A DNA stretch of 51,460 nucleotides, from the NCBI GenBank assembly GCA_947573485.1, contig CANPGB010000023.1, forward strand, positions 1 through 51,460, in the 5' to 3' direction. This DNA is from an uncultured Porphyromonadaceae bacterium. Its GTDB lineage: Bacteria; Bacteroidota; Bacteroidia; Bacteroidales; Muribaculaceae. The notes beneath the pieces were generated by a model that was given only the letters and a program-made list of their open reading frames with translations, made no database searches and had not been told where the DNA came from. The translations under genes were made by a program, and so were the position numbers. Of the stretch, positions 1 to 51,460 are shown in pieces (position 1 is the stretch's first letter; each line of letters opens with the position of its first letter).

Positions 1-142
1 TTAACTCTGAATCTCGTCTGCAAAGGTAAAAGTTACTGGATTAATCAGCGTCCTGACGGACGCACCGATGAGCATGTCGGTATAGACGCTCTCCAGCTTC
101 GCCGTGCCGATTAATCAGCGTCCTGACGGACGCGCCGATATT
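1..142. repeat. Gene-free left end with two hairpin repeats and one arm of the end-to-end inverted repeat
   Basis: No gene is visible here. Positions 7-46 are the inverted copy (one mismatch) of 51421-51460. The motif TTAATCAGCGTC followed by CTGACGGACGC occurs twice as a direct repeat, at 41-63 and 111-133. Each copy contains the hairpin GCGTCC-TGAC-GGACGC, and both are followed by a similar CCGAT context. Read on the minus strand, 29-22 is TACCTTTG, a match to the Bacteroidetes -7 element that points out of the window. The same hairpin family recurs at 9073-9097, 9161-9184 and 51406-51426. The contig probably ends here because the assembler met a genomic repeat. Confidence 0.7.
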
Positions 143-730
143 TCAGTCTTTGCAGTCGGGGCTGCGGAGCCACTCGCGGCAGGTTAGGGCGAGTTCTTCG
201 TACCAGTCGTCGCCGAAACGGCGGCGGAGGGGGCCTTCGAGGAATTGATAGGCGCGGAGGCCTTTTGCGCGGCCGAGGACTTCGGCGGCTTTGCAAATTT
301 TCCAGCGGTGGAAATTCACGGCTGTGAATCCGTCGTATTTTTTGAGGCGCACGGGATATAGGTGGCACGATACGGGTTTGTAGTAGTCGATGCGTCCCTG
401 GCGGTAAGCCCGCTCTATGGCGCAAATCCAGCCGCCGTCGTCGTCGAGGGTAGAGAAAACGCAGTTTCCGCCTTCGACGAGCGATGTTACCTCGTCGCCT
501 TCTTCGTCGATATAGCTTACGCCTGTGGCCTCAATCTCGCGCTGTGCCGCGGGGAGGAGTTCGTCCCAGATAACGGGGAGTATGCGCCTGAGCTCATCGG
601 CCTCGCCCTCGTCGAGGGGTGCACCGGCGTCGCCTTCGAGGCAGCATGCGCCTTTGCAGGCATCGAGGTCGCAGCAAAAATATTTTTCGGCGAGGTCGAG
701 GCTCACCAAAGTATCTTTAATCTGTAGCAT
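143..730 (-). CDS. DUF3109 family cysteine-rich protein
   Basis: A 195-residue soluble protein of the DUF3109 family, which is widespread in Bacteroidetes and of unknown function. The N-terminal cysteine cluster is clear: Cys19/20, Cys25 and Cys29/30 in a CC-x4-C-x3-CC arrangement. Further cysteines follow in NCVF, WICAIE and VSCHLYPVR contexts. The cluster resembles the zinc or Fe-S binding CxxxCxxC-type sites of YkgJ-like proteins, so metal binding is likely but not shown. It is the last gene of a minus-strand run ung, DUF5103, DUF3109, starting 6 bases after the DUF5103 stop, so it is probably co-transcribed. Length is normal for the family and nothing looks truncated. Confidence 0.85.
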   Translation of the reverse strand: MLQIKDTLVSLDLAEKYFCCDLDACKGACCLEGDAGAPLDEGEADELRRILPVIWDELLPAAQREIEATGVSYIDEEGDEVTSLVEGGNCVFSTLDDDGGWICAIERAYRQGRIDYYKPVSCHLYPVRLKKYDGFTAVNFHRWKICKAAEVLGRAKGLRAYQFLEGPLRRRFGDDWYEELALTCREWLRSPDCKD

Positions 731-736
731 AGTGGA

Positions 737-1996
737 TTACAATTGGTTAACAACGGCAGCTGTGCCAATGAGTCGGTCGTACCGCTCGCCCCGGCGGCGT
801 GTGTAGACGCGCACGGTGTATTCGTTGACGGTCTGGTATTTGTCGCCTTCGATTTTTGAGGTATAGCCTCGGCGAGCGCCCGGAGGGACTATCAGGTACT
901 GGTAGTTATAGGCTCCTTGCTTGAGGAGCATGGAGCGCTCGTAGCGGGCTGCGGCGTGGTTATATTGCATACGTGAGTTGTCGTCGAATCGGCGCTGCAC
1001 GAAGTCGCCGTCGAGGAAAATCATTGAGCCCGGGGCTTCGGGCATGTCGAGTGTGAAGTGAACCACACCGTAGTCGGCTTCGGTGTCAGACTCCGAGGAG
1101 TTGTAGTTCCGCACGAAGTAGCGGCCGTGCTGAGTCTGGTCGTAGACGTAGTTTTCTTCGTCTCGTTCGCCGTCGGTGTAGAGGGTGTAGTGATAATATG
1201 GGTGGAGATAATCTATGCCCTCGACGCCCATGCCGGGGTATGTGTCGCTGACGATTTCGAAGCGGCGATATTCGTTACCGGCATCGAAGATGAGTTGGGG
1301 CTGGTGCTCGTAGACCACTTTACGGCCTTGCATGCGCAGAGGTTGCCGGAGTGCGACTTCGGAGTCGAGGCGTCCGTTCTGCCCTGCGACGACTATGAGG
1401 TCGTTGAAGGGGTCTTCGACACCTGCACGCTCGGTGTCGACGATTATGGAGAGCTGCTGGTGCGAGCGGTTGTAGTCGATGTCGGTCTGAGCGGAGGCCA
1501 TGAGTGCCACGGGAGCCGTCTCTTCGCTGACCATGAATCGGCATTGCACGAGCACGGAGTCGGGGTCGCTCTCGGGGTATATTTTCAGGAGGTAGTTGCC
1601 TGAGATGAGAGGGGCGACCTGCTCGTTGGGGACGGTGAGCGAATAATGCACGTAGTGCACGGTTGTGGCGCGCGAGAAGTCGTAGTCGTCGATCGTTCCT
1701 TCGTTGAAGCCGTCGAGGAACTCGCTGTCGACCAAGCCCGAAGGTTGCCACATGGCATTGCAGTGAGTGAGCGAATAGCGGAAGTACTCGCGATCTTCGG
1801 CGAGGTGGTCGAAGGATATTCGTATGCGGTCGGGACTGTTGAGAACAATTACGGGCATGGCGAAGTCGTCGCCGTCGAGCTTTATCTGCAGCGATTTGAT
1901 GCGCTCGTTGAAGATGCCGGTCATGGTGTCGGTGGCAGGGCGTGCGGCGGCGGCAAATAGCGCGGCTGTTATTATGAGGAGTGCGAGGCGCTTCAT
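737..1996 (-). CDS. DUF5103 protein (type IX secretion plug-like family)
   Basis: A 419-residue exported protein. The start was taken at the ATG at 1996, giving MKRLALLI plus an Ala-rich hydrophobic stretch (a signal peptide of about 21 residues). This ATG overlaps the ung stop as ATGA. A longer upstream frame is only the ung antiphase. The signature region around RYSLTHCNAMWQPSG, SEFLDGF and TTVHYVHYSLTVPN is characteristic of DUF5103 (PF17116), which databases call a type IX secretion plug domain. Homologues occur in many Bacteroidales lacking type IX secretion. No gld, spr or por gene is nearby, so a secretion role here is unproven. The protein is probably periplasmic or attached to the outer membrane. 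Confidence 0.85.
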   Translation of the reverse strand: MKRLALLIITAALFAAAARPATDTMTGIFNERIKSLQIKLDGDDFAMPVIVLNSPDRIRISFDHLAEDREYFRYSLTHCNAMWQPSGLVDSEFLDGFNEGTIDDYDFSRATTVHYVHYSLTVPNEQVAPLISGNYLLKIYPESDPDSVLVQCRFMVSEETAPVALMASAQTDIDYNRSHQQLSIIVDTERAGVEDPFNDLIVVAGQNGRLDSEVALRQPLRMQGRKVVYEHQPQLIFDAGNEYRRFEIVSDTYPGMGVEGIDYLHPYYHYTLYTDGERDEENYVYDQTQHGRYFVRNYNSSESDTEADYGVVHFTLDMPEAPGSMIFLDGDFVQRRFDDNSRMQYNHAAARYERSMLLKQGAYNYQYLIVPPGARRGYTSKIEGDKYQTVNEYTVRVYTRRRGERYDRLIGTAAVVNQL

Positions 1997-2664
1997 ATCC
2001 ATTTTATGGGTTCGAGGCCGTGCTCGGTGAGGTATTGGTTGGCTTTGCTGAAGTGGTGGTTGCCGAAGAAGCCGCGGTGTGCGGAGAGGGGCGAGGGGTG
2101 CACGGAGGTGAGCACGAGGTGTTTGCCGCGGTCGATGAGCGCTCCTTTGCGTATGGCATAGCTCCCCCAAAGAAGGAAGACGATGTGCTCGCGGCGGCGG
2201 TTGAGGGCGTCGATAACGGCATCGGTGAAGGTTTCCCAGCCTTTGCCCTGATGAGCTCCCGGTGAGTGAGCCTCTACGGTGAGGGTTGCGTTGAGCAGGA
2301 GCACTCCCTGGTTGGCGAGGTAAGAGAGGTCGCCGGAGGCGGGGCGGTAGTCGGGGCAGCCCATATCGGCAGCCATTTCTTTAAAAATATTGATGAGCGA
2401 AGGGGGCATGGCGACGCCGGGGGCCACGGAGAAGCAGAGGCCGTTGGCCTGACCGGGGCCGTGGTAGGGGTCCTGGCCGATGATTACCACTTTAACTTTA
2501 TCGAAGGGGCATGCGTCGAAGGCCGCGAAAATGCGTGAAGGGGCGGGATAGACCTCGGTTGCGGCATATCGGGCACGCACAAAGCGTGTAAGCTCCTCGA
2601 AATAAGGAGCGTCGAACTGGGCACGAAGCGGTGCCTTCCACGAATCTTCGATTCTTACATCCAT
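1993..2664 (-). CDS. ung: Uracil-DNA glycosylase, family 1
   Basis: A 223-residue UNG that removes uracil from DNA in base excision repair. Visible motifs are GQDPYHGPGQANG with the water-activating Asp65 and His68, the substrate loop around LLLNATLTVE, and HPSPLSAHRGFFG with catalytic His189. The length matches family 1 enzymes. The start is the ATG at 2664 (MDVRIEDSWK); extending the frame further upstream would run through the tRNA-Arg gene, which is an artefact. A -7 match TAGTTTTG on the minus strand (2693-2686) lies 22 bases upstream and overlaps the promoter of the divergent tRNA. The stop overlaps the DUF5103 start by four bases. Confidence 0.96.
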   Translation of the reverse strand: MDVRIEDSWKAPLRAQFDAPYFEELTRFVRARYAATEVYPAPSRIFAAFDACPFDKVKVVIIGQDPYHGPGQANGLCFSVAPGVAMPPSLINIFKEMAADMGCPDYRPASGDLSYLANQGVLLLNATLTVEAHSPGAHQGKGWETFTDAVIDALNRRREHIVFLLWGSYAIRKGALIDRGKHLVLTSVHPSPLSAHRGFFGNHHFSKANQYLTEHGLEPIKWI

Positions 2665-2681
2665 ATTCTTTGCCAAATATT

Positions 2682-2713
2682 TTTGCAAAACTACAAAAAA
2701 AGAATTACTTTTG
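2682..2713 (+). promoter_or_regulatory. Bacteroidetes-type promoter of tRNA-Arg, overlapping a divergent ung -7 element
   Basis: TTTG at 2682-2685 is followed by 20 bases and TACTTTTG at 2706-2713, matching the Bacteroidetes sigma-ABfr pattern TTTG / TAnnTTTG. Transcription would begin roughly 7 bases later, about 14 bases before the tRNA. On the other strand TAGTTTTG (2693-2686) is a likely -7 element for ung, so the two promoters overlap. Confidence 0.6.
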
Positions 2714-2733
2714 CACGCCGTAAGGCAACAAAA

Positions 2734-2805
2734 GTCTCCGTAGTTCAATGGATAGAATTTCGGATTCCGGTTCCGACGATTGGGGTTCGACTCCCCACGG
2801 GGATA
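2734..2805 (+). tRNA. tRNA-Arg (anticodon CCG)
   Basis: The cloverleaf is readable. The acceptor stem 2734-2740 pairs with 2798-2804 (two G-U pairs). The D-arm is GTTC/GAAT at 2743-2746 and 2755-2758. The anticodon stem TCGGA/TCCGA flanks the loop TTCCGGT, so the anticodon is CCG, which reads CGG arginine codons. The T-arm is TGGGG-TTCGACT-CCCCA. The 3' CCA is not encoded, as is usual in Bacteroidetes. Confidence 0.93.
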
Positions 2806-2810
2806 CAAAA

Positions 2811-2843
2811 AGAGACTGCGATAAACGCAGCCTCTTTATTTTT
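2811..2843. terminator. Bidirectional rho-independent terminator
   Basis: AGAGACTGCG (2811-2820), loop ATAAA, CGCAGCCTCT (2826-2835) forms a ten-position stem with one mismatch. T-rich tracts lie on both sides: TTTATTTTTTT on the plus strand after the tRNA, and CTCTTTTTG on the minus strand after the small gene at 2844-3014. It probably terminates both convergent units. Confidence 0.8.
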
Positions 2844-3014
2844 TTATTCGTCGAGTTTATTGTTACGGGGGTTGTTGTTGAGCGTGCGTGTGCGCTCTTT
2901 GACGAGCTTGGGGTCTACGTCGTTGTGGTCGTCGTGGTCGACAGCTACGCCGGGGTAACGGTCGGCAGCTTCGGCATCGGCGCTTACGGGTCGGTTAAGG
3001 TCTTTATCTTTCAT
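2844..3014 (-). CDS. Small Asn/Asp-rich conserved-looking protein, 56 residues
   Basis: A 56-codon frame with ATG at 3014 and TAA at 2846-2844. The product begins MKDKDLNRPVSADAEAADRY and ends LNNNPRNNKLDE. It is hydrophilic with no signal peptide, membrane segment or cysteine. Third positions are GC-rich like those of neighbouring genes, and the frame ends exactly at the bidirectional terminator, which supports a real gene. I recall similar short proteins ending in an NNNPRNN motif in Bacteroidales genomes, but no function is known to me. It lies 53 bases downstream of the engB stop in the same direction, so it could be the tail of the engB transcript. Confidence 0.6.
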   Translation of the reverse strand: MKDKDLNRPVSADAEAADRYPGVAVDHDDHNDVDPKLVKERTRTLNNNPRNNKLDE

Positions 3015-3067
3015 AAGAGTGAGTTTTTAAATGTTAGTCTTATAGATAAAGAACGCTCGCGCGGGCC

Positions 3068-3682
3068 CTATTGTTCGGGAACGACGAGTGGGAGGCGATT
3101 CATTTCCTCGATATAATCGAGTATTGCCTCGCGGCCTATTCCTTTCTCGCTTGAGGTTTTGAAAACGGGTGGCAGCTCTTCCCATGTCTCGAGGAGCTGG
3201 GCGAGATATTGTGCGACTTTCGCTTCACCTGCCGTTGCCGACTGCTTATCCATTTTTGTGAAGACGATGCTGAAAGGCACACCGTTCTCGCCGAGCCACT
3301 CCATAAATTCGAGGTCGATTTTCTGGGGAGCGTGTCGGCTGTCGATGAGCACGAAGAGGTTTGTCATCTGTTGGCGTCCAAGGATATAGCTTTTAATGAT
3401 GCCTTCGAGGCGGTCGCGGTCGGCCTTGCTGCGGCGGGCGTACCCGTAGCCGGGGAGGTCGACGATATACCACTTGTCGTTTACGAGGAAGTGGTTGATG
3501 AGCATAGTCTTGCCCGGGGTTGCCGATGTCATTGCGAGACCCTGGCGACCGGTGAGCATGTTGATGAGCGAAGATTTGCCCACGTTTGAGCGGCCGATGA
3601 AGGCATACTCGTGACGGCTTTCGGGCGGGCATTTAGTGAAGTCGGTGTTGCTCACCACAAAACGGGCTGTATTTATTATCAT
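3068..3682 (-). CDS. engB: Ribosome biogenesis GTP-binding protein YsxC/EngB
   Basis: A 204-residue TRAFAC GTPase needed for late assembly of the large ribosomal subunit. The G motifs are in order: G1 GRSNVGKSS near residue 31, G3 DLPGYG, G4 TKMD and G5 TSSEKG. The threonine-rich switch I region TSATPGKT, typical of the family, is present. Length is standard. The C-terminal tail RLPLVVPEQ is short. A minus-strand -7 match TATATTTG at 3728-3721 lies about 39 bases upstream of the ATG. The gene is divergent from the yitT-like gene across a 165-base spacer. Confidence 0.96.
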
Positions 3683-3810
3683 AATCTTTTACTTGTTGAA
3701 ACGTTGAACGAACTGTTCGGCAAATATACGGTTTTATTCTCAAACGGGGAGGGTCGGGATAAAGTTCTTATAAAAATCGCCCTGCGATGATATTGTTAAC
3801 GAATTTTTCG

Positions 3811-3818
3811 TAATTTTG
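3811..3818 (+). promoter_or_regulatory. Probable -7 element of the yitT-like gene
   Basis: TAATTTTG matches TAnnTTTG and lies 29 bases upstream of the ATG at 3848. No well-spaced TTTG -33 box is seen, only a TTG at 3793-3795, which is closer than usual. Confidence 0.45.
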
Positions 3819-3847
3819 CCTCGTCAACATATGGCCTGTTTATATCG

Positions 3848-4798
3848 ATGAAAGTACTTACCCACTGGCGCACGGCGCGCGACTATTTTTTCATAACCTT
3901 CGGCATGGCACTCTATGCCTTTGGTTTCTGCGGCTTTATCCTGCCTGAGAAGGTGGTGATAGGAGGTGCCACAGGTCTGAGCACCATAGTTTACTTCCTC
4001 ACGGGGATTCCTGTGGCCATAACCCAGTATGCCATCAACCTTACCTTGCTTGCTTTCGCGTATAAGATTGTTGGCAAGCAGTTTGTGGTAGGTACTATTT
4101 ACGGGGCCACCATGATTTCGGTGTTCATAGGCATTTTCCAACCGTTGTTCGGGGGTATAGCGCTGACGTCGGAACCATTTATGAATGTTGTTATCGGCGG
4201 CATCTGCGCGGGTCTGGGCGTGAGCATAGCTTACACTCACAACGGGTCGAGCGGCGGCACTGATATTGTAGCCGCCATGGTTGCCAAGCATACCAACGTG
4301 ACCATAGGGCGCACGATGCTGTATACCGACTGTATAATAATATCGTCGTCGTACTTTATCTCGCATCAGATAGACCTCGTGATATACGGCTTTGTGGTTC
4401 TGTGCCTTACGTCGTATGTTGCCGATCTTGTTGTGAACACCAACCGCCAGGCGGTGCAGTTTACCATTTTCTCATCGAAATGGCAGGAGATAGCCACCGC
4501 TATCAACAATGAGGCGAAGCGCGGTTGCACAGTGCTCTCGGGCATGGGCTGGTACTCGAAGGCCGAAGTCAAGGTGCTGCTTGTGATGTGCCGCAAGATA
4601 GAGGCCGTGACCATATCGCGCATAATAAAGTCGATTGACCCGCAGGCTTTTACGACGCAGGCCAATGTCAACGGCGTATACGGCAAGGGCTTCGATGAGC
4701 TCAAGGTCAAGATGAAGGCTCCTGACCACGACCTTATCCACGGCGTGAAGCGCCCGAACGCCACCCCTCCGGGCACCAATATCCCCCCAAAAATCTGA
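3848..4798 (+). CDS. YitT family membrane protein (DUF161 plus DUF2179)
   Basis: A 316-residue inner-membrane protein. The first ~200 residues contain about five or six hydrophobic helices, with the YitT signature FGMALYAFGFCGFILPEKV and GGATGLSTIVYFLTGIP. The last ~100 residues form a soluble DUF2179 domain (MGWYSKAEVKVLLVMCRK). The family is conserved in Bacteroidetes and Firmicutes, and its substrate is not established. The extreme C-terminus is a Pro-rich tail (RPNATPPGTNIPPKI). It is followed after one base by the DUF4492 gene, so it may share a transcript with the cytochrome bd operon. Confidence 0.9.
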   Translation: MKVLTHWRTARDYFFITFGMALYAFGFCGFILPEKVVIGGATGLSTIVYFLTGIPVAITQYAINLTLLAFAYKIVGKQFVVGTIYGATMISVFIGIFQPLFGGIALTSEPFMNVVIGGICAGLGVSIAYTHNGSSGGTDIVAAMVAKHTNVTIGRTMLYTDCIIISSSYFISHQIDLVIYGFVVLCLTSYVADLVVNTNRQAVQFTIFSSKWQEIATAINNEAKRGCTVLSGMGWYSKAEVKVLLVMCRKIEAVTISRIIKSIDPQAFTTQANVNGVYGKGFDELKVKMKAPDHDLIHGVKRPNATPPGTNIPPKI

Positions 4799-4799
4799 T

Positions 4800-5057
4800 A
4801 TGGCAGGGGGAGCTACTTTCTGGCGTCGGGCAGCCGACCTTTATATCGACGGATTCCGCAATATGACGGTAGGCCGCCGGCTGTGGGCGCTCATAATAGT
4901 GAAACTTATAATCTTTTTCGCGGTTCTCAAGCTTTTCTTTTTCCCCGACATCCTCGCCACTCGCTACGATACAGATGCTGAGCGTGCCGATGCTGTGAGA
5001 GAGGCACTTACCGCGCCGCATGATAATTCTAACACCAACACTCTATACTATGAATGA
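4800..5057 (+). CDS. DUF4492 small membrane protein of the cytochrome bd operon
   Basis: An 85-residue protein with one central hydrophobic helix (LWALIIVKLIIFFAVLKLFFF) and the diagnostic motif YIDGFRNMTVGRRLW of DUF4492. Family members sit directly upstream of cydA in Bacteroidetes, as here, where the gene overlaps cydA by eight bases. By position and size it may be a small accessory subunit or assembly factor of the bd oxidase, comparable in idea to CydX of proteobacteria. That is inference, and there is no sequence similarity to CydX that I can see. Confidence 0.88.
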   Translation: MAGGATFWRRAADLYIDGFRNMTVGRRLWALIIVKLIIFFAVLKLFFFPDILATRYDTDAERADAVREALTAPHDNSNTNTLYYE

Positions 5058-6615
5058 CTTGATTGGATTGGTCGACTGGTCGAGGGCGCAGTTTGCTCTC
5101 ACAGCCATGTACCACTGGCTCTTCGTGCCACTCACGATAGGGCTCTCGGTGATTGTCGCCATCATGGAGACTATCTATGTGCGCACCGGCAATCCCCGCT
5201 GGAAAGGCATAACCAAATTCTGGATGACCCTCTTCGGCATCAACTTTGCCTGCGGCGTTGCCACGGGCTTGATTCTCGAATTTGAGTTCGGCACCAACTG
5301 GTCGAACTACAGCTGGTTTGTAGGCGACATTTTCGGTGCTCCATTGGCAATCGAAGGGCTTTTGGCTTTCTTTATGGAGGCGACGTTCGTTGCGGTGATG
5401 TTCTTCGGTTGGAACAAGGTGAGCCGCGGTTTCCACCTTGCCTCGACATGGCTCACGGCTCTTGGCGTATCACTGTCGGCGCTGTGGATTCTTGTTGCCA
5501 ACGCGTGGATGCAGTACCCCACGGGCATGGAGTTCGACCCGGCTCAGATGCGTAATGTGATGACCGACTTCTTTGCCGTGGCACTCAGCCCTGTGGCTAT
5601 CAATAAATTTTTCCACGCGGTGTTCAGCGCTTGGACCCTTGCGGGTGTATTCGTTATCGGCGTGAGCTCGTGGCTCTTATGGCGCCGCCGCAATATCGCC
5701 GCCGCCAAGAGCTCGATGACGATAGGCTCGATAGTGGGTCTTGCCGGTATCCTTCTTACCCTGTGGACGGGTCACGGCTCGGCCGTGCAGGTTGCCCGCG
5801 TGCAGCCTATGAAGCTTGCCGCCATGGAAGGCCTTTACCACGGTTCTGTTGGTCAGGATCTTGTTGGCTTCGGCATACTCAAACCCGAGTCGAGCCGCAC
5901 TGCCGAGGAGCCCATGCTTTTCAGCGTGGACATTCCCTACGGCCTCTCGTACCTTATATATGGTAACGGCGACAACTTCGTGCCCGGTATCAACGACCTT
6001 ATCGACGGCATCAGCATCAACGCTGCAGGCGACACTATCCACGGCCTCTCGTATGCCGACAAGATACTCATAGGCAAGCAGGCACAAGATGCACTGCGCC
6101 GCTATGCCGATGCCCGCAACGCGGGCGACGAGGCTGCCATGGCCGCTGCCGCCGCCGATGTCAAGGAGCATTTCCCCTATTTCGGCTACGGCTATCTGCC
6201 CTCGCCCGAGGCCGCTGTGCCTAATGTGAGCATGACTTTCTATGCTTTCCGCATCATGGTTATCGCGGGCGGCTATCTGCTTGCTCTCTTTGTGGTGCTG
6301 ATATTCCTTTGCCGCCGCAAACCCGAGGTGCTTGAGCACCCGTGGCTGTGCTGGGTGGGCATGCTCTCGATAGTGATAGTATGGGTATGCAGCCAGGCAG
6401 GCTGGGTACTTGCCGAGGTAGGCCGTCAGCCGTGGGTAATACAGGACCTCATGCCAACGACGGCAGCCATTTCGGGCGTGCCCGCAGGCTCGGTGAAACT
6501 CACTTTCTGGATTTTCGCCGCGGTGTTCACCGGCCTTCTCATAGCCGAAATCAGCATTATGCTGCGCTACATAGCCACAGCCTCGAAAGGCGATATAGAA
6601 ACCCCCAAACACTGA
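5050..6615 (+). CDS. cydA: Cytochrome bd ubiquinol oxidase subunit I
   Basis: A 521-residue polytopic inner-membrane subunit carrying the haems and the quinol site of the high-affinity bd oxidase. The start is the ATG at 5050 (MNDLIGLVDWSRAQFALTAM). The N-terminal His22 in YHWLFVPLTIG corresponds to a haem b595 ligand. Helix motifs GINFACGVATG and EFGTNWSNYSWFVGDIFG are conserved, as is GRQPW in the C-terminal half. The Q-loop is of intermediate length, with a charged insert around residues 340-380 (LIGKQAQDALRRYADARNAG). It lets anaerobic Bacteroidales consume nanomolar oxygen. The gene is followed by cydB after seven bases. Confidence 0.97.
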   Translation: MNDLIGLVDWSRAQFALTAMYHWLFVPLTIGLSVIVAIMETIYVRTGNPRWKGITKFWMTLFGINFACGVATGLILEFEFGTNWSNYSWFVGDIFGAPLAIEGLLAFFMEATFVAVMFFGWNKVSRGFHLASTWLTALGVSLSALWILVANAWMQYPTGMEFDPAQMRNVMTDFFAVALSPVAINKFFHAVFSAWTLAGVFVIGVSSWLLWRRRNIAAAKSSMTIGSIVGLAGILLTLWTGHGSAVQVARVQPMKLAAMEGLYHGSVGQDLVGFGILKPESSRTAEEPMLFSVDIPYGLSYLIYGNGDNFVPGINDLIDGISINAAGDTIHGLSYADKILIGKQAQDALRRYADARNAGDEAAMAAAAADVKEHFPYFGYGYLPSPEAAVPNVSMTFYAFRIMVIAGGYLLALFVVLIFLCRRKPEVLEHPWLCWVGMLSIVIVWVCSQAGWVLAEVGRQPWVIQDLMPTTAAISGVPAGSVKLTFWIFAAVFTGLLIAEISIMLRYIATASKGDIETPKH

Positions 6616-6622
6616 TTCACCC

Positions 6623-7762
6623 ATGGAAAAACTTGAATTATTACAAGCATACTGGTGGCTGCTTATCGCCGTTCTTGGCGCAGCCCTCGTCTTTCTTCTC
6701 TTCGTCCAGGGGGGCCAGTCGATGCTCTACTGCCGCGCTACCAAGGAGCAGCGTCAGCTTATGGTAAACTCCTTAGGGCGCAAATGGGAGTTCACTTTCA
6801 CCACCCTTGTTGTATTCGGCGGAGCTTTCTTCGCCTCGTTCCCGCTGTTCTACAGCACGAGTTTCGGTGGCGCCTACTGGTTGTGGATGCTTATCCTGCT
6901 GAGCTTTGTGCTCCAGGCGGTGAGCTATGAGTTCCGGCGCAAGCGGGGCAATATCTACGGCACGCGCATCTACGACGGCTTCCTGATGTTCAACAGCCTC
7001 TTCGGCTGCGTGCTTTTGGGCGTTGCCGTGGGCATGTTCTTCTTCGGCGGCGCTTTCACCGTTACGAAGACAAATATTCTTGACGCTTCGGCTCCTGTAA
7101 TCTCGCAGTGGGCACCGACGCACGGCCTTGAGGCTATTTTCTGCTGGAAAAACCTGCTGCTTGGCTTCGCAGTGTTCTTCCTTGCGCGCACCATGGCAGC
7201 CCTCTACTTTATAAATAATATAGGTGGCGACGCCGAACTTACCGCGCGCATGCGCCGCAAGGTGCTTGTCAACGGTCTTATCTTCGCCGTTCTCTTCGTT
7301 GCCTTCCTTGTAGTGCTTCTCCTTGCCGGAGGTTACCGCCACTTCGAGGGTCAGCTCATTGCCGAAGACTACATCTATCTGCACAACCTCCTTGGCATGT
7401 GGTGGTTAGCCGCTATCCTGCTTGTGGGTGTTGTAGCGGTACTCTACGGCATTTTCCGTGCGGCTTTCGACAGCAAGTGGCGCGCCGGCATCTGGTATGC
7501 AGGTTTCGGAGCCGCTGCCGTTGTTGTGGTGCTTTTCTGCATCGCCGGTTACGGAGGCACGGCTTATCTGCCGTCGACTGTCGATGCGGCTTCGTCGCTT
7601 ACGCTCGCCAACAGTTCGTCGTCGGAGTTCACACTCACGGCCATGAGCTGGGTGTCGATACTCGTGCCTTTTGTTCTCGCTTACATCTGGTATGTGTGGA
7701 GCAAGATGAACGCCTCGCCCCTTACGGAGAAAGAGCTCGAGGGAGAATCGCACCAATACTAA
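6623..7762 (+). CDS. cydB: Cytochrome bd ubiquinol oxidase subunit II
   Basis: A 379-residue membrane subunit with about eight or nine hydrophobic helices, beginning MEKLELLQAYWWLLIAVLGA. Conserved features include GRKWEFTFTTLVVFGGAFFASFP and SYEFRRKRGN with the GTRIYDGFL loop. It forms the heterodimer with CydA that reduces O2 to water with menaquinol-type quinols. No truncation is apparent. The upstream gene is cydA and the downstream gene is yigZ, 14 bases later in the same direction. Confidence 0.97.
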   Translation: MEKLELLQAYWWLLIAVLGAALVFLLFVQGGQSMLYCRATKEQRQLMVNSLGRKWEFTFTTLVVFGGAFFASFPLFYSTSFGGAYWLWMLILLSFVLQAVSYEFRRKRGNIYGTRIYDGFLMFNSLFGCVLLGVAVGMFFFGGAFTVTKTNILDASAPVISQWAPTHGLEAIFCWKNLLLGFAVFFLARTMAALYFINNIGGDAELTARMRRKVLVNGLIFAVLFVAFLVVLLLAGGYRHFEGQLIAEDYIYLHNLLGMWWLAAILLVGVVAVLYGIFRAAFDSKWRAGIWYAGFGAAAVVVVLFCIAGYGGTAYLPSTVDAASSLTLANSSSSEFTLTAMSWVSILVPFVLAYIWYVWSKMNASPLTEKELEGESHQY

Positions 7763-7776
7763 TGTAAATCACCTGC

Positions 7777-8367
7777 ATGGCCGATACCTACCGCACGATA
7801 ACAGCGCCCTCCGAGGCAATTTTCAAGGAGAAGATGAGCAAGTTCCTCGCCTTCGCCCACCCGGTTGCCACCCGCGAGGAAGCCAAAAGTGTGATAGCGG
7901 CCTATCAGAAGAAATATTATGATGCACGTCACGTGTGCTGGGCCTATATGTTAGGCCCGGCACACGCCGACTTTTTGAGTTCGGACAACGGCGAGCCGTC
8001 GGGAACTGCCGGGAAGCCTATCCTCGGGCAGATAAACTCGCTGGAGCTCACCGATGTAGTGGTGATAGTAGTGCGCTATTTCGGCGGCATAAAGCTTGGA
8101 ACATCGGGGCTGATCGCCGCCTACCGCCAGGCAGCGCGCGACGCTCTGGAGGCCGCTACCATAGAGGAGCGGCACGAAATGGCCGAGATAGCCTTTACCT
8201 TCCCCTTTGTGTCGATGAACGCGGTGATGAAACTCATAAAAACCACCGGCGCTGCCATCGCCGAGCAGACTTTCGACAATTCGTGCTCGATGACCCTGCG
8301 CATAAGGCGCGACGATGAGGCCATGCTCCGCTCGCGTCTTAGCGACATCGACGGACTCACTTTTTGA
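7777..8367 (+). CDS. yigZ: YigZ family protein (IMPACT/UPF0029)
   Basis: A 196-residue cytoplasmic protein. The UPF0029 core is evident: SKFLAFAHPVATREEA, then HVCWAYML, SSDNGEPSGTAGKPIL, and VVIVVRYFGGIKLGTSGLIAAY. The C-terminal ferredoxin-like DUF1949 part is present. In other organisms members are linked to translation (IMPACT) or annotated as a tRNA/peptidase-like factor, and the bacterial role is not settled. It probably reads through from cydAB, with a spacing of 14 bases. The start ATG at 7777 (MADTYRTI) fits the family. Confidence 0.9.
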   Translation: MADTYRTITAPSEAIFKEKMSKFLAFAHPVATREEAKSVIAAYQKKYYDARHVCWAYMLGPAHADFLSSDNGEPSGTAGKPILGQINSLELTDVVVIVVRYFGGIKLGTSGLIAAYRQAARDALEAATIEERHEMAEIAFTFPFVSMNAVMKLIKTTGAAIAEQTFDNSCSMTLRIRRDDEAMLRSRLSDIDGLTF

Positions 8368-8409
8368 CAAACCCACATAACCCTCTAAAACTCTTTACGC
8401 TACAGACCA

Positions 8410-9048
8410 ATGCCCGCAGCCCTTTTCGACCTCGACGGCGTACTCGTCGACACGGAGACAATCTACACCCGCATCTGGGAAGAAATCGACAGCATCTACC
8501 CCTCGCATATCGAGAATTTCGCACTCAAAATCAAAGGCAATACCCTTGAGCGCATTCTCAACACCTATTATGCCGACGATGATACACGGCGCAGCGTGGT
8601 ATCGCTGCTCAAAGAGCGCGAAGAAGCAATGGAGTACCCTATCTTTGAGGGCGTGCTCGAGTTCCTGGGCGACCTGCAGCGCTGCGGAGTGCCTGCGGCT
8701 ATAGTGACGAGCAGCAATCTGCCCAAGATGACGCGCCTCTTTGCCGCCCACCCCGGTTTCCGCGAGTTCTTTGGCGCAGTGCTCACCGATAAAGATGTGA
8801 GCAACTCGAAGCCCCACCCCGAGGGTTACCTTAAAGCGGCTGCCCGACTCGGTGCCGAGCCTGCCGAGTGCATAGTGTTTGAAGACAGCTATGCCGGGCT
8901 GCAGGCAGGGCGCAGCGCGGGAGCCCGCGTTGTGGCACTTGCCACGACCAACCCGCGGCACACGCTCACCGATAAGGCCGATGCCGTAATCGACGGCTTC
9001 GAGGGGCTTACGTTCGAAGCTCTCATGAGGCTGTTTGACGCAGATTAA
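8410..9048 (+). CDS. HAD family hydrolase (beta-phosphoglucomutase-like)
   Basis: A 212-residue HAD subfamily I phosphatase. Motif I is FDLDGVLVDTET with the nucleophile and acid Asp pair (Asp7, Asp9). Motif II is VTSSN, motif III is the Lys in SNSKPHPEGY, and motif IV is VFEDSYAGLQA. A helical cap between residues ~15 and 85 is typical of PgmB/Gph-like enzymes acting on phosphosugars. The substrate cannot be told from sequence. The gene starts 42 bases after yigZ. The following 195 bases are gene-free and hold two hairpin repeats. Confidence 0.88.
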   Translation: MPAALFDLDGVLVDTETIYTRIWEEIDSIYPSHIENFALKIKGNTLERILNTYYADDDTRRSVVSLLKEREEAMEYPIFEGVLEFLGDLQRCGVPAAIVTSSNLPKMTRLFAAHPGFREFFGAVLTDKDVSNSKPHPEGYLKAAARLGAEPAECIVFEDSYAGLQAGRSAGARVVALATTNPRHTLTDKADAVIDGFEGLTFEALMRLFDAD

Positions 9049-9243
9049 GGGCGCAGAACGTTCGAGCCACATCTTAATCGGCGTCCATGCGGACGCCAGG
9101 CCTTGAGGTTTAGCTGTCCCCGCACGCCTCTACTAAAGCTCCGACGAACGGGGTCACGGGATTAATCAGCGTCTTTCAGACGCTCAGCTCCCGCCTTTAA
9201 ATACCTACTCATAAAACCAATCATAATCAAAATACCCAAAACC
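9049..9243. repeat. Spacer with two GCGTC hairpin repeats
   Basis: Two members of the dispersed family lie between the HAD gene and the galactosidase: 9073-9097 (CTTAATCGGCGTCC, hairpin GGCGTCC-ATGC-GGACGCC) and 9161-9184 (ATTAATCAGCGTC, hairpin AGCGTCT-TTC-AGACGCT). The stems differ by compensatory changes, so the hairpin is kept while the bases vary. No TAnnTTTG promoter for the downstream galactosidase is evident. Confidence 0.6.
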
Positions 9244-12200
9244 ATGAGAATCCTACCACTTCAACTGATGCTCCTTGCCGCGGTAGCGGTGCAGGCACAG
9301 ACGTTCACCGAGTGGCACGACCCTGCGGTGAATGAAATCAACAGGCTTCCGATGCGCGCGTCGTATTTCCCCTATGAGAGCGCCGAAGCCGCCAAAGCCA
9401 ACATAAAGGCTGACTCAGAGCGCTTTATCAATCTTGACGGTCTCTGGAAATTCAATTGGGTGGCCGATGCTGACCAACGCCCTACCGACTTTTTCCGTAC
9501 CGACTACAACGATACCGCGTGGGGCACCATGCCTGTGCCGGGGCTGTGGGAGCTCAACGGCTACGGCGACCCGCAATACGTAAATGTAGGTTACCCCTGG
9601 CGCGAGCAGTTCAACAGCAATCCGCCTGAAGTTCCGGCTAAAGACAACCACGTTGGCAGCTACCGCCGCACCGTGGAGATTCCTGCGTCGTGGAGCGGCA
9701 AGCAGGTGATAGCCCACTTCGGCTCGGCGACCTCGTGCATCTACCTGTGGGTGAACGGTAAATTTGTGGGCTACAGCGAAGACAGCAAGCTCGACACCGA
9801 ATTTGACATCACCAAATATCTGCACCCGGGTACCAATACGATAGCGCTGCAGATGTTCCGCTGGTGCGACGGCACCTATCTCGAAGATCAGGATTTCTTC
9901 CGTCTCTCGGGTCTTGCACGTGAGAATTATCTCTATGCCCGCGACCGCCGTCACATTGCTGACATCCACCTTACCCCTTCGCTCTCCAAGGATTATACCG
10001 CCGGGAGCCTGACTGTAGACCTCAGCTTCGCTCCCGCTGCCAAGGGTTGCACGGCTGAAGTAAGCATCGCCGGCCCCGACGGCAAGACCGTGGCCACCAA
10101 ATCGGCCAAGGTGAAGAGCACCAAGGAGAATATCACTTTCGAGCTGCCCTCGGTTGAGCTCTGGAGTGCAGAGACTCCTGTACTCTACCCTGTGAACATC
10201 GCCCTGCTCGACGGCGCAGGCAAGACAATAGAGAGCACTACTATCAACGCAGGCTTCCGCGAAGTGAAGGTAGAGGGCAATCAGCTGCTTGTCAACGGCA
10301 AGCCTGTGCTCATCAAGGGCGCCAACCGCCACGAGCTCGACCCCGATGGCGGGTATGTTGTGCCCGTAGAGCGTATGATTGAAGACATAAAGATTCTGAA
10401 AGAGAACAACTTCAACGCTGTGCGCACCTGCCACTATCCCAATGACTCGCGTTGGTACGAGCTCTGCGACAAATATGGCATCTACCTCACCGCCGAGGCC
10501 AACATAGAGAGCCACGGTATGGGCTACGAAGAGGCTACTCTCGCCAAGAATCCGCTGTTTGCAAAGGCACACCTCGAGCGCAACCAACGCAATGTGATGC
10601 GCAACTACAATCACCCTGCTGTGATAGTATGGTCGCTCGGCAACGAGGCTGGCAACGGCCCCAACTTCGATGCCTGCTACGATTGGATAAAGGGCTACGA
10701 CAACTCACGCCCAGTACAATACGAGCGCGCGTCGGACGGGCGCATGAGTTCGGGCCGCAACACCGACATCGCCTGCCCTATGTATGCCTCTTACGACCAC
10801 TGCGAGAAATATCTTGAGAACAATCCTCCCAAGCCCTTGATACAGTGCGAGTACGCCCACGCCATGGGCAACTCGATGGGCGGCTTCAAGGAGTACTGGG
10901 ATCTTATCCGCAAATATCCGTCGTATCAAGGCGGCTATATATGGGACTTTGTGGACCAGTCGCTTCGCAAGAAAGGCAAAGACGGGGTTGAGATATATGG
11001 CTACGGCGGCGACTGGAACGCCTACGATGCCTCTGACATCAACTTCTGCGACAACGGCCTTATCTCGCCCGACCGCGTGCCCAACCCCCACATGCAGGAG
11101 GTGCGATACTGGCAGCAGCCTATCTGGACGAAGTATCTCGGCGACGGCCAGCTCTCGGTTTTCAACGAAGATTACTTCGCCGATTTCTCGGACCACTACC
11201 TGCGCTGGACACTCCTTGCCGACGGCACTCCCGTTGCCTCGGGAATTGTTGACAATCTCACCCTCAAACCTCAGGAAACCATGCCCGTGGCTCTGCCTAT
11301 AGGCGACCTGCCCGAGGGCGAGGTGCTGCTCAATGTGGAATACCGCCTCAAAGGTGCCAAAGGTCTGCTCGAGCCCGACCATATCACCGCTTACCAGCAG
11401 TTCGTCCTCGCCGAGGGCAAGGCTGCCGACACCGGCGTGACACCGTCCATGGCCGACCGCTATACCCCGGCAGGGAAAGTGAGCATCAACGATAAGGACC
11501 ACAAATTCCTCATTGTAGAAAGCCCCGTGGCACGCCTCGATTTCAACCGCCATACGGGCTACCTCTGCCGCTACGATGTTGACGGCCGCAGCCTCCTCGA
11601 TGAGGGCGCTGTGCTTGAGCCCAACTTCTGGCGCGCGCCCACCGACAACGACTTCGGTTGCCAGTACAATGTGAAGAACCGCGTGTGGGCCGACCCGGGT
11701 CTGCGCCTCACATCGCTCACCTCAGAACTCGAAGGCGACATAGCAGTTGTCAAGGCCAAGTACGAACTGCGGAAAACCGGTGGCACGCTCGCTATCAGCT
11801 ACCGCATTAACAACGCGGGCGAGGTTTCGGTGACCGAAGAGCTTACAGCCGACGCCTCGCGCAAGGAGCCCGACATGCTTCGCTTCGGCATGCGCATGCG
11901 TATGCCGGCCGAATACGACCGCATCGACTACTATGGCCGCGGCCCCGGCGAGAACTACTCCGACCGCAATGCCTCGGCACTGATAGGCCGCTACAGCGAG
12001 CGCGTCGCCGACCAGTTCTACCCCTACATCCGCCCGCAGGAGACCGGCACCAAGACCGATATCCGCACCTGGAGACAGCACAACGCCGGAGGTAAAGGCC
12101 TCACCGTGGTAGCCTCGAAGCCTTTCTCGGCATCGGCTCTCAACTATTCTCAGGAGTCGCTCGACGAAGGCCTATACAAAAAGCAGTGGCACTCGCCTGA

Positions 12201-12351
12201 GGTCAAGGCTGACAATGCCGTATGGCTGTGCATCGACGAGGCCCAGACAGGCCTCGGGTGCATCGACTCGTGGCGTTCCGAACCGCTGCCGCAATACCGC
12301 CTGCCCTACGCCGACCGCTCTTTCACGTTCAAACTGAGCCCTGCAAAGTAA
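9244..12351 (+). CDS. Secreted GH2 beta-galactosidase (LacZ type)
   Basis: A 1035-residue glycoside hydrolase family 2 enzyme. A signal peptide (MRILPLQLMLLAAVAVQAQ) exports it to the periplasm or surface. The architecture is that of LacZ: sugar-binding jelly-roll (about 45-225), immunoglobulin-like domain, TIM barrel (about 345-640), then C-terminal beta-sandwiches. The acid/base is Glu468 in SLGNEAGNG and the nucleophile is Glu536 in IQCEYAHAMGNS. The substrate is probably a terminal beta-galactoside from diet or mucin, but GH2 also contains other specificities. It stands alone, with no SusC/SusD pair, sulfatase or regulator beside it. A strong hairpin follows at 12376-12409. Confidence 0.95.
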   Translation: MRILPLQLMLLAAVAVQAQTFTEWHDPAVNEINRLPMRASYFPYESAEAAKANIKADSERFINLDGLWKFNWVADADQRPTDFFRTDYNDTAWGTMPVPGLWELNGYGDPQYVNVGYPWREQFNSNPPEVPAKDNHVGSYRRTVEIPASWSGKQVIAHFGSATSCIYLWVNGKFVGYSEDSKLDTEFDITKYLHPGTNTIALQMFRWCDGTYLEDQDFFRLSGLARENYLYARDRRHIADIHLTPSLSKDYTAGSLTVDLSFAPAAKGCTAEVSIAGPDGKTVATKSAKVKSTKENITFELPSVELWSAETPVLYPVNIALLDGAGKTIESTTINAGFREVKVEGNQLLVNGKPVLIKGANRHELDPDGGYVVPVERMIEDIKILKENNFNAVRTCHYPNDSRWYELCDKYGIYLTAEANIESHGMGYEEATLAKNPLFAKAHLERNQRNVMRNYNHPAVIVWSLGNEAGNGPNFDACYDWIKGYDNSRPVQYERASDGRMSSGRNTDIACPMYASYDHCEKYLENNPPKPLIQCEYAHAMGNSMGGFKEYWDLIRKYPSYQGGYIWDFVDQSLRKKGKDGVEIYGYGGDWNAYDASDINFCDNGLISPDRVPNPHMQEVRYWQQPIWTKYLGDGQLSVFNEDYFADFSDHYLRWTLLADGTPVASGIVDNLTLKPQETMPVALPIGDLPEGEVLLNVEYRLKGAKGLLEPDHITAYQQFVLAEGKAADTGVTPSMADRYTPAGKVSINDKDHKFLIVESPVARLDFNRHTGYLCRYDVDGRSLLDEGAVLEPNFWRAPTDNDFGCQYNVKNRVWADPGLRLTSLTSELEGDIAVVKAKYELRKTGGTLAISYRINNAGEVSVTEELTADASRKEPDMLRFGMRMRMPAEYDRIDYYGRGPGENYSDRNASALIGRYSERVADQFYPYIRPQETGTKTDIRTWRQHNAGGKGLTVVASKPFSASALNYSQESLDEGLYKKQWHSPEVKADNAVWLCIDEAQTGLGCIDSWRSEPLPQYRLPYADRSFTFKLSPAK

Positions 12352-12375
12352 GTCAGGACTCATTACAATAGGAGT

Positions 12376-12409
12376 AACGCGCCGAAAATCGCTCGATTTT
12401 CGGCGCGTT
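12376..12409 (+). terminator. Strong palindromic terminator after the galactosidase
   Basis: A perfect 16-bp inverted repeat (12376-12391 with 12394-12409) around a two-base centre. The core is GCGCCGAAAATCG / CGATTTTCGGCGC, preceded by AA and followed by a short T run (GTTTC). It lies 25 bases after the galactosidase stop and upstream of the lpx operon. Confidence 0.7.
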
Positions 12410-12492
12410 TCATTGCCATGTGGAAAATTTTTGCCAATTTTGCACTTTGAAACGGGCCATAGGCTAAACTTGTGGCCACACAAGACTTGTAC

Positions 12493-13521
12493 ATGACTTT
12501 TACAGCCGACATAATAGCCTCACAGATTGGCGGTACCGTGGAGGGCCGCGGCGATGTAGCGGTAAGCGATTTCGCCAAGATAGAAGAAGGGCGTCCAGGA
12601 ACCATCACATTTCTTGCCAATCCGAAGTACGAGCATTACCTCTACACCACCGAGGCCTCGGTGGTGCTCGTGCGCAGCGACCTTGAGCTCAGCGCTCCCG
12701 TCAAGGCCACGCTTATCCGCGTAGCCGACCCTTACAGTGCGCTTGCCGCCCTCATGGGTATAGCCGCGCAGGCACTCAGACCCTCGCACCGCGGCATAGA
12801 GCAGCCGTGCCATATTGCCGAAGGTGTTGAAATCTCAGACGACTGCTACGTTGGTGCTTTCGCCTACATAGGCAAAGGCGCCCGCATAGGCCGCAACGTG
12901 AAGATTTATCCTCAGGTATATATTGGCGAAGGTGTGAGCATAGGCGACGACACCGTGCTCTACCCCGGGGTGAAAGTTTACTACGGCTGCCGCATAGGTT
13001 CGCGCTGCACCATTCATGCCGGTGCCGTTATCGGCAGCGACGGTTTCGGTTTCGCCCCCGATGCGAAGGGCGTATTCCACAAGATAGAGCAGCTCGGCAT
13101 AGTGCAGATTGACGACGATGTGGAAATCGGCGCCAACACCACCGTAGACCGCTCTACCATGGGTCGCACCCACATATCCACCGGCGTCAAGCTCGACAAC
13201 CTCATACAGGTTGCCCACAATGTGGAGATAGGCAGTCATACTGTAATGGCAAGCCAGACTGGCATTGCCGGTTCTACTAAAATCGGCGCACACTGCATGG
13301 TGGCCGGTCAGGTGGGCTTCGCAGGCCATATCACCGTAGGCGACGGCGTGACAGTAGGCGCGCAGTCGGGCATAGCCAAAGGCGTAGCACCGGGCAGCCG
13401 CATAATGGGTTCCCCGGCGATGCCTGCAGGCGACTACGCCCGCCTTGTAGCGGCCCAGAAGCAGCTTGCGACAGCCCTGCGCCGCATCGACGCCCTCGAA
13501 AAGAAATTAAACGAAAAATAA
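12493..13521 (+). CDS. lpxD: UDP-3-O-acylglucosamine N-acyltransferase
   Basis: A 342-residue LpxD, which adds the N-linked hydroxyacyl chain in the third step of lipid A synthesis. The ATG at 12493 ([14 protein letters not shown]) was chosen because Bacteroides homologues begin at this point; an in-frame ATG seven codons earlier is possible. The N-terminal uridine-binding domain ([24 protein letters not shown]) precedes a long left-handed beta-helix of hexapeptide repeats. The catalytic His lies in [11 protein letters not shown]. The C-terminal helix ([20 protein letters not shown]) closes the trimer. First gene of lpxD, lpxC/fabZ, lpxA. Confidence 0.95.
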
Positions 13522-13537
13522 ATCATACTTCTTTGCA

Positions 13538-14920
13538 ATGAAGCAGATAACCCTTAACGGCGAATTTACCCTCAGCGGCAAAGGCCTGCACACAGGCGCA
13601 CAGCTGACGGCCACATTCTGCCCTGCCCCCGATAACCACGGATACAAGATACAGCGCACCGACCTGGAAGGCCAGCCGATGCTTGATGCCGTTGCCGAAA
13701 ACGTAGTGTCGACCATGCGCGGCACCGTAATAGGCAAAGGCGACGTAACAGTGAGCACCATAGAGCACGCCATGGCAGCCCTTTATGCCAGCGGTGTCGA
13801 CAACTGCCTCATCAAGGTCGACGGCCCCGAGATTCCTATCCTCGACGGCAGCGCCAAACCTTTCTACGAGAGCATACAGAGCGTAGGTCTCACCGAGCAG
13901 AACGCCGACAAAGACTTTTTCTACGTAAAGCACAAGATTGAGGTTTGTGACCCCGACTCGGGCTCGAAACTCATGCTTCTGCCCGACGACGAGTTCAGCC
14001 TCGACGTGAAGATCAACTTCAACAGCAGCGTTCTCGCCAACCAGTATGCCACGCTCGACCATGTGAGCGACTTCGGCGCCGAAATGGCCGGAGCCCGCAC
14101 CTTTGTATTCGTGCGCGAGATAGAGCCTCTGCTCAAAGCCGGCCTTATCAAGGGCGGCGACCTTGACAACGCTATCGTTATCTACGAGCACAAGAAGACT
14201 CAGGAAGAGCTCGACCACCTCGCCGACCTCATGGGCGTGCCTCACCACGATGCCGACGCCTTCGGCTTCATCAACGAGCGTCCGCTGTCGAGCCCCAACG
14301 AACCTGCGCGCCACAAGCTCATGGACCTCATCGGCGACATTGCCCTGATAGGCCGTCCGCTCAAAGGCCGCATCATAGCCACCAAGCCCGGCCACACTAT
14401 CAACACCCAGCTTGCCAAGGCACTTCGCAGCGAAATCAAACGCCAGGAAGTTCAGGCTCCTATCTACGACCCCAATGCAGCACCTCTTATGGATAACAAT
14501 GAGATCCGCCGCTGCATACCTCACCGCTATCCCTTCCTCCTCGTTGATAAAATCATCGACAAGAGCGAACACTATATCGTTGGTGTGAAGAACGTTACCG
14601 CCAACGAGCCCTTCTTCCAGGGCCACTTCCCGCAGGAGCCTGTAATGCCCGGTGTACTCCTGGTGGAGGCCATGGCACAGACCGGCGGCCTGTTAGTTTT
14701 AGGCTCGGTAGAAGATGCCGAACGCTACTCGACCTACTTCATGAAGATTGACAACGTGAAGTTCCGTCAGAAAGTAGTTCCCGGCGACACTCTCATTTTC
14801 CATGTATCGTTCATGACTCCGCTTCGCCGCGGTATGGCCGTGATGAAAGGCCGCGCCTTTGTAGGCGAGAAAGTAGTGTGCGAGTGCGAGTTCATGGCCC
14901 GAATCATCAAAAACAAGTAA
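13538..14920 (+). CDS. lpxC/fabZ: Bifunctional UDP-3-O-acyl-GlcNAc deacetylase / 3-hydroxyacyl-ACP dehydratase
   Basis: A 460-residue natural fusion typical of Bacteroidetes. Residues 1-~305 are LpxC, the zinc deacetylase that commits precursor to lipid A. Zinc ligands are His77 (STIEHAMAA), His259 and Asp263 ([10 protein letters not shown]), with the general base Glu76 and His286 in KPGHTINTQ. Residues ~320-460 are FabZ, the hot-dog dehydratase of fatty acid synthesis, with His363 (FFQGHFP) and Glu377 (VLLVEAMAQ). The fusion puts the enzymes that share and compete for hydroxyacyl-ACP on one chain. The gene starts 16 bases after lpxD and is followed by lpxA after six. Confidence 0.97.
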
Positions 14921-14926
14921 TCGAAC

Positions 14927-15751
14927 ATGACACATCCTCTGGCTTGCGTCAGCCCTGAAGCGCGCATAGCTGACAATGTCGAAATCGGCCCCTTCGTCAC
15001 TATCCACGGCAATGTGGAGATTGGCGAGGGCACCGTTATCGGCAGCAATGTCACTATCCACGGCAATGTGGAGATTGGCGAGGGCACCGTTATCGGCAGC
15101 AATGTCACTATCTTCGAGGGCTCGCGCATAGGCAAGAACTGCAAGATTTTCCCCGGTGCCGTAGTAGGCGCCATACCGCAGGACCTGAAGTTCCGCGGCG
15201 AGGAAACGCTCGCAATCATCGGCGACAACACCACCCTGCGCGAGTGCGTGACCGTAAACCGCGGCACTGCAGCCAAAGGGCAGACCGTAGTTGGCTCGAA
15301 CTGCCTCATCATGGCATACAGCCACGTAGCGCACGACTGCATCATAGGCAACGGCGTGATTATCAGCAACGCCACCCAGCTCGCCGGTGAGGTGGTGGTT
15401 GACGACTGCGCGGTGATAGGCGGCGGCAGCCTCGTGCACCAGTTCTGCCACATAGGCTCGTATGTAATGCTGCAGGGCGGCGCGCTTGTCAACAAAGACA
15501 TACCGCCCTACGTCAAGGCCGCCCGCGAGCCCATAAGCTACACGGGTATCAACAGCATAGGCCTGCGCCGCCACAACTTCGCCCCCGAAACGATAGCACA
15601 GATTCAGGAGATTTACCGCTACCTATATATGAGCGGGCTCAACATCTCCGACGCTATCGCCCGTATCGAGGCCGAACTTCCCGCCACCCCCGAGCGCGAA
15701 ATAATCCTCGACTTCGTGCGCAACTCGGGCCGCGGTGTGATAAGAGGTTAA
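14927..15751 (+). CDS. lpxA: UDP-GlcNAc O-acyltransferase with an extra beta-helix coil
   Basis: A 274-residue LpxA, the first enzyme of lipid A synthesis. It is a trimeric left-handed beta-helix of hexapeptides followed by a helical C-terminus (IAQIQEIYRYLYMSGL). The HVAHD catalytic signature is at 133-137, and IPQDLKF and GSLVHQF are family landmarks. The family is usually about 255-262 residues, and the excess is explained by a perfect tandem duplication. Residues 24-41 and 42-59 are identical (VTIHGNVEIGEGTVIGSN), three hexapeptides each, which is one complete coil. The reading frame is intact and all catalytic parts lie downstream of the insertion, so the protein is probably functional with a longer N-terminal helix end. 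Confidence 0.95.
   Translation: MTHPLACVSPEARIADNVEIGPFVTIHGNVEIGEGTVIGSNVTIHGNVEIGEGTVIGSNVTIFEGSRIGKNCKIFPGAVVGAIPQDLKFRGEETLAIIGDNTTLRECVTVNRGTAAKGQTVVGSNCLIMAYSHVAHDCIIGNGVIISNATQLAGEVVVDDCAVIGGGSLVHQFCHIGSYVMLQGGALVNKDIPPYVKAAREPISYTGINSIGLRRHNFAPETIAQIQEIYRYLYMSGLNISDAIARIEAELPATPEREIILDFVRNSGRGVIRG
14996..15112 (+). repeat. Perfect 54-bp in-frame tandem duplication inside lpxA
   Basis: Unit one is 14996-15049 and unit two is 15050-15103, identical over all 54 bases. They are followed by a nine-base start of a third copy (GTCACTATC, 15104-15112), which is the homology the duplication would have used. No base differs between the units, not even at third codon positions, so the event is very recent or the copies are kept equal by recombination. 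Confidence 0.97.
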
Positions 15752-15764
15752 GACACATATATTC

Positions 15765-16127
15765 GCATGGCCGGAGGGTCTGTCGCGCGCCATATCTATA
15801 AGTGGCGTGAGGAAAGTCCGGGCAACACAGGGCACCATATTTTCTAACGGGAAGCTATCGGTAACGGTAGGGTTCAATGTGACAGAAAACAACCGCCCCG
15901 CTCCGGCGAGGCAAGGGTGAAAAGGTGAGGTAAGAGCTCACCGGGCACCGCAGCAATGCGGTGTGCCGCACAACCTATGGGTTGCAAGGTCAAGTATACC
16001 GGCATCTAAGGGCTGCCCGTCCATTGCCGGGGGGTAGACTGCGCAGATAAATGACAGACGGACAGGTGTATCCCGCACTCCAACGGTAGACGCCTCCCAC
16101 ATAACCCGGCTTATACTCCGGCCATGC
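15765..16127 (+). ncRNA. rnpB: RNase P RNA (bacterial type A)
   Basis: The catalytic RNA that trims tRNA 5' leaders. Terminal stem P1 is a 12-bp perfect pairing (GCATGGCCGGAG at 15765-15776 with CTCCGGCCATGC at 16116-16127). Universal core pieces are present: GAGGAAAGTCCGGGC, ACAGAAA, GGGTGAAAAGGTG, GTAAGAGCTCACCG, AAGGTCAAG and, near the 3' end, AACCCGGCTTAT. The T run GATTTTTT directly after P1 would terminate the transcript. It begins only 13 bases after the lpxA stop, and no clear promoter fits that gap. Confidence 0.95.
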
Positions 16128-16156
16128 GATTTTTTACATAAAATACAATTCCCGCC

Positions 16157-16588
16157 ATGACAGAAAACGACAATCTCACCACCGTGCCTACCGTCGATGA
16201 GGCGGGCAATACCATAATAGTCACGGCGAACCTCGACGTTGCCAAATTCCGCTCCAAAGACAAGTATAACATCCGCGTAGAGGTTACCCTACCCTACACT
16301 GCGGCGGGCGAGCTCGGCTTCCCCGACGATGCCACCTCGGAACTCCTCGAAAAGATTACCGAGAGCTTCGACGCCCAACTCAAGGGCAAGACCACAGCAG
16401 TGCTCACCGGCATCTACACCGGCGGCGGGGAGCGCAACTGGGTTTTCTACACCTTCTCCACACAGACTTTCAACGGTTTTCTCAACCGCTCGCTTGCCGA
16501 TTTCCCTCTGCTTCCGCTCAAAATCTACGCCGAGAACGACCCCGAGTGGGCCGAGTACGACGAGATGCTGCAGGCGGTGAAGATGTGA
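16157..16588 (+). CDS. DUF695 family protein
   Basis: A 143-residue soluble acidic protein. The C-terminal half matches DUF695 in pattern: GGERNWVFYTFS, FNGFLNRSLADFPLLPLKIYAENDPEWAEY. The family is found in many bacteria, often with DUF1016-unrelated partners, and its function is unknown. The gene lies 29 bases after RNase P RNA in the same direction. It is followed by a 75-base spacer containing GC-rich partial palindromes, then by the convergent reductase gene. No signal peptide is present. Confidence 0.8.
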   Translation: MTENDNLTTVPTVDEAGNTIIVTANLDVAKFRSKDKYNIRVEVTLPYTAAGELGFPDDATSELLEKITESFDAQLKGKTTAVLTGIYTGGGERNWVFYTFSTQTFNGFLNRSLADFPLLPLKIYAENDPEWAEYDEMLQAVKM

Positions 16589-16663
16589 GGGGCTCGCCCT
16601 CTTGTGCACCTCTCGGGCTTTCCGCCCTCGCACAACCCCAAAGGAGCGTGCGAGGGGAAATGA

Positions 16664-19102
16664 TTAGATGAATAGGTTGAGGTTTGCGCTTTCGGTGCGG
16701 TTCATGTATGTGGCCACGCCGCCTATTGTTACGCAGTCGAGGAGCTCCTCGCGTGCGACGCCCATCACGTCCATTGACATTTGGCAGGCTATAAACTCGA
16801 CCCCGCTGCTGATAGCGGCTTCGCGGAGCTGCTCGAGCGAATCGACGTTCTTGCGTTTCATGATGTGGCGCATCATCTTGCTGCCCATGCCACCCATGTT
16901 CATTTTGGAGAGCTTGAGTTTGCGTGAATCGGAGGGTAACATCATGCCGAACATGCGTCCGAAGAGGTCTTTGCGCACCTTTGGTTTTGCAGATTTCTTG
17001 ATCGCGTTGAGGCCCCAGAAAGTGAAGAATATTGTCACTTTCTCGCCTGTTGCAGCGGCACCGTTGGCGAGGACGAATGTGGCGAGGGCTTTATCGAGGT
17101 CGTCGCTGAAGAGCACGAAGGTTTTGCCTTTGGCAGCTGTTGAGGCTACGGCGTTTTCTTTAGTTGGCTCGCCGCGCTCTACGGCTATATGATATTTACC
17201 GGCTTGTGAGCGCGATGAAACGAATTTGTTGCCTGTAGAAGAGCACCATGCTTCGGCGTCGCGGGCGAAACCGGGGTCGGTGGCAATGATTTCGAGAGCC
17301 TGGCCGGGGTTGAGTTTTTCCATGGCATCTTTGAGCTTCATGATAGGGCCGGGGCAAGCGAGGCCGCAGGCATCGATTGTGAGATGCGCGCTTGCCGGAG
17401 CGGTAGCAGCAGGTGCCGAGTCTGCTTTACCACCGAAGGGCGCGGGAGCGGGGAGAGGCGCTGTTGCAGAGCGGAAGGTCTTGATACCGCCAATGAGGTT
17501 GCGGACGTCGTTGAAACCGTTGTTACGCAGGATATTTGATGCGAGGTAGCCACGCAGACCCACGCCGCAGTAGAGCACCACAGGACGGTCGGCAGGGATT
17601 TCGGCGAGGCGCCCGCGCATGCTGTCGAGGGGGATATTGACGGCTCCGGGAAGAGCGCCTGCGGCAAACTCCATTGGAGTGCGCACGTCGATGAGCGTGC
17701 AGGCTCCTTCGGGCATAGCGGCGAGTTCGCGCCAATAAACAGGTTTCATCTTGCCGCTGAGGATATTCGAGGCCACGTATCCGGCAATGGCCACGGGGTC
17801 TTTTGCCGAGGAGTACGGGGGAGCGTAGGCCTGCTCGACACGCGTGAGGTCGTAGATGGTGCCGCTGTGCTTTATAATACTTGAAATCACATCGATTCGC
17901 TTATCCACGCCGTCGTAACCTACAATCTGAGCGCCGAGAACGCGACCGTCGGCAGGGGCGAACACCAGCTTTATAGTCATGGGGAGGGCGTCGGGGTAAT
18001 AACCTGCATGCGATGAGGGGTGAATAGTGGCGGTGAGATAGTCGGTTCCTTCGCCTTTGAGGCGCTTGGCGGCGAGCCCTGTCGCGGCAACGGTCATATC
18101 GAACACCTTGGCTATCGAGGTGCCTATAGCGCCCTCGTAGGGTGTCTTGGCGCCCGAGACCATATTGTCGGCCACGATACGGGCCTGACGGTTTGCCGGA
18201 CCTGCAAGATAGTTGAGCCAGGTTTTGCCGGTGAGGGGATGTGTGAACTCAATGGCGTCGCCCACGGCGAAGATATTCTCATCGGAGGTGCGGAGAAATT
18301 CATCGACTTTTATGCCGCGCATGGGTCCGATTTCAAGACCGGCGTCGAGGGCAAGAGCGGTATTGGGGCGCACGCCTATAGAGAGTATCACGATGTCGGC
18401 CAAGAGTTTGCGCCCGTCGGCAAAAGTAATCTCTATCTCATTACCCACCTTTGCGAACGAGGCCACAGCGGTATCGAGGTAGAGGCGCACGCCTTTCTCG
18501 ATGAGGTGCGAGTGCACAATCTGCGCCATCGAGAAGTCGATAGGCGCCATTACCTGCGGTGCCATTTCGACGACGGCGACTTCGGCGCCCGCATGGCTGA
18601 GGTTCTCGGCCATTTCGAGACCGATGAAACCCGCACCTACAATCACGGCGCGGCACACACCACCGGCCTCGACGCGAGCCTTGATTCGGTCGGTGTCGGC
18701 CACGTTGCGCAGGGTGTAGATACCCTCGGTGTCGATGCCGGGGAGGGGCGGCCGCACGGGCGAGGCTCCGGGCGAGAGCAGGAGTTTATCGTAGCTCTCG
18801 GTGTAGGAAGAGCCGTCGGGGGCAGTTACGGTGACAGTCTTGGCAGCGCGGTCGATTGCCGTAACCTCCGAGTTTACGCGCACGTCGATGTTGAAGCGGG
18901 TGCCGAAGGAGGCGGGAGTCTGCACGAGGAGTTTCTCGCGCTCGGCAATGGTGCCGCCAATGTAGTAAGGCAGGCCGCAGTTGGCATAAGAAATATGCTC
19001 ACCTTTTTCAAAAAGGATAATCTCGGCGTCTTCGGTAAGACGGCGTATTCTTGCGGCAGCGGTGGCACCACCTGCAACTCCGCCAATTATAAGGTATTTC
19101 AT
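16664..19102 (-). CDS. CoA-disulfide/persulfide reductase with rhodanese, TusA and DsrE modules
   Basis: An 812-residue multidomain enzyme starting at the ATG at 19102 (MKYLIIGGVAGG). Residues 1-~450 are an FAD/NAD(P)H oxidoreductase of the CoA-disulfide reductase type with active Cys42 in SYANCGLPYYIGG and a second nucleotide site VIVGAGFIGLEMA. Residues ~455-545 are a rhodanese domain with Cys512 (VLYCGVGLRGY). Residues ~573-645 are a TusA domain with CPGP (Cys583). Residues ~660-812 are a DsrE/F-like domain with Cys773 (FIACQMSMD). The chain of thiols suggests relay and reduction of persulfide or CoA disulfides, by analogy with Cdr and Npsr. It is divergent from oxyR, whose product probably controls it. 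Confidence 0.93.
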   Translation of the reverse strand: MKYLIIGGVAGGATAAARIRRLTEDAEIILFEKGEHISYANCGLPYYIGGTIAEREKLLVQTPASFGTRFNIDVRVNSEVTAIDRAAKTVTVTAPDGSSYTESYDKLLLSPGASPVRPPLPGIDTEGIYTLRNVADTDRIKARVEAGGVCRAVIVGAGFIGLEMAENLSHAGAEVAVVEMAPQVMAPIDFSMAQIVHSHLIEKGVRLYLDTAVASFAKVGNEIEITFADGRKLLADIVILSIGVRPNTALALDAGLEIGPMRGIKVDEFLRTSDENIFAVGDAIEFTHPLTGKTWLNYLAGPANRQARIVADNMVSGAKTPYEGAIGTSIAKVFDMTVAATGLAAKRLKGEGTDYLTATIHPSSHAGYYPDALPMTIKLVFAPADGRVLGAQIVGYDGVDKRIDVISSIIKHSGTIYDLTRVEQAYAPPYSSAKDPVAIAGYVASNILSGKMKPVYWRELAAMPEGACTLIDVRTPMEFAAGALPGAVNIPLDSMRGRLAEIPADRPVVLYCGVGLRGYLASNILRNNGFNDVRNLIGGIKTFRSATAPLPAPAPFGGKADSAPAATAPASAHLTIDACGLACPGPIMKLKDAMEKLNPGQALEIIATDPGFARDAEAWCSSTGNKFVSSRSQAGKYHIAVERGEPTKENAVASTAAKGKTFVLFSDDLDKALATFVLANGAAATGEKVTIFFTFWGLNAIKKSAKPKVRKDLFGRMFGMMLPSDSRKLKLSKMNMGGMGSKMMRHIMKRKNVDSLEQLREAAISSGVEFIACQMSMDVMGVAREELLDCVTIGGVATYMNRTESANLNLFI

Positions 19103-19126
19103 GCTGTGTCCAATTTTTATTTTGTG

Positions 19127-19176
19127 CAAAGTTAGGCACGGAATAATAGATAAACAAACGGTTTTATTTATCTTTG
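19127..19176. promoter_or_regulatory. Divergent promoters with a candidate OxyR operator
   Basis: On the minus strand TTTG (19158-19155), 20 bases, TAACTTTG (19134-19127) drives the reductase. On the plus strand TATCTTTG (19169-19176) is a -7 element for oxyR. A perfect inverted repeat AGATAAA (19148-19154), 12 bases, TTTATCT (19167-19173) overlaps the reductase -33 box region and the oxyR -7 box. It is a plausible site for a dimeric regulator that represses itself and activates its neighbour. Confidence 0.6.
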
Positions 19177-19202
19177 CATCGAAAATATCTATCAATAGCG
19201 AT

Positions 19203-20129
19203 ATGACACTTCAACAACTGAAATACATAGTTGCCGTTGACCGGCACCAAAGCTTCGCCCTTGCGGCCGAGGCCTTGGGGCTGACGCAACCGACTCTGAG
19301 CGGCATGATTGCCAAACTTGAAGATGAACTCGACGTGAGAATCTTCGAGCGCAACAACCGCAAGCTTCGCACCACGAGCTTAGGGAGCCGCTTAGTGGCG
19401 CAGGCTAAACTTACGCTTATGGAAGCCAACAAGATAAAGGAGATAGTGAGCGAGAGCAAGGGCGCGGTGTCGGGTGATTTCCGCCTGGCCGTTGGGCCGA
19501 GTATCGCGCCTTATATCCTGCCCGATTTTATCAGGCTTTACCTCGCCGACTACCCCGAGGTATGCCTCACGGTGGAGGAACTGCGCCCCGACGCTATGAT
19601 AAAATCGCTGTTGGAGTCGAGCTGCGACGCCGGAATTGCCACCACCGGGCGCCGTTGCGAGGGGATTTTCGAGATACCGCTCTACACCGAGCGTTTCTTT
19701 GTGTATCTCTCGCCCGACTGCCTGCGCAAGCTGCCGGTATTCCGCCCTGAAGAGCTTGAACATGAGCACCTTTGGGTGATGAAAGAGGTGCAATGCCTGC
19801 GCGAGAGCGCTTTCAGTTTCTGCAAGGCACGCGCCGGGCGCAGGCATGTGTATGAGGCCGGGAACATCGATACGCTCATACGCATCGTAGACACCAACGG
19901 CGGCTATACCATAGTACCCGAGATGCACCTGCCCATGCTCAGCGACGCCCAGCGGGCAAACGTGCGCCGCATAGAGGGTAAACACCTGTCGTTCCGCAAG
20001 GTGTCGATGTACATAAGGGAGGACTATGTGAGGGAGCGCATGCTCAACACCGTGGTGGATACCCTGGGCAAATTCATGCCCGAGGGTATGCTTGAGCCCG
20101 GGCTCGCCCGCAATGGAATAAAACTTTAG
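19203..20129 (+). CDS. oxyR: Hydrogen peroxide-sensing LysR regulator OxyR
   Basis: A 308-residue LysR-type regulator starting MTLQQLKYIVAVDRHQSF. The N-terminal winged helix-turn-helix (LAAEALGLTQPTLSGMIAKLE) is followed by a substrate-fold sensing domain. Cys198 and Cys207 lie in QCLRESAFSFC, matching the CLRxxAxxxC peroxide-sensing disulfide pair of E. coli OxyR (Cys199/Cys208) in both spacing and position. This identifies it as OxyR rather than a generic LysR protein. In anaerobic Bacteroides OxyR controls catalase, Dps, AhpCF and related genes. Here it is divergent from the persulfide reductase with a 100-base shared regulatory region. Confidence 0.93.
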   Translation: MTLQQLKYIVAVDRHQSFALAAEALGLTQPTLSGMIAKLEDELDVRIFERNNRKLRTTSLGSRLVAQAKLTLMEANKIKEIVSESKGAVSGDFRLAVGPSIAPYILPDFIRLYLADYPEVCLTVEELRPDAMIKSLLESSCDAGIATTGRRCEGIFEIPLYTERFFVYLSPDCLRKLPVFRPEELEHEHLWVMKEVQCLRESAFSFCKARAGRRHVYEAGNIDTLIRIVDTNGGYTIVPEMHLPMLSDAQRANVRRIEGKHLSFRKVSMYIREDYVRERMLNTVVDTLGKFMPEGMLEPGLARNGIKL

Positions 20130-20130
20130 G

Positions 20131-21261
20131 CTACAAGAGCTTGCGCGAGAGGTAGCGGCGAACGGGCTCGTCGTAGAAGCGCATCACAAGCCAGGCGAAT
20201 ATTATTATGCCCACGAAGATAGCCACGCACACGGGCCATACACTGTCGAAGGTGAGTGCATTGCCCCATACCCAGGCGTAGAAGAGATACATGGCGGGGT
20301 AATGGACGATGTACACCGGGTAGGAGAGGCGGCCGAGGAAGCTGCAGGTGCCGGCCGAGAAGCGGTCGGTGACGCTGCCGCAGGCGCCGAGCCAGACGAT
20401 AGCCGGGAAAAGGAAGAGAGTGCAGGCGCTGTCGTAGAGGGCGTTGAGCACCGAGGGACCACCGTCGGCACCTGTCACATAGGGGCAGGCCATGGTGGCT
20501 ACAATGAGCGCCGAGCATATCCAGAAAGCGCCGCGGACGCGCACTGCCTTGAAGCCGCGGCTCATGAGCATGCCTGCCGAGAAGGAGAACAGCAGACGGA
20601 GGAAACCTCCAATCCAGCCCCAGTCGGCCATTGACCAGCCGAAGCCTATGTGGTAGGCGCCCGAGAGGTTGGTGCATGCCGCCACAGCCAGTCCGAGACC
20701 CGACAGCACTACCACAGCACGAAGGGCCCGGGTAGAAAGGCGGTGAAGCGCAAGGGCATAGAGCACGCTGCCTATATATTCAAAAAAGAGCGACCAGGCA
20801 GGGCCGTTGAGCGAGAACATCTCGCCGTTGCCGCGCACATCGGCCATGGAGAAAGGCAGCGCCGGAATCATGAAGAGGCCGAGCGCCAACGCGATGAGAA
20901 CGTTGTGGAGGGGTATCGGGGTACCATCCCACTGCACGGAGCCTTGCAGGAGATAGGCCGCCGCTCCGAGAATCACGCTGAACACAACCATTGGCTGCAA
21001 GCGTATCACACGCCTGAGCATGAAGCCTCCGGCGGTGAGGCCTCGGCGCCAACGGTCGTCGTAGGCATAGCCGATGACGAAGCCCGAGAGGACGAAGAAG
21101 AAGTCGACGGCGAGGTAGCCGTGATTCATGCGTTGGTCGACGGGCGAGGTAGCGAATCCCTCGAAAAAGTGATACCAAATTACCATAACGGCGGCAACTC
21201 CGCGGAGGCCGTCGAGGAGGTCGTAGCGAGGTTTCAGAGCAGTGGCGGGTGATAATGACAT
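20131..21261 (-). CDS. Acyltransferase 3 family membrane protein
   Basis: A 376-residue integral membrane acyltransferase with about ten hydrophobic helices. The family marks are LDGLRGVAAVMVIWYHFF near the N-terminus, FFVLSGFVIGYAY, and RRVIRLQP. These enzymes transfer acetyl or other acyl groups onto sugars of O-antigen, capsule or peptidoglycan, or onto small molecules; the target here is unknown. The stop is only one base from the convergent oxyR stop. It has its own minus-strand -7 match (TAACTTTG, 21289-21282), so it is probably separate from the Crp-like gene upstream. Confidence 0.9.
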   Translation of the reverse strand: MSLSPATALKPRYDLLDGLRGVAAVMVIWYHFFEGFATSPVDQRMNHGYLAVDFFFVLSGFVIGYAYDDRWRRGLTAGGFMLRRVIRLQPMVVFSVILGAAAYLLQGSVQWDGTPIPLHNVLIALALGLFMIPALPFSMADVRGNGEMFSLNGPAWSLFFEYIGSVLYALALHRLSTRALRAVVVLSGLGLAVAACTNLSGAYHIGFGWSMADWGWIGGFLRLLFSFSAGMLMSRGFKAVRVRGAFWICSALIVATMACPYVTGADGGPSVLNALYDSACTLFLFPAIVWLGACGSVTDRFSAGTCSFLGRLSYPVYIVHYPAMYLFYAWVWGNALTFDSVWPVCVAIFVGIIIFAWLVMRFYDEPVRRYLSRKLL

Positions 21262-21281
21262 AGCTTAAATGTTTTGCGGTG

Positions 21282-21289
21282 CAAAGTTA
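21282..21289 (-). promoter_or_regulatory. Probable -7 element for the acyltransferase gene
   Basis: TAACTTTG on the minus strand matches TAnnTTTG and lies 20 bases upstream of the ATG at 21261, in the short gap after the Crp-like gene. No TTTG is visible at the preferred 20-base spacing. Confidence 0.4.
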
Positions 21290-21321
21290 GCCCACCGGCC
21301 GCTAATAACCTTTGACCTGCG

Positions 21322-21906
21322 TCAAAAAATCTCGGCGCGTATGCGGCTGAGGGTTGCCGGAGCCACCCCGATATATGAGGCGATGTCGGTGAGGCGTGCA
21401 CGGCGGCATACGTCGGGGAACTGGCGGGCGAAGGCGCGGTATCGCTCGGGGGCAGGGAGGGCGAGGCGCTCCTTGTGGGTTCGGTGGAGACGGCGGTATT
21501 CGTTCTGGTGGTTGACGCGCGCCCAATGGGCAAGCTCCGGCTCGGACTCTATCAGGCGGTTGAGGTCGGCAATGCTAATCTCAAAAGCGAGTGCGGGCTC
21601 TACGGTCTCGACATATTCCTCGCTCGTGCGCCCGTAGTAGAGCTCATCCATGCTGAACACGATGCAACCCTCTGTGGTGAAAGAGGTTGTAATCTCTTCG
21701 CCGTCGACAATCCAATAGCTGCGGGTAATGCCGCGCTCAATGAAATAGGCTTTGCCGCAGGTCTCACCTTCGCGTATAAGGCAGTGGCGCTTGCCGAAAT
21801 TACGCGGCACGGTACACTCCAGCAGGCGCGCCATGCAGCGCTCCGACACAGGCCAGCAGCTACGGATCCATGCCACGGTATTGGGCATATCGGCTTCTGT
21901 GACCAT
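21322..21906 (-). CDS. Crp/Fnr family transcriptional regulator
   Basis: A 194-residue regulator. Residues ~20-120 form a cyclic-nucleotide-binding-like beta barrel (CLIREGETCGKAYFIERGITRSY). The C-terminal helix-turn-helix (RARLTDIASYIGVAPATLSRIRAEIF) ends the protein. No Fnr-type N-terminal cysteine cluster is present, and the Arg of a cAMP site is not obvious, so the ligand is unknown. Bacteroidetes have many such single-domain regulators. The ATG lies three bases after the mfd stop, so translation is probably coupled to mfd. The acyltransferase downstream could be a target, but this is only a neighbour argument. Confidence 0.88.
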   Translation of the reverse strand: MVTEADMPNTVAWIRSCWPVSERCMARLLECTVPRNFGKRHCLIREGETCGKAYFIERGITRSYWIVDGEEITTSFTTEGCIVFSMDELYYGRTSEEYVETVEPALAFEISIADLNRLIESEPELAHWARVNHQNEYRRLHRTHKERLALPAPERYRAFARQFPDVCRRARLTDIASYIGVAPATLSRIRAEIF

Positions 21907-21909
21907 GGC

Positions 21910-24900
21910 TCAGATAGAGGGCATAGCGATTATCGACTGCAGTATGCCGAGGGCAGAGTTGACGCTTGGCACCTTGGCCACGAGGAAACTGCGGCGACCA
22001 TTGCGCTCGCGAATCTGCACCCGCTGCGGGTTCTGCTGCAGATAGTTGAGCAGACGCCCGAACATCGGCGACTGGTAGTAGGCCTTGTTGTCGTCGCCCA
22101 CGAAGTAGAGGAACATCGAGCCTTGCTTGAGCACCACTTTCTCTATGCCGAGGCGCTTTGCCTCACGCCTCAGGCGGGGCACGAGGAGGAGCTCGCGGGT
22201 GACGTCGGGGATACGGCCGAAGCGGTCGCGCAGGCGTTCCTCGAAGGCGTCGAGCTGGTCATCGCGCTCAATGCTCTCGAGTTCCTGATAGAGCGATATA
22301 CGCTCGCTCACCTGGGGCACGTAGGTGGTGGGGAGGAGGAGCTCGAGGTCGCTCTCAATGGTGCAGTCGGCCACGAAATCATCGTCAGACGCACCTTGGT
22401 TGTCGGCTGCCAGCTCGGGGAACTCCTCGGTGCGGAGCTCAACTACGGCCTCGCGGAGTATGCGCTGGTAGGTTTCATAACCGAGGTCGGCGATGAAGCC
22501 GCTCTGCTCTGCCCCGAGGAGGTTACCGGCGCCGCGTATGTCGAGGTCCTGCATGGCGATGTGTATGCCCGAGCCGAGGTCGGAGAAGCTTTCGATAGCC
22601 TGCAGACGGCGTCGGGCGTCGGGCGACAGCGGATTGCCCGGAGGCACCATGAGGTAGCAGAACGCTTTGCGCGAAGAGCGCCCTACTCGGCCGCGAAGCT
22701 GGTGAAGCTCGCTGAGGCCGAAGTTCTGGGCGTTGTTGATTATTATGGTATTGACGTTTGGCATGTCGATGCCGCTCTCGATGATAGTTGTGGCAAGGAG
22801 TATGTCGTAGTCATGCGCCGAGAAATCGTTTATAGCCTTCTCGAGTTTCTCAGGAGGCATCTGTCCGTGAGCCACTATGGTGCGTGCGTCGGGCACAAGG
22901 CGCTTAATCATGCTCTCGAGGTCGTAGAGCCCCTCGATGCGGTGGTTCACGAAGAACACCTGGCCGCCGCGGGCGAGCTCGAAGTTGATAGCCTCGGCCA
23001 CAATTTCGTCGCTGAGGGCGTCGACCTGCGTGATTATGGGGTAACGGTTGGGGGGCGGTGTGGCTATGGTGGAGAGGTCGCGGGCACCCATGAGCGAGAA
23101 CTGGAGGGTGCGCGGTATGGGGGTGGCGCTCATGGTGAGGGTGTCGATGTTTACCTTCATCTGGCGGAGTTTCTCTTTTACCGCCACGCCGAATTTCTGT
23201 TCCTCATCAATCACGAGCAGGCCGAGGTCTTTGAATTTCACGCCTTTGCCAATGAGCTTGTGGGTGCCAACGACTATGTCGATTTTACCGGCCTCGAGGT
23301 CGGCCAGGATAGCCTTGGTGTCTTTAGCCGTGCGTGCGCGAGAGAGGTATTCGACGCGGACGGGGAAATCTTTAAGACGCTCACTGAAAGTGTGGAAGTG
23401 CTGGTAAGCGAGCACTGTGGTGGGCACGAGTACGGCCACCTGCTTGCCGTCGACGGCTGCCTTGAAGGCCGCGCGGATAGCAATCTCGGTCTTTCCGAAG
23501 CCCACGTCGCCACAAATGAGGCGGTCCATAGGGCGCTCGCTCTCCATATCGGTTTTCACGGCTTGCGTGGCGGTGAGCTGGTCGGGGGTATCCTCGTAGA
23601 TAAACGATGCCTCAAGCTCGTTCTGCAGATATGTGTCGGGCGAGAAAGCGAAACCTTTCTCGTCGCGGCGGGCTGCATAGAGCTTTATAAGGTCGCGTGC
23701 AATGTCTTTGAGCTTGGTTTTGGTGCGCTCCTTCATCTTCTGCCATGCACCCGAACCGAGACGGTTAATTTTCGGGGGCACGCCTTCTTTGCCGCGGTAC
23801 TTTGCGAGCTTGTGGAGCGAGTGTATGGAAACGAGGAGGATGTCGTTGTTCTGGTAGATGAGCTTTATCACCTCCTGCATCTTGCCGTTTATTTCGGTGC
23901 GGAGGAGGCCTGCGAATTTGCCCACGCCGTGGTCGAGGTGCACAATGTAGTCGCCGGGCTCAATCTGGCCGAGTTCCTTGAGCGAGAGTGCGAGTTTGCC
24001 GTTTCGGGCACGCTCGCTCTTGAGGGTGTATTTATGGAAACGGTCGAAAATCTGGTGGTCGGTAAATACGCATATCTTCGATTCGTTATCCACGAAACCC
24101 TCGTGGAGGGTGCCGTCGACGGTCTCGAAGGAGATTTTATCGCCACGGTCGGCGAAGATTTCACGCAGGCGCTCGAACTGCTTGGGATTGTCGGAGAGGA
24201 TGCAGAGGCGATACCCCTCGCTCTCGAAGCGCTTGAACGAGTCGGCAATGAGGTCGAAGTTCTTGTGGAAAACGCCCTGGGGAGTGCAGTCGAAGGCGAG
24301 GGTTGCTGCGGCGCGACTCTTGGCGGGGGTGCCGTCGTCGCCCGGCTTGGAAGCGGTGAAAGTGAAGCGGTGGAAGGCAGCAAGGCGCGCGGCAAATGCG
24401 TCGGGGTCGACCACGAGGTCGAGAGCGTCGGCATCGCCGTCTTCGGTGAGGAGTGTGTAGGCCGACATTCCGGCCTCGGCAATGGCCTTGATGCGCCCTA
24501 CGGTGAGGCTCTCGTTGCGCAGAGCTATTACGGAGCTTTCGTCGATGAAGTCGAGGAGCGACTGTTTGTCGCCGCGATGAGCAACGTTGGCGGTGACCTC
24601 AATGGCGTCGAGCTTGCGCTCGGAGAGCTGGGTCTCGACATCGAAAAGGCGTATGGAGTCGATTTCATCGCCGAAGAAATCGAGGCGCACGGGGAGCTCG
24701 GCCGAGTAGCCGAAAATATCGAAGATAGAGCCTCGGATAGCATACTGGCCGGGCTCGTAGACGTAATCGACGGCCTTGAAACCGTTGTCGCGCAGCCACT
24801 TCTCAACATCGGTCATATCACGGCGGCTACCCACGGCAAGGCTGAGGGTGTGCTTGTGGAGCTCTTGCCGCGAGGCCACGCACTCGGCCAGGGCATCGGG

Positions 24901-25254
24901 ATATGTGACAACGAAGCGGGGCGTGCCTGCGGCAATGGCGGCGAGTGCCTCGGTGCGCAGAATCTGGTTGGGCGGGTCGATCTGCCCGTACTTTATATCG
25001 CGCTTGAAGCCCGAGGGGAGCATGGCCACTTTGTCGTCGCCGGCGAGGCGGCAGAGGTCGAAATAGAGATAACCGGCATCGTCGAGACTGTCGCCCACGA
25101 CAATCACGGGCTGCTTGCTCTCGAGCGCCGAGAGCGCCACGGCGGCCGATGAGCCTGCGAGCCCCGTAGCGGCGCCGCCTTTAGAGGCGAGCGAGCGCAG
25201 GGCCTTGCGGCGCGAAGCCGGCATTAGAGCCTTTGAAATATCGTCGAGGGTCAT
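21910..25254 (-). CDS. mfd: Transcription-repair coupling factor
   Basis: A 1114-residue DNA translocase that removes stalled RNA polymerase at lesions and recruits UvrA. Order of parts: UvrB-like N-terminal modules (~1-340), RNA polymerase interaction domain around residues ~400-480 (GDYIVHLDHGVGKFAGL), RecG-like helicase domains with Walker A GDVGFGKTEIAI and Walker B VIDEEQKFGV, SATPIPRTL, the GRVGRSSR motif VI, and a C-terminal D7 domain. The length is close to E. coli Mfd (1148). The start ATG overlaps the yciH stop as ATGA. The opposite strand has a 1225-codon open frame here, which is judged non-coding. Confidence 0.97.
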   Translation of the reverse strand: MTLDDISKALMPASRRKALRSLASKGGAATGLAGSSAAVALSALESKQPVIVVGDSLDDAGYLYFDLCRLAGDDKVAMLPSGFKRDIKYGQIDPPNQILRTEALAAIAAGTPRFVVTYPDALAECVASRQELHKHTLSLAVGSRRDMTDVEKWLRDNGFKAVDYVYEPGQYAIRGSIFDIFGYSAELPVRLDFFGDEIDSIRLFDVETQLSERKLDAIEVTANVAHRGDKQSLLDFIDESSVIALRNESLTVGRIKAIAEAGMSAYTLLTEDGDADALDLVVDPDAFAARLAAFHRFTFTASKPGDDGTPAKSRAAATLAFDCTPQGVFHKNFDLIADSFKRFESEGYRLCILSDNPKQFERLREIFADRGDKISFETVDGTLHEGFVDNESKICVFTDHQIFDRFHKYTLKSERARNGKLALSLKELGQIEPGDYIVHLDHGVGKFAGLLRTEINGKMQEVIKLIYQNNDILLVSIHSLHKLAKYRGKEGVPPKINRLGSGAWQKMKERTKTKLKDIARDLIKLYAARRDEKGFAFSPDTYLQNELEASFIYEDTPDQLTATQAVKTDMESERPMDRLICGDVGFGKTEIAIRAAFKAAVDGKQVAVLVPTTVLAYQHFHTFSERLKDFPVRVEYLSRARTAKDTKAILADLEAGKIDIVVGTHKLIGKGVKFKDLGLLVIDEEQKFGVAVKEKLRQMKVNIDTLTMSATPIPRTLQFSLMGARDLSTIATPPPNRYPIITQVDALSDEIVAEAINFELARGGQVFFVNHRIEGLYDLESMIKRLVPDARTIVAHGQMPPEKLEKAINDFSAHDYDILLATTIIESGIDMPNVNTIIINNAQNFGLSELHQLRGRVGRSSRKAFCYLMVPPGNPLSPDARRRLQAIESFSDLGSGIHIAMQDLDIRGAGNLLGAEQSGFIADLGYETYQRILREAVVELRTEEFPELAADNQGASDDDFVADCTIESDLELLLPTTYVPQVSERISLYQELESIERDDQLDAFEERLRDRFGRIPDVTRELLLVPRLRREAKRLGIEKVVLKQGSMFLYFVGDDNKAYYQSPMFGRLLNYLQQNPQRVQIRERNGRRSFLVAKVPSVNSALGILQSIIAMPSI

Positions 25255-25598
25255 ATTATGCGTGCTTTCAGGCCTTCGGAAGTAAGGAAAGCGAGCACCT
25301 CGCGACGGCGGTCGCCCTGCACGAGAATCTCTCCGCCGCGTGCCGAACCACCTGTGCCGAGGCGTCGTTTTAGTCGCGAGGCGAGCTCAGCCACGGCGTC
25401 GTCGCCGATAGTGAAGCCGGTGATTATGGTGGCGCACTTTCCGGCGCGGCCCTTGCGTTCAAAAACAATGTCGAGGCGCCCGCTCTGCGCAGGCTCCCCG
25501 TCGTTGCTGTTCTCTGTTTCGGTAGTGTTGCTGTCTTGGTCGTCGGGCATTGTTCCGCGGAGTGCGGCGAGCCTGTCGAGCCAGTTATCTTCGGCCAT
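25251..25598 (-). CDS. yciH: SUI1/YciH family translation factor
   Basis: A 115-residue protein with a disordered acidic, Asn/Thr-rich N-terminus (about residues 15-40) and a C-terminal SUI1 domain (KCATIITGFTIGDDAVAELASRLKRRLGTGGSARGGEILVQG shown here only as key points: KR-LGTGGS and the ILVQGDRR loop). The eIF1-like fold binds the small ribosomal subunit and affects start-codon selection in those cases studied. Here it overlaps mfd by four bases (ATGA), so expression is probably coupled. It lies eight bases downstream of the lipoprotein gene. Confidence 0.85.
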   Translation of the reverse strand: MAEDNWLDRLAALRGTMPDDQDSNTTETENSNDGEPAQSGRLDIVFERKGRAGKCATIITGFTIGDDAVAELASRLKRRLGTGGSARGGEILVQGDRRREVLAFLTSEGLKARII

Positions 25599-25606
25599 AT
25601 GTGATG

Positions 25607-26041
25607 CTATTCGTAATGGAGTATAGTGTCGGAAATTTCGGTGGCGTTGTGAGCCTCGCTTATAGCAGAGAGGAGGCTTATGCCTGCGCGGTCTTCAACG
25701 GGTAGCGAGTTGACGAAGAGGGCCACCGAGTCGGCTGAGCGGTCGGTAGCTACCTCAAGGCTTCGTGCTGCCAAGGCGGTGTTTGCTTCCTCGTTGCCGT
25801 AATTCTCGGCGAGCCGGAGGAGGAGGAGTGAGAGTCGACAGCGTTGCTCAACGGTGAGGCGTGTGGTGTCGGGGCCCGTGGCTATGCCGTCGCACAATTT
25901 CTGAGCCTCGGCATAACTACCTGCGGCATATGCTTGCTCGGCATCGGCAAGAGGAGTCGCCGAGCCTGCATTGGAGCGGCAGCCCTCCGCAAGGAAAGCT
26001 GCCACTGCCAATGTTGAAATCAATAATATCTTGTGTTTCAA
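25607..26041 (-). CDS. Small lipoprotein with TPR-like helical repeats
   Basis: A 144-residue putative lipoprotein. The signal sequence MKHKILLISTLAVAAFLAEGC has a lipobox ending at Cys21. The mature part is Ala-rich and helical (ADAEQAYAAGSYAEAQKLCDGIA), resembling one or two TPR units, then a second helical stretch with several Leu runs. I do not recognise a specific family. It lies between a single-TM protein (one base upstream) and yciH (eight bases downstream) in what looks like a single minus-strand unit beginning at ribH. Confidence 0.75.
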   Translation of the reverse strand: MKHKILLISTLAVAAFLAEGCRSNAGSATPLADAEQAYAAGSYAEAQKLCDGIATGPDTTRLTVEQRCRLSLLLLRLAENYGNEEANTALAARSLEVATDRSADSVALFVNSLPVEDRAGISLLSAISEAHNATEISDTILHYE

Positions 26042-26042
26042 T

Positions 26043-26348
26043 TTACTGTTGATTTTCGGTCTCGAATTCGGGTTCGGGGGGAGTTGCGGTCTCGGCCTCG
26101 GGCTCGGTAATTACTTCGCGGAGCGACTGCGAACCGGCGTTCTGCCAGTCGGCTTCGCCGGGCTGGTCGGCACCTGCGGTAGTTATTTCGTACTGGTGCT
26201 CGACGTTGTCGCCTGCGGGGGTATCGACGTGCGAGTTGGTATCAAACCACCCGATGTAGAAGAGGGTGCCTACTGCAATGGCTGCCACAATGATAGCCAC
26301 CACGAGCCAGGCCCATATGTTGGAAGATTTGCGCTTGGAGTCTGCCAT
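26043..26348 (-). CDS. Single-pass membrane protein with acidic C-terminal tail
   Basis: A 101-residue protein of unknown function. A short basic N-terminus (MADSKRKSS) precedes one transmembrane helix at about 11-32 (IWAWLVVAIIVAAIAVGTLFYIGW). The rest is an acidic, Glu/Pro/Thr-rich, probably disordered tail ending ETENQQ, likely facing the periplasm by the positive-inside rule. It starts 58 bases after ribH, where a GC hairpin lies (26386-26398), and is followed after one base by the lipoprotein gene. No catalytic motif is visible. Confidence 0.7.
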   Translation of the reverse strand: MADSKRKSSNIWAWLVVAIIVAAIAVGTLFYIGWFDTNSHVDTPAGDNVEHQYEITTAGADQPGEADWQNAGSQSLREVITEPEAETATPPEPEFETENQQ

Positions 26349-26406
26349 AATAAGTATTGTTTAGTTGAACGTTTCTTATTACAACGCGCCCGGGGCGCAA
26401 AAGTTC

Positions 26407-26889
26407 TCAGAGGTTTTCTACCTTCTGCGCAAAGTCGAACATAAGGAGTGCGGCCTGAGCAGCCTCGGTGCCTTTGTTGCCGACTTTACCACCGGCACGG
26501 TCGAGGGCGTCCTGCTCGCAGTCGACGGTGAGGACACCGAAGATTACGGGTATGTCGCACTCGCTGTTGAGGTGTGTTATGCCCTGGGTAACGCTCTGGC
26601 ACACATAGTCGAAGTGGGGTGTGCCGCCGCGGATAACGCATCCGAGGACTACGATAGCGTCGTAAAGGCCGCTTTCGATGAGTTTAGAGGCTGCAAAGGT
26701 GAGTTCGACGGCACCGGGCACCTCGAAGGTGTCGATAACGTCGTCGCCGAGGCCCTGGCGTTTAAATTCGTCGAGGGCGCCTGCCATGAGGGGTTCTGTG
26801 ATATGGCTGTTCCAGAGTGTGCGCACAACGGCCACGTGCATGTCGCGTGCCTTGGCGAAGGGGTTGATTTGGGGAGCGTAGGTTGACAC
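26407..26889 (-). CDS. ribH: 6,7-dimethyl-8-ribityllumazine synthase
   Basis: A 160-residue lumazine synthase, the penultimate step of riboflavin synthesis. It joins 5-amino-6-ribitylaminouracil with dihydroxybutanone phosphate, usually as a pentamer or icosahedral shell. Family marks are VAVVRTLWNSHITEPL, TFEVPGAVELTFAA, and GCVIRGGTPHFDYVC with the catalytic His region. GVLTVDCEQDALDRAGG contributes the phosphate site. The product starts MSTYAPQINPF, normal for Bacteroidetes. The upstream region consists of repeats, so the promoter could lie within them; none could be assigned with confidence. Confidence 0.95.
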   Translation of the reverse strand: MSTYAPQINPFAKARDMHVAVVRTLWNSHITEPLMAGALDEFKRQGLGDDVIDTFEVPGAVELTFAASKLIESGLYDAIVVLGCVIRGGTPHFDYVCQSVTQGITHLNSECDIPVIFGVLTVDCEQDALDRAGGKVGNKGTEAAQAALLMFDFAQKVENL

Positions 26890-27122
26890 TATACTAAAGG
26901 AAAAAGTTTAAAGGATAAAGGGTAAAGGATAAGTCAAAAGTAAAAAGGATAAAGGGTGGTGAAGGATAAGTCAAAAGTAAAAAGGATAAAGGGTGAAAGA
27001 CAAGTCAAAAGTAAAAAGGATAAAGGGTAAAGTATTAGAGGATTGCCATTTTTTGACTTTTGACTTCTGACTTTTGACTTTTGACTTTTGACTTTTGACT
27101 TTTAATTAAAGCAGAGCTTTAA
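26890..27122. repeat. Simple-repeat island: three 27-bp copies facing a heptamer array
   Basis: No gene is seen. A 27-bp unit beginning AAGTCAAAAGTAAAAAGG and ending ATAAAGGGT occurs identically at 26931-26957, 26968-26994 and 27002-27028. After a short centre, the heptamer TGACTTT is repeated seven times (27054-27102, one copy TGACTTC). AAGTCAAAA in the first set is complementary to the TTTTGACTT of the array, so the two halves can pair over long distances. A nine-bp hairpin AATTAAAGC-AGA-GCTTTAATT (27104-27124) ends the island and overlaps the PfkB stop. Confidence 0.85.
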
Positions 27123-28034
27123 TTAAATCTTCTGCCACTGCTCAGCTATTGCCTTGGCGGCCTGCGCGGCGCTGCGAGCTGCGGCACCGATTATGGCTTC
27201 GCGGGTGGGCGCGTCGGGAGCTTCGAGGGCTTTGGCGTCGAGGTCTCGCTCGGCTATCATGGCCACTACTCCGGCGGCGGCTCCGGCGTTCCAGATAAGG
27301 GTGGAACATATGTCGGCGGGTATTTCGACGCTGCTCACCTCCTTGCCGGTGTAGTAGCTTATGCGGTGGTTGGCGACGTCGACGCTCACAAGCGAGCGGC
27401 AGTAGAAGTCGATGTGGTCGTGATAGAGTGAGTCGGTGTTGTCGATGCCGAAGATGAGTTTGAGGTCGATGTTGCGGGCTATTACCACGTTGGCAAGCTC
27501 GAGGTTCTCGAGGATAGCGGGCATTACGCGCGTTATGCGGGGTTCCTGAACGGGGAGGAAGCCGGGCATGTAGACGAGGATAGCCTTGCGCTCGGCGCAG
27601 TTTGCCAGGAATCGGCTCAGGCGCGGACGCATGCGGGCGTCGAGGGCGTAGTAGCCACCGAAGAGCACGATGTCGCCTTCGTCGACGCGCGGCCATACGA
27701 TGTCGAAGCAATCGTCGGGGTACTGCTCGTAGCGGGTGACGCTCTCGGGCACCGACGAGGTGTCGGCAGCGACAAAAACGTTTATAGGCGTACGTCCCTC
27801 GGTGAAGCGGTCGAGCGACGAGAGGTCGACACCGCTCTCCTTGAGGTATGCGGCCACGATGTCGCCCACAGGGTCGGCCGAGGCCTCGGAGGCCATGACC
27901 ACATTATATTTGTCGCGCGCGAGGATAGCGGCGGCGTTGAGCACGCGTCCGCCCGGCATATTGCCCAACGGACGGCCCTTGGCATCGAGCACGAGGTAGA
28001 GGGCGCACTCGCCTATACATATTATTTTTTTCAT
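27123..28034 (-). CDS. PfkB-fold protein lacking the catalytic Asp
   Basis: A 303-residue member of the PfkB carbohydrate kinase fold. The N-terminal half has IGECALYLVLD and PGGRVLNAA, the sugar-contact region of the family. In active kinases the C-terminal motif is GAGD, whose Asp is the catalytic base. Here the matching segment is WNAGAAAG (248-255), with Ala252 in the Asp position and Asn249 in place of the first Gly. That predicts loss of normal phosphotransfer. It overlaps the KdsD-like gene by ATGA, so the two are made together. It may be a regulatory or binding subunit, or a kinase with altered chemistry. Length and the rest of the fold are intact, which argues against a decayed gene. 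Confidence 0.85.
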   Translation of the reverse strand: MKKIICIGECALYLVLDAKGRPLGNMPGGRVLNAAAILARDKYNVVMASEASADPVGDIVAAYLKESGVDLSSLDRFTEGRTPINVFVAADTSSVPESVTRYEQYPDDCFDIVWPRVDEGDIVLFGGYYALDARMRPRLSRFLANCAERKAILVYMPGFLPVQEPRITRVMPAILENLELANVVIARNIDLKLIFGIDNTDSLYHDHIDFYCRSLVSVDVANHRISYYTGKEVSSVEIPADICSTLIWNAGAAAGVVAMIAERDLDAKALEAPDAPTREAIIGAAARSAAQAAKAIAEQWQKI

Positions 28035-28645
28035 TTTTCTTCTTTTTTAGCCCTTGCAGCAGCCCCGAGGTAACCTCCGTGGTGGCGCTTGGCATAGTCG
28101 GCCACGGTAAAGCCAATGGCCTGCATAACGTTTACCACCAGCACGTCGCCTATCACCGTCATCATGGTTGTTGATGTGGTGGGAGTGAGCCCCAGGGGGC
28201 ATACTTCGGGCGCCGGAGCTGTGAAGAGGGTGATATCGGCGGCACGGGCCAGGGGGCTGTCGGGCACGCCCGTGATGACTATCACGGGAATATCGGCATA
28301 GAGGCCATGGAGGAGCTCGACGAGCTCGATAATCTCGCGGGTCTTGCCGCTGTTGGATATAAGGAGCACGATGTCGTCGGGCTGGAGCACTCCGAGGTCG
28401 CCATGCTGAGCCTCGCTGGGGTGCAGATTCACCGCCGGCGTTCCCGTCGACGAGAAAGTCGTGGCAATGTTCATGGCAATCTGCCCGGCCTTACCCATAC
28501 CTGCCGTAACGAGCTTGCCGCCACGGCGATGCACACGTTCCACGATAGCGTCGACGGCACGCTGGTAGCCGTCGCTGACGGGAATGGCGAGAATTGCCTC
28601 ACTTTCGGCGCGCAGTATGGCGCGCATTGATTCTTTGACGTCCAT
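28031..28645 (-). CDS. kdsD: Single-domain arabinose-5-phosphate isomerase-like SIS protein
   Basis: A 204-residue SIS-domain protein resembling the isomerase half of KdsD/KpsF, which converts ribulose 5-phosphate to arabinose 5-phosphate for Kdo. Marks are TAGMGKAGQIAMNIATTFSSTG, HPSEAQHGDLG, ISNSGKTREI, VCPLGLTPTTSTT and a C-terminal HHGGYLGA. The paired CBS domains of E. coli KdsD are absent. A single-domain enzyme of this kind is known from Bacteroides fragilis. A 6-phospho-3-hexuloisomerase is the alternative, but the HGDLG and CPLGLTPT motifs favour KdsD. It is followed with overlap by the PfkB-like gene. A minus-strand -7 match TACCTTTG lies at 28682-28675. Confidence 0.85.
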   Translation of the reverse strand: MDVKESMRAILRAESEAILAIPVSDGYQRAVDAIVERVHRRGGKLVTAGMGKAGQIAMNIATTFSSTGTPAVNLHPSEAQHGDLGVLQPDDIVLLISNSGKTREIIELVELLHGLYADIPVIVITGVPDSPLARAADITLFTAPAPEVCPLGLTPTTSTTMMTVIGDVLVVNVMQAIGFTVADYAKRHHGGYLGAAARAKKEEK

Positions 28646-28674
28646 AAATGGCTTGATGGTTAAGAAAGCGAGGA

Positions 28675-28682
28675 CAAAGGTA
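28675..28682 (-). promoter_or_regulatory. Probable -7 element for the kdsD-like gene
   Basis: TACCTTTG on the minus strand matches TAnnTTTG and lies 29 bases upstream of the ATG at 28645. The -33 box is not evident at the 20-base spacing. Confidence 0.45.
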
Positions 28683-28693
28683 CGAATAAATTT

Positions 28694-28930
28694 TTATTCT
28701 TGCGAGTAGCTGAGGATTTCAGGTGATTTCACATCGACACCAAACTCGGCTGCGCGGGCAAGTATGGCCTTGGCGAGCTTGGGGCGCAGCTCTTCGGGGC
28801 AATAACGGAAATAAGCCTCGGCGGCGCGCACGTGGGCAGCATCGGGCATGGGGTATTCACGGCGTTCGGGGAGCCCGAAAACGCTGTCGGGCAATTCTTT
28901 TTTCTCTTCGTAGGAAAGTCGGTCGTTCAT
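28694..28930 (-). CDS. Small DUF6582-like protein
   Basis: A 78-residue protein read from the ATG at 28930 (MNDRLSYEEKKELPDSVFGL); an in-frame ATG twelve codons earlier is less likely. The pattern LPDSVFGLPERREYPMPDAAHVRAAEAYFRYC followed by basic helices (LRPKLAKAILARAAEFGVDV) resembles a short domain seen in phage and bacterial proteins (DUF6582-type), here quoted by its landmarks. No phage gene is nearby. GAATAAAAATTTATTC at the stop can form a hairpin before the kdsD promoter. Function is unknown. Confidence 0.7.
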   Translation of the reverse strand: MNDRLSYEEKKELPDSVFGLPERREYPMPDAAHVRAAEAYFRYCPEELRPKLAKAILARAAEFGVDVKSPEILSYSQE

Positions 28931-29385
28931 AACAGTAGTTTTTTTGATTCTATTATTAAAGAACAAACTCGCGCCGACGGAGGTTCGGGCTGCACTTTAA
29001 GACATTGATAAAGGCATTGGTGAAGTTGTGTGGGGTACCGCACCGCCGGTGCGGCTTTTGCTATTTGCGGCGTGGCCGGCGGTGGCATGCACCGCCGGTT
29101 AACCAGATTGAGGCCCTCCGGGCCGGTCGGTGTGTGGCTATCCCCCAAACTGAAGTTCGGGGTTAATCACAAGGTACTCTCTCCGAGAGATGAGATGCAT
29201 AAGTTAATATTCGTCCTGCGGACGGCATTGCAAATAAATTTGCCGTTGCGGTGTCTCCGGGCACGCCTCGCTACGCTGCGGCGTACTCGGTTACGGGTTA
29301 ATCTTCGTCCTGCGGACGGCGTTGCAAATAAATTTGCCGTTGCGCTCGCTTATTTGTACCTTTGCAGTCGAAAACATTGACAGAT
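28931..29385. repeat. Structured gene-free region with hairpins and a 48-bp direct repeat
   Basis: No gene is evident in these 455 bases. Hairpins: CCGCACC-GCC-GGTGCGG (29038-29054), GGCCC-TCC-GGGCC (29112-29124), and CCCCAAACTGAAGTTCGGGG-like (29143-29162). A 48-bp direct repeat with two mismatches occurs at 29203-29250 and 29297-29344. Each copy starts GTTAAT, contains GTCCTGCGGAC and then GCAAATAAATTTGC. The second copy supplies the -33 box of the rlmL promoter. Confidence 0.75.
29333..29364 (+). promoter_or_regulatory. rlmL promoter built partly from a repeat
   Basis: TTTG (29333-29336), 20 bases, TACCTTTG (29357-29364) matches the Bacteroidetes consensus exactly. The -33 box and first spacer bases lie in the 3' end of the second 48-bp repeat. 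The other copy (29203-29250) has the same TTTG but no -7 box at the right distance. The ATG at 29386 follows 21 bases after the -7 element. Confidence 0.7.
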
Positions 29386-30933
29386 ATGAACACCACTTTC
29401 GATATGGTTGCCAAAACCCTCCAGGGCCTGGAGGGAGTATTGGCCGAAGAGCTCCGCGCCCTCGGTGCGGAAAATGTAACACCGGGTAAGCGCATGGTAT
29501 CGTTCAGCGGCGACCTGGCGCTGATGTATAAGGCAAATATGTGCTGCCGTACGGCACTGCGCATCCTCAAGCCGTTCTATACTTTCGAGGCGTCGGACCC
29601 CGACGAGCTTTACGCCAAGGTCAAGGATTACGATTGGAGTACCTTGATTAAGGAAACGCAGACTTTTGCCATCGATACAGTGGCATTCAGCGATGAGTTC
29701 CGCCACACTCAGTTTGTGACTTACCGCGTGAAAGACGGTATTGTAGACTGGTTCCGCGACCGCTACGGCGATGAGCGTCGCCCACGCGTGCGTCTCGACG
29801 GTGCCGACATCATGCTCAACGTTCATATTTCGGGCAAGCAGGTAACGCTTTCGCTCGACTCCTCGGGCGAGTCGCTGCACAAACGCGGCTGGCGCAAGGC
29901 GCAGACCGACGCCCCTATCAATGAGGTGCTTGCCGCCGGTATCATACTTATGACAGGGTGGAAGGGCGATACTCCCTTCGTCGACCCCATGTGCGGTTCG
30001 GGCACTTTCCTTATTGAGGCTGCCATGATTGCTGCAGGTATCAATCCGGGTATCTACCGCAAACATTTCGCTTTCGAGAACTGGCCCGACTTCGATGCCG
30101 AGCTTTTCGATGAAATATATAACGACGACAGCAATGAGCGTGAGGTGACAGTGCCTATTATCGGTGCCGACATCTCGCCCCGCGCCACTGCCATAGCCCT
30201 CGAGAATGCCAAGCACGCAGGTGTGGCACGATATATCACTCTTGAAACCAAGCCCATATCGCAGTGGACCGAGGCTCCCAAGCCGGCAGGTGTGCTCGTC
30301 ACCAACCCTCCCTACGGCAAGCGCATCGGCTCCGACGACATGAACGCCCTCTACGACACCATAGGCCGCGTGCTCAAGCATGTGTTCACGGGTTATCATG
30401 CCTGGATAATCGGCTATGAGGATGTTTATTTCCACGAGATAGGCCTGGCACCCTCGCAGAAGATTGCCGTAAACAACGGCGGACTCGATTGCGAATTGCG
30501 CGAATATGTGATTTTCGAGGGCAAGAAGGCCGACTTCCGCGCTGCCGGAGGCCGTCTCTCCGACCGCAAGCCAGACGAGGAACGCCGCGAACGCCGTCCG
30601 CGTCGCGAGGGCGGTTCATTCCGCAGTGAGCGCCCCGGCCGCAGCGAGCGTCCCGGTCGTGGCGACAAGCCTTTCCGCGGCGAGCGTCCCGAGCGTAAGC
30701 CTTTCCGCAAAAACGATGATGAGGCACCTCGCGCACGTTTTGAGAAACGCGACAGGCGCGAGGAAACGGGAGCTGCAGAAGAGAAAAAGGAACGGCGCCC
30801 GATACGGCTCGACCGCCTGGGTCGCCAGCCCTCTATTCCGGCTGAGAAAACCGTGATTCTCAACCGCCCGGCATGGCGCGTGCGCAAAAAAGACCAGAAT
30901 AACCCCGACAATACACCTAACGACGACAAATGA
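29386..30933 (+). CDS. rlmL: THUMP-domain 23S rRNA guanine-N2 methyltransferase with Arg-rich tail
   Basis: A 515-residue RNA methyltransferase starting MNTTFDMVAKTLQGLE. The promoter position rules out the in-frame ATG eight codons upstream. The N-terminal ferredoxin-like/THUMP region (~1-160) binds RNA. The Rossmann domain has the SAM motif DPMCGSGTFLIEAA (from Asp200) and the catalytic NPPYG (from Asn307). This corresponds to the RlmL half (m2G2445) of E. coli RlmKL; the RlmK half is absent. From about residue 385 to the end there is a ~130-residue basic, disordered tail with repeated SERPGR and PFRGERP-like units. The stop overlaps purD as ATGA. Confidence 0.9.
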   Translation: MNTTFDMVAKTLQGLEGVLAEELRALGAENVTPGKRMVSFSGDLALMYKANMCCRTALRILKPFYTFEASDPDELYAKVKDYDWSTLIKETQTFAIDTVAFSDEFRHTQFVTYRVKDGIVDWFRDRYGDERRPRVRLDGADIMLNVHISGKQVTLSLDSSGESLHKRGWRKAQTDAPINEVLAAGIILMTGWKGDTPFVDPMCGSGTFLIEAAMIAAGINPGIYRKHFAFENWPDFDAELFDEIYNDDSNEREVTVPIIGADISPRATAIALENAKHAGVARYITLETKPISQWTEAPKPAGVLVTNPPYGKRIGSDDMNALYDTIGRVLKHVFTGYHAWIIGYEDVYFHEIGLAPSQKIAVNNGGLDCELREYVIFEGKKADFRAAGGRLSDRKPDEERRERRPRREGGSFRSERPGRSERPGRGDKPFRGERPERKPFRKNDDEAPRARFEKRDRREETGAAEEKKERRPIRLDRLGRQPSIPAEKTVILNRPAWRVRKKDQNNPDNTPNDDK

Positions 30934-32225
30934 GCGCTAAAATGAATGTGCTGCTCCTTGGCAGCGGCGGCCGCGAAGCTGCCATAGCATGGAAACTGAG
31001 CCAAAGCCCTCTCATGGGCAAGTTTTTCATAGCTCCCGGCAACGCCGGAACAGCAGACTACGGCACCAACCTCGCCCTGAAACCCACCGACTTCGACGCT
31101 GTATATGCCGCTGTTTGCGAGCACGGCATCGACCTTGTGGTGGCCGGTAACGAAGACCCTCTCGTGGCAGGATTGCGCGAGAGCCTCGAAGCCAAAGCTG
31201 CCGCCGACGGCCGCGAGCTGCTCATCATGGGCCCGGGAGCTGCCGGAGCCGCTCTCGAGGGCTCGAAAGATTTCGCCAAGGCCTTTATGGGTCGCCACAA
31301 TATACCCACGGCGCGCTATCTCACTGTCACCGAGGCCAATCTTGCCGAGGGCGACGCTTTCCTCGAAAGCCTCACAGCCCCCTACGTGCTCAAGGCCGAC
31401 GGTCTTGCTGCCGGTAAGGGCGTGCTCATTATCGACAATCTCGACGAGGCGCGGCGCTCGCTGCGCGAGATGCTTGCCGGTCAGTTCGGCAAGGCATCGG
31501 CAAAGGTTGTCATCGAAGAATTTCTCTCGGGCATAGAGTGCTCGGTGTTCGTTGTCACCGACGGCAAAGGGCGCTACGCCGTGCTCCCTCCGGCCAAAGA
31601 CTACAAGCGCGTCGGCGAGGGCGACACCGGCCTCAACACCGGCGGCATGGGTTCGGTATGCCCTCCGCCTTTCTGCACAGAGGCTTTCATGGCCAAGGTC
31701 GACGAGAAAATCATACGCCCGACCGTAGAAGGCCTCATCGCCGAGGGTATCGACTATCGCGGCTTCATTTTCCTCGGCCTCATCCGCTGCGGCGAGGAGC
31801 CTTATGTGATTGAATACAACGTGCGTATGGGTGACCCCGAGACCGAATCGGTAATGCCCCGCATTGCCTCCGACCTGCTTCCTATGCTCGTAGCCACCGC
31901 CAAGGGCGAGCTCACCGACACCACGCTCGATATAGACCCGCGCACAACGGTTGCGGTAATGGCCGTGTCGGGCGGCTACCCCGGCGACTATGCCAAGGGC
32001 AAGACTATCACAGGCAATCTCCGCCCCGAGGGCTCGCTGGTGTTCCATGCCGGAACCCGCGAGGGCGCCAACGGCACTGTAGAGACAGCCGGCGGGCGTG
32101 TTCTCGCCGCGGTATCGTATGGCAAGGATATTATTGACGCCTCGGCGAAATCGTATGCGGCGCTTGCCGACATCAATTTCGAGGGGATGTATTTCCGCCG
32201 CGACATAGGCAAAGACTTACTCTGA
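30930..32225 (+). CDS. purD: Phosphoribosylamine-glycine ligase (GAR synthetase)
   Basis: A 431-residue ATP-grasp enzyme that joins phosphoribosylamine and glycine in de novo purine synthesis. Domains: N-terminal Rossmann part (VLLLGSGGREAAIAWKL), ATP-grasp core with LKADGLAAGKGV, the loop GEGDTGLNTGGMGSVCPPP, EYNVRMGDPETE with metal-binding residues, and the C-terminal domain ending FRRDIGKDLL. The first ATG (MSAKMNVLLLG) was kept because it forms the ATGA overlap with rlmL; an ATG four codons on is possible. The stop overlaps the HipA-like gene start by one base. Confidence 0.96.
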   Translation: MSAKMNVLLLGSGGREAAIAWKLSQSPLMGKFFIAPGNAGTADYGTNLALKPTDFDAVYAAVCEHGIDLVVAGNEDPLVAGLRESLEAKAAADGRELLIMGPGAAGAALEGSKDFAKAFMGRHNIPTARYLTVTEANLAEGDAFLESLTAPYVLKADGLAAGKGVLIIDNLDEARRSLREMLAGQFGKASAKVVIEEFLSGIECSVFVVTDGKGRYAVLPPAKDYKRVGEGDTGLNTGGMGSVCPPPFCTEAFMAKVDEKIIRPTVEGLIAEGIDYRGFIFLGLIRCGEEPYVIEYNVRMGDPETESVMPRIASDLLPMLVATAKGELTDTTLDIDPRTTVAVMAVSGGYPGDYAKGKTITGNLRPEGSLVFHAGTREGANGTVETAGGRVLAAVSYGKDIIDASAKSYAALADINFEGMYFRRDIGKDLL

Positions 32226-33010
32226 TGCTCGATCTCAGGCACGAGAATCTCGACCGCTATATGATGCCTCTGCGCGAGGGCGGCTCCCTGCCTGCTCTCG
32301 CCGAGGCTTCGGACGGCTTCAAATATGTGGTGAAGTTCCGCGGTGGCGGACATGGTTCAAAGGCTCTCATCAGCGAGCTCATAGGCGGCGAGATAGCCCG
32401 CAAAGCGGGGCTCCGCGTGCCCGAGCTTGTGTTTCTTGACCTCGACGAGGACTTCGGCCGCACCGAGGGCGACGAAGAGATACAAGACCTGCTGCGGGCG
32501 AGCACAGGTCTCAACATAGGGTTGCATTTCCTCTCGGGCGCTCTTGCCTGGGATGCGGCAACAAACCGCACCGACGCCACCACAGCCTCGCGCATAGTGT
32601 GGGTCGATGCTTTCCTGACCAATGTTGACCGCACCGCACGTAACACCAACATGCTGCTGTGGAACCGCGAACTATGGCTCATAGACCACGGCTCGTCGCT
32701 CATCTTCCACCACTCGTGGGAGGGATGGGAGAAAGCAGCTCTCTCGCCTTTTGCCTACGTTAAAGACCACGCTCTGCTGCGCCAGGCCTCGGCCCTTGAG
32801 GAGGCCGACGAAGAACTGCGGCGGATAATCACCCCGGAGTTTGTCGACAGCCTCGTGGACACCATACCCGAAGTGTGGCTCGAACAGGCCTCGGCAGTTA
32901 TCCCTCCGGCCGAGCAGCGGGAGGTATACCGCACTTTTCTGAAGACGCGTCTTTCAAACTCAAAAATCTTTACCGACCATGCAATCGCAGCCCGCAAAGC
33001 ACTTATATGA
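32225..33010 (+). CDS. HipA-like kinase (HipA_2 type)
   Basis: A 261-residue protein of the compact HipA-like kinase family, about 60% of the length of E. coli HipA. Kinase features: VVKFRGGGHGSKALISE with Lys37 and a glycine-rich loop, catalytic TNVDRTARNTN with Asp135 and Asn140/Asn142, and metal-binding IDHG with Asp154. This follows the HipA order Lys, Asp/Asn loop, DxG-like Asp. No HipB-like helix-turn-helix gene is beside it. Instead the start overlaps purD by one base and the 3' end overlaps a DUF3037 gene by 32 bases. I recall HipA_2 and DUF3037 genes as frequent neighbours. The target is unknown. Confidence 0.85.
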   Translation: MLDLRHENLDRYMMPLREGGSLPALAEASDGFKYVVKFRGGGHGSKALISELIGGEIARKAGLRVPELVFLDLDEDFGRTEGDEEIQDLLRASTGLNIGLHFLSGALAWDAATNRTDATTASRIVWVDAFLTNVDRTARNTNMLLWNRELWLIDHGSSLIFHHSWEGWEKAALSPFAYVKDHALLRQASALEEADEELRRIITPEFVDSLVDTIPEVWLEQASAVIPPAEQREVYRTFLKTRLSNSKIFTDHAIAARKALI

Positions 33011-33368
33011 GTATGCGGTGATACGCTACTGCCCCCGCGTGGAGCGCGAGGAGTTTGTCAACGTAGGCCTGGTGATGATGTGCAAGCGCCGCCGCTGGCT
33101 GCGCGCGGCCACGGCTATCGACAGCGCCCGCGTGGCGGCTTTCATGCCCGGGGCCGACCTTGATGCCGTGCAGGCTCAGCTCGACGCTTTTGTATCGGTG
33201 GCCAAGGGCGACAATTCGCCCATAGGGCAACTTGAGGCTCACGAACGTTTCCGCTGGCTCACGGCAGTGCGCAGCGCCTGCATAGGCACGTCGAGGCCGC
33301 ACCCGGGTTTGACGGAGAATCTCGATGAGACTTTTGAGAGGCTTATGGGTGAGTTAGTTAGGAGTTAG
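32979..33368 (+). CDS. DUF3037 family protein, partner of the HipA-like kinase
   Basis: A 129-residue protein with the DUF3037 pattern: YEYAVIRYCPRVEREEFVNVGLVMMC near the N-terminus, then basic RRRWLRAA and HERFRWLTAVR. It begins inside the kinase gene (32-base overlap in another frame), which implies coupled translation. It has no helix-turn-helix or membrane segment. A role as antitoxin, adaptor or substrate of the kinase is possible but not shown. The last codons and the TAG stop (33366-33368) lie inside a GTTAGGA heptamer array, so the C-terminus LVRS is encoded by repeat sequence. Confidence 0.85.
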   Translation: MQSQPAKHLYEYAVIRYCPRVEREEFVNVGLVMMCKRRRWLRAATAIDSARVAAFMPGADLDAVQAQLDAFVSVAKGDNSPIGQLEAHERFRWLTAVRSACIGTSRPHPGLTENLDETFERLMGELVRS

Positions 33369-33440
33369 GAGTTAGAAGTTAGGAGTTAGGAGTTAGGAGT
33401 TAGGAGTTAGGAGTTAGGAGTTAGAAGTTTGGAGTTTGGA
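33357..33440. repeat. Twelve-unit GTTAGGA heptamer array
   Basis: Twelve consecutive seven-base units: GTTAGGA with variants GTTAGAA at 33371 and 33420 and GTTTGGA at 33427 and 33434. It starts within the DUF3037 coding end. Every reading frame of the array meets TAG within 21 bases, so unit changes alter only the last residues. The remaining spacer to 33483 is AT-rich and shows nothing else. Confidence 0.9.
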
Positions 33441-33483
33441 GTTGATAATTTAGTAATTAATAATTAACAAATAAATAACAGTT

Positions 33484-34464
33484 TTGCGACTGTCGATATT
33501 ACTCGGAATCAGCCACTCGCGTGGCTTCAATATAGCTCTTGCGGTGTGTGCCGCGGCGGCAGCCATAGCGTTCTATGCCATGGGCTACACCATGCCGCTC
33601 ACGGGCGACAAGGGGCTTGTCCTGCCGTCGGCCAACATGTGGGTGCCGGAGGCTGCCGCCGACTTCTGGGTGGGGCTTTGCGGTAGCGCCCTCACGGTGG
33701 TTATTATGCTGCTGTTGAACAAGGTGTTCAATGTGCTGAGGTCTATGTCGTCGCTCTACATCGGGCTCTTCGCCCTTATGCAGCTTGCCACCCCTGACCT
33801 CTTCACCCAGTTCTACACGGGCACGCTTCTGGCGATAGTGGTTCCGGCATGTATCTTCCTGCTTCTGAGCTGCTACCGCGATACTTCGGCCACTCGGCAC
33901 GTGTTTCTGCTCTTCGCCTTGCTCTCGGCTTTCGGCGCCACGCAGTATTGCTTTTTAATATACATGCCGGCGTTTATCATTGGCTGCGCACAGATGCGTA
34001 TTTTCAACATGCGCAGCCTGTTGGCTATCTTCATGGGCATTGCCACGCCCTGGATTCTACTCTTGGGCTTCGGCATAGTGAGCCCGGAAGACTTTGATAT
34101 GCCGTCGTTTGTGAGCATATTCTCGGTAATAAGCGGCGACGACACTCTGCTGTTGCTTATCGCAGTGGGTTTCAGCACGGTTACGATGCTGTTGTTCTAT
34201 GTGCTCAACCTCATGAAGACGATAGCCTACAATGCGCGTGCGCGCGCTATCAACGGCGTTTTTGTAGTCACGGCCCTCACTACGGTTATAGCCATGGCTG
34301 CCGACTACAACAATATGATTTCGTATGTGCCGATGCTGAACTTCTGCGCATCAATGGAAGCCACACACTACCTCTCGACCCACCGCGCCGATAAATCGGT
34401 GTTCGCAATAATAATTCTCATAGCGGTTTACGCCGCCCTCTTCGCATGCCAAACAATAATATAA
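33484..34464 (+). CDS. Polytopic membrane protein with TTG start
   Basis: A 326-residue inner-membrane protein with about nine hydrophobic helices (for example FNIALAVCAAAAAIAFYAMG, FWVGLCGSALTVVIMLLL, LLAIVVPACIFLLLSC, ILIAVYAALFACQTII). The frame opens after a TAA at 33472, and no ATG precedes the first helix. The TTG at 33484 (read as MRLSILLGI) is therefore the likely start; the next ATG would cut into a helix. I do not recognise the family. The 3' end overlaps pdxB by 19 bases, suggesting a coupled pair, though no metabolic link is evident. Confidence 0.78.
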   Translation: MRLSILLGISHSRGFNIALAVCAAAAAIAFYAMGYTMPLTGDKGLVLPSANMWVPEAAADFWVGLCGSALTVVIMLLLNKVFNVLRSMSSLYIGLFALMQLATPDLFTQFYTGTLLAIVVPACIFLLLSCYRDTSATRHVFLLFALLSAFGATQYCFLIYMPAFIIGCAQMRIFNMRSLLAIFMGIATPWILLLGFGIVSPEDFDMPSFVSIFSVISGDDTLLLLIAVGFSTVTMLLFYVLNLMKTIAYNARARAINGVFVVTALTTVIAMAADYNNMISYVPMLNFCASMEATHYLSTHRADKSVFAIIILIAVYAALFACQTII

Positions 34465-35489
34465 GACTTATAATAGAAGACAAGATACCCTTTGTGAAGG
34501 GCTTGCTCGACTCCTATGCCACCGTGCGCTACCTCAAGCCCGAAGAAATCACTCCGAAGGCAGTGCGGGAGGTGGACGGACTCATGATACGCACCCGCAC
34601 AGAGTGCAATGCCGAGCTGCTTGCCAAGTCGGAAGTGAAGATGATAGCCACTGCCACCATAGGCACCGACCACATCGATGCCGACTACTGCGCCAAGCGC
34701 CATATAACGGTGACCAACGCCCCGGGCTGCAACGCTCCGGCAGTGGCACAATATGTGTTCGCCACTATCTTCAATATCATCAACCGGCCGATAACATCGT
34801 ATACGATAGCCGTAATCGGCCTCGGGCATGTAGGCTCGATAGTAGCGCGCTGGGCCAAGGCCTTCGACATGAAGGTGCTCTGCTACGACCCTCCCCGGCA
34901 GGAAGCCGAGGGTGGCGACGAGTGGTGCGACCTCGACACCATAGCGCGCGAGGCCGACATCATCACTTTCCACACACCTCTGACCTCCGACGGCCCCTAC
35001 CCCACCCACCACATGGCCGACGCCGCGTTCTTTGCCAAGCTGCGCCGCAGTCCGGTGATAATCAACAGCGCCCGCGGCGGTATCATAGACACTGAAGCTC
35101 TCATCGCCGCCAAGCGTGCCGGGCAGGTCGGCCCTCTGATTATCGACTGCTGGGAGGGCGAGCCCGTTATCAATAAAGAACTCTTGGGCCTCACCGCCAT
35201 AGCCACGCCTCATATAGCAGGCTACTCCAGCGAGGGCAAGATACGCGCCTCTCAGATAGCTTTGGACGCACTGACAACCTTCTTCATGATGCCCCGCGTG
35301 ACTGTGGAGGCTCCCCTGCCTCCTGCTCCGGCAGTAACGGTGAGCATGGAGGGCGTGCTCGACAGCTACGACCCGCTGCCCGAATCGGAGGCGCTGAAAG
35401 CGCACCCCGACGACTTCGAGAGCATACGCAACAACTACACACTGCGCCACGAGGCGCCTCAGGCCAAGGAAGTGAACGCGGAGTTCTAA
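34446..35489 (+). CDS. pdxB: 4-phosphoerythronate dehydrogenase
   Basis: A 347-residue D-2-hydroxyacid dehydrogenase of the PdxB subgroup, the second step of the DXP-dependent vitamin B6 pathway. The NAD site is VIGLGHVGSIVARWAKAF. Catalytic residues are the Arg in INSARGGIID, the Glu in CWEGEP, and the His in TPHIAGYS, which with the SSEGK follow-on is typical of PdxB. The N-terminal IIEDKIPFVKGLLDSY is also characteristic. A C-terminal dimerisation extension of about 90 residues is present. It overlaps the upstream membrane-protein gene by 19 bases. Confidence 0.94.
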   Translation: MPNNNIRLIIEDKIPFVKGLLDSYATVRYLKPEEITPKAVREVDGLMIRTRTECNAELLAKSEVKMIATATIGTDHIDADYCAKRHITVTNAPGCNAPAVAQYVFATIFNIINRPITSYTIAVIGLGHVGSIVARWAKAFDMKVLCYDPPRQEAEGGDEWCDLDTIAREADIITFHTPLTSDGPYPTHHMADAAFFAKLRRSPVIINSARGGIIDTEALIAAKRAGQVGPLIIDCWEGEPVINKELLGLTAIATPHIAGYSSEGKIRASQIALDALTTFFMMPRVTVEAPLPPAPAVTVSMEGVLDSYDPLPESEALKAHPDDFESIRNNYTLRHEAPQAKEVNAEF

Positions 35490-35543
35490 GCATATTTAAC
35501 ATTTAATAAATAGAATAATACCCCTCGTTTGAGCGCTATTTCG

Positions 35544-35551
35544 TAATTTTG
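35544..35551 (+). promoter_or_regulatory. Probable -7 element for the coaX operon
   Basis: TAATTTTG matches TAnnTTTG, seven bases before the ATG at 35559, so the transcript would be nearly leaderless. A TTTG at 35528-35531 is closer than the usual 20-base spacing. Confidence 0.4.
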
Positions 35552-35558
35552 CCCCATT

Positions 35559-36311
35559 ATGCAAGTGAAACTCACTATCGACCGCGGAAACACTGCCCTC
35601 AAGGCAGCGTTGTGGGACGGTGACGGCAATATTCTCGTTGCCGCCAAGGGCGACGAATCGCTCCCTGCCGGCGAGCTGGCCAAGAGCCTCCTGGTGCGCC
35701 GCGGGCTACCTGCGAGCACACTTTTCGACGCCGCAGTGTACTGCACCGTGGTAGCCAGCGACCGCGCCGAAGACCTTGCCTCGCTCGAGCCTCTGTGCCG
35801 CAAGCTGGTAGACCTCAACTGCGCTGCCGAGATGCCTCTGAGCATCGACTACGAAAGCCGCGCCACCCTCGGTGCCGACCGCATAGCCGCCGCCCTCGGT
35901 GCCATAGCCGTTGCCGGCAGCGAGCGCCCGCTGTTAGTGAGCGACATAGGCACGGCGGTGACCTACGACTTCGTGAAGCCCGGTCCTCTCTTCTCGGGCG
36001 GCAATATAGCGCCCGGCGTCGACCTCAGACTCCGCGCCCTTGCGGCGTTTACCGACGCCCTGCCGGCTGTGGAGAGCGACGGCGGCGATATACCCATGTG
36101 GGGCTATACAACAGCCACGGCAATGCGCAGCGGCGCAGTGCGCGGCGTGGCGGCCGAACTTGAGTACTACCACCGCGCGGCGGGCCCCGGCGCCCTCGCA
36201 GTGCTCACGGGCGGCTCGGCTCAATTACTTATTGAACAGAAACTTATCACATTCGACTACATATACGACCCCTGCCTCGTGCATAAAGGTCTTTACAGCA
36301 TTATCAAATAA
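35559..36311 (+). CDS. coaX: Type III pantothenate kinase
   Basis: A 250-residue type III pantothenate kinase, the first step of coenzyme A synthesis, of the ASKHA fold. Motifs are the phosphate loop TIDRGNTALKAALW (Asp8), the adenosine/sugar region GADRIAAALGA, and SDIGTAVTYDFV and GGNIAPGVDLRLRAL around the catalytic Asp. Length is normal. It starts a plus-strand run that continues with an outer-membrane barrel (stop and start overlap as TAATG), a secreted protein, lptC, a CorC-type protein and an MBL hydrolase. Confidence 0.95.
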   Translation: MQVKLTIDRGNTALKAALWDGDGNILVAAKGDESLPAGELAKSLLVRRGLPASTLFDAAVYCTVVASDRAEDLASLEPLCRKLVDLNCAAEMPLSIDYESRATLGADRIAAALGAIAVAGSERPLLVSDIGTAVTYDFVKPGPLFSGGNIAPGVDLRLRALAAFTDALPAVESDGGDIPMWGYTTATAMRSGAVRGVAAELEYYHRAAGPGALAVLTGGSAQLLIEQKLITFDYIYDPCLVHKGLYSIIK

Positions 36312-37567
36312 TGAAATTCAGCAGGCTAACGGCGATTGTCGCCCTCTTCATCTCAGCATATGGCTTAATGAGTGCTCAGAACGGCACCATGACACCTTAC
36401 TCGGCCTACGGCTACGGCGTGCTCCGCGACCACGCAACCTCGACCCAGCGCTCTATGGGCGGTGTGGGATATGCCATGAACTCAGGACGCCAGATCAACG
36501 CCATGAACCCGGCTTCGTATGCCGCCATCGACTCGCTCACCTTCCTCTTCGACATGGGTATCGACCTCACCAACCTGTGGCAGAGCGAGGTTGTGGACGG
36601 GACTAAACTGCATGACAGCAACTTCGGCGGCGGTCTCGACTATGTGAACATGCAGTTCCCCCTTGGCAAATACATGGGCATGTCGATAGGTCTGCTCCCC
36701 TTCTCCTCGGTCGGATACTCTTTCGGCTCCGAGATTGAAAACGGTATTGACTCGCGCCAGGGCAACGGCTCTATCAACGAACTTTACCTCGGCATTGCCG
36801 GGCGCCCCTTCAAAGGGTTCACCGTGGGTGCCAACATATCGTATCTCTTCGGCACGATAATCAACGAGACCTATGCCTCGCTGTCGTCGGCCCAGAGCGC
36901 CCTCTTCCAGAAGCAAATGATTGTGCGCGACTACCGCCTCGACTTCGGTATCCAGTACTCCTTCCCCCTCAACCGCACCGACCGCATGACCCTCGGTCTC
37001 ACCTACAGCCCGGCAAAGACACTCCTCGGCACCGGTCGCCAGGTGTACTACGACACCGCCCTCGACACCGAGCCCCAGTTCTCCGACGAGCACAAGCTCC
37101 GCGGCAACTACTCGCTGCCCGAGACATGGGGTGCCGGTATCAACTATGAGTTCGACCGCAAGGTTATGGTAGAGTTCGACTACACCTACCAGCCCTGGAG
37201 CAAGTGCAAATACCGCGGATTCGAGGGTGACCCCGAACTTCACAAATTTGCCAACCGCTCGAAAATGGCTCTCGGCCTGCAGTATACACCCGACTTCCGC
37301 GGCAGCTATCTGCGCCGCATCAACTACCGCATAGGCGGTTACTGGAGCGACGACTACCTCAAGCTGCAGGAGAACCAGCTTCGCCAGTACGGCATCACGG
37401 CCGGTTTCGGCTTCCCCGTGCCCGGCTTCAAGACCACTATCAATGTGGGCTTCGAGTGGATGCACCGCCAGGCGCACCCCAACCCGCTTGTGAAGGAAGA
37501 CTACCTCAACATCACCATTGGCGTGAATATCAACGAGCTGTGGTTCCAGAAAAGTAAGATTTATTGA
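36311..37567 (+). CDS. Outer-membrane beta-barrel protein
   Basis: A 418-residue exported protein. The signal peptide is about MKFSRLTAIVALFISAYGLMSAQ. The start ATG shares a base with the coaX stop. The mature part consists of alternating amphipathic strands with Tyr/Trp girdle residues (FNGG-type turns, YVNMQFPLGKYMGMSIGLLPFSS landmarks) and ends NELWFQKSKIY. The N-terminal pattern SAYGYGVLRDHATSTQRSMGGVGYAM and MNPASYAAIDSLTF recalls FadL-like transport barrels of Bacteroidetes. Its solute is unknown. It is followed with overlap by a small secreted protein gene. Confidence 0.8.
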   Translation: MKFSRLTAIVALFISAYGLMSAQNGTMTPYSAYGYGVLRDHATSTQRSMGGVGYAMNSGRQINAMNPASYAAIDSLTFLFDMGIDLTNLWQSEVVDGTKLHDSNFGGGLDYVNMQFPLGKYMGMSIGLLPFSSVGYSFGSEIENGIDSRQGNGSINELYLGIAGRPFKGFTVGANISYLFGTIINETYASLSSAQSALFQKQMIVRDYRLDFGIQYSFPLNRTDRMTLGLTYSPAKTLLGTGRQVYYDTALDTEPQFSDEHKLRGNYSLPETWGAGINYEFDRKVMVEFDYTYQPWSKCKYRGFEGDPELHKFANRSKMALGLQYTPDFRGSYLRRINYRIGGYWSDDYLKLQENQLRQYGITAGFGFPVPGFKTTINVGFEWMHRQAHPNPLVKEDYLNITIGVNINELWFQKSKIY

Positions 37568-38076
37568 TGAAACTCCTCAGACTACTTCTCATTGTTATCG
37601 CAGCATGTGCCGCAAACAGTGCCTCGGCACAGAGCGGTGTGCGTTGGACCGACCTGCTCAATGCCGGAGGAACCGACCTGAACATCGTCGATATGCAACT
37701 CGAAAAATACGGCACATACAGCGACGGCAAAGAGCTTAACACTCAATACCCCTCGAAGGCCAAGGGGAATGCCGACGAGAACATGATAATAGCTTTCGAC
37801 CGCAAGAAAGGCACTTTCACGCTCTCGTGGACAAACTCGGGAGAGGGAGGTTCTGACTGGACCGGCACTTTTTCGGGTGCCAAGCTCTTCCTGAACACTC
37901 ATAAATACAAAGGCAAGACCACTCAGCTGCAGGACACCTGGTTCAAACTTCTGTCGTATACGAAACTTTCCGACGGGCAGTTCAGGGTACTCATACTCGA
38001 TGAGGAGAATAACTTCCGTTATTTCAAAGCCAAGGTAACGAGTACCGCGGCAAGCTTTCTGGAGCTTTTTCTCTGA
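37567..38076 (+). CDS. Small secreted protein of unknown family
   Basis: A 169-residue protein with a clear signal peptide (MKLLRLLLIVIAACAANSASAQ). The ATG at 37567 overlaps the preceding stop as TGATG, so translational coupling is likely. The mature part is predicted to be beta-rich with repeated Trp, Thr and Lys (SDWTGTFSGAKLFLNTHKY, TWFKLLSYTKLSDGQFRVLIL). No cysteine lipobox or catalytic motif is seen and I do not recognise a family. It sits between an outer-membrane barrel and lptC, so a periplasmic or envelope role is a reasonable guess. Confidence 0.7.
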   Translation: MKLLRLLLIVIAACAANSASAQSGVRWTDLLNAGGTDLNIVDMQLEKYGTYSDGKELNTQYPSKAKGNADENMIIAFDRKKGTFTLSWTNSGEGGSDWTGTFSGAKLFLNTHKYKGKTTQLQDTWFKLLSYTKLSDGQFRVLILDEENNFRYFKAKVTSTAASFLELFL

Positions 38077-38079
38077 ACT

Positions 38080-38856
38080 ATGGATAAACGGCGCAAAATA
38101 ATGCGTTGGCTTCCGGCGGCAATAGTTGTCGCCGGCCTTGTTGTGTGGCTGCTCCTCCCCGGCAAGCCCGAAGTGCAGCGCTATGTGCCCAACACCGCCG
38201 ACGGCTACACCACCCCAACCATGGCCACCACCGATGTCTCTACTTTCATCAGCGACTCGGGTTACACCAAATATCATCTCACGGCGGCTCTTTGGCAGCT
38301 CTTCGACGACGCCGAGGAGCCTTTCTGGCGTTTCCCGGAAGGGCTCGAAATGGAGCAGTACGACCACGGCATGCAATTGGAGTCGTCGGTGGTGTGCGAC
38401 TCGGCCACTTACTTCTCGCGCAAGCGGCTCTGGCGCCTCGACGGCAACGTGATTATGGTGAACACTGCGGCCGACAGCTTTCTCACACAACAACTCTTCT
38501 GGGATCAAAATTCACGGAAAATATACAGCGACTCCTTTATACACATCGTGCGCACCGACCGTACGATAGAAGGCTACGGATTCGAGTCGGACCAAAGCAT
38601 GAAGTACTACACTGTACACCGCCCCACGGCTATTCTGCCCGGTAACCTGCGCGGCGAGCGCAAGGCAACGCCCGACAGCACTGCTGCCGACAGTGCGGCA
38701 CCCGCCGCCCGTCCGAGGCAGCGCGCATCACGGCAAGCCCCTGCCCAAAGTGCCCGCAGCGGCCCTCAGGAGCTGATAGCCACACCCGACATCAAGCCTC
38801 AGAAAGGAAAGTTGCTCGACGAAACCCTCGATAAAAAGCCCAAACCTGCAAGATGA
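38080..38856 (+). CDS. lptC: LPS transport periplasmic protein LptC
   Basis: A 258-residue LptC-type protein anchored by one N-terminal helix (WLPAAIVVAGLVVWLLLPG), with a periplasmic beta-jellyroll (TFISDSGYTKYHLTAALWQLF, GLEMEQYDHGMQLESSVVCDSATYF, SDSFIHIVRTDRTIEGYGFES). In the Lpt bridge it passes LPS from LptB2FG to LptA. The length is greater than E. coli LptC because of a C-terminal Ala/Pro/Arg-rich disordered tail of about 60 residues. It starts three bases after the secreted protein and overlaps the CorC-type gene by four bases (ATGA). Confidence 0.88.
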   Translation: MDKRRKIMRWLPAAIVVAGLVVWLLLPGKPEVQRYVPNTADGYTTPTMATTDVSTFISDSGYTKYHLTAALWQLFDDAEEPFWRFPEGLEMEQYDHGMQLESSVVCDSATYFSRKRLWRLDGNVIMVNTAADSFLTQQLFWDQNSRKIYSDSFIHIVRTDRTIEGYGFESDQSMKYYTVHRPTAILPGNLRGERKATPDSTAADSAAPAARPRQRASRQAPAQSARSGPQELIATPDIKPQKGKLLDETLDKKPKPAR

Positions 38857-40127
38857 ACGTCTGGATTATAATAACTCTCATATCACTGCTATTCTCGGCG
38901 CTTTTCTCCGGCGTCGAAATGGCTTACGTAACCTCAGACCGTGTGCGCGTCGAGCTCGACATCAGCCGCGGCGGCCTTATCTCGCGCATCATAAAGCGCT
39001 TCTACTCACACTCCGAGCTTTTCATTTCCACTATCCTCGTGGGAAACAATGTGATGCTGGTAATATATGGTATGGGAGCGGCGGCGCTCATAGAGCCACT
39101 CATTGCCGAGATTTATCCTAACGAGTTCTTTATCCTTGTCGCCCAGACACTTATATCTACCTTGGTGATACTTCTCTGCGGCGAGTTCCTGCCCAAGACG
39201 GTGTTGGGAATCAACCCTAACAGCTCTCTTAAAATCTTCGCGCTGCCCATATACCTCTTTTACATAGTGCTCTACCCGGTGTCGCTCTTCACCTCGTGGC
39301 TCTCGAAGGCCCTCATGCGTCTTGTAGGCATAAAAGACCCCGACAAAACCCTGAGTCTCATATCAATAGGCGAGCTCAACGACTATATCGAAGAAACTAT
39401 CGACGATATGGAGGAAAAGAAGCAGACGGTTGAGAACGAAGTGAAGATTTTCCGCAACGCCCTCGATTTCTCGTCGACCCACGTGCGCGACTGCATGATA
39501 CCGCGCAATGAGATTGTGGCCGTTAATATCGACACCACAACGCGCGACCGCCTTGCCGAGATTTTCACCACAACGGGCCGCTCGAAGGTTATAGTTTTCC
39601 GTGACGACATCGACACTATCGTAGGCTATATACATGTGAGCGAGCTTTTTAACCCCGACGTCGATTGGAAAGAGCGCATCAAGCCAGTGCTCTACACGCC
39701 CGAAAACCTCCTTGCCAATGTAATGATGCGCCGCCTGCTCACGCAGAAGCGCTCGATAGCTATCGTTATCGACGAATTCGGTGGCACGGCAGGCATGCTC
39801 ACGCTTGAAGACCTCATGGAAGAGATTTGCGGCAATATCGAGGACGAGCACGACACTTCGGGGCTTACCGCCCGCGAGGTAGAGCCCGGCATCTATGAGT
39901 TCTCGGGTCGCTGCGAGATAGCCGAAATCAACGAGCGCTTCCACCTCGACATACCCGAGGACGACAGCTACCAGACCGTTGCAGGTTACATACTGCATAC
40001 CACCGGCACGATTCCCGCGCAGGGCGACGAGGTGCTCATCGAGCCGTTCCGCTTCGACATACTCAAAAAGTCGGCCAACCGCATCGAACTGATACGTGTG
40101 AGCTCAATCGCCCCCAATGAAGAGTGA
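38853..40127 (+). CDS. CNNM/CorC (GldE/HlyC) family membrane protein with CBS pair
   Basis: A 424-residue inner-membrane protein. The N-terminal CNNM domain (~1-190) has several helices, including the signature LFSALFSGVEMAYVTSD. A CBS pair (~210-330, DFSSTHVRDCMIPRNEIVAV and IAIVIDEFGGTAGMLTLEDLMEEI) and a C-terminal CorC_HlyC domain follow. Relatives are linked to Mg2+/Co2+ export or tolerance, and in gliding Bacteroidetes one is called GldE. Motility cannot be inferred here. It overlaps lptC by four bases and the next gene by eleven. Confidence 0.9.
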   Translation: MNVWIIITLISLLFSALFSGVEMAYVTSDRVRVELDISRGGLISRIIKRFYSHSELFISTILVGNNVMLVIYGMGAAALIEPLIAEIYPNEFFILVAQTLISTLVILLCGEFLPKTVLGINPNSSLKIFALPIYLFYIVLYPVSLFTSWLSKALMRLVGIKDPDKTLSLISIGELNDYIEETIDDMEEKKQTVENEVKIFRNALDFSSTHVRDCMIPRNEIVAVNIDTTTRDRLAEIFTTTGRSKVIVFRDDIDTIVGYIHVSELFNPDVDWKERIKPVLYTPENLLANVMMRRLLTQKRSIAIVIDEFGGTAGMLTLEDLMEEICGNIEDEHDTSGLTAREVEPGIYEFSGRCEIAEINERFHLDIPEDDSYQTVAGYILHTTGTIPAQGDEVLIEPFRFDILKKSANRIELIRVSSIAPNEE

Positions 40128-40929
40128 AAACGCTGACATAATTATAATCGGCACGGGGTCGGCCTTCCCTACAGCGAGCTATAACGCCTGCTCGGCAGTA
40201 CGCTTCGGGGGTGCCACATGGCTCACCGACGCCGGAGGGGGCAATGGCATTTTCGCAGCTCTCGCCAATGCCGGTGTTGATGTTGGCGAGGTCACACATT
40301 TCTTTGTCACGCACAGCCACACCGACCATATTCTTGGCGCCGTATGGCTTATGCGAGGGTTTATCAACCTCGCTATAGCCGGGCAACTGCGGCATCGCCC
40401 TACGGTTTATGCCAATTCAGAAGCCATGCGCAGCCTGCTCACTATCTGCCGCCTTACGCTGCTCGAATCGCACTACCGCAAATTACTGACTATCGCAGAC
40501 TTCCGCACCGTAGACGAGGGTTCTTCGGTGAACTTTGCCGGAGCTTCGGTAGACTTCTTCAATGCCGGGTCGGAAAACGTTGCGCAGACGGGCTTCCGCA
40601 TGCACTTCCCCTCGGGCAAGAGTTTTGTGTGCCTTGGCGATGAGGCTCTCACCGAGAGCAATATGCCACATGCCGCCGGAGCCGACCTTGTGCTGTGCGG
40701 CGCCTTCTGCCGCTATGCCGACCGCGACATATTCAAGCCCTACGAAAAGCACCACTACACGGTGAAAGACGTGGCCGAGGTGGCCTCCCGAGCCGCCGTA
40801 GGCACACTCGCGCTCTACCATAGCGAGGACCGTACGCCCGACCGGCAGCAAAGCTATGCAGCCGAGGCGGCACAATATTTCGCCGGTAGGATAATAATTC
40901 CTGCCGACGGCGAAACGATAAATCTTTAA
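40117..40929 (+). CDS. MBL-fold metal hydrolase (RNase Z-like)
   Basis: A 270-residue metallo-beta-lactamase fold enzyme. The metal site HxHxDH is at 66-71 (HSHTDH). A downstream Asp in CLGDEAL and a His in LALYHSED complete the two-metal site. The N-terminal IIIIGTGSAFPTASYNACSAVRF is typical of the RNase Z/arylsulfatase/phosphodiesterase-like branch. The tRNA exosite arm of RNase Z is not evident, so a phosphodiesterase or arylsulfatase-like role is also possible. It overlaps the CorC-type gene by eleven bases, ends the plus-strand run and is convergent with the DUF389 gene eight bases away. Confidence 0.82.
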   Translation: MKSENADIIIIGTGSAFPTASYNACSAVRFGGATWLTDAGGGNGIFAALANAGVDVGEVTHFFVTHSHTDHILGAVWLMRGFINLAIAGQLRHRPTVYANSEAMRSLLTICRLTLLESHYRKLLTIADFRTVDEGSSVNFAGASVDFFNAGSENVAQTGFRMHFPSGKSFVCLGDEALTESNMPHAAGADLVLCGAFCRYADRDIFKPYEKHHYTVKDVAEVASRAAVGTLALYHSEDRTPDRQQSYAAEAAQYFAGRIIIPADGETINL

Positions 40930-40937
40930 TTCATTTA

Positions 40938-42293
40938 TTATTCAGGCACTTCCACTACCGTAACCTTGCGATAGTCGAGGCGTGCCTCAAGATACTCGGC
41001 CAGCTTTTTGCGCTCGGCGTGGGTGAAGCGTCCGCGCGTGTGTACCATGGCCACCGTGGCGGTGTCTGTCGCGGCCTCTCCGGGCTTGCTGAACACTGTG
41101 AGCGACACACCTATGCGCTCTACCGAGGGGAAGAGCACCTTTATCTCGGGCGAAATCTCAGGCGCCGAGAGTTCGGATTGGCGCGCCATGTCGAGCTGAG
41201 TCTGCAGCGAGTCTATAGTAGACTGCTGGCGGGTTATAGTATTCTGTGCAATACGGTAGATGTCGCCAATGCCCGGCGCAAAAGCGGCGTCGCCTGCCTT
41301 GCTGCTTTCGTCGGTTCCGCCTTGAATAAATGTAAGCCTTGTGCCTGCGAGGCCGTAGAATTTCAGTTTGGAAGAGAGGGCCAGGCGCAGGGAGTCGAGT
41401 GGCAATGTGCGGCCCACGAGAGTGAGCGAGAGGCAGCGGGTACCGTCGTCATAGTAGGCACGACGCTGAAGTACCTGCGTCTCGGGGAAGCGGCACTCGG
41501 CGGCCACGAAGCGGTCGGCATCGGCGGTGAACTTGCTCTGGCGCAGCATGTTGTAGGTAAGATAGATACTCGGCAGCATTGTGAGTATCGCGAGCGAGTA
41601 GACAATGCGGCGCACCTTGCGGGCACGGGCTGTATCGGCCTCCGAAGCCGCCTTGTATTTCATAAGCTTTACGCCTATAAATGTGGCGAAAGCTATGTAT
41701 ATCGAGTTGATTATAAAGAGGTAAGTGGCTCCGAAGAAATAGTTGAGCTGCCAGGTGGCGAGGCCGTATCCGGCCGTGCACAACGGTGGCATAAGTGCCG
41801 TAGCGATTGCCACACCGGGGATAACGTTGCCTTTGTTGGTGCTTCCGAGAGCTATGATACCGGCGCCTCCGCCGAAGAAGCCTATGAGCACATCGTAAAT
41901 TGTGGGGGAGGTACGTGCCAGAAGCTCACTATGCTGCTCGTTGACGGGCGAGATGAGGAAATAAAGCGTCGAGGCTATCACCGAGAATCCGGCTGCCATG
42001 AGCAGGTTGCGCACACAGCGTTTGAGCAGGTCGAAGTCGTGGACGCCCACGCCGAGCCCTATGCCTATGATAGGCCCCATTAGCGGCGATATGAGCATGG
42101 CGCCGATTATGACGGCTGTGGAGTTGGTGTTGAGGCCGAGCGACGCTATGAAAATAGCGAGGATTAGGATGAGAATGTTTGTGCCGCGGAACGATACGCC
42201 GTCGCGGATTGCTTTCTCGGCTTCGGCCTGCGACACGAGCTGGCCCGAGAGCGAGAAATAGTCAACGAAGAAAGATGAGAGTCGGTTTGCCAT
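40938..42293 (-). CDS. DUF389 membrane protein
   Basis: A 451-residue protein from the ATG at 42293 (MANRLSSFFVDYFSL). An ATG six codons earlier lies within a terminator stem and is less likely. About six helices (LILILAIFIASLGLNTNSTAVIIGAMLISPLMGPIIGIGLG is the DUF389/TIGR00341 hallmark, with GSTNKGNVIPGVAIATALMPPLC) occupy residues ~40-260. A large periplasmic or cytosolic C-terminal domain with a coiled stretch (ITRQQSTIDSLQTQLDMAR) follows. The family has no settled function; transport has been suggested. Its start codon immediately follows the terminator of the CoA-transferase gene. Confidence 0.88.
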   Translation of the reverse strand: MANRLSSFFVDYFSLSGQLVSQAEAEKAIRDGVSFRGTNILILILAIFIASLGLNTNSTAVIIGAMLISPLMGPIIGIGLGVGVHDFDLLKRCVRNLLMAAGFSVIASTLYFLISPVNEQHSELLARTSPTIYDVLIGFFGGGAGIIALGSTNKGNVIPGVAIATALMPPLCTAGYGLATWQLNYFFGATYLFIINSIYIAFATFIGVKLMKYKAASEADTARARKVRRIVYSLAILTMLPSIYLTYNMLRQSKFTADADRFVAAECRFPETQVLQRRAYYDDGTRCLSLTLVGRTLPLDSLRLALSSKLKFYGLAGTRLTFIQGGTDESSKAGDAAFAPGIGDIYRIAQNTITRQQSTIDSLQTQLDMARQSELSAPEISPEIKVLFPSVERIGVSLTVFSKPGEAATDTATVAMVHTRGRFTHAERKKLAEYLEARLDYRKVTVVEVPE

Positions 42294-42295
42294 TG

Positions 42296-42345
42296 AAAAA
42301 AGCGCCTGCACGGAAGCGTGTGAAAGCTGTCTTGCAGGCGTGCTT
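42296..42345 (-). terminator. Terminator of the CoA-transferase gene, ending at the DUF389 start
   Basis: On the minus strand CGCCTGCA (42340-42333) pairs with TGCAGGCG (42310-42303) around a 22-base loop that can pair further internally. The T run CTTTTTT (42302-42296) follows. The T run stops two bases before the DUF389 ATG at 42293, so DUF389 expression must depend on read-through or on a promoter not recognised here. Confidence 0.75.
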
Positions 42346-42363
42346 AGATTGTATACTTATGGT

Positions 42364-43857
42364 TTAGAGATACTTGGCATAATCGGCATTGCGCATGTCG
42401 CCGCTCTCGTTGAAAGCGTTGTGGAAAGCGAATGCTGCGCGGAGGGTGTGGGGAGTCTGACCCTGTGTACCGAGCTTGAGGTAGTCGTTGAGGAGCGGGC
42501 GGTACATGGGGTGGGCGCAGTTGTTTATAATCTCGTGAGCGCGCTGCACGGGGTCTTTGTGGCGCAGGTCGGCGATACCCTGGTCGGTGACGAGGATGTC
42601 GACAGAGTGCTCGCTGTGGTCGGGGTGAGCGACCATGGGCACGATGTTGCTGATGAGGCCGCCCTTGCTTACCGAGGGGCAGGAGAAGATAGAGAGGTAT
42701 GCGTTGCGGGTGAAGTCGCCCGAGCCGCCGATACCGTTCATCATGCGTGTGCCGAGCACGTGGGTTGAGTTTACGCTGCCGAAGAGGTCGGCCTCGAGGG
42801 CTGTGTTCATTGCGATAACACCTATGCGGCGGATAACCTCGGGGTTGTTCGAGATTTCGGCGGGGCGCATAAGGATTTTATCGTGGAAGAAGGAGATGTC
42901 GCTGAAGAGTTTCTTCTCGGTGTCGTCGGTGAAGGTCATCGAGCAGGTAGAGGCGAAAGTACATTTGCCTTTCTGGAGGAGTTCGAGCACGGCGTCCTGG
43001 ATAACTTCGGTGTACATCATGAAGGGGGGCAGTTCCTTGCTCTCGCCGAGGTCGTAGAGCACGGCGTTGGCCACATTACCCACGCCCGACTGGAGGGGGA
43101 GGAACTCTTTGGGGAGACGTCCGGCCTTGTATTCGCCTACGAGGAAGCGCACCACGTTCTTGCCGATCATGGTTGAAACCTCGTCGGGAGCGGTGAAGGG
43201 CTTCACGCAGTCGTAGGAGCTTGTGCGCACGATACCCACAACCTTTGCGGGGTCGACTTTGAGCACGGGCGAGCCCACGCGGTCGTTGGCGGCGTAGATA
43301 GGAATCTCGCGGCGACGGGGCGGGTCGAGGGGCATATACACGTCGTGCATGCCGAGGAGCTGGTGGGGCAGCTTATCGTTGAGCTCGATGAAAATCTTTT
43401 TAGCCATTGCGGCGTAGGTGGGCACGTTGCCCAAACCGCAACCGAGGATAATCTCGCCCTTGTCGTTGATATCGGCTGCTTCGATAATTGCCACGTCGAT
43501 GTCGCCATAAGTGCCGTAGCGCACTTCCTGTGCCATCTCGGAGAGGTGACGGTCGAAGTAGTGGCAGTCGTGAGCGTTGATGCGCTTGCGGAGGTCGGGC
43601 ACGTTCTGGTAGGGAGCGCGCATATTGTATGCGTTGGCACGGGAAAGCACGCCGTCGACATGGTCACTTGTCGAGGCACCGGTAAACATGTTTACCTTGA
43701 ACTCTCGACCTGCCTCGTGCTCGCGCACAGCCTTTTCGGCAAGAGCCTCCGTTATAAATTTAGGAGTTCCGGGAGCTGTGAATCCCGACAGGCCTATGGT
43801 ATCGCCATTGTTAATCATTTCGGCTGCTTCCTGAGCCGTGATGTAATTGAATGCCAT
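42364..43857 (-). CDS. Acetyl-CoA hydrolase/transferase family (succinate:acetate CoA-transferase type)
   Basis: A 497-residue class I CoA-transferase of the Cat1/AarC/ScpC branch. N-terminal and C-terminal alpha/beta CoA-transferase domains are both present. The active-site Glu lies in MYTEVIQDAV. Substrate and CoA loops include LQSGVGNVANAVLYDL, NSTHVLGTRMMNGIGGSGDFTRNAYLS and PMVAHPDHSEHSVDILVTDQG. It probably exchanges CoA between acetyl-CoA and succinate or propionate in fermentative end-product formation, a core route of propionate/succinate-forming Bacteroidales. Substrate choice cannot be fixed by eye. It ends at a strong terminator. Confidence 0.92.
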   Translation of the reverse strand: MAFNYITAQEAAEMINNGDTIGLSGFTAPGTPKFITEALAEKAVREHEAGREFKVNMFTGASTSDHVDGVLSRANAYNMRAPYQNVPDLRKRINAHDCHYFDRHLSEMAQEVRYGTYGDIDVAIIEAADINDKGEIILGCGLGNVPTYAAMAKKIFIELNDKLPHQLLGMHDVYMPLDPPRRREIPIYAANDRVGSPVLKVDPAKVVGIVRTSSYDCVKPFTAPDEVSTMIGKNVVRFLVGEYKAGRLPKEFLPLQSGVGNVANAVLYDLGESKELPPFMMYTEVIQDAVLELLQKGKCTFASTCSMTFTDDTEKKLFSDISFFHDKILMRPAEISNNPEVIRRIGVIAMNTALEADLFGSVNSTHVLGTRMMNGIGGSGDFTRNAYLSIFSCPSVSKGGLISNIVPMVAHPDHSEHSVDILVTDQGIADLRHKDPVQRAHEIINNCAHPMYRPLLNDYLKLGTQGQTPHTLRAAFAFHNAFNESGDMRNADYAKYL

Positions 43858-43905
43858 ATAATAGGATTGTAAAGATTTTGTGTATTCTTTCAGATAAAAG
43901 GTTAA

Positions 43906-44298
43906 TCAAAACTTGGGTTTGAGAATCTCGCCCCAGATAACGGCGTTGCGTAGGCCGTCGCGGTCGAGGGGCTTTAGTGCGGGGCGGCAGGCGACAGCGC
44001 GCACAGGAGCGGGAGTGTCGGCCGTCACGCGGGCTCCTTCTTCATTGTCGAGGAACGCAGCCGGAGCCTGTGCCTTTGGAGCAGGAGCTGCATGGCTGTG
44101 GCTCTGAGCCTCGGGGCTCACCTTGGGCGTGCGCCTCGGAGGAGCCTGGCGGGCAGGCTTTACGGCAGCAGGGCGCGTGGCAGCCTGCCTGACTTTGGGG
44201 GCGGGGGCGCTCTTGCGCTTCTTTCCCTGCCGCTCAATCAGGCCTATTACCGCCGTTACAACCACAGCTATTATAAAGCCAATGAAATCGGAATCCAC
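43906..44298 (-). CDS. Small membrane-anchored Ala/Pro-rich protein with conserved-looking C-terminus
   Basis: A 130-residue protein of unknown function. One N-terminal transmembrane helix (FIGFIIAVVVTAVIGLI, residues ~5-21) is followed by a basic patch, a long Ala/Pro-rich low-complexity linker (~30-85), and a C-terminal motif LRNAVIWGEILKPKF. I recall similar C-termini (xxAVIYSEILxPKx) on otherwise unrelated small Bacteroidales proteins, which would suggest a docking or interaction tag. A perfectly spaced promoter lies on the minus strand: TTTG (44349-44346), 20 bases, TAAATTTG (44325-44318). Confidence 0.75.
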   Translation of the reverse strand: MDSDFIGFIIAVVVTAVIGLIERQGKKRKSAPAPKVRQAATRPAAVKPARQAPPRRTPKVSPEAQSHSHAAPAPKAQAPAAFLDNEEGARVTADTPAPVRAVACRPALKPLDRDGLRNAVIWGEILKPKF

Positions 44299-44307
44299 TT
44301 TTTTTTG

Positions 44308-44349
44308 TAATTTTGTGCAAATTTACGCATTATCGCGTAATGTTACAAA
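44308..44349. promoter_or_regulatory. Overlapping divergent promoters with a TTACGC palindrome
   Basis: Plus strand: TAATTTTG (44308-44315) is the -7 element for miaB. Minus strand: TTTG (44349-44346), 20 bases, TAAATTTG (44325-44318) serves the small membrane protein. Between them TTACGC (44323-44328) and GCGTAA (44335-44340) form an inverted repeat with a six-base centre, a candidate operator. Confidence 0.55.
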
Positions 44350-44357
44350 TATTTGAA

Positions 44358-45707
44358 ATGGAAAACTCAAAGACAACGGAGGCCACACCGCGCCTTTATA
44401 TAGAGACTTACGGCTGCCAGATGAACGTTGCCGACAGCGAAGTGGTGGCCGCCGTCATGGAAATGGCCGGCTACAAGCTTGCCGACGACATCGACGGCGC
44501 CGACGCCGTTCTGCTTAATACATGCTCGATACGCGACAATGCCGAGCAAAAAATTGTTGCGCGCCTGCAGGCTCTCAATGCCATGCGGCGCAAGACCCGC
44601 CACCCACATATAATAGGAGTGATAGGCTGCATGGCCGAGCGCGTGCGCGATGAGCTGGTGAAGAACCACGGGGTAGACCTCGTGGCAGGCCCCGACGCCT
44701 ACCTCGACCTCCCGGCGCTCTTCGCGGCAGCCGAGAGCGGCAACGAGGCCGTGAACGTGGAGCTCAGCACCACAGAAACTTACCGCGACATAGTTCCGGC
44801 GCGCATACCCGGGCAGACTGTCTCGGGTTACATAAGCATCATGCGCGGCTGCAATAATTTCTGCTCCTACTGCATAGTGCCCTACACCCGCGGCCGCGAG
44901 CGCTCGCGCGAGGTCGACAGCATACTGCGCGAGCTCGCCGACCTTGCCCAACGCGGCTTCAAGGAGGTGACTCTCCTTGGGCAGAACGTGAACAGCTACC
45001 GCTACACCGCCGACGACGGCACCGTGACCGACTTCCCCGCTCTCCTTGCCAAGGTTGCCGAGGCCGCCCCGCACATGCGCGTGCGCTTCACCACCTCGCA
45101 CCCCAAGGATATGAGCGATGCCACTATCGCCGCCATAGCCGCCCACCCCAACATCTGCCGCCACATACACCTTCCGGTTCAGAGCGGCAGCAACGAGGTT
45201 CTCAAGAACATGAACCGCAAATACACCCGCGAGTGGTATCTCGACCGCATTGCGGCCATTCGCCGCGCAATACCCGACTGCGGCATATCGAGCGACCTCT
45301 TCACCGGTTTCCACGGCGAGACCGAGGAAGATTTCCAGCAGACGCTCGACCTTATGCGCACCGTGGGCTTCGACTCCTCGTTCATGTTCAAATACTCGGA
45401 GCGCCCCGGCACCCTCGCCTCGCGCACTATGCCCGACAACGTACCCGAGGAGGTCAAGATAGAGCGCCTCAACCGCATGATAGCCTTGCAGAACGAGCTC
45501 TCGGCAGCCTCTAACCGCCGCGATGTGGGCAAGGAGTTCGAAGTGCTTGTGGAGGGTGTTGCCAAGCGGTCGAAAGAGCAAATGGTGGGCCGCACGAGTC
45601 AGAACAAGACGGCCGTGTTCCCTCGCGGCGACGCAAAAGTGGGCGAGCTCCGCAAGGTGCGAGTGCTCGATGCCACCTCGGCGACTCTAATATGTGAATT
45701 AATCTGA
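44358..45707 (+). CDS. miaB: tRNA-2-methylthio-N6-dimethylallyladenosine synthase
   Basis: A 449-residue radical-SAM methylthiotransferase modifying A37 of tRNAs reading UNN codons. The start is the ATG at 44358 (MENSKTTEATPRLYIETYG), downstream of the promoter; earlier in-frame ATGs lie at or before the expected transcript start. The N-terminal UPF0004 domain binds a second cluster through Cys in YGCQMNVAD, NTCSIRD and IGCMAER. The radical-SAM cluster is in RGCNNFCSYCIVPYTRG. The C-terminal TRAM domain (EFEVLVEGVAKRS to the end) binds RNA. It overlaps the transporter gene by one base (TGATG). Confidence 0.95.
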   Translation: MENSKTTEATPRLYIETYGCQMNVADSEVVAAVMEMAGYKLADDIDGADAVLLNTCSIRDNAEQKIVARLQALNAMRRKTRHPHIIGVIGCMAERVRDELVKNHGVDLVAGPDAYLDLPALFAAAESGNEAVNVELSTTETYRDIVPARIPGQTVSGYISIMRGCNNFCSYCIVPYTRGRERSREVDSILRELADLAQRGFKEVTLLGQNVNSYRYTADDGTVTDFPALLAKVAEAAPHMRVRFTTSHPKDMSDATIAAIAAHPNICRHIHLPVQSGSNEVLKNMNRKYTREWYLDRIAAIRRAIPDCGISSDLFTGFHGETEEDFQQTLDLMRTVGFDSSFMFKYSERPGTLASRTMPDNVPEEVKIERLNRMIALQNELSAASNRRDVGKEFEVLVEGVAKRSKEQMVGRTSQNKTAVFPRGDAKVGELRKVRVLDATSATLICELI

Positions 45708-46651
45708 TGAACGTAATTTCATTCCTACGCAACTGGACGCTACCCATAGCCATACTGGCCGGGGTAGCGGCTTATTTTATATATGTGAGCATACCGTGGC
45801 TCGACGGCACCCACGCTGCCGCAGCACAGATTGTGGCCATAGTGCAGCCCTTGCTCATTTTCTCGATGCTCTTCCTCACCTTTCTGAGTATCGGCCCCCA
45901 CGACCTGCACCTGCGCCGCTGGCATCTTTGGCACATATTGATACAACTCGGCTTCTTTGCCGCCCTCACCTTTGTGCTTGTGATGATAGCCGACTCGCAG
46001 TACCGCATAGTGCTTGAGAGCGCCATGCTGTGCCTGCTCTGCCCTACGGCCACCGCGGCAGCCGTGGTCACGCGCAAGCTCGACGGCAACCCCGCCGACA
46101 TCACCACCTACACCATAATAATCAACATTGCCATAGCCCTCACGGCGCCCGTGCTGCTGCCCATAGCGCACCCGCATGAGGGTCTCGACTTCCTGCCCAC
46201 GTTCAGGCTTATAATCTACAAGGTGTTCCCCCTGCTCATCTGCCCGCTCATTGCAGCCTGGGGAGTGCGCCGCTATCTGCCGGGGCTTGCCGGGCGTCTG
46301 CGCCGCTACCCCGACCTCGCCTTCTATCTCTGGGCAGTGGCTCTCGCCCTTGCCATAGCCACCACCGTCAAGGCCATAATGCACAGCCGTGTGCCTGTGG
46401 GCATGCTCATTGCCATAGGTGCGGTGTCGCTGGTATGCTGCCTGCTGCAGTTCTTCCTCGGCAAAATCATAGGCAGCCGCTACGGCGAGCATATAGAGGG
46501 CGGCCAGGCCTTGGGGCAGAAAAACACGGTGTTCATCATATGGCTGGGCTATACCTTCCTCTCGCCCGTAACAGCGGTTGCGGGTGGCATGTACAGCATA
46601 TGGCACAACGTGTTCAACTCCTACCAGCTGTATAAGAAGCGTAAATCGTGA
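45707..46651 (+). CDS. BASS-type (bile acid:Na+ symporter-like) membrane transporter
   Basis: A 314-residue inner-membrane protein with about nine or ten helices. Landmarks include LLIFSMLFLTFLSIGPHDLHLRRW, CLLCPTATAAAVVTRKLDG and an inverted-repeat style halves arrangement, in line with the bile acid:sodium symporter (BASS) superfamily and its bacterial 'transporter' relatives. The name does not mean that it moves bile acids; bacterial members carry organic acids or unknown solutes. It starts within the miaB stop, so expression is probably coupled. The next gene has its own promoter. Confidence 0.8.
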   Translation: MNVISFLRNWTLPIAILAGVAAYFIYVSIPWLDGTHAAAAQIVAIVQPLLIFSMLFLTFLSIGPHDLHLRRWHLWHILIQLGFFAALTFVLVMIADSQYRIVLESAMLCLLCPTATAAAVVTRKLDGNPADITTYTIIINIAIALTAPVLLPIAHPHEGLDFLPTFRLIIYKVFPLLICPLIAAWGVRRYLPGLAGRLRRYPDLAFYLWAVALALAIATTVKAIMHSRVPVGMLIAIGAVSLVCCLLQFFLGKIIGSRYGEHIEGGQALGQKNTVFIIWLGYTFLSPVTAVAGGMYSIWHNVFNSYQLYKKRKS

Positions 46652-46658
46652 CTTATTT

Positions 46659-46690
46659 TTTGGCAGCCTGCGCAAAAATATGTAATTTTG
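46659..46690 (+). promoter_or_regulatory. Promoter of the DUF4301-gmk-nadD operon
   Basis: TTTG (46659-46662), 20 bases, TAATTTTG (46683-46690) is an exact Bacteroidetes promoter. It lies 27 bases upstream of the DUF4301 ATG. A run of five closely spaced genes follows. Confidence 0.7.
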
Positions 46691-46717
46691 AAAAGCAAAC
46701 CCTAAAACACCATATCC

Positions 46718-48256
46718 ATGGCAAACTTCACCGCCGCCGACCTCGAGCAGCTCAAGGAGCGCGGCATCACCCAAGAACAGGTGGAAGCGCAGCTTGAGCG
46801 CTTCCGCACAGGTTTTCCCTACCTCAGAATCGAATCACCCTCAGCCCCGGAGAACGGCCTCCTGACTTTCAGCCCCGAGCTCAAGAAGCAGTGCGAGGCC
46901 CGCTGGGACGAATATCTCGCCAACGGCGGCGACGTGCTCAAATTCGTGCCCGCCTCGGGCGCTGCCTCGCGCATGTTCAAGGCTCTCTTCGCCTTTGTTA
47001 ACGGCACCGAGGAAGCTCCCGCCGAAGGCAGCCCTGTGGCACAGCTGGTTGAGCGCATCAGCGACTTCGCCTTCTACGCCGAACTTCAGAAGATTATAGC
47101 TCGCCTCTACGGCGAAGGTACCACCGCCGAAAGCCTCATTGCCGACGGCCGCTTCAAAGACCTGGTGGGTGCGATAATCCTCCCCGAAGGCCTCAACTAC
47201 GGCCAGTTGCCCAAGGCACTCCTCACCTTCCACCGCTACGACGGGGGCGCCGAAGTGCGCACCGCCCTCGAAGAGCAGCTCGCCGAAGGTGCCCAGACAG
47301 CCGCCACCGACGGCAAGGTACGCCTGCACTTTACAGTGTCGGCCAACCACCGCAAACTTTTTGAGGCCAAGCTCGCCGAGGCCGTGCCTGCCATGGAGCA
47401 GAAATTCGGTGTGAAATACGACATCTCGCTCTCTGAGCAGAAACCCTCGACCGACACCATTGCCGTGACCCCCGACAACGAACTCTTCCGCGACGAGGCC
47501 GGCAAGCTCGTGTTCCGCCCCGGCGGTCATGGTGCCCTCATCGAGAACCTCAACGACATCGACGCCGAGGTCGTATTCATCAAGAACATCGACAATGTGG
47601 TGAACGAAGGCCACCGCGAGTCAACGATAGAATACAAGAAGCTGCTCGGCGGTCTGCTGATGACAGTCGTAGACCTGGCCTACAGCATATACCTCGACCT
47701 TGCCAACCCCACCGAGGAGCTCGTGCAGGAAGCCGAGGAATTTGTGGTTAACACCCTCTCGTACTTCTCGAAAGACCTCAACGGCGAAGGCACACTTGCC
47801 GAGCGCGCCGAGGCTCTGCGCAAGGTGCTTGCACGCCCCGTGCGCGTGTGCGGCATGGTGCGCAACGAAGGCGAACCCGGCGGCGGCCCCTTCAACGCCT
47901 TCTCGAGCGACGGCAATTCGGTGGCTCCGCAGATACTCGAGTCTACCCAGATCGACCTCTCGAAGCCCGAGAACGCCGAGATGCTCAAGAAAGCGGGCTA
48001 CTTCAACCCCGTTGACCTCGTGTGCTACATCAAAAATCCCGAAGGCGCGAAATATGACCTGCGCAAGCACGTCGACCACGCCACCGGGTTCATCTCCGAG
48101 AAGTCGGCAGGCGGCCGCGACCTGCGCGCCCTTGAGCTCCCCGGCCTCTGGAACGGTGCCATGAGCGACTGGAACACAGTGTTTGTGGTAGTGCCCGCAT
48201 CAACATTCAACCCCGTAAAGACCGTTAACGACCTCCTCCGTCCGGCTCATCAATAA
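46718..48256 (+). CDS. DUF4301 family protein
   Basis: A 512-residue cytoplasmic protein of the Bacteroidetes-specific DUF4301 family. Landmarks are LKFVPASGAASRMFKALF, FRPGGHGALIENLNDIDAEVVFIKNIDNV, RVCGMVRNEGEPGGGPF and a terminal SDWNTVFVVVPASTFNPVKTVNDLLRP. The GGHGAL-LN and KNIDN pattern recalls nucleotidyltransferase-like sugar-nucleotide folds, but no function is established and I do not assert one. It is the first gene of a run with gmk, nadD, DUF5063 and M18 aminopeptidase, all with tiny gaps or overlaps. Confidence 0.88.
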   Translation: MANFTAADLEQLKERGITQEQVEAQLERFRTGFPYLRIESPSAPENGLLTFSPELKKQCEARWDEYLANGGDVLKFVPASGAASRMFKALFAFVNGTEEAPAEGSPVAQLVERISDFAFYAELQKIIARLYGEGTTAESLIADGRFKDLVGAIILPEGLNYGQLPKALLTFHRYDGGAEVRTALEEQLAEGAQTAATDGKVRLHFTVSANHRKLFEAKLAEAVPAMEQKFGVKYDISLSEQKPSTDTIAVTPDNELFRDEAGKLVFRPGGHGALIENLNDIDAEVVFIKNIDNVVNEGHRESTIEYKKLLGGLLMTVVDLAYSIYLDLANPTEELVQEAEEFVVNTLSYFSKDLNGEGTLAERAEALRKVLARPVRVCGMVRNEGEPGGGPFNAFSSDGNSVAPQILESTQIDLSKPENAEMLKKAGYFNPVDLVCYIKNPEGAKYDLRKHVDHATGFISEKSAGGRDLRALELPGLWNGAMSDWNTVFVVVPASTFNPVKTVNDLLRPAHQ

Positions 48257-48258
48257 GT

Positions 48259-48837
48259 ATGGATAAAAAAGGAAAAATCATAGTTGTCGCAGCCCCCTCG
48301 GGCTGCGGCAAATCTACAATTATCAACGCCCTCATCGACGGGGGCGACCTCAACCTCGGATTCTCGGTATCAGCCACCACGCGCCCCCCGCGCGAAGGAG
48401 AGACCGACGGCGTAAACTACTACTTCATGACCGAAGAGGCTTTCCGCGACGCCATTGCCGAAGACGAGTTCGTTGAGTACGAAGAAGTATATCCGGGCCG
48501 CTTCTACGGCACGCTCCGCAGCGAAATCGACCGCATCACCGACCAGGGACACAACATAATACTCGACCTCGATGTCAACGGCGCCCTCGGCGTGAAACGC
48601 ATCTACGGCGAGCGCGCCCTTACGCTCTTCATCGAGCCGCCGAGCATCGAGGAACTGCGCCGCAGGCTTGTGTTCCGCGGCACCGAGACCGAAGAGGTTA
48701 TCGACGTGCGCATCGACCGCGCCCAGTACGAGCTCTCGCGTGCGGCAGAGTTCGACCGCCGCATAGTGAACGCACAGCTCGACGATGCCGTGCGTGAGAC
48801 CCGCAACCTTATAGGCGGCTTCATAGCCCTTGCGTAA
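48259..48837 (+). CDS. gmk: Guanylate kinase
   Basis: A 192-residue kinase that phosphorylates GMP and dGMP. The P-loop is APSGCGKST (residues 12-20). The GMP-binding region contains SVSATTRPPREGETDGVNYYF and EVYPGRFYGT, and the lid includes RRRLVFRGTETEEVIDVRI. The length is standard. It follows DUF4301 after two bases and its stop shares a base with the nadD start (TAATG). Confidence 0.96.
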   Translation: MDKKGKIIVVAAPSGCGKSTIINALIDGGDLNLGFSVSATTRPPREGETDGVNYYFMTEEAFRDAIAEDEFVEYEEVYPGRFYGTLRSEIDRITDQGHNIILDLDVNGALGVKRIYGERALTLFIEPPSIEELRRRLVFRGTETEEVIDVRIDRAQYELSRAAEFDRRIVNAQLDDAVRETRNLIGGFIALA

Positions 48838-49424
48838 TGGAGACGGTAGGTATCTTAGGCGGCTCTTTCAACCCCGTGCACATAGGCCACATGATGCTGG
48901 CCTCCTATCTCGTGCAGTGGGGCTACGTGGATAAGGTGTGGCTGACGCTCTCGCCGCGCAATCCGCTCAAAGACCCCGGCGAGCTCATCCCCGACCTCAA
49001 ACGCCTGCAGATGCTCTCGATAGCCGCCAAAGGAGCGCCCGACATCGACATCTGCGACATAGAGCTGAGCATGCCCAGGCCGTCGTTCACCATAAACACC
49101 CTCGATGTTCTCGCCGAGCGCTACCCCGACACGCGCTTCAAAATAATAATAGGCAGCGACAACTGGGCGATATTCGACCGTTGGCGCGAGCCTCAGCGCA
49201 TACTCGATGAATATGGCGTGATAGTGTACCCGCGCCCGGGTTACCCTCTTGAAGACGACCACACCGTGGGCATGGAGATAGTGAACGCTCCCATGGCAAA
49301 CATTTCAAGCACTTTTGTGCGCGACGCCATTGCCAAGGGGCGCGACATGAACTATTTTCTGCCCGCAGGCGTATACAAATACATTATCGACAACCGGCTC
49401 TACCGCCCTACCGAAAAGAAATGA
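48837..49424 (+). CDS. nadD: Nicotinate-nucleotide adenylyltransferase
   Basis: A 195-residue NadD that makes nicotinate adenine dinucleotide in NAD synthesis. The nucleotidyl-transferase signature GGSFNPVHIGH is at residues 8-18 (His15 and His18), SPRNPLKD marks the substrate loop, IIGSDNWAIFDRW the nicotinate pocket, and ISSTFVRDAI the second phosphate-binding motif. Length is normal. It overlaps the DUF5063 gene by four bases (ATGA). Confidence 0.95.
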   Translation: METVGILGGSFNPVHIGHMMLASYLVQWGYVDKVWLTLSPRNPLKDPGELIPDLKRLQMLSIAAKGAPDIDICDIELSMPRPSFTINTLDVLAERYPDTRFKIIIGSDNWAIFDRWREPQRILDEYGVIVYPRPGYPLEDDHTVGMEIVNAPMANISSTFVRDAIAKGRDMNYFLPAGVYKYIIDNRLYRPTEKK

Positions 49425-49966
49425 ACTCACAGATACCTGCAGCGGCGCTCTCTATCGCCGCCCTCTCTATTGAATACTGCAAGGTGGTGGCCGCCTGCGC
49501 CGACACCGAACCCAAGACTTTCCTGCGCGAGGTGCTCCGCTATCTGCCGCGCTTCTACACCACCATGGCCGACATCCGCCCCTATGGCGACGACGATGAC
49601 GCCGACGACACCGAGCCCATGGCTACCGACGCCGTATACTCGACGATGGAAGAAGAGCAGTACGATGCCGTGCGCTCGCTTATGGCCAAGCTCTTGGGTG
49701 AGAACGACATGTATCTCGACACGGCTGCCGACGACATGCGCTACTCCGACACTCCCGTGGCCGTATCGCTCGCCGAGAAGCTCGCCGACATCTTCCAAAA
49801 CATGGCCGATATTGCCGCCACCATAGGCCAGGCCACTCCCGAGATGATTCCCGAGGTGCTCGCCGAAGTGAAATACCGCTTCGCCACCTATCTCTCCGAC
49901 ACTATCTGCAGCGCCCTCCGCGCGGCAAACTATATTTACTATAACGCCGACTTCAACCTCGAATGA
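49421..49966 (+). CDS. DUF5063 family protein
   Basis: A 181-residue, acidic, mostly helical cytoplasmic protein. The DUF5063 pattern is visible in ALSIEYCKVVAACADTEPKTFLREVLRYLPRFYTTM, shown by its landmarks, and the C-terminal SALRAANYIYYNADFNLE. An acidic run DDDDADDTE separates two helical halves. The family's function is unknown. It overlaps nadD and the M18 gene by four bases each, so tight coupling is likely. Confidence 0.85.
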   Translation: MNSQIPAAALSIAALSIEYCKVVAACADTEPKTFLREVLRYLPRFYTTMADIRPYGDDDDADDTEPMATDAVYSTMEEEQYDAVRSLMAKLLGENDMYLDTAADDMRYSDTPVAVSLAEKLADIFQNMADIAATIGQATPEMIPEVLAEVKYRFATYLSDTICSALRAANYIYYNADFNLE

Positions 49967-51255
49967 ACAAATATATCAGCGACCTCTGCTCATTCCTCGA
50001 CAGCTCGCCCGTAAATTTCTGGGCCGTAGAGACCACACGCCGGCGCCTTGAAGCTGCCGGTTTCAGCGCCCTCGACATGCGCCACAACTGGCAGATAGTG
50101 CCGGGCGGGAAATATTACATTACCAAGAACGGCTCGGCGATATTCGCTTTCGTGGCCGGAACGGCTGCCCCCGGCGAGGGCGGGTTCCACCTCGTGGCCG
50201 CTCACAGCGATTCGCCCGGATTCCGCATAAAACCCCACTGCGAGATGCTCTGCGACGGCGGTGTGGTGAAACTCAACACCGAGGTATACGGCGGCCCGAT
50301 ACTCTACACATGGTTCGACCGCCCGCTTTCGATAGCCGGACGTGTAATGCTGCGCTCCGACAATCCCCTTGAGCCCGCATGCCGCCTGTTGCGCATAGAG
50401 CGCCCGCTCCTTGTTATTCCGGACCTTGCCATACACTTCAACCGTGCCGTGAACGACGGGGTGAAGCTCTCCAAGCAGAAAGACATGCTGCCGGTGCTCG
50501 CCCTCGGTTGCGATGACGCCGCAGGCCTCGTGCGCGCTACAGTAGCCGCAGAGCTCGGCGTAGAGGCGGAAGAAATCCTCGACTACGACCTCTCGCTATA
50601 CATCACGGCGCCTGCACAGACCACAGGGCTCAACGGCGAACTCATATGCTCGGGGCGCCTCGACGACCTCTCGATGGTTCACGCCGGTCTCACCGCGCTC
50701 CTCGAGAACGCCGACAAGCCCTCGGAGCACACGCGCGTGCTTGCAATTTTCGATAACGAGGAGACGGGCTCAGGCACAAAGCAGGGGGCAGCCTCGCCTG
50801 TGCTCGAGCACATACTGCGCCGCATTACAATGGCTCTCGGAGGCTCTGAGACCGACTACATGCGCGCCGTGGCTCAGTCGTTTATGATTTCGGCCGACAA
50901 CGCCCACGGCTTCCACCCCAACTACGGCGAGAAATACGATCCCACCAACCACCCCGCTCTCGGCGCAGGCCCCTGCATAAAGGTGAACGCCAACTGCAAG
51001 TACATGACCGACGCCGACAGCGCCGCCGTATTCGCCCGCATATGCGAGATAGCCGGTGTGCCCTGCCAGTACTTTGTGAACCACAGCGATGTGGCCGGCG
51101 GCTCTACCCTCGGCAACATCCTCACCTCACAGATACCGCTCCGCGGCGTGGATATGGGCGCTCCCCTGTGGGCAATGCACTCGGCCTGCGAGACCGCCTC
51201 GACAGCCGACCACGTAGCCACTATCAAGGCTTTCAGCACCTTCTTCGGGATGTGA
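49963..51255 (+). CDS. M18 family aminopeptidase
   Basis: A 430-residue metallo-aminopeptidase of the aspartyl aminopeptidase (M18) family, normally a dodecameric tetrahedron. Zinc-site and catalytic residues lie in AAHSDSPGF (His81), SGRLDDLSM, FDNEETGS (catalytic Glu) and AMHSACET at the C-terminus. ADNAHGFHPNY is another family mark. Members prefer acidic or neutral N-terminal residues, but annotated M18 enzymes vary. Last gene of the DUF4301-gmk-nadD-DUF5063 run. No signal peptide is present. Confidence 0.93.
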   Translation: MNKYISDLCSFLDSSPVNFWAVETTRRRLEAAGFSALDMRHNWQIVPGGKYYITKNGSAIFAFVAGTAAPGEGGFHLVAAHSDSPGFRIKPHCEMLCDGGVVKLNTEVYGGPILYTWFDRPLSIAGRVMLRSDNPLEPACRLLRIERPLLVIPDLAIHFNRAVNDGVKLSKQKDMLPVLALGCDDAAGLVRATVAAELGVEAEEILDYDLSLYITAPAQTTGLNGELICSGRLDDLSMVHAGLTALLENADKPSEHTRVLAIFDNEETGSGTKQGAASPVLEHILRRITMALGGSETDYMRAVAQSFMISADNAHGFHPNYGEKYDPTNHPALGAGPCIKVNANCKYMTDADSAAVFARICEIAGVPCQYFVNHSDVAGGSTLGNILTSQIPLRGVDMGAPLWAMHSACETASTADHVATIKAFSTFFGM

Positions 51256-51460
51256 GTCGCGGGGGCCGCAAGGAAATGACAGTCTACCCTACCGAGGCTA
51301 TGGGATACAAGGAGAGCGTCTGCTAAAACGCTGAATAATCCGGTACGGGTGCGCCGAAGCCGCAGGCGAAGGCCTGCCCGGATAGTCACACTGAGCTCAC
51401 GAACACGTCTGAAAGACGCAGATTAACCCAGTAACTTTTACCTTTGCAGACGAGATTCAG
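51256..51460. repeat. Gene-free right end with hairpin repeat and inverted copy of the left end
   Basis: Only a 16-codon open frame is present, not called a gene. A GC-rich partial palindrome (51356-51380, GCAGGCGAAGGCCTGC) is followed by a member of the hairpin family in reverse (CGTCT-GAA-AGACG, 51406-51418, then GATTAACCC). The last 40 bases, 51421-51460, are the inverted copy of 7-46. TACCTTTG at 51439-51446 is a -7 match pointing out of the window. Confidence 0.75.

Follow-up and report, generated by a model that had tools for sequence, protein, structure and literature searches.

Solenoid folds are thought to have grown by duplication of turns, and their coils have mostly diverged too far to show the event. 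The lpxA gene considered here lies in a stretch of 51,460 nucleotides (the window), which is contig 23 of a 2.88-Mb genome assembled in 49 contigs and 99.96% complete. It carries a tandem repeat in which the DNA of the two copies has stayed identical. The matched length of the enzyme hardly varies among the relatives sampled, and the gene allows a direct test of whether one complete turn can be added to a trimeric beta-helix enzyme and be tolerated. The reading favored here, which is probable though well short of certain, is that one left-handed beta-helix coil of a housekeeping lpxA was recently duplicated in tandem and in frame.

The two 54-bp copies agree in 54 of 54 bases and are followed by nine more bases that match the first 9 bp of the unit (Table 1). 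The resulting array is 117 bp long (14996-15112), perfect, confined to a single locus, and does not extend beyond either end (TRF score 234, 100% matches). The duplication is in frame, at codon phase 0, and each copy encodes VTIHGNVEIGEGTVIGSN, with a net charge of about -2.2 at pH 7; by their sequence these 18 residues would make up one turn of the left-handed beta-helix, composed of three hexapeptides. The extra unit is upstream of the conserved catalytic residues. The in-frame unit of one coil's length and its place ahead of the catalytic residues had been put forward in the original prediction and are borne out here, as is the lengthening of LpxA described below. At random, about 5e-28 exact adjacent 54-mers are expected in the window; with 60% prior identity between coils the chance is about 1e-12 per site.

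The identity of the gene rests on several lines of evidence. The whole protein passes the curated cut-offs of two LpxA families, NF003657 (341.3 bits; cut-off 226) and TIGR01852 (323.7 bits; cut-off 231.05), and its family scores, its lpxD and lpxC-fabZ neighbors, and its invariant residues all liken it to LpxA, for which the solved relative is the Bacteroides fragilis enzyme (4r36/4r37). The gene order is lpxD, lpxC-fabZ, lpxA, and then RNase P RNA; TRF lists no array in lpxD. From family traits, the window protein is predicted to be a homotrimer with acyltransferase activity and with active sites between the subunits. Unlike the other LpxA proteins examined, it has one extra 18-residue coil unit near its N-terminus.

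Table 1. Features of the lpxA locus and its 54-bp array (positions in the window)
Feature	Position	Strand	Evidence
lpxD, upstream; another beta-helix acyltransferase	12472..13521	+	NCBIfam NF002060, 406 bits
lpxC-fabZ fusion, directly upstream of lpxA	13538..14920	+	NCBIfam NF009667, 678.9 bits
lpxA, acyl-ACP--UDP-GlcNAc O-acyltransferase, 274 aa	14927..15751	+	NCBIfam NF003657, TIGR01852
54-bp unit, copy 1, codons 24-41	14996..15049	+	TRF, base-by-base identity
54-bp unit, copy 2, codons 42-59, same bases as copy 1	15050..15103	+	
First 9 bp of the unit a third time (VTI codons), proposed pre-existing short repeat for slippage	15104..15112	+	
RNase P RNA, after lpxA	15767-16129		

LpxA was translated from 140 of 141 loci (L067, which has ambiguous residues, was left out); two of these loci are the window's own, and the other 138 represent 121 distinct proteins. 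The window protein has 274 residues, compared with 257-267 in the 138 other loci, and 83 residues precede its PQDLKF-type motif, compared with 64-71. When it is aligned with 97 of the 121 distinct relatives (alignment A1), exactly residues 24-41 are gapped in 97/97, which supports an extra unit. At the sequence level these homologues thus differ by a whole coil unit, with the extra unit in one genome only.

Whole-genome searches give LpxA matches in 147 of 158 genomes of the family, 146 of 159 of the order, and 120 of 158 of the phylum; within the genus, 46 of 49 genomes have a match at a 360-bit cut, and 49/49 when paralogues are counted. Removal of the window's own genome and of repeats leaves 444 other genomes. 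In one of them, G066, the match is truncated by the end of a contig and misses the coil; none of the 443 in which the coil is covered has an extra one, as judged by eye from match spans. A 56-residue query across the duplication junction was also searched against 397 family genomes (reporting limit 1e-16) and 393 order genomes (1e-15). It scores 108.2 bits in its own genome and no more than 63.5 bits in any other reported match, although a divergent two-coil LpxA below the reporting limits could be missed. The other matches number 15, one in G031 and the rest in 14 genomes of the order. Direct reading shows a single coil in G031 and in seven of the order matches, four more order matches have single-coil spans, and G812, G856, and G880 fall outside this check. 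No copy from another strain was found: an 18-base stretch matches seven viral contigs, none of which has a tblastn match to LpxA at E 1e-3, and a literature search confined to one collection found no published report of a coil duplication in LpxA. Within what was searched, and as far as sequence comparison goes, the coil duplication is unique to the window genome.

Two other irregularities appear among the LpxA matches. A distant genome of the same phylum has two adjacent LpxA-class matches (G434:C73:85082-86642), 47% and 49% identical to the query, and three genomes (G230, G449, and G488) have their matches within possible fusions, open frames that at 571, 552, and 535 aa are about double the usual length.

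If the copy number had been mis-set during assembly, the true gene would have one unit, or three or more. This is unlikely. The array of 117 bp is shorter than common reads, and the reading frame is kept. In a sample consisting of the window and twenty 20-kb stretches (451,460 bases, about 16% of the genome), the lpxA array is alone among 48 rows in combining 100% matches with a period longer than 14; the lack of a second one argues against an artefact, and no genome-wide repeat or assembly trouble is seen across the sampled bases. Tandem repeats are known to lead assemblers into error, but the errors described in the source consulted are collapses of repeats rather than added perfect copies (PMC6868369).

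For a genuine duplication, the likeliest mechanism is ordinary DNA slippage or unequal exchange acting on a repetitive fold, variation in coil number being already known. In the ancestral lpxA, each of two coils may have carried a VTI codon triplet, at a distance of 54 bp; mispairing of these triplets over about 9 bp, by replication slippage or unequal exchange, would have duplicated the intervening 54 bp. The insert would keep the reading frame and the coil register together because the spacing is set by the 18-residue turn of the fold. In alignment-based counts on the 121 relatives, VTI occurs at both places one coil apart in 73; in their DNA, all nine bases of the pair are identical in 5/121 and at least eight of nine in 25/121. 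Such pairs make a short direct repeat at 54 bp plausible as the ancestral state, on the evidence of the relatives rather than of this lineage.

The same tendency is visible in the spacing of internal repeats. Exact repeats of at least 9 bp were scanned for in the first 570 bp of lpxA from the 121 relatives, at codon-multiple offsets from 3 to 162. They occur in 23 of 121 genes at an offset of 54 bp, 26 at 36, 29 at 126, and 11 at 144, with two to four genes at each of 18, 72, 90, 108, and 162; offsets other than multiples of 18 have at most one gene each, and 51 and 57 have none. The fold therefore puts slippage-prone repeats in hexapeptide register, which is a simple reason for such duplications tending to keep both the frame and the register. 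From fold geometry, a 36-bp event should break the threefold register, and selection may have removed such cases.

The event had originally been called very recent, and that holds in one sense: it is recent relative to the divergence of the gene from its relatives, since 45-59% of the fourfold sites shared with the ten nearest relatives (by DNA identity) differ. In absolute terms the claim is less well supported. The unit has 13 synonymous sites, and zero differences among so few bound dS only loosely, below about 0.23 at 95%. The duplication could be older than it looks, or the copies could have been kept alike by gene conversion. More tentatively, and with the odds rather against it, this may be a newborn coil in a system in which beta-helix codons self-template growth and shrinkage that preserve both frame and register, so that the species may segregate one-, two-, and three-coil forms of LpxA.

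Whether the added residues are accommodated as a turn is a separate matter. On a coil profile built from neighboring coils of relatives, the junction coil (residues 38-55) scores 16.6 bits, compared with a mean of 0.85 (SD 6.3) for the homologous coil in relatives; this is slightly more than the 99th percentile over all windows scored, 15.9. Shifting the frame of the junction coil gives negative scores in 16 of 17 cases. The test is supportive rather than decisive because the one-hexad shift scores 14.8, the neighboring coil 20-37 scores 12.6, and the first junction hexad resembles the training coils. The Pfam Hexapep score is 108.2 bits, compared with 94.9 in one relative, and a gap-free alignment pairs residues 20-54 with residues 26-60 of E. 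coli LpxA (1lxa), a stretch of nearly two coils. Identical copies can stack, as in the designed beta-helix SaBeH, whose identical 18-residue units assemble non-covalently into a beta-helix (PMC12081914); SaBeH has the same unit length as the window repeat but, as described there, is a synthetic self-assembling peptide that involves no gene duplication. Stacked identical copies also stack like charges, which counts against a coil. From these sequence comparisons, the extra 18 residues probably form one. The profiles also favor the original prediction that the helix register is preserved.

The structural prediction is less clear. The best of five AlphaFold2 models has a mean pLDDT of 90.0 (the others, 78.7-82.4) and superposes on B. 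fragilis LpxA (4r36) at 0.9 A, so that the remaining protein is modeled with the same fold; residues 23-40 form a strandless bulge with pLDDT below 50. A single-copy relative has a mean pLDDT of 83.4, with residues 1-60 at 86-97 and normal strands at the coil site. It is conceivable, then, that the extra 18 residues bulge from the helix in an enzyme that works or is weakened but tolerated. This is improbable: the bulge leaves the coil question undecided because the input alignment was gapped at the extra unit in 97/97 relatives and so invites such a result, whereas the residues themselves fit hexapeptide profiles and match E. coli LpxA as noted above. A weakened enzyme might be backed up by a second LpxA-like gene in the same genome (L142:1379-2161, minus strand; G000:C11). 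Its product, about 35% identical, passes the family cut-offs narrowly (243.9 against 226 and 238 against 231.05 bits), and, as judged by eye among the matches listed, at least 43 of the 49 genomes in the genus, this one among them, have a similar gene. It may or may not share the job of LpxA; back-up is doubtful because two LpxA-invariant positions are changed (Q172 to E and K88 to R).

The window LpxA keeps all 43 columns that are invariant in 97 relatives (the window being excluded from the count). Of the 80 columns with at least 95% conservation it keeps 79, and departs only at residue 258, with E for D. The invariant residues kept include Q85, D86, K88, H133, H136, D137, Q172, N209, and R215, which presumably cover the HxxHD and QDxK motifs and the N and R of the nucleotide site. 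By motif, we take H136, downstream of the array, to correspond to the histidine numbered H125. In LpxA, H125 is the catalytic histidine (PMC6408518). Judged on this conservation, the two-unit LpxA is probably tolerated. Under the favored reading of a coil duplication, the extra coil would stack on its twin, the active sites between subunits would shift as a rigid block, and LpxA would stay functional, making the change near neutral.

The coil could instead have been gained under selection, for example for a more stable or longer trimer or for a new partner surface. A precedent is found in beetle antifreeze proteins, in which natural isoforms differ by whole 12-residue coils (6-8 or 7-11 repeats) and coil number is reported to alter activity (PMC8038014). 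Those proteins bind ice, consist of many similar repeats, and belong to gene families, whereas in this lipid A enzyme a single coil is duplicated. Across the samples from the family, order, and phylum, the LpxA match spans otherwise hardly differ, and no result here shows an advantage, so that selected gain is quite improbable.

Most improbable of all is the original proposal that on/off slippage tunes lipid A synthesis, with reversible changes in copy number adjusting LpxA activity or stability as a phase-variation device: the array is known from one genome, no other copy number was found in the relatives searched, a 54-bp unit never shifts the frame, and in E. coli the LpxA step is reported to be reversible and LpxC to be the committed enzyme (PMC12444477), so that a modest shift in LpxA would not necessarily affect lipid A. 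The proposal has some appeal, since an array with 63 bp of perfectly matching direct repeat may be unstable; under the favored reading, too, a unit would be expected to be lost or gained now and then without any switch in frame. On E. coli plasmids, direct repeats of 35 and 82 bp recombine independently of RecA, mainly by deletion, and expansion was hardly seen in the work described (PMC7063769). NeuO offers an analogy: it is likewise a homotrimeric acyltransferase with a left-handed beta-helix, and its activity is tuned by the number of N-terminal variable tandem repeats, which are 7 bp long, shift the frame, and code for an extension that the crystal does not resolve (PMC3046976). The lpxA unit differs in being 54 bp long, a multiple of three, and in lying within the helix sequence, so that repeat number does not switch the frame as it does in NeuO. 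With LpxC as the committed step and a frame-neutral unit, the proposed switch is unlikely.

Other repeats in the genome are of different kinds. Window positions 26902-27103 hold two arrays, one with 3.8 copies of a 34-bp unit and one with 7.6 copies of TTTTGAC; they are flanked by open reading frames that end at 26886 and 26889 and by another at 27123. Arrays of the heptanucleotide (A/G)GTTAGG are dispersed in the genome, on many contigs as well as at 33356-33443 of the window; a search for three copies with up to two mismatches gives 112 overlapping matches (74 forward and 38 reverse), compared with none for a reversed-pattern control. The window array of this heptanucleotide starts inside the end of the open reading frame 32979-33368, and the rest of it precedes the open reading frame at 33484.
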